From the NCBI GenBank assembly GCA_000247545.1, contig CP003316.1, forward strand, positions 1,955,233 to 2,019,232: DNA of 64,000 nt. Reading direction: 5' to 3'. Within the stretch, counting starts at the first letter, position 1, and each line of letters starts with the position of its first letter. The position numbers were made by a program, and so were the translations under genes. Of the stretch, positions 1 to 64,000 are shown in pieces. The notes beneath the pieces are model-generated. The model had not been told where the DNA came from. It saw only the letters and a list, made by a program, of their open reading frames with translations, and searched no databases. The stretch is from Pyrobaculum oguniense TE7 (GTDB taxonomy: Archaea > Thermoproteota > Thermoprotei > Thermoproteales > Thermoproteaceae).

Positions 1-1871
1 GCAGTGTACAGAAGGCTAGCTACTCTACCGATGTCCAGTAGCGCCACTGCGAAATCAACCGCGGTCTTGGCCAGCCTAGCCCAGAAGAGCCACCAAGGCT
101 CTTGAATTGCCTCCAGAGAACCGGCGGGCTGTACATAGTGAGTATCTAGAAACAGCGTTCTTCCTTGCGGCGCCACCACCCGGCTAAACTTCAAAACGAC
201 TTCGAACCTCTTCATAGGCGTTGAGCTAAGAGAAGTAGACTGGCGGCCAGCCACCGACATTGTGAAAAATGCATCACTAGATGTTGTGGCATGCACATTA
301 AACGTGAATAGGCCGTGGACTATCACAAGGGGGCCTATGGTGCCTTCTTGAGGTGGGTAGCGCGTGTATAAAATTTGGATCTGAGCGGTGCTATGGGGGT
401 ACTCCCATATGGAATCTATTCTCCCATTATATGAAGATCTCCAGACCTCTGCCCACCTCCAGCCTCTAAGGGCTTCATGTGGCATAACCGCTATGGAGTA
501 TACATATGGCAACTCTGTGGTGGTGGTATATCTTATGCGCAACACGTAGTAGAATCCTCCTGAGAAGGATTTTGTCCAGCTGGTTGTCCAAGCGTCTACA
601 GGCGCGGAGAGGTCAACGAAGTAGAGACAACTGGTGCTGGTAGAGGAGTACGGGTAGATTTGTCTGTAGGCGGCCCACATGGCGTTGACATTCATATCCA
701 CGGCTAGCGGGGGGCAGGCGCCGCTGACCGGGCGCGTTGTTATTGAGACGTAGGCCTTGTGCTGGCCGTAGGCTATGCCATCGGGTATGAAGTAGGGCCC
801 TAGGACAATTCTCGAGACGTATTGGTTTATGGATGCCGCCTCGCCAGTGGTGTAGGACATGAACTGGCTCATTTCAAACCCGTAGGTATACGTGCGCCTA
901 TAGGCAACTGAGGCGTTTACCGAGACGGCGACGTTTAGAGTGTAGGTGGACGATGTTGGCTCCGCGATTACCCTAACCACAACGGCCATGGGCATGGCGG
1001 CTGACGCCGAGGCGTTTACATACTGTACGTAATACCTCGTCTTATTCACCAGGTTGAACCTCAAGACGCCAGTTCTCTCACAATAGACGTTGATACCTGC
1101 GCTACTAAGCCGATAAGTCTCCACCTCGATTCTCAACCTCACGTTGGAGTAGCTACCTTTCACAAAGGCCCCTATGTACATCTCAACGGCGTCGTAGCCG
1201 ATAAAAGCCGCGTTCGGAACGTTGCTACACAGGATTAAACCTCCCTGGGCGATAGGGGGCACCACGTAGGATCCCGCCTTGTCTATACGCACCTGCCTAA
1301 AATAGACCCCGCCGTATACTGTATATGTGGTCCCCGTCGCGGGATAGGATGTCTGCATTTGAATGACCTCGCCGCTTGTGGAGGCTATCCCCTCTGGTTG
1401 TCTCTCCTGGGTCTCAATTACGAGCCTGGCTTTGCCCACGTATTTGGCGCTAAACCCGTTCTGCTTTAACACCTCCACCACTTCTTCCAGCGAGCTCGCA
1501 ATTGTCTCCGCTATGCCCCTCTCAGGCTTTTTAATTTCCACTGGGTACCTCCCCACGGGGGTTTCAAGCCACGCCGAAGCTTTCCTCTTAGGCGGCTCCA
1601 CAGCAGGTATCGCCACTACTACCCGCCTGGCGTCGTACACTCTTACCCTAGTCGTGTTTCCAGTCAGCGCATAAACCGCATCGCCCTCCTCCACTGGAAC
1701 TAGAAATATCCAAGCTTGACTGCCCAATTCCCAATTTACCCCAGGTATGTGAATGACATCCCCTTTTAAAGGCTCAGGAAGCTCGACGTCAAAGAGATAT
1801 ACCTCCTTTGAATTAACCACGGCCACAAGCAATAACAGGGCCGCGAACAAGTACTTTACGCCCGTCTGCAT
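1..1871 (-). CDS. large secreted protein of unknown function (C-terminus beyond the window)
   Basis: The frame is open from an ATG at 1871 to the left edge, about 623 codons without a stop. The N-terminus MQTGVKYLFAALLLLVAVVN is a clear Sec signal peptide. A Ser/Thr/Asn/Tyr-rich, probably extracellular chain follows, with few cysteines. The last visible stretch, around residues 590-620, turns hydrophobic and may start a membrane segment. An A/T-rich TATA-like run at about 1886-1899 lies about 20 nt upstream of the ATG, which fits a leaderless transcript. I do not recognise the family. A surface or adhesin-like protein, or the extracellular part of a membrane complex, are both possible. Confidence 0.8.
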   Translation of the reverse strand, partial: MQTGVKYLFAALLLLVAVVNSKEVYLFDVELPEPLKGDVIHIPGVNWELGSQAWIFLVPVEEGDAVYALTGNTTRVRVYDARRVVVAIPAVEPPKRKASAWLETPVGRYPVEIKKPERGIAETIASSLEEVVEVLKQNGFSAKYVGKARLVIETQERQPEGIASTSGEVIQMQTSYPATGTTYTVYGGVYFRQVRIDKAGSYVVPPIAQGGLILCSNVPNAAFIGYDAVEMYIGAFVKGSYSNVRLRIEVETYRLSSAGINVYCERTGVLRFNLVNKTRYYVQYVNASASAAMPMAVVVRVIAEPTSSTYTLNVAVSVNASVAYRRTYTYGFEMSQFMSYTTGEAASINQYVSRIVLGPYFIPDGIAYGQHKAYVSITTRPVSGACPPLAVDMNVNAMWAAYRQIYPYSSTSTSCLYFVDLSAPVDAWTTSWTKSFSGGFYYVLRIRYTTTTELPYVYSIAVMPHEALRGWRWAEVWRSSYNGRIDSIWEYPHSTAQIQILYTRYPPQEGTIGPLVIVHGLFTFNVHATTSSDAFFTMSVAGRQSTSLSSTPMKRFEVVLKFSRVVAPQGRTLFLDTHYVQPAGSLEAIQEPWWLFWARLAKTAVDFAVALLDIGRVASLLYT

Positions 1872-2173
1872 GTTCCAAAAAAAAAACGTTTTTTTAAGCT
1901 TTATTCATTACGGACATCAGCGATTTACTCTCCGCTCAAGTCTGTCGCTTATTTCCTGAACATCGGTAGATTGTTGGCGACGGGCGAAGTCGCGACTTTA
2001 TTAGGCCGAAACGCAGCCGTTTACAGCCTCCCGCGCCTCCTCAAATAGCCACAGCGACGTTGACGGCGCTTTCCTGTCGTAATGCTTGGGCGCGAGTTGC
2101 CTACCACGCAGTTATTAAGATCGCTGTGGTTTTTGGCCACATCGCTGTGTTATTAACTGTTGCTTATAAGGGC

Positions 2174-2985
2174 GTTGCCGCCTTCACTACCCCCGTCCTC
2201 GAAGACCTAAGAGAAGACCTCGCTTCGAGGTTTTTCACAGTCTCACCACTGGGCGGGTTTGCGGCCCTGGTCGTGCTGGGGGCGGCGTTCGGCGCAACTA
2301 TACAATTCACGCAAGGCGGCGCACAGAAATTCGCAGTGGTTGTGAACGGAACCACGGAGCTGGGCGGGAGGTACGTGGAGATTTTGAAGAGGTTTGGCGG
2401 CGATGTATATGGTATTTCACAGAGCGTCTGTTAGACGCCTACGGCTTTGTGGTAGTGGTGCCTAGGAACTTCTCCCTGTCCGCAGTGGTTGAGGTCTACG
2501 CCAAGTACAGGGGGCTTTTCTCCCTCGCGCCGCCGCTTGTTCTAGACTCGGCGTCGGCCTCTGAAATGGGCTTGCCCCCGCGGCTGGTAGACGCCGTATT
2601 AATAGCTTATATTGACAGGCGGAGGCTGGCGGCCTCAGAGGCGGGCTCTATAATGGGCATGTCCGTGTTCTCGTGGGCTTTCGTTTTATTTTCCCGTTGT
2701 TATTGGCCTCCACCGCTGCAATTACCGTTGGCATGGAGAAAGAGAAGCGGACTTTTGAGCTTATTCTCTCCACGCCCGCCACGGCCCCTGGGCTAATAGC
2801 GGCGAAGCTCTTGAGCACTTTGATGCTCGCACTGATCCAATTCGCAGTGCTGTCAATCGGTTTGGTGATATATGTCAATATCTTTAAGGCAGTGCCTCCC
2901 CCATCAGCGCCTGGGCGGTGGTATTGTCGTCTCTTCTTTAGTAGCCCCATCTGTGGCGGCGTCTGTGGTATACGACGTTAGCTAT
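2174..2985 (+). pseudogene. decayed ABC-2 type permease, paralogue of the intact gene at 3754
   Basis: Three successive frames carry consecutive parts of one ABC-2 permease that matches the intact neighbour at 3754-4893. Frame 1 has DLREDLASRFF and FAVVVNGTTELGGRY. A frameshift near 2405-2430 leads into VEVYAKYRGLFSLAPP. Another near 2670 leads into LLLASTAAITVGMEKEKRTF and ELILSTPATAPGLIAAKL. A last fragment, VLSSLVAPSVAASVVYDV, ends near 2985, so roughly the C-terminal third is missing. It abuts another broken gene on the opposite strand. The frames are seen directly and homology to the neighbour is obvious by eye. Loss of function is inferred. Confidence 0.88.
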
Positions 2986-3708
2986 CCAGCCGTTGGCCCC
3001 TTCGACATAAGCATGGCGAGCCCCGTTGCCAAGCGGCCTTCGCACGCCACTACCAGCCCCCTCGAGTTGAGCAGGTCAAGGGCCAGGCGGTATGTGTAGC
3101 GCCGCTTTATCAGGAGGGGGGAGCACTGAATTGCGACGAGGTCCGCACTTGCCGAGACCTTCTCTAGGGCCGCCGCTGCTTTGGCCACTCTGTCGTCCCC
3201 AAAAAGCTTCAGAAGCTCGTCGTCCGGCTCCGAGGCGTCTACTGCTTCCTCGAACTTCTCCAGGGGCACAACCTCAACAGCCCAGCCAAGCTTCTCCCGG
3301 GCGGCCTGTGCTTGGTACGTCTCCGAGCCGATTAGAACCGCCTTGGCGCCCACCAGCGAGGAGGCGGTGTCGCGACTTTCTTTGCCCTTGTCGCGACATC
3401 CCCGCACTGCTTGTGGGAGGGGCAGTGGTAGGCTACTACGGGCAGACCCAGCGCCTCTATCTCGGCCTTGGCGTGGAGCACGCTGGCGAAGCCGTTGTGC
3501 TCGCCGAAGCCCAGCAACACAGCTCCGCGGGCGCCGCCTTTCTGACGGGATCAAGGGCAGCCGCCGTGGTGCCGCCAGTTGCGTGGACGATGAGGGGAAA
3601 CTTCTCAGGCTCTGGGTTTTTGAAAAACCCCACAGACTGTGATAGGCGCCGCGCCACCTCCTTCACAAATGACTCTCCATGGATGGGAGAATGTAGAAGG
3701 TAGGCCAC
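2982..3708 (-). pseudogene. decayed sugar-isomerase-like gene
   Basis: Read from 3708 downward, the protein starts MAYLLHSPIHGESFVKEVA, then shows FPLIVHATGGTTAAALDPV. The frame breaks near 3530, continues as LLGFGEHNGFASVLHAKAEI, breaks again near 3370, and ends with GAKAVLIGSETYQAQAAREK and LATGLAMLMSKGPTAG before the stop at 2982. The ATGG...HN..AS.LHA pattern resembles the N-terminal half of L-fucose/L-arabinose isomerase-like proteins. At least two frameshifts separate the parts. Its 3' end touches the decayed permease, which suggests a deletion junction near 2980. The family assignment is tentative; that the gene is broken is clear. Confidence 0.6.
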
Positions 3709-3727
3709 TTAGCACGGGATGCGCGCA

Positions 3728-3735
3728 TTTAAAAA
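3728..3735 (+). promoter_or_regulatory. TATA box of the ABC transporter operon
   Basis: The sequence TTTAAAAA lies about 23 nt before the GTG at 3754, the usual archaeal distance to a transcription start. The permease mRNA would therefore begin at or next to its start codon. Confidence 0.6.
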
Positions 3736-3753
3736 CTCTATCTTAGCTGAGGT

Positions 3754-4893
3754 GTGGGAGCATTCACGGCACTGGTGGTGAAGGACCTCCGGGAGATTTT
3801 GACATCTCGCTACTTCTTGGCTTCTCTTCTAGGCGGTTTTGTGATCTTAATAGCGCTGGGCGCCGTGATGGGGGCGTCGATAGAAACTGCCCAGAAGGCT
3901 ACTCAGAGTTTTGCAGTGGTGGTGGGGAACACCACAGAGCTTGGCCAGAGGTACGCGGAGCTGTTAAGGGAGCTCGGCGGCGTTTTGTACGAGAAGTTCT
4001 CCCCAGACTTGCTTGACAGTTACGGCTACGCCGTCGTGGTGCCGCCTAACTTCACACTCCCGGCAAAGGTGGAGGTGTATGCCAAATACAGAGGGTTGTT
4101 GTCCACGGCGGCGCCTCCCTTCGTAGAGCTAGCCGCGCAGAGGCTTGCCGAGGAGGTGGGCGTGCCGCCCCGGCCTATCAACGCGGAGCTCTACGTGTAT
4201 CTCGACGGCCGCGTGTTTAAGCCTGGGGAGGTGGCGATGTTGGCAAACCTCTTCCTCATATCTTGGATGTTTATGTTCCTGGTGCCTCTGCTTGTCGCCT
4301 CCACGGCGGCGGTTGCGGTGGGGCTTGAGAAGGAGAAGAGGACGTTTGAGCTTATCCTCTCGACGCCGGCTACTGCGAGGACGCTCGTCGCTGCGAAGCT
4401 CACAAGCGCCGTGGCGCTGGCGTTTATACAATTCGCCGTGATGGCCGCGGCGCTTATCTTCTACTTCTATAACCTTTCCAGAGCCGCACCCCCGGTGTCC
4501 TCCGGCGAAGTGGCGGGGGATGCAGTTGCCCTGCCGCCCGCGTTGATCGCCCCGGTGGCTTTGTCCACGCTGGCCTTGTCCTTGGCGCTGTTGGGGCTCG
4601 CGTTCATAGCAGCGACCAGAGTAGAGGACATCAAGACGGCGCAGAGCGTCGTGCCGATGGTGGTGTTCCCCCTCCTCGTGCCGTCCTTCGCCGCGATCTT
4701 CGGCACGGTGGAAGGCCTAGAGGCCTACCCCTTCGTCCACCCACTGGCCGTGGCGTACTCGGCGATGGTTGGGCAGTGGGATAAGGTCTACGCCTTTCTC
4801 GCAACTGATTGGGCCTTGGCCATCGCCGTCGTAGCATCTATACTTAAATTCGTCACCCCGGACTACCTCATAACTGGGAGGTGGAGGCGATGA
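3754..4893 (+). CDS. ABC-2 type transporter permease
   Basis: This 379-residue membrane protein forms the channel half of an ABC-2 exporter with the ATPase encoded directly downstream. An N-terminal membrane segment (about residues 25-45) is followed by a large external loop. A block of about five hydrophobic segments follows from about residue 170 onward. The cytoplasmic stretch GLEKEKRTFELILSTPATAR after the second membrane segment is typical of the NatB/ABC-2 group. The GTG start is supported by the TATA box 23 nt upstream. The last codons overlap the ATPase start as ATGA, so the two are co-translated. Substrate unknown; export of a small molecule, peptide or ion is likely. A decayed paralogue lies at 2174-2985. 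Confidence 0.88.
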   Translation: MGAFTALVVKDLREILTSRYFLASLLGGFVILIALGAVMGASIETAQKATQSFAVVVGNTTELGQRYAELLRELGGVLYEKFSPDLLDSYGYAVVVPPNFTLPAKVEVYAKYRGLLSTAAPPFVELAAQRLAEEVGVPPRPINAELYVYLDGRVFKPGEVAMLANLFLISWMFMFLVPLLVASTAAVAVGLEKEKRTFELILSTPATARTLVAAKLTSAVALAFIQFAVMAAALIFYFYNLSRAAPPVSSGEVAGDAVALPPALIAPVALSTLALSLALLGLAFIAATRVEDIKTAQSVVPMVVFPLLVPSFAAIFGTVEGLEAYPFVHPLAVAYSAMVGQWDKVYAFLATDWALAIAVVASILKFVTPDYLITGRWRR

Positions 4894-5594
4894 TACGCGC
4901 AGTGCAGTTAGCCAAGAGGTTTGGGAAAATTGAGGCCTTGAAAAACGTGACGCTTGAGGTTAACCAGGGCGAGGTGGTGGGGCTCATTGGGCCCAACGGG
5001 GCGGGCAAGACCACGACGTTGAGGATTCTGGCCGGGCTCTTGAGGCCGGACGCAGGCTACGCGGAGGTCCTCGGCGTGAGGACAACTTCGCCCGAGTTTA
5101 AGAAGGTTAAGAGGTGGGTGGCGTACCTCCCCGAGGAGGTCATGCCCTACGACAACTTAACAGGCAGGGCCTTCATAGAGTTCGTCCACGGGCTCTACGG
5201 CGTGGATAACGTAAAGGAGGCGGCGGAGATATCGGGGCTGGGCCCACGGATAGACGACAAGATTAAGACCTATTCAAAGGGCATGAGGAGGAGGCTCGTC
5301 GTCGCCTCCTTGCTCACCGTGGGGGCAAAGGCGCTTTTACTAGACGAGCCCACGTCGGGCGTAGACGTCATACACGCCGTGGAGATTAGGAGGCTCGTAA
5401 GGGAATACGCCGTCAGCAGAAAAGCTGCTGTGGTGTACTCGAGCCACAATATGCTGGAAGTCGAGAGCATATGCGACCGGGTGTATTTCATAAACAACGG
5501 CGTAGTGGTAGACAGCGGGGTCCCGAGGGATCTGGCGGCTAAGTACTCTGCCGCCAATTTAGAAGAGGCCTTTGTCAGAGCTATTTCTATTTAG
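4890..5594 (+). CDS. ABC transporter ATP-binding protein
   Basis: This is the ATPase of the exporter whose permease lies directly upstream. Walker A is GPNGAGKTT, the signature region is TYSKGMRRRL (a degenerate LSGGQ), Walker B is ALLLDEPTSGVD, and the switch histidine is in SSHNMLE. The length of about 234 residues suits the CcmA/NatA group. The ATG at 4890 overlaps the permease stop (ATGA) and is preceded by GGGAGGTGGAGG, a strong ribosome-binding site expected for an internal operon gene. A GTG at 4881 is an alternative start. Its 3' end overlaps an antisense pseudogene by about 36 bp. Confidence 0.93.
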   Translation: MIRAVQLAKRFGKIEALKNVTLEVNQGEVVGLIGPNGAGKTTTLRILAGLLRPDAGYAEVLGVRTTSPEFKKVKRWVAYLPEEVMPYDNLTGRAFIEFVHGLYGVDNVKEAAEISGLGPRIDDKIKTYSKGMRRRLVVASLLTVGAKALLLDEPTSGVDVIHAVEIRRLVREYAVSRKAAVVYSSHNMLEVESICDRVYFINNGVVVDSGVPRDLAAKYSAANLEEAFVRAISI

Positions 5595-6208
5595 GCTTTT
5601 CAGTGCGACACAGAGCGATTGTGACAAGCCTTGAGTGAAGCCGAGCAAGCCGGCAATCTCCTTCGGCGTCAACTGAGCCATCCCCTTAAGCGTGTAGCCC
5701 CTCATGCACAGCTGGAGAGCTCTCTCCGCCTTCTCCCCAGTGAAGATGTCAAAGGCCCAGCGGCACTCCCCCGGCGCCTCGGCGTGCGGCTAAGTGGGCG
5801 GATAAGCCTTGAGCTCTTTAAGAAGCTCCTCCGCCTCCTCTTCTGTGAGGCACGCCGCTTGTAACCTCTCCGCCAGCTGGCAGTCCCCCGCCACGACCAC
5901 GAGCTTGTCCTCTATTGAGCCGAGCTCCTTAACGCTCACCGCCTTGACGCCCGGCACGCCCAGCCACTCCTCGGGCGGGCTCTGAGGGAAGACTACGTAG
6001 AGCTCCACTGCCGTGGCTAGGGCTGGGGAGACAAACCTTCCACACGCCAAAACAGCAGAACGGCGCACTTCCTCGCCTTCAGAGCGGCGTCTGCGCCCGG
6101 CTCAGCGGCTGACCTAAAAAGCTTCTCCGGCAGAGAGGCCGTAATTGAAAACGCGTCTACGTAGAGGCGGCTGAGTTGTGGAAGGCCGGTCTTGGCAAAA
6201 AGCGGCAA
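5559..6208 (-). pseudogene. decayed paralogue of the PIN/NYN-like gene at 8492-8872
   Basis: The start LSRLYVDAFSITASLPEKLF (from 6208) matches SRLYIDVFSIAASLSQSEEL of the gene at 8872. About 60 middle residues are then deleted, and the text resumes at KCAVL. A frameshift near 6030 moves into SPALATAVELYVVFPQSPPE and DKLVVVAGDCQLAERLQ, which runs to an in-frame TAG at 5790-5792. The same frame continues past it as GECRWAFDIFTGEKAERALQ and a helix-turn-helix-like LTPKEIAGLLGFTQGL, ending at TAA 5559. One deletion, one frameshift and one nonsense codon make a pseudogene the simplest reading. The intact copy at 8492 ends before the C-terminal part seen here, so the ancestral protein was probably longer. 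Confidence 0.75.
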
Positions 6209-6304
6209 GACCCCCTACGTAAGGGCAGAGTCCGCATAAGGGGGGCGTTTAACTAGTTCTTCAACGCCGCTGGCGGCTTGGCTCTTTGTGTAGTCGGCAT
6301 TTTA

Positions 6305-6440
6305 GGCGCTGGGCGGGGCTAGTCTAAACAAGTTAAGCACTAGATCAATAACAGCCCGCTACTTAAGAGGGCCGTCGAAGCTGCCCCCTCAGCCCGAAAT
6401 AAGCCGCCGGCATAACAGCGGTTATCTAGACGGCGCCGTT
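6305..6440 (-). pseudogene. remnant of a second copy of the membrane gene at 7476
   Basis: The bases here align by eye to 7493-7630, the 3' part of the membrane gene at 7476-7937. Shared blocks include AGCCCGCT, GTCGAAG and a CC.AAATA.GCCG.CGGCA run. An internal stretch is missing and there are many substitutions. No frame is intact. It lies between the operon end and the decayed nuclease-like gene, so it looks like part of an old tandem duplication of the whole region. Confidence 0.65.
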
Positions 6441-6445
6441 AGGCA

Positions 6446-7135
6446 TTACACTACGCCATAAGCGAGGCTGCTACTGGCGGGCGTCTTCTGTGGAGTGCTG
6501 CCCACGTCTGTGCCGACTTCTCCCCGCCGGGTGAGCAACTGGTGTACGGCTAATGCCACGTACGGCGCCGCTGTGGCTACTACTGCGGCTTCATCCGGCG
6601 CGGTCAAGGCCGCGGCGGCTGAGGCGACGGCGGCCGCGTAGACGCGGAGGGGCACGCGGCCGAACCGGGAGACATACCCCGCGGAGAAAAGCAAGGCGAA
6701 AAACACGCTCAACAACGCGTACGGTGCAGGCCTCACGAGGCGCAACAACGCCAACGCGGCGGCCCCCAAGCCGAAGACCCCCAGGCGGTATGCCCAAGAA
6801 GCCCTCTCCCAAGCAATCACGTTTACAGCTGTCGTGTAGGCGATAAGGAAACCGATCAAGCCTACGTTAATGGGATCAGTGCTGTTGCGGACATGTTCCA
6901 GCCAAGCTCCAAACCAGAGGAAGAATATGGGAGCTGTCGTTACTTGGACAAATATGTTGAGTTCTACTCTCCATAGCCGGAGAGTCTCGGCTAGGAGGTA
7001 CACCAATAGAAAGTGGAGAACGGCGACTTGTGAATAGAAGAGCCAATTCAAGAAAAGACCGTGGAGAGAAGACGCGATCGAGGCGCCAAGGTAGGGACCG
7101 GTAAACGAAAGAACTAGTTTTAACCTATCCGACAT
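6446..7135 (-). CDS. polytopic membrane protein, last gene of a small-membrane-protein operon
   Basis: The 229-residue protein has about seven hydrophobic segments covering most of residues 10-195, then a short polar tail. No catalytic motif or known domain is visible. It follows the gene at 7138 with only an ACATG after that gene's TAG, so the two are in one operon and probably translated together. Together with 7138, 7476 and 8022 it forms a four-gene set of membrane proteins without a recognisable soluble partner. A channel or assembly-platform role for the smaller neighbours is possible but not shown. I do not recognise the family. Confidence 0.7.
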   Translation of the reverse strand: MSDRLKLVLSFTGPYLGASIASSLHGLFLNWLFYSQVAVLHFLLVYLLAETLRLWRVELNIFVQVTTAPIFFLWFGAWLEHVRNSTDPINVGLIGFLIAYTTAVNVIAWERASWAYRLGVFGLGAAALALLRLVRPAPYALLSVFFALLFSAGYVSRFGRVPLRVYAAAVASAAAALTAPDEAAVVATAAPYVALAVHQLLTRRGEVGTDVGSTPQKTPASSSLAYGVV

Positions 7136-7137
7136 GT

Positions 7138-7473
7138 CTATTTGCCCACCGCGAAACTGCTGTAAACGCCTACACCTCCAATAACTGCGCCAACCGCAGC
7201 CCCCAATATTCCTCTAACCGCGCCTATGAGTCCTCCGTGGAGCACATAGGTAGCAGTGTATAAGCCGCATATAGTTGCGCGGCCTGGGTCGGGCCTAACA
7301 AAGTGGTAGTAGCCAAGGCCTGCACCAATCCCAGCCGCCACAGACGCCATAGCTACTGCTATGGCAGCCTTTTTGCCTGCCATCAACCCGAATGCTAGCG
7401 CCAACGCGATCGGTATGTCTGTCGCCAGCGCGTATCCTTTTCTCAACACGGCGTCTATCTCCGGCGTTTTCAT
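7138..7473 (-). CDS. small Gly/Ala-rich membrane protein
   Basis: The 111-residue protein has three or four hydrophobic, Gly/Ala-rich helices. They are separated by a short polar stretch, YYHFVRPDPGRATICGLYTA, that contains its only cysteine. The layout of a hydrophobic helix, a D...A..CGL loop and another helix loosely resembles the protein at 8022. The start ATG is 2 nt after the upstream gene's TAG, so it sits inside the operon 8022-7476-7138-6446. Unknown function. Small two- to four-helix proteins of this kind occur as pilin-like subunits, holins or complex accessories; nothing here decides between them. Confidence 0.68.
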   Translation of the reverse strand: MKTPEIDAVLRKGYALATDIPIALALAFGLMAGKKAAIAVAMASVAAGIGAGLGYYHFVRPDPGRATICGLYTATYVLHGGLIGAVRGILGAAVGAVIGGVGVYSSFAVGK

Positions 7474-7475
7474 CG

Positions 7476-7937
7476 CTAGCCGCCTTTGGCGTTGACGCCG
7501 GGTGGGGCCAGGCCAAACAAATAGCTGGCCGTCAACAGAGCTATATAGGCCGTAATCAGCAAGCCCGCTGTGAGCGTAGCTTGGCGGTCGAAGTTATCTC
7601 CCCTTAGTCCAAAATACGCCGTCGGCACAAAGAGAGCAATTGCCGCGTAGAATAACGGCGTCTCGACGTTTACATCATATGAGAGTTCTAATATAAGAGG
7701 CAGAACTATATATCCCATAAGGGCCGCCACAGCCAAGGCGGCCTTCTCGTTCACAAGCCTATACGTGACAAATACGGCCATTAGAAAAATTGAGACAATG
7801 AGCAACATCAGCCTCATATCAGCTACGGCGCCGCCTAGGCCTCCAAAGTAAAGACTCATAAAAAAAGGTGGGACGAGCGCTAGTATAATGAGGATATCAA
7901 AAAGGCGGCGAGGGATGCGCCTAATATCCACGCTCAC
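7476..7937 (-). CDS. small polytopic membrane protein
   Basis: The protein is 153 residues with about five hydrophobic helices (from roughly 13, 40, 67, 92 and 122) and no recognisable motif. GTG at 7937 is the longest reasonable start. A TATA-like ATATAAGG at 7950-7957 would place the transcript start near 7929-7933, so GTG 7931 is an alternative leaderless start. This may be the internal promoter for 7476-7138-6446. A partial, decayed copy of its 3' half lies at 6305-6440. Unknown function. Confidence 0.68.
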   Translation of the reverse strand: MSVDIRRIPRRLFDILIILALVPPFFMSLYFGGLGGAVADMRLMLLIVSIFLMAVFVTYRLVNEKAALAVAALMGYIVLPLILELSYDVNVETPLFYAAIALFVPTAYFGLRGDNFDRQATLTAGLLITAYIALLTASYLFGLAPPGVNAKGG

Positions 7938-8021
7938 CGCCTTATATAGCTTAATGCTTCAGTTAAGATGCTACGGCAACCGCCATATCGACTTGCTCCG
8001 TATGGGACAATGAATTGTACA

Positions 8022-8351
8022 TCATAATAAGATAAACCCAAATGCTACCCACCCCCAATCGCGTGGCGGTTGCAAGCCAAATCTCATAGCTGAAGCCCAA
8101 GGAAAGCTCGCGAGGCCGTAAGCCAAACCGCACTTAACGCTGGTGGCTATATCCCCAGTGTGCCGGTATGTGAGGTAGCCTGTTGCCATGCCCACAAATA
8201 CGGGGGCCAGTCTTGCAGCTGCCATGCCTGCTGCTACTGGCGGTGGTGGCAAATCTGCTGTCAGCGATGCCTCGTCGGCGGCATACGCCGCGGCGGCCAG
8301 AACAGCCACGGCAAACAACGCGCTCGTGTATATATTCCTTCTGCCTGGCAT
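8022..8351 (-). CDS. small secreted/membrane protein with the TGDI...VKCG motif
   Basis: The 109-residue protein starts at ATG 8351; the same frame is open further upstream to 8666 but that part looks non-coding. Residues 1-25 (NIYTSALFAVAVLAAAAYAA) form a signal peptide. A Pro-rich linker, a hydrophobic helix, the motif YLTYRHTGDIATSVKCGLAY and a second hydrophobic region follow. Nearly the same motif, LTYIDTGDIGMAVKCGF, occurs in the broken gene at 16440-17555, with helices on both sides. A short signal peptide plus two helices joined by a short loop is also the plan of type IV secretion/DNA-import pilins, but that is only an analogy. Unknown function. Confidence 0.65.
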   Translation of the reverse strand: MPGRRNIYTSALFAVAVLAAAAYAADEASLTADLPPPPVAAGMAAARLAPVFVGMATGYLTYRHTGDIATSVKCGLAYGLASFPWASAMRFGLQPPRDWGWVAFGFILL

Positions 8352-8491
8352 GTTCAGAGAAAAACACCAGTATTTTTTCGCTGTACTTTGTGCCACATGG
8401 CCGCGGCATCTGTGCACGAAATTCAGAGGGATGCGTTCTAGGCGGAAAAACTTACATAAGGCGCGGCTCTGTTTTGCAACCCGCGTCGGCA

Positions 8492-8872
8492 CTAAGCCTC
8501 TGTGGCTAGCCAAAACCTGCCCCCTTGAAACAGCAACACGGCGCAGTTGCTGGCGTGTAGCACTGCATCGTAATGCCTGGTGACGACGGCACAGCCGGAG
8601 CCGCATTCTGATTCGCACAGCTCCACGGCGTATATCTCGGCGGGCTTCTGCTCGGAGAGGCGGCACTCCAGCCCGTACCTCCGGCAGTGCTCAAGATGGC
8701 GCCTCGCAAGGGGGATGTGGGACTCGTGCCAAGCGTCGACTACAAATACGGCGTCGATCCCGGACTCCGCCGCCCACCGGAAAAGCTCTTCCGACTGAGA
8801 TAAAGAGGCGGCGATGGAGAATACGTCTATATACAGCCGACTGTACTCCGACAGCGTAGCCGGCCTAAGCAC
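8492..8872 (-). CDS. putative PIN/NYN-like protein, probably truncated
   Basis: The protein is 126 residues from a GTG. The pattern RLYIDVFSIAAS, IDAVFVVDAWHE and CAVVTRHYDAVLHASNCAVLLF, with acidic residues after hydrophobic strands, resembles PIN/NYN-type metal nuclease folds. The match is general and I cannot name a family. The decayed copy at 5559-6208 has another roughly 140 residues after the CAVLLF strand, so this copy may have lost its C-terminal half at the TAG at 8492. It lies just upstream of the small-membrane-protein operon on the same strand, and its decayed twin occupies the equivalent place on the other side. About 150 nt with no clear gene separate it from 8351. Confidence 0.5.
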   Translation of the reverse strand: MLRPATLSEYSRLYIDVFSIAASLSQSEELFRWAAESGIDAVFVVDAWHESHIPLARRHLEHCRRYGLECRLSEQKPAEIYAVELCESECGSGCAVVTRHYDAVLHASNCAVLLFQGGRFWLATEA

Positions 8873-9351
8873 AAGGCGCCTCTTTTGGCCTTCCTGACAG
8901 CTGCACGCCTCGAAAAGGCAGAGCAGAAAAACCCCGCCTTAGATCGCGTCCACTGAAGGAATAGTAATTTGGCTGAAAAATCTATATAAGGGTAAAATTT
9001 CTGTATAAACGGGTAAACAAGGGGGCAGGGGTCCGTGCCTGCGAGGGTCCACACCAATCGGCTCAGCTCCCTCACTTCATCCCCCTGCCCCGCGGCCCCA
9101 TCCTCAATGCGTATATATTGTTATCGCAAAGTTCCGCCCGTTTATGTAATACAGGTGTAATACAATAGCTATTACTCCACCAAGAACTCGGCTGTGGCCA
9201 ACGGCACCTCCTTGCCCTCTATTTCGCAACGCTATACCTCACCACTGTCCTCTTCGCGTTCTGAGATTACCAGTTTTGCACTTGGGCGATGCGTAGTAGG
9301 CGAGATCTACTCTCTCCACCGCGGGCTTCACGTATAGCTCGCCGCTGGCCT
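8873..9351. other. gap without a supported intact gene
   Basis: The stretch holds A/T-rich TATA-like patches (8981-9008 and 9107-9117), the inverted-repeat element at 9022-9091, and at 9178-9350 out-of-frame pieces that look like the lost tail of the SWIM gene. An 82-codon reading frame at 8827-9075 has unlikely composition and overlaps the hairpin; I do not consider it a gene. Confidence 0.5.
9022..9091. ncRNA. possible small structured RNA (10-bp closing helix)
   Basis: GGGGCAGGGG at 9022-9031 is a perfect complement of CCCCTGCCCC at 9082-9091. A second helix, GAGGG (9043-9047) with CCCTC (9069-9073), nests inside. The element is much more GC-rich than its A/T-rich flanks, a usual sign of RNA genes in hyperthermophiles. 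TATA-like patches exist on both sides, so the strand is open. It could be an H/ACA-like guide or another small RNA, or a DNA-level inverted repeat. The closing helix resembles that of the element at 12649-12824. Confidence 0.35.
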
Positions 9352-9693
9352 CTATACTTCAGCGTCCACCTCGCCCTCCGCGACGTAGACGCGCCTCCTT
9401 TCCGCTTTCTCCAAGGCCTTCTTGTACCGGCGGTAGAGCAGAACAGCCGCCACGTGGGTGCATACGTCGCGTTGGCAAGCAAAGCCTAAGTGTGAGAAGT
9501 AGCAGGTGCAGTACCAGCGGCTCTCTTTTTCAGAAAACCACACCTGGTAAAGCGGCTTCCAATCGCCGAGCTCCCTTCTGCCCCCCACCAGGTAGAGGCC
9601 GCTCTTCAGCTCCTTAACGTCGCCCAGTCGCATAATGGCGCGCTTTATCCACGAGCGGGACTTGCCGGGGAGGTCTGCCCGAAGCCTCTCCAC
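9352..9693 (-). CDS. SWIM zinc-finger protein, C-terminus probably decayed
   Basis: The 113-residue protein holds a SWIM-type zinc site: CTC in WYCTCYFSHLGF, followed by C.RDVCTH, giving C-x-C-xn-C-x-H. SWIM domains bind nucleic acid or protein; no other domain is present. The reading stops at TAG 9352, but the downstream bases continue in other frames with gene-like text: EASGELYVKPAVERVDLAYY, then AKRTVVRY, then EIEGKEVPLATAEFLVE ending near 9178. This suggests an ancestral protein about 55 residues longer, broken by small indels. The zinc site is complete, so the short form may still fold. It lies downstream of mqnA on the same strand, after a hairpin. Confidence 0.65.
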   Translation of the reverse strand: MERLRADLPGKSRSWIKRAIMRLGDVKELKSGLYLVGGRRELGDWKPLYQVWFSEKESRWYCTCYFSHLGFACQRDVCTHVAAVLLYRRYKKALEKAERRRVYVAEGEVDAEV

Positions 9694-9709
9694 AGCCTCA
9701 CGTAGGGGA

Positions 9710-9729
9710 TCCCGCCGTATAGGGCGGGA
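9710..9729 (-). terminator. short GC hairpin between mqnA and the SWIM gene
   Basis: TCCCGCC (9710-9716) and GGCGGGA (9723-9729) are perfect inverted arms around a 6-nt loop, 28 nt beyond the mqnA stop. It may mark a transcript end or a processing site. No U-run follows on the minus strand, so termination is only one possibility. Confidence 0.3.
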
Positions 9730-9756
9730 CTTGTGATTTAAACAGCCCCGGCGGCT

Positions 9757-10524
9757 CTATGTCGTAGAGCGGATCGGATGGGCTTCTAGGAACCTCAGCG
9801 GGGGGAGGCCCAGTATCTCCGCCTCTTTCCTCATATGCTTCACCCCGTCGGGGCCTACCAAGTAGCGAGATCGGCGGAAGTACTCCTCCACGAGGCCTCT
9901 GCTGACGCCGAGTCTGCGCGACACGGCCTCCACCACGGGGGCTGGGTTTTCGTAAAACATCGCCACGGAGTTCTCCATCTCCTCCACCGCGGCCTCCACC
10001 TCGCGGCTCCACCTCTTTGCCACTAGCACGGCGAAGTACAGCGGAGTCCCCACCCGCTCCCACCACAGCTCACCCACGTCGACTACGTGCCTCACCCCCA
10101 TGTCGGCCATTTTCAAGGCGTCGTCGCCGACGACAAGCACTTGGGAGCATCCCTCAAGCCCCCTCCACGGGTCTTCTACCCTCCTAAACGTGAGGCCCAT
10201 CAATCGGCTTACCACCCTCGCGCTGACGGTGGTTTCAGACACGGCACACGACCCGTCCCTCCCTCTCCCCTCGAAGAGCCTAGCGGAGATGATTGGCCCC
10301 ACTGCGTATATGGCGAGCCTGGGGACGATTGGGAGCCCCAGCTCAGCCGCCAGGGTGATTGGCACAAAGCCCAAGTCGGCGGCGCCGTCGGCTATAAGTC
10401 TCGCCGTCTCCAAATTGCCGCCCTCCACCACCTCCAGCCTGGCCCGCCAGAATAGGGGCTCGCTGTGGGCGTACTTTATTCTGACAACTCTCACCGCCGG
10501 GCCCCAGACGCCGCTTTTAAACAT
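9757..10524 (-). CDS. mqnA: chorismate dehydratase (menaquinone, futalosine route)
   Basis: MqnA converts chorismate to 3-enolpyruvyl-benzoate, the first step of the futalosine pathway to menaquinone. The 255-residue protein has a periplasmic-binding-protein-like fold. The N-terminal VRIKYAHSEPLFWR resembles the MqnA opening, and DGAADLGFVPITLAAELG resembles the substrate-loop region. FYENPAPVVEAVSRRLGVS is a typical C-terminal helical part. It is the last gene of a convergently placed menaquinone set with a methyltransferase and mqnC upstream on the same strand, and mqnE nearby on the other strand. Assignment from family patterns plus context; confident. Confidence 0.85.
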   Translation of the reverse strand: MFKSGVWGPAVRVVRIKYAHSEPLFWRARLEVVEGGNLETARLIADGAADLGFVPITLAAELGLPIVPRLAIYAVGPIISARLFEGRGRDGSCAVSETTVSARVVSRLMGLTFRRVEDPWRGLEGCSQVLVVGDDALKMADMGVRHVVDVGELWWERVGTPLYFAVLVAKRWSREVEAAVEEMENSVAMFYENPAPVVEAVSRRLGVSRGLVEEYFRRSRYLVGPDGVKHMRKEAEILGLPPLRFLEAHPIRSTT

Positions 10525-10628
10525 TATGTCAGAAATACCCTTCTAAGAAAAGCTACTCTTTTAACAAAGGCTGTTGAAGAGATATGCCGTGCAAGAAGAA
10601 AAAGAACAACGAGAAGTCCTCGAAATAG

Positions 10629-11171
10629 TCACGCTTTTTTCGCCACAGCAACCAGTAAGGGGAACCGCTTCTCCACTACAGTGTCGAACCCCCTTCCCAG
10701 CACCGACTTGAGGCACTCCTCGGTGCAGCCGTGGGAGCCCACCAGGGGCATCCTCCGCAGGTCCACCTCCACTACTACGAAATAGCTCCCCGGCTTCAAC
10801 ACGCGCCTTACCTCCTCGACGGAGTTCTCGTGGTCGCCCCAGTGGTGCACTGTGAAGAGAGCCACTGCAGCGTCGAAGGCACCACCTCTGAGCGGCGCCT
10901 TAAAGCTGACGCCGACAGCCGAAACGCCGGGCACCCTGCGCTGGGCGTATTTCAGCATTGGCGGAGAGGCGTCCAAGCCGACGGCCTTGCACCCGCCCCT
11001 CTCCAGCCGCCTCAGCAACTCGCCCACGCCGGGCCCTATCTCAAGGACGTAGCTCCCCGGGGAGGTTAGCTTTGCGATGTACTTATACGCCAGCCCGTAG
11101 GCCCAGTCGAAGAGCTTAAGCTTTACCAGCAGGTTGTAAAACGCCGCGCTCCCCTCGCCGAACGTCTCCAT
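10629..11171 (-). CDS. class I SAM-dependent methyltransferase, possible menaquinone methylase
   Basis: The 180-residue protein has the SAM-binding glycine loop VLEIGPGVGELL (motif I), the acidic VGLDASPPM (motif II), FDAAVALFTVHHW (motif IV) and LKPGSYFVVVEVD (post-motif). It resembles the UbiE/MenG branch but is short for it. Its place between mqnC (11 nt upstream) and mqnA makes a demethylmenaquinone methyltransferase role attractive, though this is context only. A general small-molecule methylase cannot be ruled out. The stop of mqnC at 11183 is followed closely by the ATG at 11171, so it is in the mqnC operon. Confidence 0.8.
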   Translation of the reverse strand: METFGEGSAAFYNLLVKLKLFDWAYGLAYKYIAKLTSPGSYVLEIGPGVGELLRRLERGGCKAVGLDASPPMLKYAQRRVPGVSAVGVSFKAPLRGGAFDAAVALFTVHHWGDHENSVEEVRRVLKPGSYFVVVEVDLRRMPLVGSHGCTEECLKSVLGRGFDTVVEKRFPLLVAVAKKA

Positions 11172-11182
11172 GGCCGCTACAC

Positions 11183-12259
11183 CTAGTAATAGGCCGCGAT
11201 CCTGTATAGGTTGTCCCGCTCCGCCGGCCTAAACCCGGCGTCTCGGATAATGTTGACGACGTCTGTCTTTCTGTCGATGGGGGCCTCAGCCCTTACCCAC
11301 TCCAAGACCTTCTCTTCGTAGAGGGTCCCACCGAAGTCGTCGGCGCCGAAGTACAGCGCCAGCTGGGCGGTCTCGGGGCCTGTGGTGAGCCACCCGGCCT
11401 GTATGTGGGGGATGAGGCCGTTGAACACTATGCGGGCCACGGCGACCATCCTCAGCAGGGTGGCCGAGGTCTTGGGGTATGGGATCTTCCGCCCCAACTC
11501 GCTCGTCCCGGGCTCGAAGTTCCACGCGATGAACGCCATGAAGCCGCCGGTCTTGGCATGGAGCCGGGCGATTTTGTACATGTGCTCTGCTATGTCGCTG
11601 GGCGTTTCCACGTGGCCGTACATCATCGTGGCCGAGGACGGGATGCCGGCCCTATGCGCCTCCTCCATAATCCGGAGCCAAGTATCGCTGTCGATCTTCT
11701 TCGGCGCTATGATCTTCCTGACATCGTCGACGAGGATCTCCCCGCCGCCCCCTGGCATAGACTCCATCCCCGCCGCCTTGAGCCTCTCCAGCACCTCCCT
11801 GTAAGTGGCCCTCTCCCGCCTCGCGAGGTACTCCACCTCCAGAGGAGACAGGGCGTGGATCGCGATGTGCGGCGCCTTGGCCTTGATGGCGCGGAACAGC
11901 TCCTCGAAGTACTCAATGCCGATTTCGGGGTTGACCCCGCCCTGTATCAAAACCTGCCTAATGCCGTACTTCGCGTCTACGGCGAGGACCCTCTTCACGG
12001 CCTCCTCCACAGAGTACGCATACGCCTCAGGGTGGCGGGGCGGGCGGTAGAAGGCGCAGAAGGAGCACCCGACAACGCAGACGTTTGTGTAGTTCAGTAC
12101 CATGTTTGGTATGAAGGTGGCTAAGTCCCCATATAGCCTCGTCCTGATCTCGTAAGCCCTCCTCCCAAGCTCCCACAAGTCCGCCTTCAGTAGATCTTCA
12201 ATATAGCTCCTGCTGGGAACGTCCATGGTCTCTGCTTTTAGCATATTTAAAACATTCAT
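11183..12259 (-). CDS. mqnC: cyclic dehypoxanthinylfutalosine synthase (radical SAM)
   Basis: MqnC cyclises dehypoxanthine futalosine in menaquinone biosynthesis. The radical SAM cluster motif is CVVGCSFCAFYRPP (C-x3-C-x2-C). Family features include QVLIQGGVNPEIGIEYFEEL, HIAIHALSPLEVEYLARR and GHVETPSDIAEHM. The 358-residue length is normal. It is distinguished from MqnE (14183) by the IQGGVNP and HALSP motifs. A TATA-like ATTTAATTTTT at about 12270-12280 sits about 15-20 nt upstream of the ATG, giving a leaderless or nearly leaderless mRNA. It heads the mqnC-methyltransferase-mqnA strand. Confidence 0.92.
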   Translation of the reverse strand: MNVLNMLKAETMDVPSRSYIEDLLKADLWELGRRAYEIRTRLYGDLATFIPNMVLNYTNVCVVGCSFCAFYRPPRHPEAYAYSVEEAVKRVLAVDAKYGIRQVLIQGGVNPEIGIEYFEELFRAIKAKAPHIAIHALSPLEVEYLARRERATYREVLERLKAAGMESMPGGGGEILVDDVRKIIAPKKIDSDTWLRIMEEAHRAGIPSSATMMYGHVETPSDIAEHMYKIARLHAKTGGFMAFIAWNFEPGTSELGRKIPYPKTSATLLRMVAVARIVFNGLIPHIQAGWLTTGPETAQLALYFGADDFGGTLYEEKVLEWVRAEAPIDRKTDVVNIIRDAGFRPAERDNLYRIAAYY

Positions 12260-12367
12260 GGTACGAAGCCAAAAATTAAATAGCCGGAGGTGTGAGGATG
12301 GGGTCTACAAAATACTCTCTGAACGGCTACCCGTCCCCCTTACCACTACACCTCAATGCCCTCGCCT

Positions 12368-12514
12368 CTAGCAGATTTCCTCTGCCTCTTTTACAATTTC
12401 GCCACTGTCCACTGTTCTAGCTTTTCCTGTGGCCTTCTCTGCGGCTTTGTCGCCATGGTATATACACCTTCGCTCCTGAAATCTTGCCTCCCGCTCTCTT
12501 AGTAGTCTACGGCG
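12368..12514 (-). pseudogene. possible remnant of a small antitoxin-like gene
   Basis: A 48-codon frame without a start codon reads LLREREARFQERRCIYHGDK, then AAEKATGKARTVDSGEIVKE and ends AEEIC before TAG. The Lys/Glu-rich helical text looks like a real protein tail, comparable to VapB- or CopG-type antitoxins, but the front end is absent. It sits in the gap between mqnC and the 12.7 kb structured element, near a nucleotidyltransferase/HEPN pair. Low confidence. Confidence 0.25.
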
Positions 12515-12648
12515 TTAGGCTTGAACGACCCCTCATTCAAAATTGCGCGCAACGCCGGCTGTACACGGTGTACTTTTAAGCTTGATCACCCTATTATTAA
12601 AATGGTTAAAATAGTGAGCAAAACAGAAACGTGGAGTCCGTTTGTGTC

Positions 12649-12824
12649 CCACCCCGTCTCGGGCAGGGCGGGGTGGCCCTTGCACACGGGCCTAAAGCGG
12701 GCTTAGCCCGCCGAGGGGGCGCCAACCCTTCGGGCGCGGCCTATCCGCTCGGGCAGTACCGCTTGGGCGGATCCCGCGTCTCCGGGCGCCCGGAGGGGAT
12801 AGGGACGTGTAGAGATCCCTGCCC
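12649..12824. ncRNA. candidate structured RNA with long-range closing helix
   Basis: This very GC-rich stretch (about 70% by eye) between A/T-rich flanks has no convincing reading frame but many perfect helices. They are 12649-12656 with 12669-12676 (CCACCCCG/CGGGGTGG), 12661-12668 with 12817-12824 (GGGCAGGG/CCCTGCCC), 12697-12702 with 12706-12711, 12719-12723 with 12733-12737, 12743-12748 with 12767-12772, and the 16-bp palindrome at 12780-12795 flanked by 12171-type arms ATCCC (12771-12775) and GGGAT (12796-12800). The GGGCAGGG arm lies inside the loop of the first hairpin, so the long-range helix would make a pseudoknot or an alternative fold. On the plus strand TATA-like TTAAAATGG lies at 12598-12606. 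Rfam identity unknown; a Thermoproteaceae minimal RNase P RNA or another stable RNA should be tested. Confidence 0.5.
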
Positions 12825-12898
12825 ACAATTGATATAACATCACCGGGTCAGAGGTTGCGAGCGCCGGCTATGCTGTCAAAAATGGCGGCGAGTTATTG

Positions 12899-13231
12899 CT
12901 AACATATCTTCACAGATACGTCGATAAACTTGGCGTACCACTCGGCGTACTGCTTAGGCGTAGCGAAGTGCAACTCCACGGGCGCAAGTCTTCCGAGCGC
13001 CTCCTTCACCGCCACAGCGATCCTCGCCCTCTCTAGAGCGTCGTCGGGCGCCCCCTCGCTTATTATCAACACATCGATATCGCTGTCGGCGGCCCAGTCC
13101 CCCCTCGCGACGCTGCCGAAGACGTAGACCTTCGCATCGGGCAGATACCTCCTCACCTATTCGCAGATCCTCTCGGCGATAGCCCTCCACTCCTTAATGG
13201 CGCGGACCCTCTCAACTCCCCAATTTAACAT
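12899..13231 (-). pseudogene. MNT-type nucleotidyltransferase gene with an in-frame TAG
   Basis: From ATG 13231 the frame reads MLNWGVERVRAIKEWRAIAE, then RICE, then TAG at 13157-13159, then VRRYLPDAKVYVFGSVARGD. The nucleotidyltransferase signature is intact: GSVARGDWAADSDIDVLII, with the two aspartates of D-x-D. In relatives the segment across the stop is continuous, so GAG to TAG is a likely nonsense change. Translation could restart at GTG 13156, giving 85 residues with the whole signature. The gene overlaps the HEPN gene end by about 20 nt; together they are the usual MNT/HEPN toxin-antitoxin pair, in which MNT modifies and silences the HEPN RNase. Confidence 0.7.
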
Positions 13232-13595
13232 ACCTCTCCACGAAGGCCTTCGCCACGTCCACTAAATGCTCCACGATATCCCTCCTGTACTCTCTCGGTA
13301 GGTACCTGGCGCCGATGTACGCGTCCATCATAATCTCTATCCCGTATTTGTTTTCAATGTAGAAATCCCATATCTCGGGCATGTGTTCCCTGATCAATTC
13401 AAACAAGGCTTTCAAATCGCGGGTGTAGGGGTAGTTGCCGAAGTCGCGGGCTAGCAGATACTTCAGCGCTAGTTGTACTGCCTGCTCGGCGTGGAACGCC
13501 GCTAGATCCGTCCTGCCCGCTCGCAAATCGTCCTGCGCCGCTTCCAGAAATTCCAGCGCCCTCCTCCTCAAAAACTCCACCTCGCGCCTTCCCAC
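13212..13595 (-). CDS. HEPN-domain protein (partner of the nucleotidyltransferase)
   Basis: The protein is 127 residues from GTG 13595. It has the HEPN helical core: EFLRRRALEFLEAAQDDLRA, then AAFHAEQAVQLALKYLLARD, the usual antigen-like AE.A..LALK.LL stretch. The RxxxxH RNase motif of toxic HEPN proteins is not obvious, so it may belong to the small-molecule/regulatory HEPN group. The start is chosen because a TATA-like ATTAATA at 13618-13624 is about 25 nt upstream; the frame is open further up to 13736 but that text is not family-like. It is co-transcribed with the MNT gene. Confidence 0.78.
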   Translation of the reverse strand: MGRREVEFLRRRALEFLEAAQDDLRAGRTDLAAFHAEQAVQLALKYLLARDFGNYPYTRDLKALFELIREHMPEIWDFYIENKYGIEIMMDAYIGARYLPREYRRDIVEHLVDVAKAFVERYVKLGS

Positions 13596-13739
13596 AATTT
13601 CTGTCGGCAAGGGGTTATTAATAGTAATGCGCCCTAGACGTGGCGACGTACGGGGGCGCAACAAGGGAGGCTTTGGAAGAGCCGAGGATGCGGCTGAGGC
13701 TTCGAGGTGGGGATTAGGCCGGTGTGGCTGGGACAATAG

Positions 13740-14130
13740 AAGAGGCGACTGTGAATGGCGTCGCGGTTAAAATTGTAGACTTCGAGGCGTCTTTCAAAGA
13801 CGTGAATGTGTCATGTAGCTTATCCGCCGAGCCCTGCAAGCCGAGGGTCGCTACGAAGAGGTAGATGCGGTGGAGAGCAGGACTCTACCGCGACGTGGAG
13901 CAAAGTGCAATAACCCACGCCAGCGTGGGGACGGATAGGCTGGACGAGACAGCCGCGTGGATAGCCGTTACAGTGCCGGAAGGCGAGAAGAGAAGGACAG
14001 GATAGCCGAAGCCGCGACTAAAGGCTACATCCTCACATTTGGCAACTCGCTAACCTTGACTAAGCACGACAATGCTCTGTTAGATTGTGTTATGAGGTGC
14101 AAAGCTTCGACATACATCCATCACAAGGTT
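13740..14130 (+). other. gap with gene debris, no intact gene
   Basis: Short protein-like runs appear in different plus-strand frames: ATVNGVAVKIVDFEASFKDV and SCSLSAEPC near 13750-13855, RDVEQSAITHASVGTDRLDE and TAAWIAVTVPEGEKRR near 13890-14005, and DRIAEAATKGYILTFGNSLT near 13998-14055. They could be pieces of one decayed gene. I do not recognise it. Confidence 0.35.
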
Positions 14131-14163
14131 TTTCACACGATGTGGTGTGTGAAATTTTATATA
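14131..14163 (+). promoter_or_regulatory. palindromic operator next to the mqnE TATA box
   Basis: TTTCACAC (14131-14138) and GTGTGAAA (14147-14154) are perfect inverted arms with an 8-nt spacer. The TATA box TTTTATATAG follows at 14155-14164 and lies about 24 nt before the GTG at 14183. A dimeric repressor or activator bound here would cover the BRE region of mqnE. Confidence 0.55.
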
Positions 14164-14182
14164 GTGATAAACGAATCAGTGC

Positions 14183-15262
14183 GTGCCCGGCGTCCAGGAG
14201 GTTGTCGAAATGGCTGAAAGGGGCTTAAACCGCTCAGATGCCCTTTACCTCTTGCGCGAAGCGGACGTCTTCACCTTGGCCAAAGCCGCCGAGGAGCTGA
14301 CGCGGAAGTACTACGGCGGCGTTGTGACCTTTGTCAACAACGTTGTGATCAACTACTCGAACGTATGCGTGGCCAAATGCCCCATCTGCGCCTTCTACAG
14401 GCTCCCCGGCCACGGGGAGGGCTATGTGAGGAAGCCGGGGGAGGTGGCGGCGATGGTGGAGCGCTTCGCCAAGGAGCGCGGCGTGACGGAGCTCCACATA
14501 AACGGCGGCTTCAACCCCTTCCTGACGCCGGAGTACTTCGATGAGCTCTTCCGCGAGGTGAAGAGGAGGGTTCCCCGCGTGGCGATAAAGGGTCCCACCA
14601 TGGCTGAGGTGGACTACTACGCCAAGCTGTGGCGCGTCTCGCGGCGGGAGGTCCTATCCCGCTGGAAAGAGACGGGGCTAGACGCCATTTCGGGCGGCGG
14701 CGCCGAGATATTCGCAGAGGAAGTCAGGAAGGTGGTTGCCCCCCACAAGATATCTGGCGAAGAGTGGGTTGAGATCGCCGAGTTGGCCCACAAGATGGGC
14801 ATACCCAGCAACGCCACCATGCTCTACGGACACGTGGAGAAGGAGGAGCATGTGGTAGACCACATCTTCCGCGTCAAGGAACTCCAGGAAAGGACTGGGG
14901 GCCTCCTCCTCTTCATCCCCGTCAAGTTCAACCCAGAGAACACGGAGCTCAAGGCGAGGGGGGTCGTCGTGAGGCCGGCCCCCTCCACTTACGACGTGAA
15001 GGTGGTGGCCATAGCGAGGCTGATCCTAGGGGACAAGCTTAAGGTGGCTGCCTACTGGCTCTCTGTGGGCAAGAAGCTGGCCTCCACACTCCTGCTGGCG
15101 GGCGCCAACGACTTGGTGGGCACTATGTACAACGAGGCTGTGCTCACCTCGGCCGGGGCGAGGCACAGCGCGTCGGTGGAGGAATTGGCAGAAATTGCGA
15201 GAGAGGTGGGCAAAACACCTGCACTGAGGGACACATTCCACAGAGTGCTGGCCTACTTGTAG
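14183..15262 (+). CDS. mqnE: aminofutalosine synthase (radical SAM)
   Basis: MqnE joins 3-enolpyruvyl-benzoate to SAM-derived adenosine, making aminodeoxyfutalosine for menaquinone. The cluster motif is CVAKCPICAFYRLPG (C-x3-C-x2-C). VTELHINGGFNPFLTPEYFD and RVAIKGPTMAEVDYYAKL are the MqnE forms of regions that differ in MqnC. The 359-residue length is normal. GTG at 14183 is chosen because the TATA box is about 24 nt upstream; ATG 14210 is an alternative. A palindrome upstream suggests regulation. Its 3' end overlaps the FHA gene on the other strand by 10 bp. A futalosine hydrolase or later pathway genes are not in the window. Confidence 0.92.
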   Translation: MPGVQEVVEMAERGLNRSDALYLLREADVFTLAKAAEELTRKYYGGVVTFVNNVVINYSNVCVAKCPICAFYRLPGHGEGYVRKPGEVAAMVERFAKERGVTELHINGGFNPFLTPEYFDELFREVKRRVPRVAIKGPTMAEVDYYAKLWRVSRREVLSRWKETGLDAISGGGAEIFAEEVRKVVAPHKISGEEWVEIAELAHKMGIPSNATMLYGHVEKEEHVVDHIFRVKELQERTGGLLLFIPVKFNPENTELKARGVVVRPAPSTYDVKVVAIARLILGDKLKVAAYWLSVGKKLASTLLLAGANDLVGTMYNEAVLTSAGARHSASVEELAEIAREVGKTPALRDTFHRVLAYL

Positions 15263-15585
15263 GCAACCACAAGCTCAAGGATCCCCGCCACGTTGATCAC
15301 GTCGCCAAGCCTCAGCGGCGTCTTCCCCATCCCCCGGATGTCCACTCCATTTAGAAAAGTACCATTGGTGCTACCAAGGTCCTCCACGAAGTAGGTGCCC
15401 TCCAGGTACTCCACTGCGAAATGGCGCCTAGAAATAAAAACGCTACGCGGGTGCCAGATGAAATCAGCCCTTCCAAACACCCTCTGCCCCTCCACTCTGT
15501 ACTCAGCGCGGCCGTCCACTGTTCTAAGCACAAGAGCTGGGGAGACCTCAACGGTGAAGACCTCCATGTCTGAAAAAATGCGCAT
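15253..15585 (-). CDS. FHA-domain protein
   Basis: About 110 residues, nearly all one forkhead-associated domain that binds phosphothreonine peptides. The signature is present: VFGR near residue 40, the ISRRHFAVEY core, and DLGSTNGTFLNGV. No kinase or other effector domain is attached. ATG 15585 is favoured because A/T-rich CAAAATAGG lies about 20 nt upstream; ATG 15567 is equally possible. The divergent neighbour is the MazG-like gene. It would work as an adaptor to a Ser/Thr kinase located elsewhere. Confidence 0.85.
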   Translation of the reverse strand: MRIFSDMEVFTVEVSPALVLRTVDGRAEYRVEGQRVFGRADFIWHPRSVFISRRHFAVEYLEGTYFVEDLGSTNGTFLNGVDIRGMGKTPLRLGDVINVAGILELVVAYK

Positions 15586-15644
15586 CTTTTTTCTGCAATA
15601 CCTATTTTGCAAGAAGGGCCTTATATGCCGCCAGACGTATACAT

Positions 15645-15989
15645 GTGGATGTAAGAGAGTTGATCGAGATGCAGCTCGCGTTCTCCAAGGAGAGGTTCCC
15701 CCGGTTCTGGGTAATAGAGGACGAAAAAGACCTCGTCCTCAGGCTTGAGTACCTCACCAACGCCCTGGCCGGCGAGGTGGGAGAGGCTGCAAATTTGGTC
15801 AAAAAGGCTGTGCGGAGCACCGTCTACGGTCACGGCGATGTGAAGCTGGAGGATGTAAGGGAGGCCCTCGAAGAGGAGATCACCGACGTCTTCATCTACA
15901 CTTTAACAATAGCCGGGCTCCTCGGCCTAGACCTCGAAAAGTCGTACCTAGCCAAGCTGGAGAAGAATAAGAGGCGGTTTACGCCGTAG
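15645..15989 (+). CDS. MazG-like nucleotide pyrophosphohydrolase
   Basis: The 114-residue all-alpha protein shows the metal-binding pattern of MazG-type NTP pyrophosphatases: GEVGEAANLVKK (E-x2-E) and LEEEITDVFIYTL (E-x3-D). Such enzymes hydrolyse non-canonical or excess NTPs to NMP and PPi. The GTG at 15645 lies about 24 nt after the TATA-like TTATATG at 15619, so the transcript is probably leaderless. No operon partner downstream. Confidence 0.85.
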   Translation: MDVRELIEMQLAFSKERFPRFWVIEDEKDLVLRLEYLTNALAGEVGEAANLVKKAVRSTVYGHGDVKLEDVREALEEEITDVFIYTLTIAGLLGLDLEKSYLAKLEKNKRRFTP

Positions 15990-16068
15990 AGGAACCGGAG
16001 CCCCCCTCATAGGCGGCGCCTCGGCCGTCTCTGGGGCCGATCCTGCCTTGTATAAAAAAGGCGCTGGC

Positions 16069-16371
16069 TTATATCTTTTCCGCCTTCTGTATCTTCTCCT
16101 CTATGTACAGCTCTTTGTCCATCCGCCTGTCGATCTTTACGGTGTAGAGGATGCGCTGGGCCCCCATCTCCGCCAGCGCCTTCTCTATCCTCTCCAGAAG
16201 CTCGGCCAGCTGGGCGTAGGAGTCCAGCTCAACGTCGGTAAAGCCGGCCCCCGTCCTGTACTTCAGCCCCATCTCCCTAATAACCTCGGTCGCCCTCTGC
16301 ACGTATTTAGACACGCTGGGAGAGCCCGTCCCAATAGGCACCACCGAGAAGCTAACCACCATCTTGGCCAT
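16069..16371 (-). CDS. MTH1187/YkoF-type thiamine-binding family protein
   Basis: The 100-residue protein matches the small ferredoxin-fold family known as DUF77 or MTH1187. Features are VVSFSVVPIGTGSPSVSKYV at the start, YRTGAGFTDVEL in the middle and the helical MGAQRILYTVKIDRR tail. Members form tetramers and some bind thiamine. ThiL and YjbQ elsewhere in the window also concern thiamine, but they are not linked to it. Confidence 0.82.
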   Translation of the reverse strand: MAKMVVSFSVVPIGTGSPSVSKYVQRATEVIREMGLKYRTGAGFTDVELDSYAQLAELLERIEKALAEMGAQRILYTVKIDRRMDKELYIEEKIQKAEKI

Positions 16372-16439
16372 GTCTGAGAGATCCAGCAGTCAAAAATAGT
16401 TAACCACGGCACAAAGCTTAAATCCCGGCGAAAAAAGAC

Positions 16440-17555
16440 ATGCGGCATTTGGTAGTGGCGCTAGCGCTGGCCGCAACTGCGCTGGCATTGCCGCAGTTGT
16501 TTGACGCCGTGTCTGCCGGGATATACCTCAGCACGGCGCCTGGGCAGTACTAGGCCGCCCTAAACTCCTCTAAGCTGATATATATTGGCGAGGGGGGAGT
16601 TTATATAACAATGGGGGGAGTTTCCGCAGAGCGGCTCGGCGCTGAGGATATATAAGTATGTCGCCGAGTTGAACAAAACCGGCTTGTTGACGTACAGCGT
16701 CAACGAGACGGGGATATACATATTTTACAAAGGCGAGCTCTACAGGAGGTACCTCTTCAAGCCTCTCCCCAACTACACCGTCGCCACCCCAAGGTACAGC
16801 CTCATAGCGAGGCCCGACCCCGCGTACAACCTCACGCAACTTGGCGGCAACGCCACATTAAAGACGTCGTTTATCCACATCACGGGCGCGGTCAAGGCAC
16901 GGGTGTTGTACATCGAGTATTTCAAAAACGGCACAGAGGCCGTGGCCGGGTTCTTCATCATCACCCCGAGTCCAGGGCATACGGCTACTTCGTATACTCC
17001 GCGGGGGAAAAGACCTACTTCATAGACAGGGTACAGGTAAACTACACGGGGAAGCTCTCCCAGCACCTTGCCAAAATGGCCCAAACCCTCGCCCAGCTCA
17101 GCGCACAGGCAAAAGACGACGTGGCAAGGGCAAAGGCCTACCAAGCAGTCGCCAACTCCTTGGCAGAAATAGCAAAGGCAATCAACGGCACCTCGCTAGA
17201 CACAACCGTAAACTCAACCCAGATAGCCGTCACAGATCCGCTATTTGCCACATTATTGGGGCTCGGTCTAATTATAGATACGGTTAATGCTTTTATGACG
17301 GTTTTTCTCACATACATCGATACCGGAGATATAGGTATGGCCGTTAAATGCGGCTTTGTTGATTTTGTAGCTTCTCCTGAAGAACTTATCACTAAAATAA
17401 TTAAAATTAAAAAAGGTTCTAGTTTAATTGAGAAAGCTGTAGGTATTGGATTTGATTTTCTGGGTTGGGACATCGCGGAGGCGCTTGGCCTTAACTGCAC
17501 CGGATATGGGAATGTCATGAAGAGGGGCGGAGTACGTGATGTTCTACTGGCGTAA
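16440..17555 (+). pseudogene. broken secreted/membrane protein gene with the TGDI...VKCG motif
   Basis: ATG 16440 opens a signal peptide, MRHLVVALALAATALALPQL. The frame meets TAG at 16551-16553, continues as AALNSSKLIYIGEGGVYITM, shifts near 16620 into LRIYKYVAELNKTGLLTYSV and IYIEYF-type beta-strand text, and shifts back near 16965 into RAYGYFVYSAGEKTYFIDRV. It then runs intact to 17555. The C-terminal part has an Ala-rich coiled helix, a hydrophobic segment, the motif VFLTYIDTGDIGMAVKCGF and another helical region. One nonsense codon and two compensating frameshifts make loss of function likely, although the 159-codon part from 17076 could still be expressed. The ancestral protein had about 370 residues. 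Unknown function. Confidence 0.7.
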
Positions 17556-18102
17556 GGTGGATATCAACGGCCTCCGGCCCTGTATCAAACAGACGGCGTT
17601 GCCGAACACGTGCAACAAGGTATCACCTGTGCAGAACTCTATCTGCGTTGCCGGGCCGCTGAACTTCGCAAACTACGCCGGGAGGTACAGGCTGTTAGTC
17701 TGGGACATAGGCTCTGTGTTTAACAGCTGTCCAGTAGACCGCTTCGAGCTGAGCGCGGCTGGCCGGAGCGTTAACATCACGCAGACGCCCTCCGCCAAGC
17801 AACAGTACTTGACCTTTTGGGAGTCTTGCCTCTACTGCTCGACGCGCTACTGGTTCTACGAAAACGCCATCTTCCACATCGTCAACCTCAACGGGCTGTG
17901 GCGCTTCACCTGCCTCCGCTCCGTGGCCGAGGACTACTTGACGCACCAGTTATACTTCTCCGCCTCGGGCGCTACGGTATATGGCTTCTGCCCCAGCGGC
18001 CAACTTATGGGGACGTATCTACAGAACAACTACGTGGTGACGGACTTCTTCCGTTGCGGCTTCTGGTGCTGGGCAAACGCGCAGGTAGGCTTTTATAACT
18101 AA
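17539..18102 (+). CDS. Cys- and aromatic-rich protein of unknown function
   Basis: The protein is 187 residues with 13 or so cysteines and many Trp, Tyr and Phe, for example FWESCLYCSTRYWFYENAIF and FFRCGFWCWANAQVGFYN at the end. No signal peptide is visible at the chosen ATG, but the gene overlaps the end of the preceding broken gene by 17 nt, so it was probably translated with it. Cysteine and aromatic richness suggests a disulfide-stabilised extracellular protein. It lies between the broken TGDI gene and a polytopic membrane gene. I do not recognise the family. Confidence 0.6.
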   Translation: MFYWRKVDINGLRPCIKQTALPNTCNKVSPVQNSICVAGPLNFANYAGRYRLLVWDIGSVFNSCPVDRFELSAAGRSVNITQTPSAKQQYLTFWESCLYCSTRYWFYENAIFHIVNLNGLWRFTCLRSVAEDYLTHQLYFSASGATVYGFCPSGQLMGTYLQNNYVVTDFFRCGFWCWANAQVGFYN

Positions 18103-18115
18103 ACCCTTTTTTCCC

Positions 18116-18895
18116 GTGGTTTTTCGTGGTATCCGGAGGCGGGAGGCTTGGGATTGTGTCTGTGAATACGTGAAGTCTATCTGCAACGCCGTGGTGGAGG
18201 GGCGGCGGTGGGACCGGCGCGTCTTCTACGAAGACGTAGCGGCCGCCGTCGGCCTCGCCGCGGGCCTATTAGAGATAATAGCCGTCGTCTTACTCGCATC
18301 GCTTCCCCCACACTTCAGGAAGGCTTTTTCTCTAATGTACGTCGCCATGACGCTGATCATACTCGCCTTTAAACTTGACCGATCTGATGAAATAACGTGG
18401 AGAAATTCGGTTATCAGAGTCGCCTCTTGTGGACTACCGGCAAAATACCTCGCAGTAGCCTTCATACACGAGACGCGGCTCGCCGCGACGATCATATTAG
18501 GTTTTGTTGTTCTTAAGATTGTTGAGCCTTTTTCACACGTCGACTTTGCCACGGGTGTAGTCGTCCTTATTCTGGTGATTCTTTTCATGTTTGCTGTAGG
18601 TGTGTTGGTCTCCAACGCTTATCGCCCCACACTCAACTGTCTTAAATTCAGAGATGTGGAGGTGGTTAGGGAGAGGTGCGGTGAGGAGGGAGTAATAATG
18701 GCTAGATTCTCCCTCATTTATATAGATTCTCTTTTTGCAACCTCGCTACTCAGCTATTGTTGTGAGGAGGCGCGGATTTGGCTGTATAGGAACGTGCCGG
18801 AGGCTAGGCGGGCGGCGCTGATATATGAGGCGACGCACACCGGGCTGAGGGCGGTGGCAGTCGCCTACGCCTTGTACGTGGCGTTGCGCGGATAG
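18116..18895 (+). CDS. polytopic membrane protein of unknown function
   Basis: The 259-residue protein has about five hydrophobic segments, near residues 45-65, 70-88, 118-140, 148-170 and a weaker one near the C-terminus. Polar regions of 40-60 residues lie between them. The N-terminal 30 residues contain Cys pairs (CVCEYVKSIC). The GTG at 18116 is 13 nt after the previous stop, so it belongs to the 16440-18895 gene set. Together the set would encode a secreted helical protein, a Cys-rich protein and a membrane anchor. No family recognised. Confidence 0.65.
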   Translation: MVFRGIRRREAWDCVCEYVKSICNAVVEGRRWDRRVFYEDVAAAVGLAAGLLEIIAVVLLASLPPHFRKAFSLMYVAMTLIILAFKLDRSDEITWRNSVIRVASCGLPAKYLAVAFIHETRLAATIILGFVVLKIVEPFSHVDFATGVVVLILVILFMFAVGVLVSNAYRPTLNCLKFRDVEVVRERCGEEGVIMARFSLIYIDSLFATSLLSYCCEEARIWLYRNVPEARRAALIYEATHTGLRAVAVAYALYVALRG

Positions 18896-19094
18896 GGCAC
18901 AGACGGCCACGTACGGCTCTCAAACTGCGCACATACTGAGGTGATGAGCAACCTCTGGCAATTTGGGGAACTGAGGGGGCACGGCGGGCGGCAACTCGCA
19001 ATGCGGTGTCTGTAGATGCCTTGGGCGTGGAAATGGGGGGTAGTGCATGGCGTGTAGAGGTAGACGGAGTAGCGGCCTTCGCCATATTTGTTTG

Positions 19095-20507
19095 TCACCG
19101 CCCGTATGTACGTGTTAGTTTTCTCAACCGCCTCAACACGGCGGCGTCTGGCATTTTTGCCAGCCTCCACCTCCAGTTGCCCCCCATTGTGCCTGGCTTG
19201 TTCATACGCGCCTCGCTGCCGAGCCCCAGCACGTCTTGCATAGGCACGATGGCCACGTCGGCTACAGACATGTGGGCCAGCCTAATGAAGCACCAGTTCA
19301 CGCCCTCTCCGCTGGCGCACTTGGCGTATTCCCGGAACTCGCGCCTAGCCCTCGGCGTCGCCTCTTCTTGATACCACCCCACCGCCATGTTGTTGTCGTG
19401 GGTGCCGGTGTACACCACGGAGTTTTTGACGTGGTTGTGCGGCTTGTGCTCGTTTGCGGGGTTGCCGTCCCAGGCGAACTGCAAGACGCGCATGCCGGGG
19501 AGGCCGAAGCGGTCTCTCAGCTCCACCACGTCTGGGGTTATGTAGCCGAGGTCCTCTGCGATTAGCCTAAGCTCCCCCAGCTCCGCCCTGGCTTTTTCCA
19601 ACAGCTCTGCCCCAGGCGCGGGGACCCACCGCCCTCTCACCGCCGTCTTCTCGCCGGCGGGGACCTCCCAGTAGGCCGCGTATCCGCGGAAGTGGTCCAG
19701 CCTAACGTAGTCGAACACGGACAGCGCGTGCCTCAGCCGGTCTAGCCACCATCGGTACCCGTCGGCCCTCAATGCGTCCCAGTTGTACACGGGGTTCCCC
19801 CAGAGCTGGCCAGTCGGCGAGAAGTAGTCCGGCGGGACGCCGGCCACGTAGAGAGGGGCGCCGTCCTCTGTGATTTTGAAGTACCGCCTGTGCCTCCACA
19901 CGTCGGCGCTGTCTAGGCTGGGGTATATGGGGAGGTCCCCTATGAGGAAGATGCCAAGGCTGTTTACATACTGCTTGAGCTCTCGCCACTGGCGCCAGAA
20001 GACGAACTGGGCGAATTTGTAAAGCTCCACTAGCTCCCCCGGCGGCTCTTTCCTCGGCCACTTCGGCCAGGGCCCGTAGAGGTCCCTCATGGCCATGTAG
20101 TATGCGTAGTCCTCAAGCCAGGGGGTGGATTCCGCGAAGTTCTTGTAGTCGCTGAGCTTCTTCCCCCTCCTCAGCGCCTTTTCCAGTGCCTTTTTCTTCA
20201 CCTCCCACGCCGCGGCGTAGTCGGCCCTCTCGGCAGTGGGACAATCCGGCACTTGGTCTATGAGGCCCTCCCTCTTCATGAGGTCTAGGCTTATCAGTTT
20301 GGGATCCCCTGCGAAGCTCGACACCGCGCTGTAGGGGGAGTTCTCGTACTCCGGCACGCTGTGGTTAATAGGTAGCGTCTGCCAGTAGGTCTGCTCCGCC
20401 TCTGCTAAAAACTCGGCGAATTTATACGCCTCCGGGCCTAGATCGCCCACGTAGCAACCGCCTGGGAGGGAAGTTATGTGGAGTAGGACGCCTGCCCCCC
20501 GTAGCAT
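19095..20507 (-). CDS. malQ: 4-alpha-glucanotransferase (GH77 amylomaltase)
   Basis: This enzyme transfers alpha-1,4-glucan segments between maltodextrins. The 470-residue protein starts with the GH77 opening GAGVLLHITSLPGG. The catalytic residues are visible: the nucleophile Asp in YVRLDHFRGYAAYWEV, the acid/base Glu in LIAEDLGYITPDV, and the transition-state Asp in VYTGTHDNNMAVGW. GSEARMNKPGTMGGNW is the usual C-terminal signature. It stands alone on its strand. With the GH57 gene at 25.9 kb it points to glycogen or maltodextrin use. Confidence 0.95.
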   Translation of the reverse strand: MLRGAGVLLHITSLPGGCYVGDLGPEAYKFAEFLAEAEQTYWQTLPINHSVPEYENSPYSAVSSFAGDPKLISLDLMKREGLIDQVPDCPTAERADYAAAWEVKKKALEKALRRGKKLSDYKNFAESTPWLEDYAYYMAMRDLYGPWPKWPRKEPPGELVELYKFAQFVFWRQWRELKQYVNSLGIFLIGDLPIYPSLDSADVWRHRRYFKITEDGAPLYVAGVPPDYFSPTGQLWGNPVYNWDALRADGYRWWLDRLRHALSVFDYVRLDHFRGYAAYWEVPAGEKTAVRGRWVPAPGAELLEKARAELGELRLIAEDLGYITPDVVELRDRFGLPGMRVLQFAWDGNPANEHKPHNHVKNSVVYTGTHDNNMAVGWYQEEATPRARREFREYAKCASGEGVNWCFIRLAHMSVADVAIVPMQDVLGLGSEARMNKPGTMGGNWRWRLAKMPDAAVLRRLRKLTRTYGR

Positions 20508-20545
20508 GTTGCGGCGGCGTACTTAAGGGCGGAGGAGCTCCCTCT

Positions 20546-20977
20546 CTAGAGGGTAAACTCGACGACGCCGCTTGTGGTGGACTCGGCGAGTATCTGCTCG
20601 TCGATTTCTATGTAGTAATGCACGTCTGCTGTGTAGACGACGTTGTTTCCCTCCTCCCCGCCGGGGGTTTTGGGGATTTGCGCATCCATAACCGCGACGC
20701 CTTTGACCTCCCCTCCTTTTAGAAGCGGGATTTCCAACTTCGCCCTTATCGCGTCGCCTTCCGTCTTCACGTCCCACTTCTTCTCCCCCACCTCAAGCCC
20801 GTAGTCGGCGGCATATATCTGGACGAGCTTGGAGAAGTTCGACCCAGACTCGTCTAGTACTACTGTCATACCGGCCTCCCTAGGCCAGCGCTCCAGTTTG
20901 CGCAACCTGGCCTGCTCGTCGGCCCCCTTCGATATTCTTATGGGAATCTCTACCCGTCGGTCGTATACACGATACAT
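20546..20977 (-). CDS. conserved-looking protein of unknown function
   Basis: The 143-residue protein is mixed alpha/beta, rich in Glu and Lys, with no signal peptide or membrane segment. The C-terminal part, YTADVHYYIEIDEQILAES, is strand-like. ATG 20977 is chosen because a TATA box (TATATAT at about 20998-21006) sits about 25 nt upstream; GTG 20986 is the longer alternative. It is divergent from the HTH/ferritin-like gene at 21061, which could regulate it. I do not recognise it. Confidence 0.7.
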   Translation of the reverse strand: MYRVYDRRVEIPIRISKGADEQARLRKLERWPREAGMTVVLDESGSNFSKLVQIYAADYGLEVGEKKWDVKTEGDAIRAKLEIPLLKGGEVKGVAVMDAQIPKTPGGEEGNNVVYTADVHYYIEIDEQILAESTTSGVVEFTL

Positions 20978-21060
20978 GGCTCTCACTTAGCCGCTGTATA
21001 TATATCTTTGTCCGCAGGGACAGTGTAGTTATTGTTTTTATTTCAGAGAGTTTCTGTACT

Positions 21061-21753
21061 GTGAGTTTTGAAAAGGCGCTATCCGCGGTGAGGGCTCTTA
21101 TAGCAAAAGAGCTAGTGGTAAGGGGGCTAAGCGTAAATGAGACTGCGAAGTTGCTCGGCTTGACGCCTGCGGCGGTGTCGATGTACATTTCAGGGAAGCG
21201 CGGAGGGGAGTTGGTGCAGGAGCTGGCCCGGGACGAGAGGGTAATGGCGCTTATTAGAAGCCATGCGGAGATCGCCGCCGAGGAGGCTAAGAAAGGCGTG
21301 AAAAAGCCGCTGGACCTAACCGAGCTTGCCAAAGTAGTCGCAAACATAATCGCACAGAGGGCGCCCCAGACGGCGCTGGAGGATGTCATAAGGGAGCGGA
21401 TTAGGCTAGAACAAGAGACCGCGACCCGCGCCATGGCGTATTCGTACAGGGTTAGAAACCCGCTTGTCCGCGCCTTGTTTATGCAAATCGCGACAGACAG
21501 CTTGCGCCACGCCGAGATCCTCACAATGATTTTAGACTACTTATCGGGACGACTTAAGGCGGAGGGAGTCGACCTAGGCGATGAGGAGCTGGAGGCGCTT
21601 GCGGCAGAGGAGGGAGCCATGAGGGAGAGCATCGCGGAGCTGTACAAGGTGGACGATCCAGTTGTGAGGGCCTTGATCCTCTCTATCGAGCTAGACGAGC
21701 AGAAGCACTACCAGCTCGTCAAGACGCTACAGCTCGCGGCGCGCCGCGGTTAG
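21061..21753 (+). CDS. fusion of helix-turn-helix and ferritin-like domain, possible redox or iron sensor
   Basis: Residues 15-50 form a Cro/C1-type helix-turn-helix (VNETAKLLGLTPAAVSMYIS). Residues 110-230 are four long helices with a ferritin/rubrerythrin-like ligand pattern: E in RIRLEQETATR, D..RHAE in TDSLRHAEILTM, E in AEEGAMRESIAEL, and E..KH in ELDEQKHYQLV. Such a box could hold a di-iron site and couple oxygen, peroxide or iron to DNA binding. One position is Asp rather than Glu. The start is GTG at 21061. Its 3' end overlaps coaBC on the other strand by 27 bp. The domain reading is by eye; the sensor role is inference. Confidence 0.78.
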   Translation: MSFEKALSAVRALIAKELVVRGLSVNETAKLLGLTPAAVSMYISGKRGGELVQELARDERVMALIRSHAEIAAEEAKKGVKKPLDLTELAKVVANIIAQRAPQTALEDVIRERIRLEQETATRAMAYSYRVRNPLVRALFMQIATDSLRHAEILTMILDYLSGRLKAEGVDLGDEELEALAAEEGAMRESIAELYKVDDPVVRALILSIELDEQKHYQLVKTLQLAARRG

Positions 21754-22923
21754 GATCAGCCTGGCCAGCTCCCGCTTGTGGGCGGGGCCAATTGTGGACA
21801 CGCCGCTCTTCGTGATGACGATGTACTGGTCTTTCAAGGTGCCGAACCCCATTTTCGACACGTCGTGCGCGAGGGCCATGTCCCAGCCGCCGCTTTCCAT
21901 CCTCCGCCTGGCCCTCTCAACGAGCTCCTCCTCAGAGACGCCGTGCTCGGCCTTGAAGCCTATCACAAAGGCGCGGGGGTTTAACCTCTTCACCTCCTGC
22001 GCCGCCTTGGGGGCTTGCTTCAATACCACGTGGTATTCCTCGAGGGAGCTGTCTATCTTGCCGCCGGCCCTTTTCTCCACGTAGAAGTCAAGCGGCGCCG
22101 CTGCGAAAATAAAGACGTCGTGGTCGGCTGCCCTCTCCACAACGGCGCGGTGCATTTCCAGAACCGACGTCACCTTGACCATCTCCACGCCGGGTGGTTG
22201 CCTAATTGCCGCCGGCCCCGCCACCAGCGTCACCTTGGCCCCCCTCGCCGCGGCCTCCCTGGCGAAGTAGTACCCCGTCAGCCCGCTACTCGGCGTAGTT
22301 ATGTACTTCACGTCGTCTATGTGCTCGTGGGTGGGCCCCGCCGTTACCAACACCCTCACCCCCTCGTAGTCCCTCGGGGCCGTGGCGTCTATGACGTACT
22401 CGGCCACCTCCTCGGGTGGTGGGTACTTGGCCTTGCCCTCCTCCACCACCGGCGGCACCACCAGCGCCCTCCTCCCCAGCCTCTCAAGCGCTTCCCTCAC
22501 CGCCGGCGCCTCCCACATGGAGAGGTTCATGGCTGGGACGATCACCATTTTGGCGCGTGAGGCGGCCAGGGCGCATGTCAACGCGGCGTTGTCGGCTATG
22601 CCAAGCGAGAGCTTGGCGATGGTGTTCGCCGTGGCGGGGGCCACGACCACCACGTCGGCCTTCGAGCAGATCTCCACGTGCTCTGTTGCGCCGGTCAGCC
22701 TCACCACGGGCCTCCTCCCAGTGGCCCATCGATACATGTGCGGCGAAACCAACCGAGCCGCCTTCGGCGTCATGAAGACGTGCACGTCGGCCCCGTGGCG
22801 GATGAGAAGTCTGGCTAAGTCAATTGACTTGTACAGCGACACCCCCGAGGACACTATGAGGGCGATCTTGGCGCCGGCGAGGAGGTTGCTGTAAGTCCCC
22901 CTTATCGCGTCGACTTCAGACAT
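21727..22923 (-). CDS. coaBC: bifunctional phosphopantothenoylcysteine decarboxylase/synthase
   Basis: CoaBC makes 4'-phosphopantetheine from phosphopantothenate and cysteine for coenzyme A. The N-terminal flavoprotein CoaC (about 1-190) shows the catalytic His in GATEHVEICSKADVVVVAPA and the PAMNLSMWEAPAV motif. The C-terminal CoaB (about 200-398) shows VLVTAGPTHEHIDDVKYITT and FAAAPLDFYVEKRAGGKI. ATG 22923 is preceded by TTTAAAAC about 23 nt upstream, so the message is leaderless. The promoter region is shared with the divergent PLP-enzyme gene. Confidence 0.94.
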   Translation of the reverse strand: MSEVDAIRGTYSNLLAGAKIALIVSSGVSLYKSIDLARLLIRHGADVHVFMTPKAARLVSPHMYRWATGRRPVVRLTGATEHVEICSKADVVVVAPATANTIAKLSLGIADNAALTCALAASRAKMVIVPAMNLSMWEAPAVREALERLGRRALVVPPVVEEGKAKYPPPEEVAEYVIDATAPRDYEGVRVLVTAGPTHEHIDDVKYITTPSSGLTGYYFAREAAARGAKVTLVAGPAAIRQPPGVEMVKVTSVLEMHRAVVERAADHDVFIFAAAPLDFYVEKRAGGKIDSSLEEYHVVLKQAPKAAQEVKRLNPRAFVIGFKAEHGVSEEELVERARRRMESGGWDMALAHDVSKMGFGTLKDQYIVITKSGVSTIGPAHKRELARLILTAARREL

Positions 22924-22941
22924 GTGCCACCTGCCGCCCTT

Positions 22942-22966
22942 GTTTAAAACTATAACTGTTTTAAAC
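22942..22966. promoter_or_regulatory. bidirectional TATA region, coaBC / PLP enzyme
   Basis: Two TTTTAAAC-like boxes in opposite orientation (22942-22949 and 22959-22966) flank ACTATAACT. The left one is about 23 nt from coaBC. The right one serves the plus-strand gene whose start is at 22975 or 22993. Confidence 0.6.
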
Positions 22967-22992
22967 TGGGAGTTGTGCAGGGGCATGCTGGG

Positions 22993-23985
22993 GTGTGCCT
23001 GGAACGCTACCGGGAGTTTATAGAAAGGGGCTCTTACAAGGTATCGAACAGCGACGACGTCTCGTGCTTCTCGGTTCTTTTGCAGAAGGAGGTTGCGCCG
23101 GGGGTGGAGGTGCGGCTAGGCGATATTATGCCCAGCCCTAGGCTTAACAGGGTTTTCAATGACCCCCTCGACCTCCTCGTCGGCGGCTGGCCGACCCCAC
23201 TGCTGAAAATAGCAGACCGCCCGCGGGAGGCCTACGCCAAGCTGGAGTGGTACAACCCCTTCAGCGCCAGCGTGAAGGATCGCACGGTGTACTATCTCCT
23301 CAAGTCGGTTGGGGGAGACAGGCTGGTGGAGGTGTCGAGCGGGAACGTAGCCGTGGCGATGGCCGCCGTCGGCAACGTCTTGGGGAAGAGGGTCAAGATA
23401 TACCTTCCCTCCGCCGGCCGCTACGTGACGCCGTTTCTCGACTTCCTGGGAGCCGAGTGGCAAGTGCTCGACGTCTCCATGACGGTGGAGGCTCTTGAAC
23501 ACCTAGAAAAGGACATCAGGGAGGGGGCCGTGCATCCCAACCAGTTCGGCAACGACATAAACTTCGTCGCCCACCTCCGCACCGCGGCCGAGATCGACTG
23601 GCAACTGTCCTCGATCGGCAAGAAGCCGGACTACGTCGTTGCGGGGCTGGGCACCTCGGGCCACGCCTCGGCGCTGGGCTTCTACTTTGGCGTAAGGTAC
23701 GGCGCTAAGCTTATCGCCGTCCAGCCCAAGGACTGGATCCCCGGCATCAGGAGGGTGGAAAGCGGCATGAAGTGGATAGGCCTCGTACCCGCGGAAATCG
23801 TCGAAGTCTCCCTCGCCGAGGCGCTCCAGGGCGTTAGGGACTTCGCGAAGAAGTACGGCCTGCTGATAGGCCCAAGCTCTGGCGCGGTATATGCCGTGTA
23901 TGCTAGGTCGGGCCGCGACGGCATTTACGTACTGGTGTTCCCGGACAACCTTTTCAAATACTCGTCGCTACTCCAGCAACTATGA
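22993..23985 (+). CDS. PLP-dependent cysteine synthase-family enzyme
   Basis: The protein of about 330 residues is a fold-type II PLP enzyme of the cysteine synthase group. The PLP lysine lies in WYNPFSASVKDRTVYYLL. The substrate loop is VEVSSGNVAVAMAAVG (SGN motif, cf. S/T-S-G-N). The phosphate-binding glycine loop is VVAGLGTSGHASALG. The SSGAV near the end fits the PLP pyridine-N contact. It may use O-phosphoserine, as in other archaeal cysteine synthases; position next to coaBC, which consumes cysteine, fits. GTG 22993 suits the promoter distance; GTG 22975 is the longer option. About 60 N-terminal residues precede the usual core. Its end overlaps the next gene by 6 bp, convergently. Confidence 0.85.
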   Translation: MCLERYREFIERGSYKVSNSDDVSCFSVLLQKEVAPGVEVRLGDIMPSPRLNRVFNDPLDLLVGGWPTPLLKIADRPREAYAKLEWYNPFSASVKDRTVYYLLKSVGGDRLVEVSSGNVAVAMAAVGNVLGKRVKIYLPSAGRYVTPFLDFLGAEWQVLDVSMTVEALEHLEKDIREGAVHPNQFGNDINFVAHLRTAAEIDWQLSSIGKKPDYVVAGLGTSGHASALGFYFGVRYGAKLIAVQPKDWIPGIRRVESGMKWIGLVPAEIVEVSLAEALQGVRDFAKKYGLLIGPSSGAVYAVYARSGRDGIYVLVFPDNLFKYSSLLQQL

Positions 23986-24672
23986 CCTCTTCCTAAGGAC
24001 TGCCAGCTCTGCCTTTCCGCCGCCGCAACCCTGTACTGTCAATGTGCCGACCAGCTCGTACTTATCAAGCAGATTTGCCAAGTCGGGGCCAGGCGTCTTG
24101 ATCCTGATCGTCTTGAGGTCTATGTCCACCTCGCCGCACGTGAGGCAGATCCCCACAGCCTTGTCTAATGCGCTGGAGGCGCATATGTACCTAGCCTTTG
24201 CGGCGAGGGGCGCCACCTTGTCCCAGTCGAGGAGGGAGTTGAAGACCACCGCCACGGAGCTGGCCTGGGGGATTTCGCCCTTGAAGGGCTTCAGCCTCTT
24301 GGCAAGGCCTTCCAGCTTCTTGACAGGCACGTTTTCTGTGTACAAGACGACCTCGGCTCTGCTGATCACCGAGATGGCGTCTGGGGTCAGCTTTTCCCCC
24401 GAGTAGTCCACTAGGTATAGTCCCTGTAGCTCAGGCTCTGGGAGTATCTTCTCAAGCCTCAGCCTGTGGAGCATTTTCTTACCCATGCCGGGGACCATGA
24501 AGCTCTCCACAAACCCCTGACTCCTCAGAGCCACCAGCGCCGCCCTAAGCGTCCTAACCGCCAGCCCAGTGCCAGCCCTAATATCTTCAAAAGTAAACCA
24601 CGCCCTACCGTGGTAAACAGTTTCAAACGCCATGTAGTACAACACGAGCCTCTGCGCCGGAGTGAGCCTCAC
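23980..24672 (-). CDS. winged-helix protein with a methylase-like second part
   Basis: The protein is about 230 residues. The first 70 form a winged helix (FEDIRAGTGLAVRTLRAALV then LRSQGFVES). Residues 85-160 (LQGLYLVDYSGEKLTPDAIS and ISRAEVVLYTENVPVKKLE) resemble the opening of tetrapyrrole methylases, in which LYLVG is followed by a helix and ADVVLYD, but the glycine-rich SAM loop is missing. GTG 24672 suits a TATA-like ATTATAAAG at about 24695-24703; GTG 24684 is an alternative. A ligand-sensing regulator is a reasonable guess. Convergent with the PLP gene. Confidence 0.65.
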   Translation of the reverse strand: MRLTPAQRLVLYYMAFETVYHGRAWFTFEDIRAGTGLAVRTLRAALVALRSQGFVESFMVPGMGKKMLHRLRLEKILPEPELQGLYLVDYSGEKLTPDAISVISRAEVVLYTENVPVKKLEGLAKRLKPFKGEIPQASSVAVVFNSLLDWDKVAPLAAKARYICASSALDKAVGICLTCGEVDIDLKTIRIKTPGPDLANLLDKYELVGTLTVQGCGGGKAELAVLRKRS

Positions 24673-24693
24673 GCCCTCTTCCACATGTCAACT

Positions 24694-25929
24694 TTATAAT
24701 TTTTCAGGGGCTACCCCCTTCTCTAGCGCAAGCCCTCCCTTTCCGGCGAATAGGTTAGCGACGACCAAGTGGAGCGCCGCCATTGTGGCGTATACGCCGA
24801 GCGCCGCGGCGGCTAGCCCGTTTATTTCATATTGCGGAAACGCGGCGGCCACGAAGCCCGCGAGAAGGCTTCCGAAGCCGATCCCAAGCCCTAGCATAAC
24901 GCTGTATATCCCCATGACAGTTCCCCTATACCTTATATCGGCCTCGTCGCCGATCATGGCCAAGATCGAGGGTCCGATAGCAGAAGCTAGGAACAGCAGG
25001 GGGGCCGTGATTGCGACTGCCTCAACGACGCCTAGGTTAAGGCGCAGAGCGATGTTTAGCGTTACAAGGGCGAGTAGGCCGCCTATCAGCCCCAGCCTAA
25101 AGGTCTTCACCCGCCCCCACTTGTCGGCCAGCCTACCGAAGAATATTGCGCCTAGCCCCAGCAAAGCCAAGGCACTGATAAACAAGAGGCCGATTGCCAG
25201 GTAGCCGCCGAGCATCTGCACGATGTGTTCCGCAACGCCGAGGCCACCCCCTTCTATTCTTAAAATTCTTGGCGAATACATCGCGAGCCCTATTATCGTT
25301 GTTAAGGCAAACCATACGGGGAGAAGAGCCACCGCCGAAGGCGGCAGTACTGATAGCAGGAGCCTCCCCTCCCCCGGCGCCGCGGGCCTCGTCTCCTGTA
25401 TGTACTTCGCAAATATCGGAGTAGCAACTGTGGTGAACAACGCCACTGCCAAATACGCTGATGGGCCCTGGAAGACGGAGTACAAGGCAGAGCCCAGCAG
25501 ATACCCCACCCCGTAGCTCCCCAGGTTTATGAACTCAAAACCCCCCATGCCAAGCCCCCTATTTCTCACCTCTGTGAGGTCTGTGGCCATTGCGAGCGAC
25601 GACGTGAGGATAAACGCGGTGGTGAAGCCTATTACCCCGTTTAGAAACGCCTCCAGCCACGGGGCTTCATGCGTGTAGAAAGCCCACGCCAGAGCCAACA
25701 TTGCAATTGACCTCACCACGTAGCCCACAATTAGCGTTGTTTTTCTGCCCAGGGTATCCGACCAACGCCCCGCCACGAAGGCTCCCCGCGCCTCTAGAAA
25801 AGGATAGGCGGCTAGGACGAAGCCCGCCTCGACGGCGCCCCCGCTCGCCAGCTTGACTACCAGAAACGCAGAGGCCCCCGACCCAATACGGGCAACGAAA
25901 ATGGGAACATAGCTAGCGGCGAGTCTCAT
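24694..25929 (-). CDS. major facilitator superfamily transporter
   Basis: The protein is 411 residues with about twelve membrane helices. The MFS loop 2-3 signature appears as GRWSDTLGRKTTLIVGYVV, and the matching loop 8-9 copy as GRLADKWGRVKTFRLGLI. No substrate-specific motif is recognised; drug, sugar or organic-acid transport are all possible. ATG 25929 is preceded by TTTATAAATGG about 23 nt upstream, so the transcript is leaderless. A GH57 hydrolase lies just upstream on the same strand but has its own promoter. Confidence 0.87.
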   Translation of the reverse strand: MRLAASYVPIFVARIGSGASAFLVVKLASGGAVEAGFVLAAYPFLEARGAFVAGRWSDTLGRKTTLIVGYVVRSIAMLALAWAFYTHEAPWLEAFLNGVIGFTTAFILTSSLAMATDLTEVRNRGLGMGGFEFINLGSYGVGYLLGSALYSVFQGPSAYLAVALFTTVATPIFAKYIQETRPAAPGEGRLLLSVLPPSAVALLPVWFALTTIIGLAMYSPRILRIEGGGLGVAEHIVQMLGGYLAIGLLFISALALLGLGAIFFGRLADKWGRVKTFRLGLIGGLLALVTLNIALRLNLGVVEAVAITAPLLFLASAIGPSILAMIGDEADIRYRGTVMGIYSVMLGLGIGFGSLLAGFVAAAFPQYEINGLAAAALGVYATMAALHLVVANLFAGKGGLALEKGVAPEKL

Positions 25930-25949
25930 GGCGTCAAACGGGTCCCCAT

Positions 25950-27365
25950 TTATAAACTTTCAGCTCTTCCCCATAATAAGTCGTGTCTGAATCTATACAC
26001 TTCTCTAATCCTGCTATCCACTATCTCAAACTCGTCGTTGATAGGTCTTACTATATATGGCCCAATCCGCTCTTGCGGAGCGCCGGCAGTAGATAGGGCT
26101 AGGTACATGGCGGCGGCTAGTAGCGGCCCTCTAACGCCTGGACAGAAGGCCATCGCGGTCTTTCCATCGACGGCTATTTGGCCGAGCTTATTGAAAAACT
26201 CGTCCAACGCGGCCCTATCTTCTATCAGCTCCAGCGCCCTAAGAGCCCACTTAATCGCAATACCGAACTCTATACCGACCCTCGCAAAGAACCAGGCGTC
26301 GCTGGTATTCGCCGCAAGCTTAGCCCGCTGCGCCTCCAGCAACTTGAGCTCCTCCACTGTGTACCCCTCGTTGCTACCACCCAAGATGACGGCTATGTAG
26401 TCTTTAAGGAGCGCCCACCCTCTGTCGCCTAGCCTCTCCGCAAATGCCTTGTCCACGACCTCGCCTACCCAGTCTAGGAGCTTCCGCAGAGGCTCTCTCC
26501 AAGGAGCCGGGCCGTCGCACCCGCAGTCGTAGCTCCACCTCCCAAGGCCGTGGGGACAGCTCCACGAGGTCCTCTCCACAATTTCCACCTCGCCCTTGTA
26601 GCCCTTATCGTACAAGGCCCCGAGGTTTCCCAGTCGATCCTTATTGGCCTCTACGAACTGGGCAAGCATCTTGTCCCCTCCCTTTATGTGGTGGCCGAAG
26701 GTTTCACCGTCTAAGGCAACGACGACGTCGCCCGAGACGCCTCTGAGCATCTCCACAAATTTCTCAAAACCCGAGAAGGCGAGGGCGTTGGACAACGCCT
26801 CGTCGCGGACGAAAACCGCGATGCTCCTCCCGCTCGGCAGGACCACCTTGTAGGGCCCGCCTGCGAGGCGCCCCTTTACTTGGCTCTGGGTGAGGACGGT
26901 GTATGCAATGCCGTTGTCTGCCAGCACCTCCAAGGTCTCGAGATCCACTGCCATCTCGGGGAGCCACATCCCCTCGGGGCTCCTCTTGAACACCCTCCTG
27001 AAGTACTCCACCCCCCAGTGGACGAGGATGTCCCGATCCCGCCGGGGGATTAGCGGGAGGATTACGTGGTAGTATGGATGAGCTAAGGCGTTTCCGTGGC
27101 CCCACCTCTCAACCCCCGCCTTATCCGCCTCTAGAAGCGCCTTGTAGACCAGAGGCTTGTTTGCCCTCAGCCAGCTCATCAGGGTAGGCCCTACGTCGAA
27201 GCTCACCCACTGGTAGTTGCCCAGCTCCGCGTTAGGCTCGTAGCACTCCCGCGAAACCCTCTCGTTCCAGTGCCTATACGGAGAGGCAGAGGGCTCCGGT
27301 AGGATAATCTCTAGCCAAGGATCCTCCCTCTGCGGCTGATACAGGTGAAGATGAAACACTATCAC
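25950..27365 (-). CDS. GH57-family glycoside hydrolase
   Basis: The protein of about 471 residues carries GH57 conserved regions: VIVFHLHLYQPQRED (region 1), GHGNALAHPYYHVILPL (region 2), MWLPEMAVDLETLEVLA (region with the WLPE motif) and VVVALDGETFGHHIKGGD. Members act on alpha-glucans as amylopullulanases, amylases or branching enzymes. Which one this is cannot be said. GTG at 27365 lies 24 nt from the shared TATA box; the frame is open 14 codons further but that text is not family-like. It may cooperate with MalQ at 19.1 kb. Confidence 0.88.
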   Translation of the reverse strand: MIVFHLHLYQPQREDPWLEIILPEPSASPYRHWNERVSRECYEPNAELGNYQWVSFDVGPTLMSWLRANKPLVYKALLEADKAGVERWGHGNALAHPYYHVILPLIPRRDRDILVHWGVEYFRRVFKRSPEGMWLPEMAVDLETLEVLADNGIAYTVLTQSQVKGRLAGGPYKVVLPSGRSIAVFVRDEALSNALAFSGFEKFVEMLRGVSGDVVVALDGETFGHHIKGGDKMLAQFVEANKDRLGNLGALYDKGYKGEVEIVERTSWSCPHGLGRWSYDCGCDGPAPWREPLRKLLDWVGEVVDKAFAERLGDRGWALLKDYIAVILGGSNEGYTVEELKLLEAQRAKLAANTSDAWFFARVGIEFGIAIKWALRALELIEDRAALDEFFNKLGQIAVDGKTAMAFCPGVRGPLLAAAMYLALSTAGAPQERIGPYIVRPINDEFEIVDSRIREVYRFRHDLLWGRAESL

Positions 27366-27383
27366 ACCCCTAGCCCGACGTGT

Positions 27384-27394
27384 AATTATAAAAC
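27384..27394. promoter_or_regulatory. bidirectional TATA box, GH57 / small membrane protein
   Basis: AATTATAAAAC lies about 24 nt from the GTG at 27365 on the minus strand and about 23 nt from the ATG at 27410 on the plus strand. Both transcripts would be leaderless and share one TATA region. Confidence 0.55.
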
Positions 27395-27409
27395 TGAGCA
27401 CTATCACCT

Positions 27410-27598
27410 ATGGAACACATAGCCGTCGCCTTGGCCACGGTTGTATACTTAGCACTACTGCTTCTAACCTACTACGCCCTACTCATGAGATCCCCGCCCG
27501 GGTATAACAAGCCGACGAAGAAAGAGCTGGCAGTAATCGCGCTGATGGTGGTGGCTATGCTAGTCTTTCTAAGCCTCCTCCTCAGCGGCCTTCAGTAG
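27410..27598 (+). CDS. small two-helix membrane protein
   Basis: The protein has 62 residues and two hydrophobic helices (about 3-25 and 40-60), joined by a basic loop, SPPGYNKPTKKEL. The correctly spaced TATA box upstream and the divergent arrangement with the GH57 gene support expression. Its last 30 nt overlap the convergent gene at 27569. Unknown function. Confidence 0.7.
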   Translation: MEHIAVALATVVYLALLLLTYYALLMRSPPGYNKPTKKELAVIALMVVAMLVFLSLLLSGLQ

Positions 27599-27880
27599 TT
27601 CCGGTATCACTACGTCGGGGTCGTCCGGCCCCACATACTTCGCGTTGATTAGCTGAACCCCCTGGGGGAACTGGAAGTACACAAACTCGCACTGGCCATT
27701 TAGGAAGGGCCTCCTTTTTACATACACTTTGTACCTCCCAGCTATTTCCAAAACCTCCGCCCCCTCCGGGGGCTTCTCCAGCTCCTTGAAGACGTCTACC
27801 GAGACTACATGAGTGCCGTTTTCCGATACGATGCGGGCTATGGGCTCGCCCCTTTCGTCTATAAAAGTTCTGATGTGCAC
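27569..27880 (-). CDS. small protein of unknown function
   Basis: The 103-residue soluble protein is strand-rich, with GRYKVYVKRRPFLNGQCEFV and GVQLINAKYVGPDDPD. It has no membrane segment. The A/T-rich GTTTAATAAAGAG-type sequence at 27895-27907 (read on the minus strand) lies at promoter distance from the ATG. Composition and codon use look like a real gene. I do not recognise a family. Confidence 0.65.
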   Translation of the reverse strand: MHIRTFIDERGEPIARIVSENGTHVVSVDVFKELEKPPEGAEVLEIAGRYKVYVKRRPFLNGQCEFVYFQFPQGVQLINAKYVGPDDPDVVIPELLKAAEEEA

Positions 27881-27923
27881 ATAGAAAAAGGAACTGTTTA
27901 ATAAAGAGGATTGGGGAGAAAAA

Positions 27924-29801
27924 TTATATCTGTTCTACCTCGGCGACTGACTCCTTCCTTCTCGTCAACGCGAAGTATAGCCCAGCCGCGGATAGGCCAC
28001 CAACCGTGGCTATCGCATCAAGAGTGGTTATCGGCACGCCGCCCACAATCGCCACCACAGGCGTCTTGACTATCTTCTCGGTGTCGCCCCTTACCTCTAT
28101 GACTTCGCTTACCTTGACCCTCCCACCGATGTCAACATTTATCTTGTAAGTTCCCTCCAACACGTCTTGGAACACCAGCGACCCAGCTCCGTCAGTCTTT
28201 CCAGAGGCCGGGAAGCCCTCAAGCGACACGGAGGCTTGGGCTATGGGCTGGTTCAACGCCCCGACCACCACAACCTTGACTGTGTATATGCCGAGGGTCA
28301 CGGCCTGCGGCTTCTCCACCAGGGAGTTAACCTCCACGTGGGCCGCCGGGATGCCCTTGTAGCTTATGTCGAGGGCAAAGGGCTCGGGCTTGTACACCTT
28401 CACCTCGACGTAGCCGACTGAGGCGGAGGCGTCAAACTTGTCGGCAGAGGCTGAGAGGTCACCGACGGCTCTGCCCTTAGTGTCAATGACGGGGATCCGC
28501 ATGGGCTTCCAGTTTATCATGAAAGTGTACATGCCGGTCTCCTTCGTGTCGCCGAGTTGGGCGATTATGTATGCCTGTCTCCCGTCTGGCGAGATTGAGA
28601 CTGCCCTAAGGCCGCCGCCCCACACCAGCCTGACGTCAGTGGCGTTGGAGATCATCGCGTTGCCCGGAGTGCGTATCGACACTATCTTGGCGAGCTCGGG
28701 TAGCTGCAACACCACGGCTGTCCACTGGCCGTCCGCCACATCTGCATCAGTCACGTTGACAAGGGCGCGGTCGGGCAACCACTTGACTTGCGCCTCTCTG
28801 TACACCAGCGGGATGTAAATCACATTAACTGTGCTGGGCAGAGTGGTAGAGACCTTGAACTGCTCGCCGTATACGAGCGCTATCTTGTACCTAATATTGA
28901 AGTTCCAGACAGGAGGCACCAGATAGCTGACGCTCCTCACGATGATGTTTTGGTTCACGTCTGTGATGGTGTCCACCAAGCCGCCGTCTATCTTTATATC
29001 GCCAGTGACCTCCTTGCCTATTAAGTTGGCGTCAGCAGTGTAGGCAAACACCGCATAGCCCAGCAACTTCCAGCCCTGGGGGACTCCAACCTCTGCCCCG
29101 GTCACTGCAAACTCGCCGCCGGCTGTGACGGTTGCCGTCTGCTTAGAGAGGCTCTTCACCAGCATCGCCGCCGGAAGGGCGGCGCCCTGGGTGATCGTTA
29201 TCTTGTACTTGCCCGGGGTGTTTATCTCAACAACCTTGGGCTCCACCCTGTACACTGTGGCCGGGGTGCCGTCTGGCCTCTCCACCGCCTTCACCACGAA
29301 GGGGGCGTAGGGCTCTATGGTGAGCCTCGCCATTGCGTTGAAGCCCTGGGCCAGCTTGCCGTCAGGCACGTTTACCTCCACCACAGCATCGCCGCTCAGC
29401 GGGATGTAGGAGGCCTTGACGTAGGTGTATGTGATCCTCACCTTCACCTCGACGGCCTCCTTGGCCGTGTTGACGAGCGTCACCTTAGAGGCGTCGGGGC
29501 CGACGTATACGGTCGACACGAAGCCGTTCTGATCGAAGGTCTTGCTTAGCTGGCCGTCAGCACCGATTTGGATAGAGGGGTAGGCGCCCAGGAACTCAAT
29601 CCTCATGCCGGCGTAGACGTAGCCCTCACCAGGAGTGACGTACGGCTTGGCGAGCGTGGCGAAGCCAGCTCCCTGTATCTTCAAGGTAGTCTCCTCAACT
29701 TTGTAAGCAATTTGCTCAAGCTTAGCCATTGGGGGTATTACCACAGTGGTGGCCGCCAAAGCTAGTGTTGCCAGTGCTAACGTGATTAGGAGTTTATTCA
29801 T
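27924..29801 (-). CDS. large surface protein with C-terminal membrane anchor
   Basis: The protein has 625 residues. The signal peptide is MNKLLITLALATLALAATTV. The long middle is strand-rich, and a domain near residues 510-575 (VVGALNQPIAQASVSLEGFP then SGKTDGAGSLVFQDVLEGTY) matches the carboxypeptidase-regulatory/beta-sandwich type. A single C-terminal membrane helix (TLDAIATVGGLSAAGLYFAL) is followed by RRKE. Signal, sandwich and C-terminal anchor are what is expected of an archaeal envelope protein, possibly the S-layer protein. TATA-like GTTAAAAAATGG lies at 29820-29831. It stands next to por genes but has its own promoter. Confidence 0.8.
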   Translation of the reverse strand: MNKLLITLALATLALAATTVVIPPMAKLEQIAYKVEETTLKIQGAGFATLAKPYVTPGEGYVYAGMRIEFLGAYPSIQIGADGQLSKTFDQNGFVSTVYVGPDASKVTLVNTAKEAVEVKVRITYTYVKASYIPLSGDAVVEVNVPDGKLAQGFNAMARLTIEPYAPFVVKAVERPDGTPATVYRVEPKVVEINTPGKYKITITQGAALPAAMLVKSLSKQTATVTAGGEFAVTGAEVGVPQGWKLLGYAVFAYTADANLIGKEVTGDIKIDGGLVDTITDVNQNIIVRSVSYLVPPVWNFNIRYKIALVYGEQFKVSTTLPSTVNVIYIPLVYREAQVKWLPDRALVNVTDADVADGQWTAVVLQLPELAKIVSIRTPGNAMISNATDVRLVWGGGLRAVSISPDGRQAYIIAQLGDTKETGMYTFMINWKPMRIPVIDTKGRAVGDLSASADKFDASASVGYVEVKVYKPEPFALDISYKGIPAAHVEVNSLVEKPQAVTLGIYTVKVVVVGALNQPIAQASVSLEGFPASGKTDGAGSLVFQDVLEGTYKINVDIGGRVKVSEVIEVRGDTEKIVKTPVVAIVGGVPITTLDAIATVGGLSAAGLYFALTRRKESVAEVEQI

Positions 29802-29894
29802 GAGAATTGGACACGCCCATTTTTTAACCCCAGCAATTAGTTAATACCTAAAACATCAACAGTATACGTATAATACCGGGAGAGCTTTAAAAAG

Positions 29895-30839
29895 CTAGAG
29901 CTGCGCCAACTTGCCCAGGTACTCCCAATAGGCGTCTAGCTCCTTTTCCAGCTCGGCAATCTCCTCGTCTGTCAAGTGGGCGAACCTTCCCTGGAGCTTA
30001 AGGTATTCTTTCAGCGGCTTCCTCTTCGACTTGTCTAGGTGGGCGTTGCTGGGCGGGTTGAGTTTCAGCTTGCCGTGGTCCCACTCGTAAAGCGGAAAGT
30101 ACCCAGTCTCGACAGCCAGCCTGGCCACCTCCACCGTCTTGTTTTCTGGGTACCGCCAGCCCGGAACACACGGCGCAAAGATGTGCAAGAACGTGGGCCC
30201 CTCCGAGGTGTACTCCAGCGCCGTCTTGATCTTGTTAACCATGTCCAGTATATGAGATATAGAGGCCGTCGCCGCGTAGGGCACTCTGTGCGCCATCACG
30301 ATGCCCATTATATCCTTCTTCCACTGGATCTTCCCCCTCACAGCCGTGCCCACCGGCGTCGTCGTGGTCCAGCTGAACTTAGGTGTAGAGCCCGAGCGCT
30401 GGATACCCGTGTTCATATAGGCCTCGTTGTCGTATAGTATGTACAACACGCCGTGTCTCCTCTCCAGCATCCCACTGAGGGACTGGAGGCCGATGTCGTA
30501 GGTCCCGCCGTCTCCTGCGATGACGACCACCTTGGTGTCTCCGGCGTCCCAGAGGCCTTTCCTCCTCAGCGCCTTTATCGCCGCCTCCACGCCGGAGGCG
30601 ACAGCGGCAGAGTTCTCAAAGGCGACGTGGATATAGGGGTGCATCCACGCCGTCTCGGGGTAAGGCGTAGTCGTCACCTCGACGCAACCGGTGGCGTTGG
30701 CAATTATGGCGTTTGGGCCAATCGTTTTGGTAATCCACCTCATGGCGATCGCCGCGCCACAGCCTGCACACATCCTGTGACCCGGCGCGAAGAGCTCCTC
30801 CCGCGGCAGATCTTTTAAGGTTTTGTAGTAGACCTTCAT
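29895..30839 (-). CDS. porB: pyruvate/2-oxoacid:ferredoxin oxidoreductase, beta subunit
   Basis: PorB binds thiamine diphosphate and one 4Fe-4S cluster. The 314-residue protein has the Cys pair in HRMCAGCGAAIAMRW, a third Cys in NATGCVEVTT and a fourth in FAPCVPGWRYP. The TPP motif starts at VVIAGDGGTYDIG and ends at the Asn of YDNEAYMNTG. The ATG overlaps the porA stop (ATGA). It is the last gene of porC-porD-porA-porB on the minus strand, the usual four-subunit archaeal set that oxidises pyruvate to acetyl-CoA with ferredoxin. Confidence 0.94.
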   Translation of the reverse strand: MKVYYKTLKDLPREELFAPGHRMCAGCGAAIAMRWITKTIGPNAIIANATGCVEVTTTPYPETAWMHPYIHVAFENSAAVASGVEAAIKALRRKGLWDAGDTKVVVIAGDGGTYDIGLQSLSGMLERRHGVLYILYDNEAYMNTGIQRSGSTPKFSWTTTTPVGTAVRGKIQWKKDIMGIVMAHRVPYAATASISHILDMVNKIKTALEYTSEGPTFLHIFAPCVPGWRYPENKTVEVARLAVETGYFPLYEWDHGKLKLNPPSNAHLDKSKRKPLKEYLKLQGRFAHLTDEEIAELEKELDAYWEYLGKLAQL

Positions 30840-32017
30840 ACCCTCACCCCCATGAACACTACTTCTTTTCTTGGGTTTTCTCTCAGCATGGTATATATTT
30901 TGTACATGTCTTCTACATATATGGTCCGCTGTCCTATGCCGTGAATGACGCCGAGGGCTGGCTTGTCGATCCCGTGCATGTACATGGCTGCGGCTATGTC
31001 CTTGTATAGGGGACCTTCGGCGGGGCTGCCGAACATTATTGCCCTGTCCACCACGGCGAAGGCCTTAACGCTGTCGAGGGCCTTGAGGACGTCGGCTGTG
31101 GGGAAGGGGCGGTACAGCCTCACGCGCACCACGCCTGCGGCGATGCCCCTTTCCCTGGCTAGGTCCGCCGCGGCCCGGGCGTTGCCGTATGAGGCTCCGC
31201 CGTAGGCCACAATGGCGTAGTCGGCGTCTTCCATGCGGTAGGTCTCGACGACGCCGTAGCTCCTCCCGAAGCGGCGGCCGTACTCGGAGTCCACCTCCTT
31301 AGCAACCTTGTAGGCCTCTTTCAACGCCAAGACTTGCTGGTATTTGAACTCGTAGTACCAGTCAGGCGACGCCAGTGGGCCCATAGTGACTGGCCGCTTG
31401 GGATTTAGGGTGTAGGGCCTCAAGGCGCGGGGGAGGAACTTCCTTACCTCCTCCTCATCGTTTAGCTCCACCGGCTCCACAGTGTGGGACATGAGGAAGC
31501 CGTCGTAGGACACCATCACGGGTAGTGACACGGACTCCGCTAGGCGGAACGCTTGTATCACCGTGTCGTATGCCTCTTGGGCCGAGGCGGCGATGTAGAT
31601 GACCCAGCCTGTATCCCTTGCGTTCATCAAGTCGCTGTAGTCGCCGTGTATGCTGATCGGGGCGGAGAGGGCCCTAGAGGGCACAGCCATCACAATTGGT
31701 AGCCTCATCCCGGCGGCGATGTGCAACACCTCGTGCATCAACTCGAGGCCTTGGCTAGAGGTGGCGGTGAAGACCCTGGCCCCCGTAGCGGCAGCGCCCA
31801 CCACCGCGGAGAGAGCTGAGTGCTCGCTTTCTACGTGGATGAGCTCGGCGTTTAGCTCGCCGTTTGCGACGAATTCGGAGATCTTCTCAACGATCGTGGT
31901 CTGCGGCGTGATGGGATATACCGCAATTACGTCTACGTCCACTGCCTTTACGGCGTATGCCATGGCGTAGTTGGTGGTAAGGGCCTCTATGTGTTTGGTT
32001 TTTTGGACCTGCATCAT
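30836..32017 (-). CDS. porA: pyruvate/2-oxoacid:ferredoxin oxidoreductase, alpha subunit
   Basis: The 393-residue protein starts at ATG 32017 (ATGATG directly after porD). The alpha-subunit signature VIAVYPITPQTTIVEKISEF is near residue 30, and ELIHVESEHSALSAVVGAA and FTATSSQGLELMHEVLHIA follow. The reading frame is open 13 codons upstream into porD, but the text there is shadow of porD. Adjacent to porB with a 4-bp overlap. Confidence 0.94.
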   Translation of the reverse strand: MMQVQKTKHIEALTTNYAMAYAVKAVDVDVIAVYPITPQTTIVEKISEFVANGELNAELIHVESEHSALSAVVGAAATGARVFTATSSQGLELMHEVLHIAAGMRLPIVMAVPSRALSAPISIHGDYSDLMNARDTGWVIYIAASAQEAYDTVIQAFRLAESVSLPVMVSYDGFLMSHTVEPVELNDEEEVRKFLPRALRPYTLNPKRPVTMGPLASPDWYYEFKYQQVLALKEAYKVAKEVDSEYGRRFGRSYGVVETYRMEDADYAIVAYGGASYGNARAAADLARERGIAAGVVRVRLYRPFPTADVLKALDSVKAFAVVDRAIMFGSPAEGPLYKDIAAAMYMHGIDKPALGVIHGIGQRTIYVEDMYKIYTMLRENPRKEVVFMGVRV

Positions 32018-32019
32018 GG

Positions 32020-32325
32020 CTACTCGGGCACCATTTCTATCGCTTTCGTGGGGCACTCGTTTGCACAGATGCCGCAGCCTTTGCAGTAGTCATAGTTTAT
32101 CTCGTATTTCGTGTCGTATGTCCTGTTGCCCACTTTGAATACGCCCTTCAACTCGACGATGGTGCCCTCTGGACAATACATCCAGCAGAGCTGGCACCTT
32201 ACGCACCTGTCGTCGTGTATAACGGGCCGGAGGGCCCTCCAGCCGGCGGTGATGTTGCGGCGTGTCGACCCCGGCTCCGTCACTACGGCGCCGATCGGTA
32301 GCTCTGTTGCCGTGGGGAGGGTCAT
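32020..32325 (-). CDS. porD: pyruvate/2-oxoacid:ferredoxin oxidoreductase, delta (ferredoxin) subunit
   Basis: The 101-residue protein carries two 4Fe-4S ferredoxin motifs: CVRCQLCWMYCPEG near residue 40 and CKGCGICANECPTKA near residue 82. It passes electrons from PorB to external ferredoxin. The start overlaps the porC stop by 4 bp, and porA follows with a 2-nt gap, so the four genes are tightly coupled. Confidence 0.94.
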   Translation of the reverse strand: MTLPTATELPIGAVVTEPGSTRRNITAGWRALRPVIHDDRCVRCQLCWMYCPEGTIVELKGVFKVGNRTYDTKYEINYDYCKGCGICANECPTKAIEMVPE

Positions 32326-32849
32326 AGCTCCACCGTCTCTTGATATGCCGTCTCTACCAGTTTTATGTTGAGATCGTAGAGCCTGCCGGTGAAGAACTTT
32401 TTCAGGGCCTCTGCGACGGATCTGAGGGTTACTAGGTCCGTGGCTCTGACCACGGCGCCTATCATGGCGGTGTTGACTACCGGCCTTCCTAGAATTTTCA
32501 TCGAGAGCGAAGTTGCGTCTACATAATAAGTCTTTAGGGGCGCCTTGTAGGCGCCGTTTACCACCAGTATTGTACTCACCTTGGAGCCTTCCAGTGGGTT
32601 TTCTGCCCTGAACAAGGACTGGTCCGCTACAACTATCACGTCTGGGCGGAGTATCGGCTCCCTTGTATATATCGGCTTGTCGGAAATCCGGAGGTAGGAC
32701 TTAACGGGGGCTCCCCTCCTCTCGGGGCCGAACTCGGGGAAGGCTTGAGCGTACTTCCCCTCTATTATGGCGGCTGCGGCTAGTACCTGTGCCGCTGTGA
32801 CCATTCCTTGGCCTCCGCGTCCGTGAAACCTAATTTCTATCATCGGCAT
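32322..32849 (-). CDS. porC: pyruvate/2-oxoacid:ferredoxin oxidoreductase, gamma subunit
   Basis: The 175-residue protein opens with the gamma-subunit signature IEIRFHGRGGQGMVTAAQVL and has the FGPERRGAPVKSYLRIS stretch. It heads the por operon. A TATA-like GTTAAATATACGG at about 32857-32869 lies upstream of the ATG at 32849; the two share the intergenic region with the divergent gene at 32953, where palindromes occur. Confidence 0.93.
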   Translation of the reverse strand: MPMIEIRFHGRGGQGMVTAAQVLAAAAIIEGKYAQAFPEFGPERRGAPVKSYLRISDKPIYTREPILRPDVIVVADQSLFRAENPLEGSKVSTILVVNGAYKAPLKTYYVDATSLSMKILGRPVVNTAMIGAVVRATDLVTLRSVAEALKKFFTGRLYDLNIKLVETAYQETVEL

Positions 32850-32911
32850 ATGTTGAAGCCGTATATTTAACCTTATCTTTTTTACTAAATAGCAAAAGGA
32901 ATTTCACATAT

Positions 32912-32943
32912 CGCTAAATAGCGTATTAATAGCGACATGTCGC
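32912..32943. promoter_or_regulatory. pair of palindromes around a TATA box, porC / NifX-like gene
   Basis: CGCTAAATAGCG (32912-32923; arms CGCTA/TAGCG) and the perfect palindrome GCGACATGTCGC (32932-32943) bracket GTATTAATA, the TATA box about 25 nt before ATG 32953. Two dimer sites flanking a TATA box are typical of repressor control. Confidence 0.5.
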
Positions 32944-32952
32944 CGCTATCAC

Positions 32953-33306
32953 ATGCGCATATTGGTCCCCGTGGAAAAGCCGATGGGGCTGGAGTCGCCC
33001 ATATCAGAGGAGTTCGGCGAGGCTCCCTACTTCGCTATTGTGACAGACGGCGGGGTACAGATTCTTACGAACGAGGAGGTTATGCGGAGCTTCCGGCACA
33101 AGTGGGAGGCTATCGTAGCCTTGAAGCCCGACGTGGTGATCACCAAGGAAATCGGGAGGCCGGCGTACCAGGCGCTGAGAAGCCGGGGGGTGCGCATCTA
33201 TCTCGCAGAAGGGGCCACTCTGAAGGAAGTCTTAGAAAAGCTCAGAAGGGGAGAGCTGGAGGAGTTCCCGCCGGAATTAGTCCACGAGCCGAGGCACCGC
33301 CATTAA
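32953..33306 (+). CDS. dinitrogenase iron-molybdenum cofactor family protein (NifX/NafY-like)
   Basis: The 117-residue protein has the family's RNase H-like fold: MRILVPVEKPMGLESPISEE start, GEAPYFAIVTDGGVQILTNE, and VITKEIGRPAYQALRSRGVR. In nitrogen-fixers relatives bind the Fe-Mo cofactor; in other archaea they may carry Fe-S or metal cofactors. Its divergent neighbours are por genes and a tungsten/molybdenum oxidoreductase is 2 kb away, but no direct link is shown. The palindromes upstream suggest regulation. Confidence 0.8.
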   Translation: MRILVPVEKPMGLESPISEEFGEAPYFAIVTDGGVQILTNEEVMRSFRHKWEAIVALKPDVVITKEIGRPAYQALRSRGVRIYLAEGATLKEVLEKLRRGELEEFPPELVHEPRHRH

Positions 33307-33308
33307 AT

Positions 33309-34099
33309 TCACTTGGCCAGCGCCTCTTCTAAAAGCCTAGTGGCGTTGTTCACAGCCTCCATTAGCACGCCCACTGCGCCACCCCCTATTTTTATCTCGT
33401 CGCCTCTCTCCTGTATTTCAAGCGCGTTGTCAATGTTAACTAGCTCTACGCTCACGTCGAATACTACTAGCCGCGTCCTGTTGACGAGGAGAAGCGCGGT
33501 GAACCTACAGCTGTCATACTTGTTTATTACGCCGCCGCCAGGGCCGGTATCGAAGGATTTGCCACAGAAGGGCTGGAGGGCGCTGAACACAAATCCTATC
33601 ACTGTTTGGTTAGCCCAGGGCTCAAATACCTCGCCTCTGAATATTCCACCGTTTACTATGTAGGCTTCGGAGAGCCACGGGTATTTCTTTACTAGTCTGG
33701 AAAGTGCGGAGCGGAAGGGGTGTGGAACCAAGTTCTCAGGCGCTTTACTATACGTCTTGTTCCCTACTCTGAACTCCCTAACTTTGCCATTTACCACCTC
33801 TCCACGGTGGTCATGCCCAACCATATATCCTCTGCTGTGATCTCTAGCTTCAGCCGATCGGCTATCTCGTATTTGAGGTAGGTCTTGTTGATTACAAAGC
33901 TGGTCACCTTGACATAGTTGCCTTCGCACGGCTTTTTGAGCATCAACCTGCCTGACTCATTAGCCAAGTCGCAAGCAAAGACATCTACTGTTGTTTTCAC
34001 CCCAGGCGGCTGCTTCAGCACGAAATAGATAGAGGCGGGTATACCCACTACCAAGGCGAGGACAGCCGCGACTACTACGTAGAACTTCCTCAATTTCAT
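33309..34099 (-). pseudogene. frameshifted N-anchored extracellular protein, second gene of secreted module 1
   Basis: ATG 34099 opens MKLRKFYVVVAAVLALVVGI, a basic N-terminus plus one membrane helix. An external domain reads VDVFACDLANESGRLMLKKP and ends at TAA 33791. The next frame reads VVNGKVREFRVGNKTYSKAP from about 33797 to the stop at 33309, strand-rich with a helical tail ATRLLEEALAK. The two parts overlap by a few codons and look like one 260-residue protein split by a single indel near 33795, but a restart at GTG 33797 would also make the second half as a separate protein. ATG 34099 overlaps the previous gene's TGA. The same arrangement occurs at 50166-51506. Function unknown. Confidence 0.6.
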
Positions 34100-34930
34100 G
34101 GCTTTACAAACCATGCTGCAAATGGTTGGTCATACTCCTCTGATAGACACCACAACTTACACTTCCAGAAGCTAGCCTGTCCTAATACGCCTAAGTAAAA
34201 GTTGCTGTTAGGCTTTGCTAGAACTGTAAGACCGTACATCCAATCCCACGACATTGACCCCCAGGAATTTCCTAGGGAGCTATCGCCTCCGTCGTATATG
34301 TACTGTCTCCACTCGACTGATCTTGCGTCTAGTACATTCAGTGACACTTGTATCCTAGGAATACTTTCGGTCAGTGTAAAGGTAACGGAACTACTTTGAT
34401 CTTTACCTGTGCGCTTACACTAAATGTCACAGTCCTTGTTACCGTCCCCACATTATATTCTCCGCTGTTAGGAACTGTGGAGCCGGGGATCGCGGGGCCT
34501 ATATGCAGTTACTAGAAAGCGTATATACTAAGTACTGAGAATTGAGATCTAAGGAGTACCATGAGGCGCATATGTGTCGAGCCATCTGCGTAGGTACAGC
34601 ATTGTCCTTCACAATCCCGCCAGTTGTATGCTTCCAACCACTGGAAGTATTTGGCACGCTATTCACCCGCATAAGTTGGATCCAAACCCACCTGTACGTG
34701 CCGTCGTTTGCGTAGTAGACATAGTACTGTTTTTGAGGACATACTATAACATGCACACTGACCCATCCCCCAACTCTTTGGGTATTCACAAAGGGGCTAT
34801 TACCATATATAGGTGTCTCTGGGCAGTTCCAGCTATAGCTGGGAGCGCTCTGCGCACTAACCAATTGGGCGGAGGTCACTATACCTAGCACTGTTATTAG
34901 CACCATTGTAGCTAATTGGGGGTTAGTCAT
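34096..34930 (-). pseudogene. frameshifted Trp/Tyr-rich secreted protein, first gene of secreted module 1
   Basis: ATG 34930 opens a signal peptide, MTNPQLATMVLITVLGIVTS. The exported part reads CPQKQYYVYYANDGTYRWVW and stops at TAG 34499. Text continues in a second frame as GPAIPGSTVPNSGEYNVGTV to about 34390, then in a third as FTLTESIPRIQVSLNVLDAR and SWDWMYGLTVLAKPNSNFYL down to TGA 34096. Two indels split a protein of about 275 residues. It is a distant relative of the protein at 50768-51506: CPQKQYYVYYANDGTYRW matches CVQ.NPNYIYVNGKPMYPW, and SWDWMYG...SFWK matches AWAWKFG...NYWK. Function unknown; a secreted, possibly fibre-forming or adhesive protein is a guess. Confidence 0.65.
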
Positions 34931-34991
34931 GGGAGGCTTTGTAAGCCACCTTTTTTTTAACGTTAGATTAACAAAGAAATTTGTTTAGACA

Positions 34992-36842
34992 CTAGGCAAG
35001 TATTAACTTGTCCAGTGCTTCTTTGAACCTTACCCACCACTCATAATAGTCGTCGTAGTCTTCGAACCTCCACTCCTTGCTTCCCAGCTCCTTGGCCAGG
35101 GCGGAGACTAAGTCCCGCGTCCTCTTGGACTCCCATGGCATAGGCTCTGCGCCTGAGAGCTTTGCGTAGTAGGCAATTTCACGGTAGAGCGCGGCGGGGG
35201 GCCGGGCGCCGACAAGCTGGTACAGCTCTTTGAGCACGGGCTCTGCCCAGCCCCGGTGGAATCGGCAAATTCCGGCGTTGTCCACCAGCGCCTCGGCCAC
35301 CGCCCTCTCGTAGGAGGTCTTGGCGAAGTCCTCGGGGGACATGAAGGTGGGGTTGTAGTTCGTCCAGTACCTGCCCAGCACGTACATGGGGGCGACTAGC
35401 CCGGGTGCCCAGTAGAAGTTGGGGGTCATGTACCCCTCGGCGCCGTATGCGGCGTATACGGCTAAGTCCCTGAACCGTACTCCCCTCTCCCTTACCCTGT
35501 CCGCATAGCGCCTCTCCAGCTCCCGCGCCGCCTTCCTAATGCCGTGTTTGGCCACAAGCGACAAGACGTCGGTGGAGTTGTTTACGAAGTTCCTCACCAA
35601 CATTAGGGCGAGCCTGGCGTTTCTCCTTGAGTCCTTAACCGGGTCGAAGCTGGACGGGTCGAAGGCCGGCACGTCGTCGAGACCCACCTCCTCCGGTTTA
35701 AGCAGACCCGTGTAAATGGCGTCGAACAGCCAGGCGACGACGTGGCCCATCTCTATGGCGTCTAGGCCCAGCTTGTCAATCTCGTCTATAACCGGCACGG
35801 CCTCTTGGAATAGGTAGTTGCCTATGAAGGGCCCTGCGGCGTGAAATGATTCATAATCGACCTTTTTCCCCCTCCACACCTTTTTGCACACCACGGGGCA
35901 AGGCTCGCCGCAGTTGTACCAGCTTTTTGCCTTTTCGAAAACCTCGACTTGGAAGGGCTTCCAGAACAGCTCTAGGACGAGGTCGGCGTGTTTTATTCTC
36001 TCCTCCTTCGGCATGTATATCGACTTGTAGCCGAAGAGGGGGAGCAAGTCGCGGTAGTGGGGGTAGTTGACGCCAAAGGTGCCCCCTGTCCCTATCTTGG
36101 GGTCGTATCTGTACTTCACGGTCTTTTCGTTAAGCACGTCTAGGTAGGGCTTCCCGAGCCTCTGCCTAAAAAGCTGGTTTATCGCCTCTGCGTCTGCCAC
36201 TTTTTCGTAAAGCGGCTTCTTGGGGCCGCCTACCACGATGGCTACGACGTTGTGGCCTTGGGCCAGCGCCGTGCCGGGGCCTCCCCTGGCGGCGAAGTCC
36301 TCCGCTCCCATCCGAAACTCCCCTTTCTTTACGTCTATATCTACAGAAACAATGGCTCCGTTGTACGTCGTCCACGAGGCTGGGCCCACCACGAGGGCTC
36401 TTGCGTCGTTTTGTATGAAGAAATCTCTGCGTGTCTCGTAGAGCTCTTTGATCAGGTTGTAGGCGTCGCTTGGCTTAACCTCGGCGAATTCCACTTGGCC
36501 GTTTGCAATAAAAACAGCGGCGGGCTTCTCGGCCCTCCCTCTTATGGCCACCGCCTGGGCGCCCATGCCCATTGCCTTGTATGCGGCTCCGCCTAGGGCC
36601 GACACGTGTAGGGTCTTTGTCTGCGGGCTTTTGAAGACAAAGATGAGGCGGTGGACGCCGTAGAGCTTCCCACCGACGAAGGGGCCCATGCCGAAGACTA
36701 TGGGGGCTTCTGGGGATAGCGGATCAAGGCGCCACGTCTCGTATTTTTTGTGGATCGTAATAGCGGCTTCCAGCGGCCCCGAGGCGTCTATTTCTTGTTT
36801 CTCAACTTTGTTCTTCCCTACGTCTATTTCAAGTAGTATCAC
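34992..36842 (-). CDS. gor: GAPOR-type oxidoreductase (aldehyde ferredoxin oxidoreductase family)
   Basis: The 616-residue protein belongs to the tungsten/molybdenum aldehyde ferredoxin oxidoreductase family. The 4Fe-4S cysteines are in NCGEPCPVVCKKVW (C-x3-C-x3-C) and AGICRFHRGW. The N-terminus (DVGKNKVEKQEIDASG, then VFGMGPFVGGKLYGVHRLIF) follows the glyceraldehyde-3-phosphate:ferredoxin oxidoreductase branch rather than plain AOR. That enzyme oxidises glyceraldehyde-3-phosphate to 3-phosphoglycerate with ferredoxin, a one-way glycolytic step. The GTG start at 36842 is about 25 nt from ATTATTAG at 36862-36871. Divergent from the CBS gene. Confidence 0.88.
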   Translation of the reverse strand: MILLEIDVGKNKVEKQEIDASGPLEAAITIHKKYETWRLDPLSPEAPIVFGMGPFVGGKLYGVHRLIFVFKSPQTKTLHVSALGGAAYKAMGMGAQAVAIRGRAEKPAAVFIANGQVEFAEVKPSDAYNLIKELYETRRDFFIQNDARALVVGPASWTTYNGAIVSVDIDVKKGEFRMGAEDFAARGGPGTALAQGHNVVAIVVGGPKKPLYEKVADAEAINQLFRQRLGKPYLDVLNEKTVKYRYDPKIGTGGTFGVNYPHYRDLLPLFGYKSIYMPKEERIKHADLVLELFWKPFQVEVFEKAKSWYNCGEPCPVVCKKVWRGKKVDYESFHAAGPFIGNYLFQEAVPVIDEIDKLGLDAIEMGHVVAWLFDAIYTGLLKPEEVGLDDVPAFDPSSFDPVKDSRRNARLALMLVRNFVNNSTDVLSLVAKHGIRKAARELERRYADRVRERGVRFRDLAVYAAYGAEGYMTPNFYWAPGLVAPMYVLGRYWTNYNPTFMSPEDFAKTSYERAVAEALVDNAGICRFHRGWAEPVLKELYQLVGARPPAALYREIAYYAKLSGAEPMPWESKRTRDLVSALAKELGSKEWRFEDYDDYYEWWVRFKEALDKLILA

Positions 36843-36938
36843 AGACCTCAGTGAGTTTGCTCTAATAATTTTTATGTTCTATCTAGGTATACTCGTTTAA
36901 CTTGGTAATACTTATAAACCCTCACGTAGATCTTTACA

Positions 36939-37325
36939 ATGAAGATTAGAGAGCTTGTAAGAAGGGACAACCTTGTCTACTGCTATGCCGACGAGCCCAT
37001 CGAGTGCGCAGTTGCCAAGATGTACGCGTCGAACGTGGGGAGCGTCGTTGTGGTGGACAGAACAGGTAGTCCCGTCGGCATTATCACAGAGCGCGACATC
37101 GTGAGACTCCTGGCCGAGGAAGTGGATTTCAAGACACCTCTTGAGCGGGTGGCTAGAAAAAACTTGGTAACTGCTTCGCCTGACGACACAGTGATAGCGA
37201 CAGCTGCCAAGATGATTGAGAAGAACATTAGGCACATACCTGTGGTGGAGGGCGGCAGAGTGATCGGCGTGGTTAGTATACGCGATGTGCTGAGGGCATT
37301 GGTCACTGCAGAGACCTTCCCGTAG
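36939..37325 (+). CDS. protein with a pair of CBS domains
   Basis: The 128-residue protein has two CBS motifs, near residues 5-60 and 72-125 (VVVDRTGSPVGIITERDIVR and HIPVVEGGRVIGVVSIRDVL). CBS pairs bind adenine nucleotides and tune partner proteins. The ATG lies about 25 nt after CTTATAAAC, so the mRNA is leaderless. rpiA starts 34 nt after its stop and has its own TATA. Confidence 0.88.
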   Translation: MKIRELVRRDNLVYCYADEPIECAVAKMYASNVGSVVVVDRTGSPVGIITERDIVRLLAEEVDFKTPLERVARKNLVTASPDDTVIATAAKMIEKNIRHIPVVEGGRVIGVVSIRDVLRALVTAETFP

Positions 37326-37359
37326 CCCGTTTTTTAAAAACCTGGTTTTTCGCATTTCC

Positions 37360-38031
37360 ATGTCGAAGGCTACTTTGGCTAGAGAAGCTGTGAAGTTGGT
37401 GAAACCAGGAATGGTGGTGGGGCTGGGCTCCGGGACGACGGCTCGGGAGTTCATAAAGGCCCTGGCAGAGGCCAGGATTGATGGGGTTGTCCTAGTCCCC
37501 ACCTCCGTTGATAGTGAAATATTGGCTCAGGAGGTGGGGCTCGGCAATGCGCTTAGGCCCATGTGGGCGGTTGACCACGTTGACTTAGCCGTTGACGGCG
37601 CCGACGAGGTGACGCGAGATAAGCTCATCCTCAAGGGGAGGGGTGGGGCGCTTCTCAGAGAGAAGATCGTAGACTACGCCGCTGAGATGTTCGTCGTGTT
37701 GATAGAGGAGCACAAGCTCGTGGAGAGGATCCCAATGGCCAGCCCCGTGCCTATTGAGGTGGTGCCTTGGGCGTGGCGCTTCGTAGCTAGGAGGATTGAG
37801 AGGGAGTTCGGCGGCTCCGCCCGGCTGAGGACCGGCGAGGGGAAGCTGGGGCCCGTGGTAACCGACAACGGAAACTACATAGTGGACTGGACTCCGCCAG
37901 GCCCCCTTGACGCCTCTGCTGAGGATCGGCTAAAAGCTGTGCCAGGCGTTGTGGAGACGGGGATTTTCTCAAAGAGGAGAGATGCCGTGGTGTTGGTGGC
38001 CAGACGGGACGGGACAATCTTAAGTTTTTAG
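37360..38031 (+). CDS. rpiA: ribose-5-phosphate isomerase A
   Basis: The 223-residue protein interconverts ribose-5-phosphate and ribulose-5-phosphate. The phosphate loop GMVVGLGSGTTAREFIKAL, the DLAVDGADEVTRDKLILKGR active-site region with the catalytic Asp, and GGGALLREKIVDYAAE-like text (GRGGALLREKIVDYA) are as in RpiA. TATA-like TTTTTTAAAAACC lies about 25 nt upstream. Pentose supply for histidine and purine synthesis fits the rest of the window. It overlaps the next gene's end by 4 bp. Confidence 0.94.
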   Translation: MSKATLAREAVKLVKPGMVVGLGSGTTAREFIKALAEARIDGVVLVPTSVDSEILAQEVGLGNALRPMWAVDHVDLAVDGADEVTRDKLILKGRGGALLREKIVDYAAEMFVVLIEEHKLVERIPMASPVPIEVVPWAWRFVARRIEREFGGSARLRTGEGKLGPVVTDNGNYIVDWTPPGPLDASAEDRLKAVPGVVETGIFSKRRDAVVLVARRDGTILSF

Positions 38032-38741
38032 CGCTCTACATACACCTCTTCATATATGTCGATGTAGGGCGCGGTGCTGTTTATAACCAAAGTGGCGTAG
38101 TGGTCAGCCGAGAATGCCGCCTCGAGGCGGCCGCCTGTACATCTAAGCGGGGTCTTGTCCCATAGGCGGTACTCCCCTATTAGGAAGCCGCTGTAGCTCC
38201 TGTTGCCGTAGAGGCGGCCGTATACAACGCCATACAAGACGGCTCCTTTAGGCACGTGCGGGGCCAGTGCCTCCTCCACTGTGTAGTAAGTCAAGTCGAA
38301 GCTCGTTCCCTTTATGGACTCAGCCGCGTTTATCAGCTCAGATGGCCTAAGCCAGTTAACCGCTCCTCCTGCCCGGCGCACGTTGTGCCACTTGACTGTA
38401 ACGTTCCAGATGAAGACATCTCCCTCGAAGGCCCAGCTGTAGTTTAGCTTCCGTAACAGCGTTTTTTGCCTAGCCTCTTCAAGCGCTTTGCCTAAGAGGG
38501 GGCCTAGCTCGCGGTAGTGGGAAATGTTTAGATCGGCTAGAGCCATCTTCGCCATCTCCTCGGCGGCTTGGCACACCGAGCTGTTGAGACTCTCCACAAG
38601 GGAGGTCCACTGGTCAAGGGCGAATTTTGCAAGGCGGTACGCCTCAAGCGCGTTTTTATAGGCCTCTGCAAGTACTACAAAAACCCCTACTAGGACTAAC
38701 AACGTGGCAGTTACAGCGGCGAAGAATATCGCCCACCACAC
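38028..38741 (-). CDS. N-anchored extracellular protein of unknown function
   Basis: The 237-residue protein has one N-terminal membrane helix (AIFFAAVTATLLVLVGVFVV), then a helical Ala/Leu-rich stretch of about 70 residues, then a strand-rich domain with several Asn-x-Ser/Thr sites, e.g. LNYSWAFEGDVFIWNVTVKW. It looks like a membrane-anchored surface protein. The start is GTG. It is convergent with rpiA and upstream of thiL on the same strand, with separate function. Not recognised. Confidence 0.7.
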   Translation of the reverse strand: MWWAIFFAAVTATLLVLVGVFVVLAEAYKNALEAYRLAKFALDQWTSLVESLNSSVCQAAEEMAKMALADLNISHYRELGPLLGKALEEARQKTLLRKLNYSWAFEGDVFIWNVTVKWHNVRRAGGAVNWLRPSELINAAESIKGTSFDLTYYTVEEALAPHVPKGAVLYGVVYGRLYGNRSYSGFLIGEYRLWDKTPLRCTGGRLEAAFSADHYATLVINSTAPYIDIYEEVYVER

Positions 38742-38773
38742 ACATCACAGTCCTTTTTACACACCTTAAGAAT

Positions 38774-39628
38774 TCACCCGCGCCGGAAGTAAGACCACCC
38801 CCGCCACGGGAGGGGCTTGTCCCGCCACCAGACGTTCCCTTGACCTGGCCTTACTTCCGCGAAGGCGACGTAGGGCGGCCTCACCTCGCAGTTAGGCCTT
38901 ATGGCAAATACGGGGAGGTACTCCTCCCCGCCGTTGAACACCAGCTCCTCTAGATCAAGCTGGCGATCCTCGGCGAATGCCTCCACGTCGTCAGTAGTGG
39001 GTAGTTGCGTTACTACTATGTCCACGCCCTTCGCCATAGTCCAGAGGACGTCGGCGAGCCCGTCGCTGGAGTCCATGCTGGCGGTTACGCACTCAAGCAG
39101 AGGCAAAGGCCAGATAGGTTCAGGCCGCTTTAACATCTCAACTCCCCTCTTCACGGTTGGGTGAGCGGCCGCAGGCCAAAACTTATACGCGATGCTCGTG
39201 TAGCCGAAGTGGGGTATCGTGATGAGGAGGTCGCCAGGGTTCGGCACTCTGCCGATCTTTGCCGGGGCCCTCCCCACCATGACCACGTCTACAACGGCCT
39301 CAATCCCCTCGTTTAGGTCGCCGCCGGCGTAGCGCAGGGAGAAGCGCCTCGCCGCCTCCTTAACCCCCTCTATTATCTCCTCCGCCACGTCCATAAAAGG
39401 GGCAGTGACGGATACCAGCATGAGGAGGGGCTCTGCGAACTTAACTCTCAGGTCGCTCAAAGCGGAGGCTACGTTTTTCCACCCGAAGTCCTTCCACGTC
39501 TGGAAGGGGAGCTTAGAGGTAGTTGATGCAGAACCATCTACCTTAACGACTAGGTCGTCTGTATAAACTACATCGTTTTCCTCGGCCCCTAGCTCTTGTA
39601 ACAGCCGGCGGAGGAAGTCCTTCTCCAC
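38774..39628 (-). CDS. thiL: thiamine-monophosphate kinase
   Basis: ThiL phosphorylates thiamine monophosphate to thiamine diphosphate, the cofactor of PorB. The 284-residue protein has metal-binding patterns of the family: TDDLVVKVDGSASTTS, the ALSDLRVKFAEPLLMLVS block, the YAGGDLNEG loop and ASMDSSDGLADVLWTMA. The length is slightly short for ThiL. It is preceded by a small protein gene on the same strand (stop 39632), so the two may be co-transcribed. YjbQ, once described with thiamine phosphate synthase activity, lies a little further upstream. Confidence 0.88.
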   Translation of the reverse strand: MEKDFLRRLLQELGAEENDVVYTDDLVVKVDGSASTTSKLPFQTWKDFGWKNVASALSDLRVKFAEPLLMLVSVTAPFMDVAEEIIEGVKEAARRFSLRYAGGDLNEGIEAVVDVVMVGRAPAKIGRVPNPGDLLITIPHFGYTSIAYKFWPAAAHPTVKRGVEMLKRPEPIWPLPLLECVTASMDSSDGLADVLWTMAKGVDIVVTQLPTTDDVEAFAEDRQLDLEELVFNGGEEYLPVFAIRPNCEVRPPYVAFAEVRPGQGNVWWRDKPLPWRGWSYFRRG

Positions 39629-39631
39629 TCC

Positions 39632-39964
39632 CTACTCCGCCGTGGCCACCTCCATTAACTGAAGCGCGTCTGCCTCCTTATTCCTGAGCTTCTCCCACAG
39701 CGGAGAGTACCTACATAGTATATACCTAGTCCTGGCCCTCGAGTCATCCCTCTGAAGGTACCCGGCCTCTACTAGCTTTTCCAAGATGTGTTTGACTAGA
39801 GTCAGCGCCACCGGCGCCGTCGTGTCTACGCCCCCAAATTCGAGGACCTTGCGAGGGGTAAACGATACGCAAGACCCCCTGGCCTCAGATACGATTTTCT
39901 GCATGCCGAGGTAGACCGTCTTGAGGACCGACTTGAAGTCAGACAGATTAAAGCGCAGATTCAT
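39632..39964 (-). CDS. small winged-helix-like protein
   Basis: The protein has 110 residues from ATG 39964, just after the A/T-rich GGGGAAAATTTC. It is mostly helical. A possible winged helix is VALTLVKHILEKLVEAGYLQ followed by DDSRARTRYILCRYSPLWEK, typical of small archaeal DNA-binding proteins. It ends 3 nt before thiL starts, so the two are likely one transcript. Unknown target. Confidence 0.65.
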   Translation of the reverse strand: MNLRFNLSDFKSVLKTVYLGMQKIVSEARGSCVSFTPRKVLEFGGVDTTAPVALTLVKHILEKLVEAGYLQRDDSRARTRYILCRYSPLWEKLRNKEADALQLMEVATAE

Positions 39965-40061
39965 GAAATTTTCCCCTCGGAGAAATTTAAGTCCTCGGCT
40001 TATATTCACCACACGGTAATATACCGTATCCTGAAATATGCCTGTAATGGACGTGGATTTT

Positions 40062-40472
40062 TTATTCGCCGAGCACAACCACCACGATGTGGCGGGTGCG
40101 GGGGCCATCCATTTCTATAAGCATCACCTCCTGCCAGGTCCCCCTCCTAATCTTGCCGCCCACCACAGGCATCACTATGTGAAAGCCGAGAAATATATTC
40201 GCCAGATGCGCGTTTGCGTTGTCGTCGATCTCGTCGTGTTTATAGCCGGCGCCTCTTGGAAACAGCGTGCGTATTTTCCCTAATACATCCTCCCTAAGCC
40301 TAGGCTCGTTTTCGTTTGCCGTAATTATCGCAGTGGCGTGCGGGGCGTAGACAAGTACAATACCATTCTTCACACCGCTTCGCTCCACCGCCTGTTCTAC
40401 CTGAGACGTTATCACCACGATCTCCTCTTGGGCGCGGGTCTTGACCTGAAACTCCTCCACGTGAACTCTCAC
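40062..40472 (-). CDS. YjbQ/UPF0047 family protein
   Basis: The 136-residue protein has the family signature: VYAPHATAIITANENEP, GYKHDEIDDNANAHL and GTWQEVMLIEMDGPRTRHI. The three His and one Glu in these blocks form a metal-like site. E. coli YjbQ shows weak thiamine phosphate synthase activity in cell assays; the true reaction is unsettled. The start GTG follows GTTATTTATAC-like promoter text in the intergenic 40473-40582. Confidence 0.9.
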   Translation of the reverse strand: MRVHVEEFQVKTRAQEEIVVITSQVEQAVERSGVKNGIVLVYAPHATAIITANENEPRLREDVLGKIRTLFPRGAGYKHDEIDDNANAHLANIFLGFHIVMPVVGGKIRRGTWQEVMLIEMDGPRTRHIVVVVLGE

Positions 40473-40582
40473 TACCCACCTAAGCCATACTGGTTATTTA
40501 TACAATTAGGGCGACACAGGCACGTCAAGTAGGTCGCAAAGATCTGAGCTAGGGCGTCCTATGAAACCGCGTACGACCCCCT

Positions 40583-41323
40583 TTAGGAGAGAAGTGTATA
40601 TACAAAGCCCATTACGAGCCCGGAGATCAGGTTTACTGACTCATTTGTCAGGAATCCGCGTTTCACACAGCCCGTGGCCGGCGCCTCCGTGACCGTATCT
40701 TTACATAGGTACTTAATCTGAAGCGTAGCCCCTAACACGCTGTCTAGAAACTCGCCCAAGTACCCGAGCAATGCCACGAGGATCGGCGCCTTTGCCAGGC
40801 CCAACACTGCGGAGAGAATAGCTATAAACGCCGCGCCTAGAGCCGAGGCCGCCACGCCTATGGGGGTAACGCCGCCGGAGACCCCCGGGGGCAAGCGACG
40901 CCACGGAGCTAAGACGTGTCTCGGAACCCCGCCATACGCGACGCCTATCTCGCTGGCCCACGTATCCGCCGTCGCCACCGCCACCGCCGTGGCGGCGGCC
41001 CCCACCATTTTCGGATCTCCAGTCGCTATGTAGAGAACAGCGAAGAGAGCAATCGGCGCCCCCACTCCCACTACCTGCCTGAGAGACCGCCCCGTGACGT
41101 CCTTAAGCCCCATCCTCCTCTTCCACTCACCCCTCAGCTTTGTGAAAGCAGATGAGGTAATGAAAAACACGGCGAGAAGCGCGAAGAGCCTAACGTCGGC
41201 CACCGCAACCGCCGAGCCGACGAAGACGGCGGAGGCGGCGCCCCTCAAGGTTAAGTAGCTCTTCTTTAAAGCAACGGCGGCGAGAGCAACAATAGACGGA
41301 ACGATAAAGAGGTAGAGGTCCAT
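40583..41323 (-). CDS. DUF92 integral membrane protein (VTE6-like polyprenyl-phosphate kinase family)
   Basis: The 246-residue protein has about seven helices. Family features are ATADTWASEIGVAYGG, the LPPGVSGGVTPIGVAAS loop and LGEFLDSVLGATLQIKYLC. In plants the DUF92 member VTE6 phosphorylates phytyl phosphate to phytyl diphosphate. The divergent neighbours are GGPP synthase and isopentenyl phosphate kinase, so a role in lipid-precursor phosphorylation or salvage is plausible here. The shared promoter region is 41337-41353. Activity in archaea is inference. Confidence 0.85.
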   Translation of the reverse strand: MDLYLFIVPSIVALAAVALKKSYLTLRGAASAVFVGSAVAVADVRLFALLAVFFITSSAFTKLRGEWKRRMGLKDVTGRSLRQVVGVGAPIALFAVLYIATGDPKMVGAAATAVAVATADTWASEIGVAYGGVPRHVLAPWRRLPPGVSGGVTPIGVAASALGAAFIAILSAVLGLAKAPILVALLGYLGEFLDSVLGATLQIKYLCKDTVTEAPATGCVKRGFLTNESVNLISGLVMGFVYTLLS

Positions 41324-41336
41324 AGCAGGGCTACTG

Positions 41337-41353
41337 CTTTAAATATATATTGG
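41337..41353. promoter_or_regulatory. bidirectional TATA region, DUF92 / GGPP synthase
   Basis: CTTTAAATATATATTGG lies about 25 nt from ATG 41323 (minus) and about 25 nt from ATG 41365 (plus). One symmetrical A/T block serves both leaderless genes. Confidence 0.65.
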
Positions 41354-41364
41354 TTTCCAGCGTC

Positions 41365-42369
41365 ATGGACGTCTTAACGGCCCTACACGCCAAGTACGGC
41401 CAGGAAATAGAAAAGGCTTTGGAGCGCTACCTCGCCATAGATCTAGCAGACGACTTCCGCGAGGCGGTGCTCTACCAGTTAAAGACAGGCGGAAAGAGGC
41501 TTAGGCCCCTCCTTACCCTCGCCACTGCGGAGGCGGTGTCGGGTAGGTGGGAGCCCGCCCTCCCCGCGGCGGCTATCGTGGAGCTTATCCACAACTACTC
41601 CCTCATCTACGACGACATTATTGACAGGGGAGATGTCAGGAGGGGGATGCCCACAGTGCGGAAGGCCTTCGGCGACAACGCCGCCATCCTAATAGGCATC
41701 TGGTACAGAGAGGCGATAGAGGAGGCCGCGCTTGAGACGCCTAAGCCGCTGATATTCGCCAGGGAGGTGGCCAAGGTGATAAAGGCAATAGACGAGGGGG
41801 AGAGGCTAGACATCCTCTTCGAATGCGCCGGCAGGAGCGACCCATACTTCGCCAAGGCCAGGTGGAGGGATGTGACGCTGGACGACTACGTCAAGATGGT
41901 CTCTCTAAAAACCGGCGTGTTGATTGCGGCCGCGGCTAAGTGGGGGGTTCTGTCAGTAAGCGACGACGACGCCCTTGCAGAAGCCGCTTGGAACTTCGGC
42001 CTAAACGCGGGAATAGCCTTCCAGATAATCGACGACGTGTTGGACATATACGGCGACCCCAAGAAATTCGGCAAGGAGATAGGCAAGGACATAAAGGAGC
42101 ACAAGCGGGGCAACGCCGTTGTGGCAATAGCCCTCTCCAAGCTGCCGCCCCACAAGAGGGAGAGACTGCTGTCAATTCTCAGAATAGACAATATGAGAGA
42201 TACTGAGGTGGAAGAGGCCGTGGAGATACTCGACGAGGCCGAAGCCAAGGAGGAGGCCCTCCGCCTCGCCGACCGCTACAGAGAGGAGGCCGAGCGCCAC
42301 TTGGCCAAAATCCCAAACAACAAGACGCTGAGGGACTTGCTAAACTTCATACTAGAGAGACAGTACTGA
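41365..42369 (+). CDS. geranylgeranyl/polyprenyl diphosphate synthase
   Basis: This enzyme condenses isopentenyl diphosphate with allylic primers to make the C20 (or longer) chain of archaeal lipids. The 334-residue protein has the first Asp-rich motif in [13 protein letters not shown] (DDxxD), the [13 protein letters not shown] loop and the second in [19 protein letters not shown] codons lie upstream, but ATG 41365 is at promoter distance. The stop overlaps the isopentenyl phosphate kinase start by 1 bp (TGATG), so they are co-translated. Chain length cannot be deduced by eye with certainty. Confidence 0.93.
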
Positions 42370-43097
42370 TGTACATAATCAAATTCGGAGGTAGCGCCAT
42401 CACCGACAAGACGAAGCCCCACACATATAGGCCTGGGCGCATCGCCGCGGCGGCAACCGAGCTGAGGGGCCGCCCAGCGGCTCTGATACACGGCGCGGGC
42501 TCATTCGCCCATCCACACGTAAAGGCCTTCGGCCTCACCCCACTCGGCATCGCCCTAACCAAAGCAGCCCTCAGAAGACTGACGTCGTATGTGGTGGACG
42601 AGTTAGCCTCAGCCGGCGTGGCGGCCATGCCCGTGGAGCCCAGCGACGTGTTCTGGGGAAGGACGCTGGCGAGGCCAGAGGTGATCCGCCACGCCGTCGC
42701 CCACGGCCTCTACCCCCTCCTCCATGGCGATATCGTACCCTCCGACGAGGGGTACACAGTCATCAGCGGAGACGACATAGCCGTGGAGCTCGCAAAGCTG
42801 CTCAATCCAAAGGCGGTAGTGTTCCTTATGGACGCCGACGGCATATACACCGCGCCTCCGGGGGCTCCCGGCGCGAGGAAGATCGAGAGGATAACAGAGG
42901 AGCTGGACGTGGAGGGCACAGCCGGCGTCGACGTAACCGGCGGGATAAGGAAAAAGGTGGAGGCGGGGCTAGAAATAGCAAAGCTCGGCGTGCCTGTGTA
43001 CTACTGCTCCATTACAGATAGGGAGGCGCTACGGCTAATACTCAACGACGAAAAGCCCCGCACCTGCACCGCCGTGGAGCCCACACTAACAATATGA
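42369..43097 (+). CDS. isopentenyl phosphate kinase
   Basis: This kinase makes isopentenyl diphosphate from isopentenyl phosphate in the archaeal (modified) mevalonate route. The 242-residue amino-acid-kinase-fold protein has [14 protein letters not shown] at the start, the catalytic-His loop IHGAGSFAHPH (usually GGGSFGH), and ISGDDIAVELAKLLNPK and TGGIRKKVEAGLEIA. It is fused in one operon with GGPP synthase, an arrangement that makes its product the substrate of its partner. Very likely assignment. Confidence 0.92.
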   Translation: MYIIKFGGSAITDKTKPHTYRPGRIAAAATELRGRPAALIHGAGSFAHPHVKAFGLTPLGIALTKAALRRLTSYVVDELASAGVAAMPVEPSDVFWGRTLARPEVIRHAVAHGLYPLLHGDIVPSDEGYTVISGDDIAVELAKLLNPKAVVFLMDADGIYTAPPGAPGARKIERITEELDVEGTAGVDVTGGIRKKVEAGLEIAKLGVPVYYCSITDREALRLILNDEKPRTCTAVEPTLTI

Positions 43098-43140
43098 GAT
43101 CAACCGGACTTAGACGTGAAATTATATTTCAGGTCAAAAG

Positions 43141-43692
43141 CTAGATCTGCCGTGTACTCTTAACAGCATCGCCGCTAAGCTCTAGTCTGACATTCACTTG
43201 TCCTGCCACTTTACTTACCCACGTACTCACCGCGGTTGCCTTATCTGGCGGGTACACCAGTAGAATAACCGGGTACTTCGCGTTGTCCGGCAAAACGTCG
43301 ACAAAGTCCTCGGGATATATCGGCGTTCCGTATTGAGACACCGGTAAGACGTATACAGGCTTCTCGGCGGCGTCGAGCGCTATTAGCGTTGCCAAGTTTT
43401 GCGAAGGCACCACACCTGGGGCGTAGCCAATTATGTATACGTAAGCGTCGTTATACTTATCCGGCGATAGGGGGCCTTTGATAGTGCCGTTGTAGAAGAC
43501 ATAGCTTTGAGAAACGGCGAGGACATCGCTGAATGCCGCCGAGGCCGTGTGGCCCCACCCAAGCGCGGCTAGTAGCGGGTATATTAAGCCCGTCGTTCCC
43601 AATATGTACCCAGTCTCGGCAAAGATAAGCGCGGCAAGAGCTATGAAGAATATCCTCCTTCGCTTCCTCCTGCGGCTGGAATCTGTCGGCAT
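43141..43692 (-). CDS. N-anchored extracellular protein of unknown function
   Basis: The 183-residue protein begins with a basic stretch (RRRKRRRIFF), then one membrane helix (FIALAALIFAETGYILGTTG). A soluble, strand-rich domain of about 130 residues follows, probably outside the cell. TTTTTAAACTGG lies about 25 nt before the ATG, so it is leaderless. Convergent with isopentenyl phosphate kinase; the next gene on its strand has its own promoter. Not recognised. Confidence 0.7.
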   Translation of the reverse strand: MPTDSSRRRKRRRIFFIALAALIFAETGYILGTTGLIYPLLAALGWGHTASAAFSDVLAVSQSYVFYNGTIKGPLSPDKYNDAYVYIIGYAPGVVPSQNLATLIALDAAEKPVYVLPVSQYGTPIYPEDFVDVLPDNAKYPVILLVYPPDKATAVSTWVSKVAGQVNVRLELSGDAVKSTRQI

Positions 43693-43722
43693 TGCCCAAC
43701 TCTTGTCCCCAGTTTAAAAACT

Positions 43723-43986
43723 TTAGCAGTACTGCAGAGTGCCGGGGCTTAGAAACGAAATCCACATAGCTAAAAGGTAGAGCAGAGCTAAGCCTATTCC
43801 CACCGTCTCCAGCTGCTTGTACCACCTACCCAGCAGAAGGGCGCCGCCGACCACCACCCCCAGCAGGGCATATCCCAACAACACGCCGCAGACGGCGCCG
43901 TTGAATACCACACTCCAAAACCCGTGGAGCATCAGCGATACAAATACCAATACGGCCAACCCCACCGCCACATCGAACTTGTCCAT
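43723..43986 (-). CDS. small membrane protein
   Basis: The 87-residue protein has three hydrophobic helices (starting near residues 7, 29 and 60). ATG 43986 is about 23 nt from TTTAAAAATGGG, so it is favoured over the TTG at 44001. It lies upstream of 43141 on the same strand and may be in one unit with it. Unknown function. Confidence 0.65.
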   Translation of the reverse strand: MDKFDVAVGLAVLVFVSLMLHGFWSVVFNGAVCGVLLGYALLGVVVGGALLLGRWYKQLETVGIGLALLYLLAMWISFLSPGTLQYC

Positions 43987-44120
43987 GCCTCCCCGTTTCA
44001 ACCCATTTTTAAATTACTAAGCCACAAGTGAGGCGCAACTCGTGGACACCCGCTGGCGTGCTGCCCGTCGAAAAGCGGCTTGTGAGACACATACTTTTAA
44101 CCACATTTCGGAGCTCTCCT

Positions 44121-44879
44121 ATGCACACACTTGAGATCAGAAACTTGAGAGTGGCGGTGGGAGGCCGGGAGATCCTCAAAGGAGTCACGCTGTCGGTCTC
44201 CAGCGGAGAAACCGTAGTGCTGATGGGGCCCAACGGCAGCGGCAAGTCAACGCTCTTCCAAGCGATAGCAGGCAATCCCAAATACGAAATCCTAGACGGC
44301 GACATCCTCCTAGACGGCGAGTCCATAAAAGACCTCGCCCCAGAGGAGCGATTCGCCAAAGGCATATTCGTCGGCTTCCAGTCCCCCGTGGCGGTTCCCG
44401 AGGTGAGGTTCGCCTTCTTGCTACAAGCCATGCTGAACATAAGAGCTGGGAAAAAGCTGACAGACCCAAACCCGCAGGTGCTAGCCCAGGCCCAGAAGCT
44501 GGCGGCCGAGCTGGGCCTCAATCCTGAGGTGTTCAACAGGGGCGTAGGCGCCGGGTTCAGCGGCGGCGAGTTTAAACGCGCCGAAGTCCTACAAGCCCTC
44601 CTCTTAAACCCAAAATTCGTCATACTAGACGAGCCCGACTCCGGCCTTGACATAGACGGAATCGCCGCGGTGGGCAAAGCAGTGTCAAGACTAAGCGCAT
44701 CAGGAAGCGGCGTATTGCTCTCCACCCACTACGCCAGAGTGCTGAAGTTCATCAAGCCAACCAGAGTATACGTCATGGCCGACGGGAGAATCGTCCTGCA
44801 AGGCGACGAAAACATCATAAAGAAAATCGAGGAAGTAGGATACAAGAGCTACTTTGAAGAAATCCGCCAAGAACTATAA
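44121..44879 (+). CDS. sufC: Fe-S assembly ATPase SufC
   Basis: SufC drives the SufBCD scaffold that builds Fe-S clusters. The 252-residue protein has Walker A MGPNGSGKST, the SufC-type signature GFSGGEFKRAEVLQ, Walker B FVILDEPDSGLDID and the switch His in LLSTHYARVLKFI. The DSGLDID form is characteristic of SufC. The ATG at 44121 is about 25 nt after ACTTTTAACC; the frame is open another 31 codons upstream but without family text. SufB/SufD genes are not adjacent in this window. Confidence 0.92.
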   Translation: MHTLEIRNLRVAVGGREILKGVTLSVSSGETVVLMGPNGSGKSTLFQAIAGNPKYEILDGDILLDGESIKDLAPEERFAKGIFVGFQSPVAVPEVRFAFLLQAMLNIRAGKKLTDPNPQVLAQAQKLAAELGLNPEVFNRGVGAGFSGGEFKRAEVLQALLLNPKFVILDEPDSGLDIDGIAAVGKAVSRLSASGSGVLLSTHYARVLKFIKPTRVYVMADGRIVLQGDENIIKKIEEVGYKSYFEEIRQEL

Positions 44880-44938
44880 GCTGGCCCCAAGAGGCTGGAA
44901 GAGACCCAGCGTCTTTATAAATAGGCAAATACACGCAT

Positions 44939-44992
44939 ACATGATGACGGCTGGGTTGCCGATTTCATGAAGATTTAGGAGCCAGCTGATAT
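44939..44992 (+). ncRNA. C/D box guide sRNA
   Basis: The C box ATGATGA is at 44941-44947. A D'-like CCGA is at 44959-44962, a C'-like ATGAAGA at 44967-44973, and the D box CTGA at 44986-44989. Spacing gives two guide regions of about 11-12 nt, the standard size for archaeal 2'-O-methylation guides. A TATA box, TTTATAAATA (44913-44922), sits about 22-25 nt before the C box, exactly as expected for a short transcript starting near 44938. Targets were not worked out. Confidence 0.82.
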
Positions 44993-45053
44993 CTCGGCGC
45001 TCTGCTCTTGCCTGATACCGTTGTATTTTTATATATAGGGCAATTTAGACTAT

Positions 45054-46400
45054 ATGCCCAAATGGCATTGGCCCATCGACCCGGACAAAGTGCCCCAGAT
45101 AATAGTAGAGCCGCCTGGGCCCAAAGCACGTGAAATAGTAAAACGAGACGAAGAGGTTATAATGCAGTCGTTTGTCAGGTGGTATCCGCTCGTGATCGCA
45201 AGAGGCTACGGCCCAGTGGTCGAGGACGTCGACGGAAACCTCTACATAGACTTCAACGCGGGCATCGCCGTGACTAACGTGGGGCACGCCCACCCCAAAG
45301 TCGTCGACGCCATTAAAAAACAGGCAGAGCTCTTCCTCCACTACTCCCTAACCGACTTCTACTACGAGGTAGCGGTGAGGCTGGCCGAGAGGCTAATCAC
45401 CATAGCCCCCATCTCGGGCGGGAAAAAAGTATTCTTCACCAACAGCGGCACCGAGTCTATTGAGGGCGTCTTGAAGATCGCCAGAGGCTACTTCAAGGGC
45501 CAGAGGCCTTACGTCATTGCGTTCCTCGGCGCCTTCCACGGGCGTACCTACGGATCGATGAGCCTATCGGCCTCAAAGACAGTACACAGGCGCCACTTCT
45601 CCCCCCTAGTGCCGGGAATAATCCACGCGCCCTTCCCCCACCCCGTGCACTGCCCCTTCAAAGCCTCCACAGCTGAGGAGTGCGGCGAGTACGCCCTAGA
45701 ATTCCTAGAGGAGTGGATATTCCGCCGGCTCGTCGACCCCTCTGAAGTAGCGCTGGTGATAATGGAGCCCGTGCAGGGCGAGGGCGGCTACGTGGTGCCC
45801 CCGAAGAACTTCGTGCAGGGTCTTTGGAAGATCGCCAAGGAGCACGGCATACTCTTCGCCGTTGACGAGGTGCAGACAGGCTTCGGCAGGACGGGGAGGT
45901 GGTTCGCCATTGAGCACTTCGGGGTGGAGCCAGATTTAATCGCCACGGCCAAGGCCATAGCCGCGGGGCTACCCCTCGGCGCCATAATTGGGAGGGCCGA
46001 GGTTATGTCCCTCCCGAGGGGGGCCCACGCCAACACCTTCGGCGGCAACCCGGTAGCCGCGGCCGCCGCCCTCGCCTCGCTGGAAGTCGTAGAGGAAGAA
46101 GAGCTACTCCACCACGCCGAGTTGCTCGGGGAGGAGCTGAAAAAATTCTTCAGGGACGAGCTCGGCGATAGGCACGACGTTAGGGGCCTCGGCTTAATGA
46201 TAGGCGTCGAGTTGCTAGACGAGAAGAAAAAGCCGGCCAAGTACTTAGACGAGGTTTTAACGAAGGCGTTTAAACGCGGCGTCGCGGTTATAGGCGCTGG
46301 GCTATCTACGATAAGAGTCGCACCGCCGCTGGTAATCCCCCGCGATATGGCGCTGAGAGCAGCCGCTATTATTACCGATATTCTAAGCGGCTATAGATAG
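45054..46400 (+). CDS. class III (4-aminobutyrate-type) aminotransferase
   Basis: The 448-residue PLP enzyme has FFTNSGTESIEGVLKIARGY, FLGAFHGRTYGSMSLSASK, IMEPVQGEGGYVVPP, DEVQTGFGRTGRWFA and the PLP Lys in DLIATAKAIAAGLPLGAI. The group includes 4-aminobutyrate and ornithine aminotransferases and archaeal amino-acid racemases; the exact substrate is not certain. TATA-like TTTTTATATATAG about 20-25 nt upstream supports the ATG. Its end overlaps the next gene convergently by 18 bp. Confidence 0.9.
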   Translation: MPKWHWPIDPDKVPQIIVEPPGPKAREIVKRDEEVIMQSFVRWYPLVIARGYGPVVEDVDGNLYIDFNAGIAVTNVGHAHPKVVDAIKKQAELFLHYSLTDFYYEVAVRLAERLITIAPISGGKKVFFTNSGTESIEGVLKIARGYFKGQRPYVIAFLGAFHGRTYGSMSLSASKTVHRRHFSPLVPGIIHAPFPHPVHCPFKASTAEECGEYALEFLEEWIFRRLVDPSEVALVIMEPVQGEGGYVVPPKNFVQGLWKIAKEHGILFAVDEVQTGFGRTGRWFAIEHFGVEPDLIATAKAIAAGLPLGAIIGRAEVMSLPRGAHANTFGGNPVAAAAALASLEVVEEEELLHHAELLGEELKKFFRDELGDRHDVRGLGLMIGVELLDEKKKPAKYLDEVLTKAFKRGVAVIGAGLSTIRVAPPLVIPRDMALRAAAIITDILSGYR

Positions 46401-46607
46401 CCCCTTTGCAAACCTCTTTTTGACCTCCTCGTCAAAATACCACTCTACGATCTCTTCATCTGCTATCTCCAAGGCGAAATCAAAAGCCTCATCCCACTCA
46501 AAGGACTCAAAAACAAGCTCCCACCCCTCCTCCAAAAGCTTTAAGTCTCTGTCCTTTCCTGTCACGAGAATCCTTCCCTGGTCCCGGTTAACCAGTACTC
46601 TATACAC
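46383..46607 (-). CDS. small acidic protein of unknown function, possibly self-regulated
   Basis: The 74-residue protein is rich in Glu and Asp (FESFEWDEAFDFALEIADEE). Start GTG 46607. Two overlapping palindromes and a TATA box lie directly over and upstream of the start (46603-46632), as in small self-regulated systems. No DNA-binding motif is visible, so a partner would be needed for regulation. Not recognised. Confidence 0.6.
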   Translation of the reverse strand: MYRVLVNRDQGRILVTGKDRDLKLLEEGWELVFESFEWDEAFDFALEIADEEIVEWYFDEEVKKRFAKGLSIAA

Positions 46608-46632
46608 GAACGTGTACGTATACGTATTTAAA
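46603..46632 (-). promoter_or_regulatory. overlapping palindromes and TATA box at the 46383-46607 gene
   Basis: TACACG (46603-46608) and CGTGTA (46611-46616) are inverted arms with a 2-nt spacer. TACGTATACGTA (46615-46626) is a perfect palindrome. A TTTAAATA-type TATA box follows at about 46625-46632 on the minus strand, about 20 nt from the GTG. Binding here would cover both TATA and start codon. Confidence 0.5.
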
Positions 46633-46807
46633 AAACAACATGCAATTTTAAGATATTACTTTTCCTATCAAAAAAATAAAACTATACAAAGTTGTAATAT
46701 TACTAAAAACTAAGAAATATTAATAATAAAGATTTTAAATGATAACAATAAATACTATTATAAGTACAAGTAGATTTAGATACCCTCCGCATCGAAGAGG
46801 TATTAGC
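46627..46807. other. very A/T-rich intergenic stretch
   Basis: About 180 nt with very few G or C, including runs such as AATATTAATAATAAAG and ATGATAACAATAAATACT, in a GC-rich genome. It separates the 46383-46607 gene promoter from the convergently placed 3' end of nucS. I see no gene, repeat array or hairpin set in it. It may be a scar of integration or a replication/transcription-linked DNA element. Confidence 0.5.
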
Positions 46808-47539
46808 TTACTTCTCAGTCGTGGATTTATACGTTGCTACTGTCAATTCTCTCGGATTAACCTTTACAAACTGCAAACCGAACCTCTTCAAATACTCATA
46901 TGCCGATGCCGATATGTCACCTGCCACCAGCACCCCTCTAGCCGCATGGCCCTTCCTCTTATACGACTCGACATACCTTGCAAGCTGGAAAACCGCTTCG
47001 TGTGTAGCCAAGTCCCTCTTCACTTCAATAACTACATACCTGCCCTCCTTGTCCCTGGCTAAGATGTCTACATGCCCCGCCTCCACGGGGACCTCAACCC
47101 CCACAATCTCCAGACCCTCTTCAATAAACGAGGGGTTCCTCACCAGCGCCTCTACTAGGTCCTTCTCAGTACCCACAAGCACCAAGTCTGTCGAGCTCAC
47201 TTCAAAAGCCGCCACGAAATCCACCGCGTAGAAAACAACTCTAACGATCTCAAAAGGCCTCTGCCTGACACTCTTAACCACAAGCCTCCCCTCCTCTACA
47301 TACGCCGCAGTGGAGCTCCCAGGCGGGTTCCAAATACGCGGTTGCGCCTTCTCCGCCTCGTGCACCAGCAGGGTACCGTCCCTTTTAATTATGACAAGGC
47401 GGCGGCCGGATCCCAGCGAAGCCGCGGCCCTGCCCGAATAAGAAACCTCGCAGACTCCGATAACAACGACTAAGCCCCTCTTCTTTCCGGCATTGATAAG
47501 CCCGGCGGCCTCGGAAGGCGGCGGCGAGGCAACGTACAT
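46808..47539 (-). CDS. nucS: NucS/EndoMS mismatch-related endonuclease
   Basis: NucS (EndoMS) cuts branched or mismatched DNA and serves repair in archaea that lack MutS/MutL. The 243-residue protein has an N-terminal half with [20 protein letters not shown], and a C-terminal RecB-like nuclease with [20 protein letters not shown], giving the D-(x)n-ExK catalytic set. The ATG at 47539 is about 25 nt from CTTTAAAAGA. Divergent from the 47602 gene. Confidence 0.93.
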
Positions 47540-47601
47540 AGACTAACCCACCCTCCAATCTTTTAAAGACAACAGATTAATATACCCACCGACCGCCCCC
47601 C

Positions 47602-47982
47602 ATGGCCAAGGTAGAAATAAAAGAAATCCAAGAAATAAGGGGGTTCAGCACAGTGAAAAAAGTACAAAACAGGTCAGCACTCCTCAACGACTTGAAACCC
47701 AACGTAATCCTCCTATTCCACGGAAAAGAAGGACATGAGATGGTCGTCGAGATATTCACCCCAGACCCGAGCGGCGACAAGACTTTACCGCCCGCCAAAG
47801 TAGCCGCCACTAAATTCGTAGGCGCGGCAGAGAAAGTCGACAACGCCTACGCCACGTTGCTATTCTGGGCCCTCAAAGAGGGAAAATCGCTGGGAACTCC
47901 CAGCAGAGAAGTCTATATAAAAATAGACAAAAACCAAGACCCGCCAGAAGTAGAGGTGGAGGTACAGTCCCCCCTACAGTAG
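47602..47982 (+). CDS. protein of unknown function
   Basis: The 126-residue soluble protein has mixed strands and helices and is rich in Lys, Glu and Pro (VVEIFTPDPSGDKTLPPAKV). ATG 47602 lies about 25 nt from GATTAATATACC, so it is leaderless. Divergent from nucS; a role in repair is possible only by position. It ends 6 nt before the convergent rtcB stop. Not recognised. Confidence 0.7.
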   Translation: MAKVEIKEIQEIRGFSTVKKVQNRSALLNDLKPNVILLFHGKEGHEMVVEIFTPDPSGDKTLPPAKVAATKFVGAAEKVDNAYATLLFWALKEGKSLGTPSREVYIKIDKNQDPPEVEVEVQSPLQ

Positions 47983-47988
47983 CCTCTT

Positions 47989-49443
47989 TTAGCCCTTTAC
48001 TACTCCTATAGGCCTCTGCCTGACCACTTTCCTAGCAAATCCTACTTGGTGGGCGGCTTCGACTACGCGGTCCACGTCCTTGTAGGCCCAAGGCGCCTCT
48101 TCACTTATCACCTCGGTCTCAGCAGACCTGACTATTATCCCCCTCTTGGACATCTCCTCCTGCACCTTGTGCGGCGGGTACATCCTAATGGCGGCTTCGC
48201 GGCTGAGCACCCTCCCAGCGCCGTGGGGCGCAGTGCCGAAGGTCAGCCTCATGGAGTCGTGGGTACCGACGAGGATCCACGAGGCTGTGCCCATGGAGCC
48301 GGGGATCAGCACCGGCTGGCCGACCTCTCTGTACTTCGCCGGGATCTCCGGCCTGCCGGGCGGGAAGGCCCTAGTGGCGCCCTTGCGGTGGACCCACACC
48401 TTCTTAACAGTGCCCTTCTCGTCCACGACGTGCTCCTCCAGCTTGGCGATGTTGTGAGCCACGTCGTATACTATCTCCAGACCAACCTTCTCAATAGAGC
48501 CGAACACCTTCTTAAACGCCTCCCTCACCCAGTGCATGATGATGTGGCGGTTCGTCCAGGCGAAGTTAGCCGCAGACGCCATGGCCTTTATGTAGTCCTC
48601 CGCCACCTTGTCCTTAAGCGGCGCCGCAGCCAGCTCCCTATCTGGCAGGTTTAGCCCCCACTGCCTCATTTTCCTCTCCATGATCAAGAGGTAGTCCGTC
48701 GCCACCTGGTGGCCGAAGCCTCTGCTCCCCGTGTGGATCATTACCACTACCTGGCCCTCCCTCTCTATGCCGAAGAGCTTGGCCACCTTCTCGTCGTATA
48801 TCTTGTCCACCACCTGTATCTCCAAGAAGTGGTTGCCAGACCCCAGGGTGCCCAGCTGGTCCCTCCCCCTCGCCTTGGCCTTCTCCGACACCTTAGACGG
48901 GTCGGCCAGCTTCCAAGACCCCCTCTCCTCTATGTACTCCATGTCCTCAGCCCAGCCATAGCCCTTCTGCACCGCCCACTCCACCCCCTCCGCCAAGACC
49001 CGCTCGAACTCCCCCGGCGAGAGCTTTAGATGGCCGGTGCCCCCTACGCCAGGCGGCACGAGGCGGAAGATTGTGTCCACCAGCTCCTTGAGCTTCGGCC
49101 TAACATCCTGCTCCGTGAGGTTAGTCCTAAGCACCCTCACACCGCAGTTGATGTCGTAGCCGATGCCCCCAGGGCTGATCACGCCCTCCTCGGCGTCAAT
49201 GGCGGCGACACCTCCAATGGGAAAGCCGTAGCCCTGGTGCGCGTCGGGGAGCACAATTGACCACCTATAAATGCCGGGAAGACACCCGACGTTGATGCCC
49301 TGCTCTAGGGTCATGTCAGTTTTCATTTTCTCCAGCAGTACGGAGTCTGCGTAGATCCTCACGGGCACCTTCTGACAAGGCTTTACTCCGGGCGGGATTT
49401 CCCAGATGTAGTCTGATATTTTGGTGATGGAATAGCTACGCAT
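47989..49443 (-). CDS. rtcB: RNA-splicing ligase RtcB
   Basis: RtcB joins tRNA exon halves ending in 2',3'-cyclic phosphate and 5'-OH, using GTP and Mn. The 484-residue protein shows LPDAHQGYGFPIGGVAA, the metal Cys in GIGYDINCGVRVL, LGTLGSGNHFLEIQ, MIHTGSRGFGHQVATDY, and the GTP-accepting His in TAPHGAGRVLSREAA. No intein is visible. ATG 49443 is about 25 nt from GATTTAAACTC. Essential in Thermoproteales, whose tRNA genes carry many introns. Confidence 0.96.
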   Translation of the reverse strand: MRSYSITKISDYIWEIPPGVKPCQKVPVRIYADSVLLEKMKTDMTLEQGINVGCLPGIYRWSIVLPDAHQGYGFPIGGVAAIDAEEGVISPGGIGYDINCGVRVLRTNLTEQDVRPKLKELVDTIFRLVPPGVGGTGHLKLSPGEFERVLAEGVEWAVQKGYGWAEDMEYIEERGSWKLADPSKVSEKAKARGRDQLGTLGSGNHFLEIQVVDKIYDEKVAKLFGIEREGQVVVMIHTGSRGFGHQVATDYLLIMERKMRQWGLNLPDRELAAAPLKDKVAEDYIKAMASAANFAWTNRHIIMHWVREAFKKVFGSIEKVGLEIVYDVAHNIAKLEEHVVDEKGTVKKVWVHRKGATRAFPPGRPEIPAKYREVGQPVLIPGSMGTASWILVGTHDSMRLTFGTAPHGAGRVLSREAAIRMYPPHKVQEEMSKRGIIVRSAETEVISEEAPWAYKDVDRVVEAAHQVGFARKVVRQRPIGVVKG

Positions 49444-49738
49444 ATGAGGAGTTTGATGTTGAGTTTAAATCTCTATTGGGGCTTTGTCTTCCCCGCCCCT
49501 CTACCTCCTTTTTCGTGTATTGCTTTAGTCTGTCCACAAAAGCTCCCGAGGGGGTGTCTGAGAGCGGCACCTTACGGCCTGTTAGCGCCTCCACTATTCC
49601 TTTTAGTATCTTGTCGTAGCACGCGCCTTGTTTTTGGTAGTACTGTTCATCATTGTAGGCCATGGTGGGTCCCCAATGTGAGCTCGTACTGCTTCGCCTC
49701 TTTTCGCCGCCTGACCCGGCCGCCTTGTCCCTAAGCAA
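49436..49738 (-). CDS. uncertain small protein
   Basis: The 100-codon frame starts at TTG 49738 (which lies about 25 nt from TATTAAATTTTCC) or at ATG 49663, giving 75 residues. The middle, NDEQYYQKQGACYDKILKGI and VEALTGRKVPLSDTPSGAFV, reads like a helical protein. The tail, GRGRQSPNRDLNSTSN, runs over the rtcB promoter and looks random, so the original stop may have been lost. Not recognised. Confidence 0.4.
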   Translation of the reverse strand: MLRDKAAGSGGEKRRSSTSSHWGPTMAYNDEQYYQKQGACYDKILKGIVEALTGRKVPLSDTPSGAFVDRLKQYTKKEVEGRGRQSPNRDLNSTSNSSYA

Positions 49739-49818
49739 ACCGAGGGCACTGCCGCTGTAGGAAAATTTAATAGCGGTATATGCAGAGGGGGGCTAAAGCG
49801 AGGAGGATGGGGTAAAAG

Positions 49819-50022
49819 GTGACGACCGCTAGCCGGGAGGCCGTGTTATACGTCTACGACCTAGAGCCGGCCGAGGCGTATCAGAAAATTACGCGGAGGC
49901 GTGGTGTGCCTATTTGGAGCGTCGCCGGTACAGCCTCCATCACCTCCACTCTGCTTGGCGGCTTTGTCCCAGCCCCGATAGTCGCTGGGCAGGTGATGAG
50001 GCGGTGCAAATTTCTGACCTAG
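49819..50022 (+). CDS. uncertain short protein, perhaps a gene fragment
   Basis: The 67-codon frame from GTG 49819 follows GAGGAGG at 49800-49806 and A/T-rich promoter-like text. It reads REAVLYVYDLEPAEAYQKIT and RRGVPIWSVAGTASITSTLL, which look protein-like but short. Text breaks after 50022; the remaining bases to 50165 show no frame. A truncated gene is likely. Confidence 0.35.
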   Translation: MTTASREAVLYVYDLEPAEAYQKITRRRGVPIWSVAGTASITSTLLGGFVPAPIVAGQVMRRCKFLT

Positions 50023-50165
50023 AAATTGACCTTTTTCAGCTATAGTAGCGGGGCTCTGAGCCTCTTGATGCCACGTCTTCTTAAGTGCTGGCGTGTAGTC
50101 ACCAAATCACTCTGCTAGACATTAGGTAGAGGCGGGTATGAGGTAAGGAGGAAAAAAGGCAGGTT

Positions 50166-50771
50166 TTAAGAGGTGTGCTTTCCGTATATCTGTTCGTGTT
50201 TCTGCTTGGCTTTGTTTAGGACTTGTTCTTTATCTCCGCCGCAGATTATTACCAGGGTGGCGTTGTTTTTCCCCACCATGACTACTTCTGTGAAGTAGAC
50301 TACGTACCTCTTCCCCCTTGCGGAGACCTCTCTCATGGAGACGTGTGCGGGTGTGCCGAAAGCCGTTAGGGTTTGGTTTTCTTTCAGTACTACGCTGATG
50401 TCAGCCGTTCCGTAGCCCTCCGTGGGCAGTACCACGATGCTGAACACGTAGCCGTCGCTGGAGGGTGTGAAGGAGGCCTTCCCCCTGGCGGGTTCTGAAT
50501 AGTCCTTTTTCAAGTCCTCGGGCAGATCCTCGATGTCTTTTATGGGTAGCCACAGCTCCTCGCCGGCTTTGAAGAACTTGCCCTTGCCCAAGATCTTCAG
50601 CCCGCACACCTCGAATCTGGCTGTCTTTGTGCCGTTGTCCGGCGATATGAAGAGGCTGAGCTCCTCCAGCCCCGGCCAAGGCTCAGCCTCCTCCTTCCCC
50701 GCCGTCAGGAGGAGCAAACTGCCCATAAGCGCCACCGCCAGCACCACCCCGAGCAAAACTAGGGGCCTCAT
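50166..50771 (-). CDS. N-anchored extracellular protein, second gene of secreted module 2
   Basis: The 201-residue protein starts at ATG 50771, which overlaps the preceding gene's TGA (ATGA). The N-terminus MRPLVLLGVVLAVALMGSLL is one membrane helix or signal. A strand-rich external domain (VFSIVVLPTEGYGTADISVV) and a Lys-rich helical tail (DKEQVLNKAKQKHEQIYGKH) follow. Placement, topology and the ATGA overlap match the second gene of module 1 (33309-34099). The sequence match between the two second genes is weak. Here the frame is intact. Function unknown. Confidence 0.72.
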   Translation of the reverse strand: MRPLVLLGVVLAVALMGSLLLLTAGKEEAEPWPGLEELSLFISPDNGTKTARFEVCGLKILGKGKFFKAGEELWLPIKDIEDLPEDLKKDYSEPARGKASFTPSSDGYVFSIVVLPTEGYGTADISVVLKENQTLTAFGTPAHVSMREVSARGKRYVVYFTEVVMVGKNNATLVIICGGDKEQVLNKAKQKHEQIYGKHTS

Positions 50772-51506
50772 ACCCGCCACGTCACGTCGTAGCCGTATGC
50801 TATGTAGGTACATGGGTAAGGCCACGCGCTCTTCCAGTAATTCGTGCGTGCGGCGTATACCCCTCTGACACTTCCCGCGTTTACGTCTACTAGTGCTGCG
50901 GCTCCGAATTTCCACGCCCACGCGCTGTCTGAATAGAGGCCTCCCGTTGCCAAGGCTCTATCCCACATCGTCCTGGTGGAGGTAAGCGAGCTAGCCCTAG
51001 TCTCGTTTTTAGTTATCATATCTTGCCACTTATACTCAATACTAATGGATATGCCAATTCTTCGAAGATCCACCGTGACGCCGAAGCTCTGCCATCTTAT
51101 CGATGAATCGTCAATAGTCCTACCCGGCACGGGAGAGTAGTAAGTGCCAAGTAAACTAGTGTATAATGCATTAGACATGAGGTCGATCCTCACATCTTGC
51201 ATTGTGGCGCCGCATCTGTCGTTAACCCCGCTAGCCGTGACCCGCCAACCTGCTTTTTCATTAGGGTCAGTATTCACGCCTATTAAGAAAATCCATGGGT
51301 ACATAGGTTTTCCATTCACATATATGTAGTTAGGATTTTTGGACACAAACTCCATAATCTATTTTTATGTAGTTACCGCTTGAGTCGTAAATACCTTGAT
51401 TGACAACCCAATTATTTACGCAATTCTGCCAGCTGTCTGCATGAACTAGTGCTACGACTAACATCAGCGTTAGTAGCGCCTTAACCGCTATTTTGGGTAA
51501 TTCCAT
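50768..51506 (-). pseudogene. Trp/Tyr-rich secreted protein with one frameshift, first gene of secreted module 2
   Basis: ATG 51506 opens a signal peptide (LPKIAVKALLTLMLVVALVH). The exported part runs CVNNWVVNQGIYDSSGNYIK and stops at TAA after GVCVQKS. Removing one base from the T5 run at 51336-51340 joins it to NPNYIYVNGKPMYPWIFLIG and on to TGA 50768, giving about 245 residues. The C-terminal AWAWKFGAAALVDVNAGSVR and YAARTNYWKSAWPYP match the module 1 protein. A single slip in a 5-nt run could be a real frameshift, a reversible (phase-variable) slip or a sequencing error. An unrelated restart at ATG 51355 is also possible. Function unknown. Confidence 0.7.
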
Positions 51507-52144
51507 AGGGAAAACTTTGCCTGTTCTTTTTTTTTTCGCTCGTTTTTTGCCTAAGTATATTTCGTTAATTGACGTAAGAAAGCGAGCTATGACGGGGTTC
51601 TGCCCTTGCAGTGTCTGCCTGTCCGTTGTTTTTGGTTGCCATTGCCTGAGACACTTTGGCTTAGCCGTTTTGCACAGAGGAGGAACCTGCGGGATCTGTG
51701 TGATCACATCGCCCGTTGCCCATGCGGTGCTTGCAGCCGGCGGCGGGTGTAGCAACACATGGGTGATGCCGCTTGGTGGCGCTTATGCACCAGAGGGAGC
51801 TAGGCCGAGCGGTGGTTTCCTAGGTAGGACGTGCACGCCGCAGAGCCGATCCAGTGTATCTTCCCAGGTTTAGAAGAGGGCCTAGAGTAAATATCCCTCG
51901 TAGCACTACCGTATTGAGTTGGTTGTAGATGTGCCAGATGTAGTAGGTGGACTAGTAGCCATACACGGCCATGGATTCAAGGCCTTAACCAGTTGCCCGG
52001 GTTTTGCCTCTGGAGGTGAGACCCGGCGAGGTGGCTGAGTGCGTGAAGCCTTTTTATACCACCGCCTATGGGGTAGTTGGCATGAAGACTTGTGCCGACA
52101 CGCCGCTCACAAGTACTGCTCACTGGCTCGTTGCAAAGCTGGCT
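51507..52144 (+). other. gap with debris of a decayed gene
   Basis: A plus-strand run reads VDVPDVVGGLVAIHGHGFKA and LTSCPGFASGGETRRGG near 51925-52035, and another frame, from about 52015, reads RPGEVAECVKPFYTTAYGVV then GMKTCADTPLTSTAHWLVAK up to TAG 52183 inside hisA. These two look like the end of one decayed gene I cannot name. Upstream (51580-51870) a Cys-rich frame with FCPCSVC and GCHC has gene-like cysteines but no support. No other feature seen. Confidence 0.35.
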
Positions 52145-52831
52145 TTACCAGTCGATACACTGGCTGAGATCACCGGCGTATAGGGAGTATCCCACTATGA
52201 CGCCGTCGAAGCCGAGGCGGAGCGCTTGCTCGACGTCGTGGCAGTTCTTCACGCCTCCGGCGTAGTAGACCCTCGGCGCGAGCCTCCTCAGCGTCCTCAC
52301 GTCCACCTCTGCCTTGACGCCTCCGCCTGTCCCCTCTATCTCGACTGCCGTTACCACCACGGTTGCGTAGGGCGCTGCCCTTGAGAGCAGCTCAACGGCG
52401 GCCTCGATGGTCAAGGCCTCCTCTAGCCACCCGCCGATGAGTATCTTGCCGGCTCTGTAGTCCAGCGAGACGGCGAGCCTCTCTCCGTACCTCTCGGCTA
52501 TTTCGGCAAAGAGGGGCCAGTTCTTGAAGGGGAGGGATCCCACCACGGCGTATCTGCACAGTGAGAGGGCAACCTCCACAGCCTCGGCGCTTCTAAGGCC
52601 TCCTCCCAGCTGGCACCTGCCCCCCAGTATCTGAGCTACTTCGCGTATTGTATCCACGTTTACAGGCTTGCCCGCCTCGGCGCCGTCGAGATCCACCACG
52701 TGGACAAGGGGCGCTCTTCGGAATTTCTCGGCAAGCTGGACTGGGTCGCCTGTGTATACGTAAACGCCGCGTTGGCCCTTGACCCTCTTGACGGCCTTCC
52801 CGCCTTCTATGTCTATAGAGGGGATGATCAT
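52145..52831 (-). CDS. hisA: ProFAR isomerase (histidine biosynthesis)
   Basis: HisA carries out the Amadori isomerisation of ProFAR to PRFAR. The 228-residue half-barrel protein has the catalytic Asp in IIPSIDIEGGKAVKRVKG, and the phosphate sites in LGGGLRSAEAVEVAL and YYAGGVKNCHDVEQAL. The ATG overlaps the hisB stop (ATGA), so hisB and hisA are one operon. Confidence 0.93.
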   Translation of the reverse strand: MIIPSIDIEGGKAVKRVKGQRGVYVYTGDPVQLAEKFRRAPLVHVVDLDGAEAGKPVNVDTIREVAQILGGRCQLGGGLRSAEAVEVALSLCRYAVVGSLPFKNWPLFAEIAERYGERLAVSLDYRAGKILIGGWLEEALTIEAAVELLSRAAPYATVVVTAVEIEGTGGGVKAEVDVRTLRRLAPRVYYAGGVKNCHDVEQALRLGFDGVIVGYSLYAGDLSQCIDW

Positions 52832-53385
52832 CCCAGCACCCCTTTTGTGGAGGGGGAGTCGCCTGGGGCCATTGCCTGTCTTAGGGCGAGACCTAGGGAC
52901 TTGTGGGCGGCCTCTACCTTGTGGTGGGGGTCGGCGCCCCTTGTGTATATGTGGATCGTGGCCTTGGCCTCTGCGGCTAGGGTGCGGACGAAGTGGGGGA
53001 ACATCCTCAGGGGGTAGCCCCCTATCGAGACGTCTGGCAACTTGGCCTTGACGACCCAGTAGGGCCTGCCGCCGAGGTCGACGGCGGCTAGGGCGAAGCT
53101 GTCGTCCATGGGGACGGCGGCCCAGCCGAACCTGGCGATGTCCTTCCTCTCGCCCAGCAGGGCGTCTAGGGCCCTGCCTAGGGCTATGGCCACGTCCTCA
53201 ATTACGTGGTGGCCGTCGTCTAGCCTCCTGAGCTCGCGCGCCGCCACGGAGCCGCCGAGCCCTGCGTATTTAAGGAGGGTCTCCACCATGTGGGTGAGGA
53301 AGGGTATGGGGGTCTCCACCTGCAACGCCCCGCCCCGTCTCAGCTCCACGGCGACTTCGGTCTCCAGGGTCTTCCTGGTGTACAT
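52828..53385 (-). CDS. hisB: imidazoleglycerol-phosphate dehydratase
   Basis: HisB dehydrates imidazoleglycerol phosphate to imidazoleacetol phosphate. The 185-residue protein has the two metal motifs DDGHHVIEDVAIALG and ADPHHKVEAAHKSLG. ATG 53385 is about 25 nt from TTATAATACA at 53404-53413, so it is leaderless; the frame is open 11 codons further but the distance fits ATG 53385. First gene of the hisBA unit. Confidence 0.93.
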   Translation of the reverse strand: MYTRKTLETEVAVELRRGGALQVETPIPFLTHMVETLLKYAGLGGSVAARELRRLDDGHHVIEDVAIALGRALDALLGERKDIARFGWAAVPMDDSFALAAVDLGGRPYWVVKAKLPDVSIGGYPLRMFPHFVRTLAAEAKATIHIYTRGADPHHKVEAAHKSLGLALRQAMAPGDSPSTKGVLG

Positions 53386-53433
53386 GGGGCTAGAGGTGGG
53401 TTGTATTATAAGCTTCACGGGCTGGGCAATGCG

Positions 53434-53862
53434 CTACTTGGTGTACAACGGCTCTTTGACCACTAATACTTGAAATTCAGCCGTGGCGTTGTCCACTACG
53501 ACTCTTCCTGGGAGTATTGTGCCTGGCTGGGCGTCGATTTGGATGCTCGCAACGCATATTACTGTGTCGTTTGCTGGTGCGACGGCCCCTCGGCCTCCGC
53601 AGTCTACTGTGACGGTCTTATCAGCCACCTCCACAGCTTTTATTGTGAGGGGGCGGCCCTCATAGTTGCGGATCTGGAAGGCTAGCGTGTTGTTGAATAT
53701 TTCGGCATACAGTACTAGGAGCGGCGGAGGCTTGCTAATAGGCGTGTCTAGAGGCTCTGTGGGCAATGCGCCTTGTTTGGCCGTCGTGATGTACAACGCC
53801 GCGGCGACTATGGCGATGACCAAAGCCGCGGCCCCAGCGGTCAGCCTGCTCTCCGCGGCCAT
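53434..53862 (-). CDS. N-anchored extracellular protein (pilin-like layout)
   Basis: The 142-residue protein has a short polar start, one Ala/Ile/Val-rich helix ([20 protein letters not shown]), then a strand-rich outside domain with one Cys pair (VDCGGRG and VICVASIQ). The layout resembles archaeal pilin-like and single-pass surface proteins. I see no clear class III signal peptide cleavage site. It sits between hisB and hisF, divergent from hisF, and its function is not histidine-related as far as can be seen. Confidence 0.7.
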
Positions 53863-53908
53863 GTTTCTATATTGTGAGAAGTATTTATACGGTAAAGAAC
53901 CGTATCTC

Positions 53909-54664
53909 ATGGCCGTACGCGTCATACCCTGTCTCGACATGGACGGGAAGGCTGGGGTGGTGGTGAAGGGGGTGAACTTCGAAGGGGTTAGGGAAGTGGG
54001 CGACCCGGTGGAGATGGCGGTGAGGTACGAGGAGGAGGGGGCTGACGAGATTGCGATTCTGGACATCACGGCAACGCCGGAGGGTAGGTCCACCTTTGTG
54101 GAGTCGGTGAGGAGGGTGGCAGAGACGGTGTCTATCCCGGTGCTGGTGGGGGGCGGAGTGAGGGGGCTAGAGGACGCCGCCGCGTTGTTCAAGGCGGGGG
54201 CGGATAAGGTGTCGGTCAACACAGCTGCGGTTAAGAACCCGCGCCTCGTCTCGGAGATAGCAAGGGAGTTCGGCTCCCAGTCCACCGTCGTGGCCATAGA
54301 CGCCAAGCTGGTGGGGGGCCGCTACGAGGTCTTCGTGAGGGGCGGGAGGGAGCCCACGGGGCTAGACACCGTGGAGTGGGCTAAAAAGGTGGAGGAGCTA
54401 GGCGCCGGGGAGATCCTCCTCACCTCTATTGACAGAGACGGCACGAGGCTGGGCTACGACTTGGAGCTTATCCGCCGCGTCGCCGAGTCGGTAGGGATCC
54501 CCGTAATCGCCTCAGGTGGAGCCGGGGCGCTTGAGCACTTCTACGAGGCCGCCGCCGCGGGGGCAGACGCAGTGCTGGCCGCCTCCCTCTTCCACTTCCG
54601 GGTTTTGACAATCGGTGAGGTGAAACGCTATCTAAGGCAGAGGGGGGTCGAGGTGAGGCTATGA
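53909..54664 (+). CDS. hisF: imidazole glycerol phosphate synthase, cyclase subunit
   Basis: HisF closes the imidazole ring, using ammonia from HisH. The 251-residue barrel has the catalytic Asp in [20 protein letters not shown] and the second in [18 protein letters not shown] 53909 follows TATTTATACGG by about 23 nt, so it is leaderless. First of hisF-hisD-hisE on the plus strand. Its partner hisH lies at the right edge of the window. Confidence 0.95.
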
Positions 54665-55770
54665 GGAAGGGCTTCCCTCGCGACGTGCTTGAGGCCGCCG
54701 GCAAGATAATTGACGATGTCAGAGACGGCGGGCTAGGCGCCGCTCTTAAATACTCCGAGAGGCTCGACGGCGAGGCGCCGAGGGAGGTCCTAATCGCGCC
54801 GCGGCCTGGGGGCGACCCCGGCGTGGTGGGGGCGGCGCTGGAGGCGGTCCGCTCCCTTGAGGCGCTTTACAGGAAGCTGGCGCCGCCCAGCGCTGTGGAC
54901 TACTACGGCGGCGTCCTCAGAACGGTGGTGTGGAAGCCGGTGAGGAGGACGGCGCTATACGTCCCGGCGCGCTATGTCTCCACCTTGGTGATGCTGGCCG
55001 TGCCGGCGAAGGCGGCGGGTGTCGAGGAGCTGTACGTGGTTACTCCCCCCAGGGGGGTTACGGGGGAGGTCCTCGCAGTGGCGAAGGAGCTGGGGATCAA
55101 GGCGGTTTTGGCGCTGGGAGGGGCCCACGGCCTTGCATACGCCGCCTTCCACCTCGGCGTGGACATGCTGGCGGGCCCTGGGGGTCTCTACGTCCAGGCC
55201 GCCAAGTTCCTCCTCTCCCAGTACGTGGGGATTGACGGGATTGAGGGGCCGACGGAGCTTGTGGTATATGCAGAGGGGGTGCCTCCCGAGACGGCGGCGC
55301 GCGGCGCCTTAGCCCAGCTGGAACACGGCCCGACCTCCTTTGCCTACGTCCTATCCACCGACGCCTCCCTCCTAAAAGGCGTCGAGGAGGTGTACAAGAG
55401 GGAGAAGACCTCGTCTATGGGCCCCCTAGAGACGCGGCTGGTGTCAAGCGTGGAGGAGGCTGTGGAGTTCATTGACGCTGTGGCGCCGGAGCACTTGGAG
55501 GTCTGGGGCCGGCGGGACATCGCGTATAGGGTTAGGAACGTGGGGGCGGTGTCGGTGAATATGCCCTCCCCCTACCTCGACTACGTGGCCGGCATTAGCC
55601 ACGTCTTGCCCACAGGCGGCACTGCGAGGTGGCGTGGCATAATCACGCCGCTGACCTTCATGAAGGCTGTCGGCATCGCCGAGGCCGTCGGCGAAATTAA
55701 GCTGGCCGAGGCGGCTAGGAGGCTGGCGCAGTACGAGGGCTTCCAGTTCCACTACAGAGCGTTGTTATGA
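54661..55770 (+). CDS. hisD: histidinol dehydrogenase
   Basis: HisD oxidises histidinol to histidine in two NAD-linked steps. The 369-residue protein is on the short side. Zinc ligands and catalytic residues are visible: Gln/His in [26 protein letters not shown], the Asp in [20 protein letters not shown], and the last His in [11 protein letters not shown]. The ATG overlaps the hisF stop and its own stop overlaps hisE (ATGA). Confidence 0.94.
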
Positions 55771-56051
55771 GCTGCAAGGTGCTGGAGGAGCTGGAGGAGG
55801 TCATTAGGCGGAGGATCGAGGAGAGGAACCCCGAGAGCTACACCTACCGCCTCTACTCCTCCGGCATTCCCCACATCGCGCGGAAGGTGGGGGAAGAGGC
55901 CGTGGAGGCCGCCGTGGCGGCGATAGCGGAGGGGCGGGAGAGGCTTGCCGAAGAGGCGGCCGACCTCCTCTACCACCTCCTCGTCCTCCTAAACGCGGCG
56001 GGGCTGTCGCTGAGGGACGTCTGCAACGTGTTGGAGAAGAGAAGGAAGTAG
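55767..56051 (+). CDS. hisE: phosphoribosyl-ATP pyrophosphohydrolase
   Basis: HisE hydrolyses phosphoribosyl-ATP to phosphoribosyl-AMP. The 94-residue helical protein has HIARKVGEEAVEAAVAAIAE and EEAADLLYHLLVLLNAAGLS, the MazG-like metal motif of HisE. The ATG overlaps the hisD stop. HisI, the next enzyme, is a separate gene at 63.3 kb, so the HisIE fusion common in bacteria is absent. Confidence 0.94.
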   Translation: MSCKVLEELEEVIRRRIEERNPESYTYRLYSSGIPHIARKVGEEAVEAAVAAIAEGRERLAEEAADLLYHLLVLLNAAGLSLRDVCNVLEKRRK

Positions 56052-56056
56052 GCGTG

Positions 56057-56107
56057 GGCGCGCGTTAGCTCCCGGCGGCAGGTAGACGCGGATCCCTGGC
56101 GCGCGCC
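56057..56107. ncRNA. GC-rich hairpin after hisE, possible small RNA or terminator
   Basis: GGCGCGCG (56057-56064) is a perfect complement of CGCGCGCC (56100-56107), with 35 nt between that can form a small inner pairing (GCG at 56075-56077 with CGC at 56087-56089). It starts 6 nt after the hisE stop. It could be a transcript-end structure, or a one-stem H/ACA-like guide with an internal loop; no ACA follows. Confidence 0.35.
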
Positions 56108-56136
56108 GATCTCGGCCTCGCCAAGGCGCGTACCAA

Positions 56137-56817
56137 TTAAGAGGTTGGCTGTGGGGTAGGCTGGGTCGAGGCCTCTCTGTATGCCAGCATTTCTATGATG
56201 AACACTGCCACGAACAACGCCCAGCCGACAACGCCCACAAACGGCACAAAGGACAACACCAAGGCTACGATGTAGAGGGTGAAGGCCGTGCGGAATTTCT
56301 GGATGTTAGTGCGCCTGTACATGTCATCGAGGTACAGGATGTGTGTAATAGCTAGGAACAAACCAAACGCGCCCGCGGCGGCGAGGAGGCCCAATATTCC
56401 GAAAAACCAAGCAACATGCCCCGAGGAAAAGTCGGTGACGATAACAGGCAACGACTCTGCGGAGAGGACTAATGCCAGCGACGTCGCCAGGATGGCAATC
56501 CAGAGCACTGACGCAATGACCGCGCCCCACGCCTGCCACTGAGCCCACCTCACCCCGTGCTTGTGTAGGCCCATGTAGCCTCTGAAGACGTAGCGGAGCA
56601 CTACGGCTAAGTAGGCCGCCCCCGGCGCTATCGTCGCGCTTAAAATCGTGGTTGCCCACAACTTGCTGGAGGGCTCCCACCCCCACGGCGGTAGCGCCGG
56701 CACTTTAGACATTGATCCAAACGCCAACGCAACTACGACCACTGCTGTGGCTATAGCAAGTATTATCGAGAAGAGGTATCCCCTATACAAAAATCTACAG
56801 GATGTTTGGAAGTCCAT
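56137..56817 (-). CDS. polytopic membrane protein of unknown function
   Basis: The 226-residue protein has about six hydrophobic helices, with short loops, and a Pro/Thr tail (ASTQPTPQPTS). ATG 56817 is chosen over the longer GTG/ATG options because TATA-like CTATATTAAAG at 56840-56850 is about 25 nt upstream. Divergent from nothing; the FAD gene lies upstream on the same strand with its own promoter. Not recognised. Confidence 0.75.
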   Translation of the reverse strand: MDFQTSCRFLYRGYLFSIILAIATAVVVVALAFGSMSKVPALPPWGWEPSSKLWATTILSATIAPGAAYLAVVLRYVFRGYMGLHKHGVRWAQWQAWGAVIASVLWIAILATSLALVLSAESLPVIVTDFSSGHVAWFFGILGLLAAAGAFGLFLAITHILYLDDMYRRTNIQKFRTAFTLYIVALVLSFVPFVGVVGWALFVAVFIIEMLAYREASTQPTPQPTS

Positions 56818-56914
56818 ACATTTTAGTGCTGTCTCTTTAATATAGCTTTCTCCCCCTACGCCGGCTTTAGACTTTGTAAAGGCCGCAGCGGTCACTAGAC
56901 GTCTGCGGGGGTTG

Positions 56915-58354
56915 TCAAGTAGATCCCAGATATTTGAGTATCCCCCTGGCGGCGAGGACGCCTGTGGCGGCCGCCACGTTTATACCGCGGGAGAGGCCGG
57001 CACCGTCGCCTGCCACAAAGAGGCCCGGGACCGTGGTCATTAGGTTTTTGTCCACGGCGGGTCTCGCTGAGTAGTACTTAATCTCCGGCGCGTATATCAA
57101 CGTCTGGGGGCTTGCCACGCCGGGGGCCAGCTCGTCCAGTTTTTTAAGCCCCTCTATTATGTCCTCGACCACGCGGTGCGGCAATGCTAGGGAGATGTCG
57201 CCCGGCGTCACGTCCTTCAGCGTCGGGGAGATGCTGGATCTCCTAATCCGCTCCCACGTGGAGCGTTGCCCCCTCTCCAGGTCGTATAGGCGCTGGATCA
57301 GCGGTTTGCCGCCCCCCAGCTTGGTGGCCAGGCGGGCAATCGATTTGCCGTATTCGACCGTGTCCTCCATGGGATCCGTGAGGCGGAGCGTGACGAGGAA
57401 GGCGAAGTTTGTGTTCTCGCTTTTCTTCTCAAGATATGTCTCGCCGTTTACGCCGACTGTTCCATCTGAGTAGACCTCCTTGACGACGAATCCCTTGGGG
57501 TTGGTGCAGAAGGTTCTGACCTTGTCGTCGTATTTCGAGGTGTAGAGGATGACCTTGGGGTCGTGCACGGCGTCTGTGAGGGGCTTCATCACCTGGTAGG
57601 GCACCTCTACCCTAACTCCTATGTCTAGGGGGCCGAAGTCCAGCTGGGCCCCGAGCTTTTTTATCTGGCCTACAAGCCACTCGGCGCCGCCTCTGCCCGG
57701 CGCCAGAAGGACTGCCCTGGCGTTGAGGACGCCGCGGCTAGTCTTCACTACGAAGAGACCGTTGGCGCCCTTCTCTACCTCAAGCGCCCAGGTGGCGTAC
57801 ATCACAGAGACCCCTCTGCCCTCTAGGTACTGGGTTATGGCATCTACCACCTTGCGCGAGCCGTCGGTCCCCATATGTCTCTGCCTTATGGGGACAATCC
57901 TGGCGTTGACCCTCGCCGCCAGGGCTGAGAGCTTGTTAATAGCTTCCAAGTTCGGCTCGTAGACGTGGCCAGGCGCGCCGAACTTTACAAATACCGAGTC
58001 GACGTAGTTTATCAGCTCCATGGCCTTGTCCCAGTCGCCCACCAGCTCGTGTAGGTCTCCCCCCACATCGGGCCTGAGGTTTATCAACCCGGAGCTGAGG
58101 GTGCCGGCGCCCCCTATTCCGTACACGATGTGGCACGGTACGCAGAAGGTGCACTTCTCCAGGGGGGTCTGCAGGGGGCAGTGCCTCTGGGACGCCTTGT
58201 ACCCGCCGTCTATGAGGGCGATTTTTATGCCTCCCGCCTCGGCCAGTTCAAGGGCAGCGAATAGGCCGGCGGGGCCCGCTCCGACTATCACAACGTCATA
58301 ATCTCCTACATATCTGTCAAGAACCTTGAGGCGGCCCAGATACTGGCTTACCAC
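56915..58354 (-). CDS. FAD-dependent oxidoreductase
   Basis: The 479-residue protein has the FAD-binding [20 protein letters not shown] at residue 18, a Cys-rich insert [18 protein letters not shown], and the C-terminal FAD motif [20 protein letters not shown]. The type resembles archaeal Geranylgeranyl-reductase-unlike, HI0933/'putative FAD dehydrogenase' proteins; substrate unknown. The CTFC..C insert may hold a metal. GTG 58354 follows TATAAATAC by about 25 nt. Confidence 0.86.
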
Positions 58355-58452
58355 CTTGCTCTCACTCTAAAGTTAGTATTTATACACTTTTTCGTATAAT
58401 GTACAAGAGGAAGCCGCCCCCGGAAGTTCTCATACCTATTAGCTGGCGGCGA

Positions 58453-58923
58453 TCAACGCGCCAGCTCTCTTATTTTCTGGACGAGGCGCCTTATGTCGCG
58501 GGCCGCTGCGTCGTCGTCTGGATACGCGCTGAGGACCCCCTCTTTGTCCGGGCCGTTGTACTGGTATTCGTGTAGTAGCAACGCCAAGTTGGTATAGAGG
58601 TCCACGTCTCCGCCGATGATCTGCGCGACCTTTTTCAGAGCCGTGGTGGGCATAATGGCAACTACCCACAGCGCCCTTTCCACAGCCCTCCTCGCCCCCC
58701 TTGGCTTCTTTAGCCCGGGAAACGCCTTTCTTAAATCATCCAATCTATCTACCGCATAGGCGGCGACGACCGCCTTCCACGCTTGCCATGCCTTGCCGGC
58801 GGCGTTTCGCACAAGCCCCTCCTCGAGAAACTCCTCCGCAAGCTCTGCCTCGTAGAGAGCCTCCCTCAGCCTAACCTCTCTATAACGCTTTATGTCAAAC
58901 CACGGCTTAGGGAGTTGCTCCAT
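58453..58923 (-). CDS. PaREP1-family protein
   Basis: The 156-residue helical protein matches the PaREP1 family, repeated many times in Pyrobaculum genomes. Features are LPKPWFDIKRYREVRLREAL at the start, LVRNAAGKAWQAWKAVVAAY in the middle, IMPTTALKKVAQIIGG, and LHEYQYNGPDKEGVLSAY near the end. The layout of helices resembles HEPN-type proteins. Function of the family is unknown. It lies between the FAD gene and purA, on the same strand, with an A/T-rich sequence about 25 nt before its ATG. A strong pointer to the host group. Confidence 0.9.
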   Translation of the reverse strand: MEQLPKPWFDIKRYREVRLREALYEAELAEEFLEEGLVRNAAGKAWQAWKAVVAAYAVDRLDDLRKAFPGLKKPRGARRAVERALWVVAIMPTTALKKVAQIIGGDVDLYTNLALLLHEYQYNGPDKEGVLSAYPDDDAAARDIRRLVQKIRELAR

Positions 58924-58948
58924 TGCTCGTCCGTGGCCACTCGTTAAT

Positions 58949-59953
58949 TTACTTAACTCCCTTCTCCCGCCTGAGATCCACCATGTGCTGGGGCTCAGGC
59001 CCCGTGCCTATTAGGGTAATTGGCACGTTGAGCTGGGCTTCTAGCTCGTCTATCCACCTCCTTGCATCTGGCGGGAGGTCTTGCCACCGGGTTTTCCCAG
59101 CCGCCTCCCTGAAGAGGACATCCACCTTCGTGACGGCGATTTGGGTCGGGGTGTTGAGGAGCACTGCGCGGCGCGCAAGCTCTAGATTAAAGGGCGCGGC
59201 CCTCCTCGGCCTGCCCGTAACTGCGCCCCTCTCCGCCCAGCCCCTCCTCTCGGCCTCCTCCGGCGGGAGCTCCCCCGGGAGAGGACCATTGCCCACCCTA
59301 GTCACGTAGGCCTTGAAGACAAGCACCACGTGGTCTACGGCCTTAGGCCCCACGCCGGCTTCCGAGAGAACGCCTGACGCAGTGACGTCTCTGCTAGTGA
59401 CGTAGGGGTAGGTGCCGTGGTAGAGGGAGAGAAAAGTGCCCTGGGTCCCCTCGATTACCACGCCTCTGTTCTTGAACTCGTGTATCATGGCGGGCACGTC
59501 GGCGAGGTATGGCTTCAGCACTTCGAATTCCCTCGCCAGCTTAAGCCTCCTCAACACTCTGTCCACCATAGCGGCGCCGACGCCTTGCCCCGTGGAGCCA
59601 ACGGTCTTCATCAAGTGCTCGTCCCTCCTCTCGGCTTCGACATGCGCCTCTTCTATCACGCCAGTGTTGAAGTCCACGTAGCTACGGCCCCTGCCGAACT
59701 TCTCCACCTCTGACAAAAACACGTCGATCTTGATCAACGCGCCGGGGGCCACCGCCAGCTTGGCCTCCTCGTAGACGAAGCAAGTAGGCAACGTGCGCAA
59801 CACCACGGACTCCCCGCGCCAAGACACCGTGTGGCCGGCGTTGGGGGCGCCCGTCCTCACGCAGAGGGCCGGCTTGTCGGCAGTTGCGAGATAGGCTACC
59901 ACCTTGCCCTTGCCCGTGTCGCCGAAAAAGCCGTCTACCACCACGTACAGCAT
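58949..59953 (-). CDS. purA: adenylosuccinate synthetase
   Basis: PurA joins aspartate to IMP with GTP, the first step to AMP. The archaeal short form (334 residues) has VVDGFFGDTGKGKVVAYLAT with the phosphate loop and catalytic Asp, RTGAPNAGHTVSWRG with the catalytic His, and GSTGQGVGAAMVDRVLRR. ATG 59953 suits TTTTAATAAC about 23 nt upstream; GTG 59962 is the alternative. purB lies 19 nt upstream on the same strand, so the pair work together. Confidence 0.94.
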   Translation of the reverse strand: MLYVVVDGFFGDTGKGKVVAYLATADKPALCVRTGAPNAGHTVSWRGESVVLRTLPTCFVYEEAKLAVAPGALIKIDVFLSEVEKFGRGRSYVDFNTGVIEEAHVEAERRDEHLMKTVGSTGQGVGAAMVDRVLRRLKLAREFEVLKPYLADVPAMIHEFKNRGVVIEGTQGTFLSLYHGTYPYVTSRDVTASGVLSEAGVGPKAVDHVVLVFKAYVTRVGNGPLPGELPPEEAERRGWAERGAVTGRPRRAAPFNLELARRAVLLNTPTQIAVTKVDVLFREAAGKTRWQDLPPDARRWIDELEAQLNVPITLIGTGPEPQHMVDLRREKGVK

Positions 59954-59981
59954 AGTTTCCACCTGGCGACTGTTATTAAAA

Positions 59982-61196
59982 CTATTCGCAAAGCTTTAGG
60001 GAAAGAGCGTCCTCAATTAGCTTATCCACAGGCCAGCGCTGGTAGTCGTACACTACCGCCTTCACCTCCCTGGCCTTTCTATACGCCTCCGACCTGCTGA
60101 TCCCCTCTTTTATCATCCTGAGCATGTGGAACTCCGTCAAGATGTAGGGTAGGGCCTTCTGCAAGTTTTCCTGGATCCTCCCCTCGTCTATGTACACATT
60201 GCGCAACACCCTCAATGCCGTGGCTAAGATCTCGTCGACGGCGAGGAAGGCCTCGGGGATCCAAACCCGCTCGTTTGCCGAGTTTGTCAAGTCGCGCTCG
60301 TGCCAAAGCGCTATGTTCTCATATGCGACGTGGAGGAGCGCCCTGACGTACCTCGCCAAGCTCACGATGCGCTCAGACGCCGTGGGGTTTGCCTTGTGGG
60401 GCATAGCCGAGGACCCGCCGCCCCTCTCCACCACCTCCCCGATCTCCGGTCTAGAAAGCTCCCTTATCTCCACGGCTAGGCGCTCAAACACCGCGGCCAT
60501 CAGCGCCAACGCCGAGGCGAGGACGGCAAAGGCCTCACGCGGCGCCACCTGCGTCGTAATGGGGTGGTACGGCAGACCCAGCCGCTGGGCGACCCGCCTC
60601 CTCACCTCGGGGCCCAGCTCCCCCCAAGAGGCCATTGTCCCCACGGCGCCACCGATCTTAGCCCTTGCAAACTCCTCGGACAGCTCCAGCTGCCTACACG
60701 CGATGTACAGCTCGTAGTAGTAGTTTGCGAACTTGAAGCCTAGAGTGATTGGCTCTGCCCACTGGCCATGGGTCCTCCCCACCATCTCAAGCTCCTTGTA
60801 CCTCCTCGCCAGGCGGGCCAGCTCCTCCCCCACAGCCTTGGCCTTTTCCTTGACCAGAGAAATCGCTTTCCTTATCAGGAGGGCCCACGCCGTGTCTATA
60901 ACGTCGTTTGATGTGGCGCCGAAGTGCACGAAGCGGCAGTTGCTCCTCTGCTCCAGCAACAAGACTAGGCTGAGGATGTCGTGGCCCGTCTCCTTCTCCA
61001 AGGCGTATACCTCCTCTGCGCCTACCCGCGCCTTGCTTACGGCTTCGCAACACCCCCTCTCAGCCACCCCCAGCTCCTCCAAGGCGCAGACGAGCGCCCT
61101 CTCCACTTCCAGATACGCGTCGATAAACGCCTGCGGCGTAAACAGGCGACGCATCTCCTCCGACCCGTAGCGCCAGTCAAAGGGGGAGATTCCCAT
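59982..61196 (-). CDS. purB: adenylosuccinate lyase
   Basis: PurB splits adenylosuccinate and SAICAR. The 404-residue protein has HFGATSNDVIDTAWALL, the catalytic His in MVGRTHGQWAEPITLG, and the signature GGSSAMPHKANPTASERIV. ATG 61196 is about 23 nt from TTAAAACCC. Followed by purA. AICAR, released by the histidine pathway (hisF/hisH step), feeds purine synthesis, which makes this neighbourhood sensible. Confidence 0.95.
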   Translation of the reverse strand: MGISPFDWRYGSEEMRRLFTPQAFIDAYLEVERALVCALEELGVAERGCCEAVSKARVGAEEVYALEKETGHDILSLVLLLEQRSNCRFVHFGATSNDVIDTAWALLIRKAISLVKEKAKAVGEELARLARRYKELEMVGRTHGQWAEPITLGFKFANYYYELYIACRQLELSEEFARAKIGGAVGTMASWGELGPEVRRRVAQRLGLPYHPITTQVAPREAFAVLASALALMAAVFERLAVEIRELSRPEIGEVVERGGGSSAMPHKANPTASERIVSLARYVRALLHVAYENIALWHERDLTNSANERVWIPEAFLAVDEILATALRVLRNVYIDEGRIQENLQKALPYILTEFHMLRMIKEGISRSEAYRKAREVKAVVYDYQRWPVDKLIEDALSLKLCE

Positions 61197-61217
61197 GTCT
61201 CTTCCTGCGGCCGGGTT

Positions 61218-62066
61218 TTAAGATATGAGCTTCTCTATCGACGTCACCACTATGTCCTTCGCGCCGGCTTGCTTCAGCCTTATGACCAAGTCTGGGAGCC
61301 CCTCCTCCGGCACTACTGAAAACACCTCGTATACGTCGCCCTTGGCCAGCTTCGTAACGCTCGGCGCCTCCATGGCGGGGAGCACTGAGAGGACCGCCTC
61401 GAGCCTGTCGGCGGGGACGTTGAGAAAGATCATCTTCTTCCCCTGCGCCGCGTAGTAGCCCTTAATGAACGTCACCAACATTTTGGTGAGCTCGTGATCT
61501 ACATATCTGGGGTTCACTATAAGCCTCGCCGAGGTCTCAAGCACCGTGGCGACGGGGACAAGGCCGTGCACCTCCAGGGTCGTGCCCGTGGCCATGACGT
61601 CCAGGATGGCATCTGCGATCCCTAACTGCGGGAGCACCTCCACAGAGCCTGTGACCCTTATAACCCGAACCCTCTTTCCCAGCTCGCCGAAGTAGCTGTA
61701 CGCTATGTTCACGAATTTAGTTGCAACCCTGGCGCCTGTGGGCAACTGCTCAACTGAGGAAATACCGCTTGATTTGGGAACCGCAACGACCAGCTTCCCC
61801 CTCCCGAAGTCCAGCTCCAGGATCTCCCTCACGTTCGTCCCCGACTCAACCACGTAGTCATGGCCTGTTATCCCCGCCCACACTCGCCCCGATTCGACGA
61901 TGAAGGGGATATCCTCAGGTCTCGCCCTGATGAGGTTGACCTCTCTCCACGTAGTGGGCACCACTAGTGCCCGCTCGTCGGATGCCAGAGGCCTTATGCC
62001 GACAGCCTCCAACAACTTAAGCGTCGGCTCTTGCAGGCGGCCCTTGTTAGGAACGGCGAGGAGCAT
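61218..62066 (-). CDS. hisG: ATP phosphoribosyltransferase, long form
   Basis: HisG starts histidine synthesis from ATP and PRPP. The 282-residue protein is the long form: catalytic part with AVPNKGRLQEPTLKLLEAVG and GTTLEVHGLVPVATVLETSA, then a C-terminal ACT-like domain (residues about 210-282) that binds histidine for feedback control. HisZ is therefore not needed. A TTTAAAAAG box at 62095-62103 lies about 30 nt upstream, overlapping the end of hisC. Confidence 0.93.
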   Translation of the reverse strand: MLLAVPNKGRLQEPTLKLLEAVGIRPLASDERALVVPTTWREVNLIRARPEDIPFIVESGRVWAGITGHDYVVESGTNVREILELDFGRGKLVVAVPKSSGISSVEQLPTGARVATKFVNIAYSYFGELGKRVRVIRVTGSVEVLPQLGIADAILDVMATGTTLEVHGLVPVATVLETSARLIVNPRYVDHELTKMLVTFIKGYYAAQGKKMIFLNVPADRLEAVLSVLPAMEAPSVTKLAKGDVYEVFSVVPEEGLPDLVIRLKQAGAKDIVVTSIEKLIS

Positions 62067-62099
62067 GGGGATACATCAGCCGTGTGTCTGCCCCACTTT

Positions 62100-63110
62100 T
62101 TAAACTTTCAACGCGGCTCTAAGCGCCTTGAGGAAGCCCTCCATGACTGGCCTAGGGGCGAGGGTGAAGCGGATGCAGCTAGGGCAGAGGGGCTTCCCGC
62201 CCAGCGCCCTCACAACGTAGCCCATTTTATCCAGCTCCGCCGCTACGGCCTCTGCGTCGTCCACCCTTAACGTGACGAAGTTAGTCGGCCCGTGATAGCC
62301 GTTAACCTTTAACTGCGAGAGGACCCACTCCCGCACCTCCCCCAGCTCCTCTATTGACCTCTCCACGTACGGCCTCCCCACCTCCAGCGCCTTTTCCACA
62401 GCCTTTGCGGAATAAGCCGATATGGGGTGGGGGAGGGAGAGAGCCCTAAGCACGTCTGCGACTCGCCTGTTGGCCACGACGTAGCCCACCCTAAGCCCCG
62501 CGAGGCCCCAGGCCTTGGAGAAGGTCCTCACCTCCACCACGTTGCCGTACTCGTACAGCCTCGGCCTCCAGTAGCCCGCGAACTCGGCGTAGGCCGCGTC
62601 GAGTATTACAACGCCGTTAAACCTCGCTGCCAGCTCCTCCACCTCTTTAACCACGTGAGCTGTAGGGTTGTTAGGCGAGCAGACATATATAGCGCCTACC
62701 CCCATTCTTGCCACCTCCTCCACGTCCAAGGAGAGGTCTTCCCGATATGTTGACACCACAGGCCTTATCCCAACCTGCCGCGCCGCAACCCGCGCCATTC
62801 CGTACGTGGGCTCCACAATGGCGAGGCCCCTCCCCATGTGAGCGGCCAACAACATTGCGGTTCTAAGACCCTCGTCGGCGCCCGCTGTGATCACCACAGT
62901 GCCTTGTGGGAGGCCGTGGTGCGACTCAATAGCCGATGCCAGCCTCTTGTTATTTGGATCTGTATAATATCTGAGCTCCCACGGCTCAAGAGACGACGCC
63001 AACGCCCTATAATAGTCGTCTGTGAGAAAGAGGTTCTCATTAAAGTGGAGCCTGACTTTTTTATATCCCACATCCGGCTCGTCATAGGCGAAGTCGAGCT
63101 CAGGTAACAC
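62100..63110 (-). CDS. hisC: histidinol-phosphate aminotransferase
   Basis: HisC transaminates imidazoleacetol phosphate. The 336-residue PLP enzyme has VRLHFNENLFLTDDYY, VITAGADEGLRTAMLL, VCSPNNPTAHVV, and the PLP Lys in VRTFSKAWGLAGLRVGYV. GTG 63110 is chosen because TTTTTATACTC at 63127-63137 is about 22 nt upstream; the frame is open 37 codons further without family text. hisG follows on the same strand. Confidence 0.9.
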   Translation of the reverse strand: MLPELDFAYDEPDVGYKKVRLHFNENLFLTDDYYRALASSLEPWELRYYTDPNNKRLASAIESHHGLPQGTVVITAGADEGLRTAMLLAAHMGRGLAIVEPTYGMARVAARQVGIRPVVSTYREDLSLDVEEVARMGVGAIYVCSPNNPTAHVVKEVEELAARFNGVVILDAAYAEFAGYWRPRLYEYGNVVEVRTFSKAWGLAGLRVGYVVANRRVADVLRALSLPHPISAYSAKAVEKALEVGRPYVERSIEELGEVREWVLSQLKVNGYHGPTNFVTLRVDDAEAVAAELDKMGYVVRALGGKPLCPSCIRFTLAPRPVMEGFLKALRAALKV

Positions 63111-63292
63111 ATGTGCCGTCGTGCTAGAGTATAAAAACAACACAGCCGTCTCCTGCACGGCGCCTCGCGTCAACCTGACCCCCACACGCCTCCATGAGAC
63201 AACGCCTCGGAGTACCGACAATTTATACGCTTAGCGAGGGGATCTGCTATGGAGCACGACCTTAATATATATATAACGCCGGAGTCTGCTCT

Positions 63293-63724
63293 TTGTCTGT
63301 GGCGGGCAGAAAGACACACACGGCTCACGCAGACGCAGAGCCCCTCGCAACGCCAGAAGAGGCGTGGAGAATCGCAAAGTCGCTAAACTATCGCCACACC
63401 GACGGCACCGTTGTGGCAGTCGTCCAAGACGTGGTGACGAAGGACGTCTTGATGGTCGCCTACATGGACCCAGTCGCCGTCGTGCTGACGCTGACCACGG
63501 GGCTTGCCCACTACTACTCCACCTCCCGTAAGAGGGTGTGGCTCAAGGGCGAGACCAGCGGCCACTTCCAGCTGGTCAAGGAGTTCCGGACAGACTGTGA
63601 CGGAGACGCCGTCGTGTTGAAGGTATTTCAGATAGGCGCGGCCTGCCACACAAGCTCGAGGTCGTGCTTCGAGTCGAAGGACTCGCTCGTCCTCACCGCC
63701 GGGCCTGGGCCAGGAAACTCTTGA
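63293..63724 (+). CDS. hisI: phosphoribosyl-AMP cyclohydrolase
   Basis: HisI opens the purine ring of phosphoribosyl-AMP. The 143-residue protein has VLMVAYMDPVAVVLTLTTGL, RKRVWLKGETSGHFQLVKEF, the metal site DCDGDAVVLKV and CHTSSRSCFE. The start may be TTG 63293 or GTG 63299, both after a long TATATATATA box at 63266-63276. It overlaps hisH convergently by 32 bp. Confidence 0.93.
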   Translation: MSVAGRKTHTAHADAEPLATPEEAWRIAKSLNYRHTDGTVVAVVQDVVTKDVLMVAYMDPVAVVLTLTTGLAHYYSTSRKRVWLKGETSGHFQLVKEFRTDCDGDAVVLKVFQIGAACHTSSRSCFESKDSLVLTAGPGPGNS

Positions 63725-64000
63725 TCAGCTCTAGCCCTTGCCTGCCGCTACGCTCTGGGTGGAACTGGACCCCTAAGATATGCCTCTTTTCCACAGCAAC
63801 GACGTAGCGCGCGCCGAGCTGTATGTAGGCTATGTGGGCTTCATCCTTCTCGTCCCACCGCACACCGTAGCTGTGGAGAAAATAGTAATAGCCCTCCTTG
63901 ACCACGGGATGGGGCTTGGCATAGGTGTACCTCCAGCCAATGTTGGGCACCTTTCTGGCCACTATCCGCTCCACTTTCCCCCTGAATATGCCCAGGCCCT
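63693..64000 (-). CDS. hisH: imidazole glycerol phosphate synthase, glutaminase subunit (partial, N-terminus beyond the window)
   Basis: HisH releases ammonia from glutamine for HisF. The visible 101 C-terminal residues begin GLGIFRGKVERIVARKVPNI and include YYYFLHSYGVRWD and the catalytic His and Glu of class I glutaminases in HILGVQFHPERSGRQGLELI. The nucleophile Cys lies outside the window. The frame is open to the right edge. Confidence 0.92.
   Translation of the reverse strand, partial: GLGIFRGKVERIVARKVPNIGWRYTYAKPHPVVKEGYYYFLHSYGVRWDEKDEAHIAYIQLGARYVVAVEKRHILGVQFHPERSGRQGLELIKSFLAQARR

What the first reader, a model, noticed from the sequence alone, without database searches (positions are those of the whole stretch)
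12649..12824. GC-rich element able to form a pseudoknotted RNA
The closing helix 12661-12668/12817-12824 uses the loop of the hairpin 12649-12656/12669-12676, and at least four further perfect helices lie between. GC content jumps sharply against A/T-rich flanks and no reading frame fits. A missing housekeeping RNA of this lineage (for example the minimal RNase P RNA) is one candidate; an undescribed RNA is another. I could not match the RNase P conserved blocks.
Basis: partly seen in the sequence, partly recalled or inferred. Interest (0 to 1): 0.72.

Follow-up and report, generated by a model that had tools for sequence, protein, structure and literature searches.

The report
Solo TnpB-transposon guide-RNA copy
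The GC-rich stretch is a stand-alone copy of a structured RNA that forms the right-hand end of a transposon in heat-loving Pyrobaculum archaea and most likely serves as the guide RNA of the transposon's TnpB nuclease, a relative of CRISPR Cas12; this RNA family is not in Rfam.

Summary
The structured element is real, but it is not RNase P, and its last helix is not part of it. Window 12629-12806 (+) is one of about 49 copies (E <= 1e-3, six genomes) of an RNA family absent from Rfam. Nine helices are supported by covariation across 46 copies. In 8 of 11 intact transposons of one TnpB clade the RNA lies on the same strand 205-403 nt downstream of tnpB. At three transposon insertions that a sister genome lacks, the transposon's right end falls at or within 8 nt of the RNA's 3' end, so the sequence after the RNA is flanking DNA: the geometry of an omegaRNA (reRNA) and its guide. 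The TnpB model matches Cas12f/TnpB structures and keeps three invariant RuvC acidic residues, with Asp in place of the usual Glu. The window copy has no tnpB; it lies in a 1.9-kb insertion between two divergent genes nearly adjacent in relatives. RNase P RNA (type T) lies elsewhere in the genome. Best reading: a solo omegaRNA-like copy, probably a remnant or non-autonomous element. Expression, TnpB binding and cleavage are untested.

The parts
12606..12613 (+). TATA-like box (TTAAAATA), candidate promoter of the RNA
   Evidence: An A/T-rich TATA-like motif lies at about this distance upstream in many copies (GTTAAATA / TTCATAAATA types). No transcription data; inferred.
12629..12806 (+). omegaRNA-like structured RNA (conserved block)
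   Evidence: Model R1, 132 bits, E 1.8e-35 in the genome search, 1.6e-36 among loci. Conservation among copies stops abruptly after about 12806. The window sequence is one of the 15 on which R1 was built.
12649..12676 (+). Hairpin S1 (12649-12659/12666-12676, loop CGGGCA)
   Evidence: Helix 1 of A3: 7 of 8 pairs with both-side changes, 94% of cells paired.
12675..12692 (+). Hairpin S2 (ggccc/gggcc)
   Evidence: Helices 2-3 of A3.
12697..12711 (+). Hairpin S3 (gcgggc/gcccgc)
   Evidence: Helix 4 of A3, 95% of cells paired; many other copies carry a longer S3 with an extra hairpin (helix 5).
12732..12780 (+). Stem S5' (12732-12739/12774-12780) enclosing the 12-bp hairpin S5 (12743-12754/12761-12772)
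   Evidence: Helices 6-8 of A3; S5 differs strongly in sequence from other copies yet still folds.
12780..12795 (+). 3' hairpin (ctccgg/ccggag)
   Evidence: Helix 9 of A3.
12802..12806 (+). 3' terminal GGGAC; equivalent of the GGGGGC/GGGGAC end that coincides with the transposon right end
   Evidence: In three insertions elsewhere in the family the right-end junction lies within 8 nt of this position.
12807..12826 (+).
   Evidence: Sequence after the RNA end is unrelated between copies; guide role inferred from known TnpB systems.
12260..14182 (.). Insertion (RNA copy plus HEPN/MNT genes) between two divergent radical-SAM-type genes 11183-12259(-) and 14183-15262(+)
   Evidence: In G006, G002, G004 and G008 the two genes are only about 50-110 bp apart.

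Best explanation
The element is a solo (tnpB-less) copy of the omegaRNA/reRNA of a Pyrobaculum TnpB transposon. In intact elements the RNA forms the right end, 205-403 nt downstream of tnpB, and the DNA just beyond the insertion becomes the 3' guide. TnpB, made in this genome by two intact genes elsewhere, would bind the RNA scaffold and cut DNA matching the guide, for example a chromosome copy that lost or never had the element, which favours keeping the transposon. The window copy lost its tnpB or spread as a non-autonomous element; it may still be transcribed from its own TATA-like box and act with TnpB in trans. Shown: structure with covariation, linkage to tnpB, coincidence of RNA end and transposon end in relatives, insertion context, Cas12f/TnpB-like fold. 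Inferred: transcription, binding, guiding, cleavage, and any activity of the window copy itself.
For: Dispersed copies in the genus and family. RNA downstream on the same strand of 8 of 11 intact tnpB genes of the clade, 205-403 nt away, and tnpB C-terminal relics next to several other copies. Covariation: 90% of cells paired, 174 both-side changes against 55 +- 5 shuffled and at most 48 in slid controls. Insertions absent in a sister genome: G004 element missing in G002 (L033 1-2931 and 6041-6119 contiguous there, RNA end at 2940); G002 element missing in G004 (L095 flank 1-1034 at 95%, RNA end at 1036, other flank from 3530 at 96%); a third right-end junction with RNA end at 2874 and flank up to 2872. 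TnpB: PF07282 over cut-off, NF040570 guided_TnpB E 2e-11 though below its cut-off, ISDra2 TnpB E 1.6e-5, AlphaFold pLDDT 85 matching Cas12f 4.8e-12 and TnpB 8iaz, 8h1j. Invariant D180, D272, D352 in 21 of 21 sequences. More distant Pyrobaculum/Thermoproteus tnpB genes (about 40% identical) carry GC-rich sequence directly after their stop codons, ending in the same AAAGGGGG / GATAGGGGGAC signature; three of them match model R1 weakly at that position.
Against: No RNA-seq or biochemistry available here. RuvC-II Glu is Asp in all members, so cleavage activity is uncertain. The window copy's left end and its tnpB are not identifiable. Two of the 11 intact tnpB genes (L090, L091) have no such RNA downstream and a third (L097) only a divergent GC-rich region. 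No TnpA transposase was identified. The alignment used for covariation was fitted to the model, although the slid controls fail clearly. At one of the three junctions (L092) the sister genome is not a clean empty site: 1.08 kb of other sequence lies between the flanks.
Confidence: 0.86

Rival explanations
1. The window copy is only a decaying transposon end with no RNA function left (same family assignment, no present activity).
For: No tnpB relic or defined left end; some other copies in the family are clearly decayed (tnpB fragments, truncated RNAs). It sits alone in an intergenic insertion.
Against: All main helices are intact, including a 12-bp S5 hairpin of different sequence from other copies; a TATA-like box is present.
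Confidence: 0.45
2. The structure acts as DNA, not RNA: a folded transposon end recognised by a transposase on single-stranded DNA, as IS200/IS605 ends are.
For: It is at the transposon end; hairpins there are typical of IS200/IS605 (own knowledge).
Against: 178-206 nt with nine covarying helices is far larger than known end hairpins (own knowledge); G-U pairs are frequent (for example pair 237/312 is GU in 26 of 46), which fits RNA better than DNA; no Y1 transposase was identified in the elements read.
Confidence: 0.12
3. A housekeeping RNA such as type T RNase P RNA or SRP RNA.
For: Size and GC content fit.
Against: RNase P type T is elsewhere with 215 bits; no Rfam family reaches its gathering score here; multi-copy and transposon-linked.
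Confidence: 0.01
4. A solo guide RNA kept for host benefit, used in trans by TnpB (regulation or defence).
For: More RNA copies (13) than intact tnpB genes (2) in this genome; some solo copies are shared at the same site by sister genomes (L164/L168, L170/L172).
Against: Shared flanks are about 95% identical, so guide conservation is uninformative; no target was tested.
Confidence: 0.15

Closest known systems
omegaRNA / reRNA of TnpB (ISDra2 and other IS200/IS605 elements)
   Same: Structured RNA at the transposon right end, same strand and downstream of tnpB, 3' end at the element boundary so that flanking DNA is the guide.
   Different: Known ones overlap the 3' end of tnpB and are processed from its mRNA (PMC10278001, PMC12817955); here the RNA starts 205-403 nt downstream with its own TATA-like box, and many copies stand alone. 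Not an Rfam family.
RAGATH-18-derived reRNA of IS607 TnpB (PMC11061315)
   Same: Structured RNA in the intergenic region just downstream of tnpB.
   Different: 13 nt from tnpB in the case studied there, IS607, mostly gut bacteria; no Rfam match here.
Haloarchaeal sotRNAs (RF02656, RF02657; PMC12558985)
   Same: Archaeal TnpB-linked guide RNAs.
   Different: They overlap the coding sequence; no match of these families to the loci scanned here.
RNase P RNA type T (RF02357)
   Same: Length about 200 nt, Pyrobaculum.
   Different: Separate gene elsewhere in this genome.

Membership tests
TnpB omegaRNA/reRNA | Same strand and downstream of a tnpB gene | tested here: met
   8 of 11 intact tnpB genes of the clade; not met for the window copy itself, which is solo.
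TnpB omegaRNA/reRNA | RNA 3' end at the transposon right end, guide = flanking DNA | tested here: met
   Three right-end junctions by comparison with sister genomes; inferred by homology for the window.
TnpB omegaRNA/reRNA | Conserved secondary structure | tested here: met
TnpB omegaRNA/reRNA | Binds TnpB and guides DNA cleavage | not testable with these tools
   Needs biochemistry.
TnpB omegaRNA/reRNA | Expressed as discrete RNA with about 15-20 nt guide | not testable with these tools
   No RNA-seq on hand; the Pyrobaculum small-RNA paper (PMC3388794) is not held.
TnpB nuclease (linked protein) | RuvC acidic triad and C-terminal zinc ribbon | tested here: met
   D180, D272, D352 invariant and the Cys pairs conserved in 21 sequences, but Asp instead of Glu at RuvC-II; fold match.
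RNase P RNA type T | Match to RF02357 | tested here: not met
   Absent here; found at G000:C1:2039224-2039431.
RAGATH-18 / sotRNA / any Rfam family | Rfam gathering score | tested here: not met
   No hit on the window element or on the copies in 14 other loci; only unrelated Pyrobac-1 genes nearby.

The most novel reading that the evidence does not exclude
A new class of independently transcribed, trans-acting guide RNAs in hyperthermophiles: many solo RNA loci, each with its own promoter and guide, serve a few TnpB nucleases with a D-D-D active site, a CRISPR-like arrangement of dispersed guides without arrays.
Probability: 0.15. Interest if true: 0.85.

Novelty: new variant of a known kind. 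Interest (0 to 1): 0.5.

Why it matters
It defines an undescribed guide-RNA-like family tied to a TnpB clade in organisms growing near 95-100 C, with three transposon insertions that map the RNA 3' end to the element end. It explains a recurrent GC-rich repeat in Pyrobaculum genomes, offers a candidate hyperthermostable compact nuclease with a changed RuvC residue, and makes the question whether solo guide RNAs act in trans directly testable.

Tried and rejected
Rfam at gathering score and at E up to 10: nothing credible. RNase P type T: elsewhere. tRNA: none. Coding: no conserved frame. RNAalifold's alternative long-range helix (5' CCCCC with mid GGGGG): left open; the C-runs and G-runs allow several alternative closings (5' C-run with the 3' GGGGGC, or the C-run before the 3' hairpin with the 3' end), which the alignment does not resolve, so they were left out of model R1. 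tnpB relic upstream of the window copy: none found. AlphaFold of the 183-aa accessory protein was low confidence (pLDDT 52).

Full report
Observation. The stretch 12649-12824 is GC-rich (0.75-0.77 against 0.42-0.53 around it) and folds better than shuffled sequence on the + strand (z -2.96).

Identity. A DNA search of 41 genomes found the element repeatedly in its own genome and in a few others. The record is Pyrobaculum oguniense TE7: the chromosome length 2,436,033 matches PMC3558965. A covariance model R1 built from 15 copies, the window's included, finds 49 places at E <= 1e-3 in six genomes of the family (13 in the window's genome, 9 in G006, 12 in G002, 7 in G004, 5 in G017, 3 in G015). 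Neither the window element nor the copies in 14 sampled loci match an Rfam family.

Structure. On 46 copies (alignment A3) 90% of cells form standard pairs and 174 cells show changes on both sides, against 55 +- 5 in shuffles and at most 48 when partners are slid. The alignment is fitted to the model, which favours it, but the slid controls fail clearly. The conserved block in the window is 12629-12806.

Linkage to TnpB. One copy in the window's genome lay beside a gene matching PF07282. Of 11 intact tnpB genes of this clade read in five genomes, 8 have the RNA on the same strand, 205-403 nt downstream. L090 and L091 have none downstream; L097 has only a divergent GC-rich region ending in GAAAGGGGGGC. 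Several further copies have short C-terminal tnpB relics upstream. The window copy has none. More distant tnpB genes (about 40% identical) in G003, G009 and G016 have GC-rich sequence starting directly after the stop codon and ending in the same signature; three match R1 weakly at that place. Matching contig lengths suggest P. islandicum, P. neutrophilum and T. tenax (from memory).

Transposon boundary. Sister genomes G002 and G004 allow three comparisons. The G004 element in L033 is missing in G002: flanks L033 1-2931 (98%) and 6041-6119 (97%) are contiguous there and the RNA ends at L033:2940. The G002 element in L095 is missing in G004: flanks 1-1034 (95%) and 3530-3700 (96%) are 8 nt apart there and the RNA ends at 1036. 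For the G002 element in L032/L092 the right flank reaches 2872 and the RNA ends at 2874, while 1.08 kb of other sequence separates the flanks in G004. So the right end of the transposon is the 3' end of the RNA, and what follows is flanking DNA. This is the layout by which TnpB omegaRNAs acquire guides (established knowledge of ISDra2-type systems; PMC8612924 and PMC10278001 are the relevant papers, of which only abstracts were seen here).

Protein. The 380-388 aa protein matches PF07282, NF040570 guided_TnpB below cut-off and ISDra2 TnpB. Its AlphaFold model (pLDDT 85) matches Cas12f and TnpB structures. Three acidic residues are invariant in 21 sequences, the middle one Asp where ISDra2 has Glu. 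Whether it cuts is unknown.

Context of the window copy. The 1.9-kb stretch 12260-14182 separates two divergent radical-SAM-type genes that are about 50-110 bp apart in four relatives, so the copy sits in an insertion, together with HEPN and MNT genes. A TATA-like box lies at 12606-12613, as in many copies. All main helices of this copy are intact.

Verdict. A solo copy of an omegaRNA-like guide RNA of a TnpB transposon. Family assignment is well supported; function of this copy is open. RNase P is excluded.

Noticed in passing
L092:2660-3208 (-), also L091, L094, L095, L096, L166, L181: Transposons of this family in G002, G004 and G015 carry a second gene (up to 183 aa) upstream of tnpB or in tnpB-less elements. 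It has no Pfam or NCBIfam hit, but its conserved core resembles GIY-YIG nucleases and a low-confidence model has UvrC GIY-YIG domains as top matches (prob 1.0, E 0.02). A possible mobility nuclease.
   Followed up: partly
L032, L033, L095: The spacer between tnpB and the RNA resembles sequence near the other end of the same elements, in direct and inverted orientation; possibly transposon ends.
   Followed up: no
window 12899-13156 (-): The MNT nucleotidyltransferase next to the HEPN gene (13212-13736 -) appears to have an in-frame TAG just before its listed start (read by eye); the pair may be damaged.
   Followed up: no
window 12562-12592: A 31-nt stretch with a palindrome-like GTACACGGTGTAC and a TATA-like box recurs at 90% identity in G010 (L036) without the RNA.
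   Followed up: no
window 15987-16047 (-): PyrR209 H/ACA sRNA (RF02807, 74.7 bits).
   Followed up: no
G003 (whole genome): 42 matches to this TnpB in one 1.8-Mb genome, an unusually heavy load.
   Followed up: partly

Follow-up and report, generated by a model that had tools for sequence, protein, structure and literature searches.

Genes for a secreted protein (gene A) and a membrane-anchored partner (gene B) form pairs in Pyrobaculum, and decay of these pairs is one-sided: A is lost and B is kept. This pattern, which was not noticed in the preliminary description of the sequence, is the clue to function. Orphan immunity genes survive the loss of their toxin as B outlasts A, and A and B are therefore proposed as a toxin and immunity pair, in which A may be a secreted, bacteriocin-like archaeocin and B the immunity protein against it, tethered at the cell surface. 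This reading is put first, at a probability slightly short of even, and a binding complex at the cell surface is put second, as a doubtful one. From the decay pattern we infer that A may be toxic. The supporting observations are the sequence features of A and B, their pairing and overlap, the homology of the A proteins, the one-sided decay, and purifying selection on B.

The window is a stretch of 64,000 nucleotides (G000:C1:1955233-2019232) from Pyrobaculum oguniense TE7 (G000), whose two contigs, the larger of 2,436,033 bp, add up to 2,452,920 bases. The published genome consists of a chromosome of 2,436,033 and an extrachromosomal element of 16,887 (PMC3558965). Two modules are located in the window. 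In module 1, A1 (34930-34096) overlaps B1 (34099-33309) by ATGA, and in module 2 the same overlap joins A2 (51506-50768) and B2 (50771-50166); the coordinates, strand, gene order and overlap first reported for both modules are correct. The features are as follows.

34951..34960, minus strand: TATA-like A/T run, a promoter candidate about 24 nt upstream of the A1 start, by-eye inspection only.
34499..34930, minus strand: A1 5' piece of 143 aa, with signal-like N-terminus and the first Cys/Trp/Tyr-rich half of the secreted protein; ORF, 62-68% identical to the A proteins of G001 and G009.
34099..34499, minus strand: rest of A1, interrupted by 1-nt frameshifts near 34490 and near 34404 and carrying a 12-nt in-frame deletion; tblastn and DNA alignment.
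34096..34099, minus strand: ATGA, the start of B1 overlapped by the stop of A1; sequence, with the same overlap in most other pairs.
33791..34099, minus strand: B1 5' piece, with N-terminal membrane anchor and the start of the outer domain; ORF, N-terminus hydrophobic in intact relatives.
33309..33803, minus strand: B1 3' piece, the remaining outer domain past a 1-nt frameshift; ORF, 57-84% identical to B1 of G001, G003 and G009.
51330..51506, minus strand: A2 5' piece of 58 aa, with signal-like N-terminus, ending after a frameshift within a short run of the nucleotide A; ORF and DNA alignment with the intact G003 copy.
50768..51346, minus strand: A2 main body of about 190 aa, the Cys/Trp/Tyr-rich secreted part; ORF, 77% identical to the intact G003 A protein.
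50768..50771, minus strand: ATGA, the start of B2 overlapped by the stop of A2; sequence.
50166..50771, minus strand: intact B2 of 201 aa, with N-terminal signal anchor, predicted outward-facing domain and three N-glycosylation sequons; ORF.

According to ORFs and tblastn, A1 now lies in three frame pieces (about 34903-34484, 34499-34401 and 34407-34099), of which the tblastn pieces 34499-34401 and 34407-34099 are 67-73% identical to the intact A protein of G001. B1 is broken once, near 33803, so module 1 carries three separate frameshifts (two in A1, one in B1) and the 12-nt deletion. A2 has a single frameshift near 51340, a 1-nt insertion by ORFs and DNA alignment. Relatives of B2 are present in four other Pyrobaculum genomes.

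The A proteins are 240-275 aa long, have a signal-like N-terminus with no further hydrophobic segment after it, and contain no Pfam domain. The motifs first quoted from the two window proteins are present in both: VCPQKQYYVYYANDGTYRW in one corresponds to VCVQ..PNYIYVNGKPMYPW in the other, SWDWMYG to AWAWKFG, and SFWK to NYWK. Local alignment of A1 with A2 scored 72 for the N-terminal and 55 for the C-terminal piece (maxima of 300 shuffles 55 and 46, respectively), and pairwise alignments of three full-length relatives are 14-20 SD above shuffles. The similarity suggested for the two first proteins is thus one of homologs, as the alignment beats all 300 shuffles. An A profile recovered near-full copies at E below 1e-50, some of these copies having been in the profile. 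Invariant columns of the first A alignment are P, W, T, G, D, T, and Q within P(N/D)...(G/N)W..T..G....D.....TQ. Neither A nor B matched a known family in Pfam, NCBIfam, PHROGs, PADLOC, PDB, or viral collections, and the initial remark that no named family fits holds against both sequence and structure libraries. A weak antibody-chain match to A was dismissed, and two further weak matches of A in P. oguniense (G000:C1:2106020 and 1198657), which coincide with long genes of unrelated kind, opposite or across them, are attributed to chance. An AlphaFold model of A, computed from the WP30 protein and the three window pieces, lacked a deep alignment and was unusable (pLDDT 32).

Profile searches found A in five of 398 Thermoproteota genomes (81 genomes of the class examined), all of them Pyrobaculum. 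Outside this genus there is one A relic, in a second genus (G016), just upstream (L096 2590-2670) of an intact B of 216 aa. Besides P. oguniense, the genomes include G001, which we take to be P. aerophilum IM2, G005, presumably P. neutrophilum, and G006, Pyrobaculum sp. WP30 (CP012158). A search for intact homologous pairs outside the window found them in three Pyrobaculum genomes: G001 (L039 4139-5763), G003 (L014 about 2870-4200) and WP30 (L062 5965-7402), with the stop of A overlapping the start of B in every case. The first impression of a duplicated and decaying family of secreted pairs is borne out by these intact pairs, the homologous A proteins and the broken copies.

At all 14 loci where A or an A relic was found, B or what remains of it follows immediately downstream. 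Since 14 of the 16 loci keep A or its remains beside B, linkage supports well the earlier suggestion that A and B probably work as a pair. The overlap is ATGA in most pairs, GTGA in one, and 14 nt in WP30, which suggests that both genes are co-transcribed. Overlaps of 4 nt are the commonest kind in prokaryotes, and therefore ATGA alone is not diagnostic.

Locus 1 comprises window module 1, a tandem module pair in G001 and one module each in G003 and G009. The first G001 copy has both genes broken and the second is intact (L039 2230-5763). A Nitro_FeMo-Co gene adjoins window module 1, and a shorter counterpart is located between the two G001 modules on the other strand. Locus 2 comprises window module 2 and the modules of G001, G003 and G009, with differing neighbourhoods. 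In WP30, G003 and G009, locus 3 is next to a gene for an M16 peptidase; in G001 a B3 is accompanied by an A relic. B2 of G005 is an orphan, lacking an upstream A, and a dead B1 is located elsewhere in that genome. The patchy distribution, the limitation of A to one genus, the species-dependent neighbourhoods of locus 2 and the tandem duplication in G001 would suit cargo or residue of a virus or mobile element of Pyrobaculum that has been decaying since integration. That origin is improbable, however, as relatives were found in none of IMG/VR, phage records and PHROGs, no virus hallmark genes were identified nearby, housekeeping genes occupy the flanks (AFOR, RtcB, His_biosynth, KaiC, amidase, M16), and locus 3 retains its M16 neighbour in WP30, G003 and G009.

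Other secreted genes occur near the modules. A family with a common N-terminal leader (MEYAKPINPGTAAG...KLAALAA) and differing C-terminal parts (L040 4079-5764, L041 4086-4850, L043 2683-3174; relic L040 1900-2007) has several copies near locus 1 in G003, G009 and G005, is also present in G004 and G015, and left weak relics upstream of A at locus 3 (L063 2857-2916, L064 3149-3211). It resembles a family of polymorphic surface proteins. In G009, the locus 2 module is followed downstream by a gene for a secreted GDSGG protein, trypsin-type-like by a weak NCBIfam match, and this gene overlaps that of a 287-aa protein whose C-terminal tail is hydrophobic (L016 4613-5410 and 5401-6264). In the G003 counterpart (L014 4499-5571) the gene of the protease-like protein is broken and that of its neighbour is intact, so here again the secreted gene is lost and the anchored partner kept.

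The B proteins have a single N-terminal anchor and 3-8 N-X-S/T sequons, as compared with 0.3-1.7 in shuffled versions; the excess was seen in all B proteins tested and not in A proteins, which have 0-1. With so many sequons, the outer domain of B likely faces the outside of the cell. B1 and B2 of the window are similar in build, with no detectable sequence homology to each other. B1 and B3 have in common the anchor and the first outer segment, with the pattern C-L-x(4)-G-x-L-x-L-x-G-x-C (profile comparison E 1.8e-5). A test for shared ancestry of B2 with the other two, B1 and B3, found none, and only the build is common (anchor, about 200 residues, sequons). One A family is thus accompanied by two B families between which no sequence relation was detectable. 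The AlphaFold model of WP30 B (pLDDT 65) has an anchor helix, a beta-rich domain and a C-terminal helix; query TM-scores in Foldseek against PDB were only about 0.11-0.18, and no fold is claimed. Weak matches of the B1 piece to RegB and DUF4229, of B3 to Claudin_2 and of B2 to Gastrotropin (E 0.6) were dismissed, as was a B2-like match in G071 (E 0.003) spanning the hydrophobic N-terminus only.

Of four comparisons of B at loci with a broken A, three show purifying selection, with dN/dS of 0.18 for B2 (G000/G001), 0.20 for B3 (G001/G009) and 0.30 for B1 (G003/G009); B3 of G003/G009 has a ratio of 1.6 from 18 changes, with no sign of constraint. At locus 2, A of P. oguniense and G003 is 77% identical and B only 41% (window 50166-50771; L014 3595-4200), due either to unequal evolutionary rates or to a partner swap.

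Sixteen loci, from a small genome sample confined to one family, were scored for the state of A and B. Both genes are intact at three (the second copy of G001, locus 2 of G003, locus 3 of WP30) and dead at another three (window module 1, the first copy of G001, locus 1 of G005). At ten, B is open while A is either dead or missing: window module 2, loci 2 and 3 of G001, loci 1 and 3 of G003, loci 1, 2 and 3 of G009, the locus of G016, and the orphan of G005. An intact A with a dead B was found at none of the 16. The B frame of G001 locus 3 is altered and has a longer tail, and B of G003 locus 1 has a GTG start. Ten to none has odds of about 0.001 at equal chance of first loss and of 0.0025 if A represents 55% of the target; G003 and G009 are close relatives and not all losses are fully independent, but their lesions differ. 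Stops, 1-nt indels, an internal deletion and 5' truncation were identified in A by DNA alignment, varying by genome:

G001 copy 1: stop.
G009 locus 1: stop, different from that of G001 copy 1.
G009 locus 2: 1-nt deletion.
G001 locus 2: 5' half gone.
G003 locus 1: only the 3' quarter left.
G009 locus 3: internal deletion.

The breaks could be unreal, caused by homopolymer sequencing error or representing programmed frameshifting, in which case A would be expressed everywhere. The P. oguniense genome was sequenced largely by 454 (PMC3558965), and what breaks A2 is a single base in a short run of the nucleotide A. A2 of G003 and G009 is also strongly constrained (12 silent and five replacement changes, ratio 0.12), and this constraint until recently means that A is not junk. 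Nevertheless, the lesions differ in kind and place across loci and genomes, including stops, a large internal deletion and 5' truncations, no slippery site is common to them, and window module 1 alone has its three frameshifts and 12-nt deletion, which makes unreal breaks very improbable. If window A2 and G009 locus 2 are left out (a single indel each, in a 454-based or draft genome), the count is 8 to 0, at about 0.004.

A broken secreted gene with a kept partner suggests an undescribed toxin with a protective immunity protein. On the side of toxin and immunity, A combines a signal-like N-terminus with a gene overlapping that of its partner, B was at no scored locus seen to be lost before A (10 vs 0 loci), and an orphan B is present in G005. 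A would be a secreted antagonistic protein, probably stabilised by disulphides, and B would be held by its N-terminal helix with a glycosylated domain outside, where it may bind and neutralise A at the surface of the producing cell. Through the ATGA overlap, translation of the two genes would be coupled, and B would be made whenever A is made. Where A is no longer worth making it would decay; where neighbours still make A, B would be kept, leaving orphan immunity genes. Several points speak against this. B could have its own function and so outlive A, and identities of 77% for A2 and 41% for B2 (G000/G003) mean that the partners are not diverging in step. B3 of G003/G009, with its few changes, also lacks a sign of constraint. 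Secreted toxins more commonly have immunity proteins that are integral to the membrane or located in the cytoplasm. Searches of Pfam, NCBIfam, PHROGs, PADLOC and PDB sequences recognised no toxin domain in A, and neither a toxin fold nor a catalytic motif was identified, although a new toxin family would likewise give no match.

A lasting surface complex, such as an adhesin, an S-layer-associated structure, a ligand receptor or a binding protein, would also have a signal-bearing A, an anchored B, and conserved order and overlap. In it, B would hold the exported A at the membrane, A would be under weaker selection and would vary or decay, and B would have some function of its own. Trp/Tyr-rich extracellular proteins with an even number of Cys are common among binding proteins, and the leader family places other secreted proteins near locus 1 in G003, G009 and G005. 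However, a bare anchor is not expected to be kept in 10 of 10 single-loss cases, mostly under purifying selection, nor as an orphan in a genome without any A, and the surface complex is considered unlikely. With toxin and immunity as the preferred reading, the pairs may represent a new family of protein antibiotics of Thermoproteales, in which a glycosylated, outward-facing, tethered B traps the toxin and species differ in active toxins and orphan immunities; this wider claim is tentative.

To our knowledge, few archaeal protein antibiotics have known genes, and a literature search found no paper naming both Pyrobaculum and archaeocins. If A is an archaeocin, Pyrobaculum would be a test bed, with at least three genomes carrying intact A and B and others B alone, and it would become predictable who inhibits whom and who is immune. 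The immunity protein would then act outside the cell, in front of the membrane.

Three known systems can be compared with the A/B pairs. VARTIG modules of Thermococcales have a secreted protein gene followed by membrane protein genes, are strain-variable and contain pseudogene fragments (PMC8416519). The pairs are similar in being an archaeal secreted gene with a membrane-protein gene, variable between strains and with pseudogene remains. VARTIG comprises a large immunoglobulin-domain protein and small-gene arrays, whereas A has no recognised Ig domain and the module has two genes; no large Ig-domain operon head was found, A being 240-275 aa and free of Pfam domains. Bacteriocin and effector-immunity pairs also have a toxin gene beside its immunity gene, often close-packed, diverse immunity, and orphan immunity, which is documented for T6SS and rAID (PMC12247911) and for Serratia Rhs (PMC10539506). 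Unlike effector/immunity pairs, A/B come without secretion apparatus, polymorphic carrier protein or recognised toxin domain, and B is sequon-rich and predicted to face outside. Sulfolobicins SulA and SulB (with sulC) of Sulfolobales are encoded by adjacent genes for exported antimicrobial proteins in some lineages only, and a truncated toxin-gene copy is known (PMC3718332, PMC10117752); their activity needs both proteins and is found on vesicles (PMC10117752). Compared by description, the A/B pairs are like sulfolobicins in adjacent genes, an exported product, hyperthermophilic hosts of Thermoproteota, lineage restriction and broken copies. Both SulA and SulB are needed to kill, whereas B looks like the kept, anchored partner.
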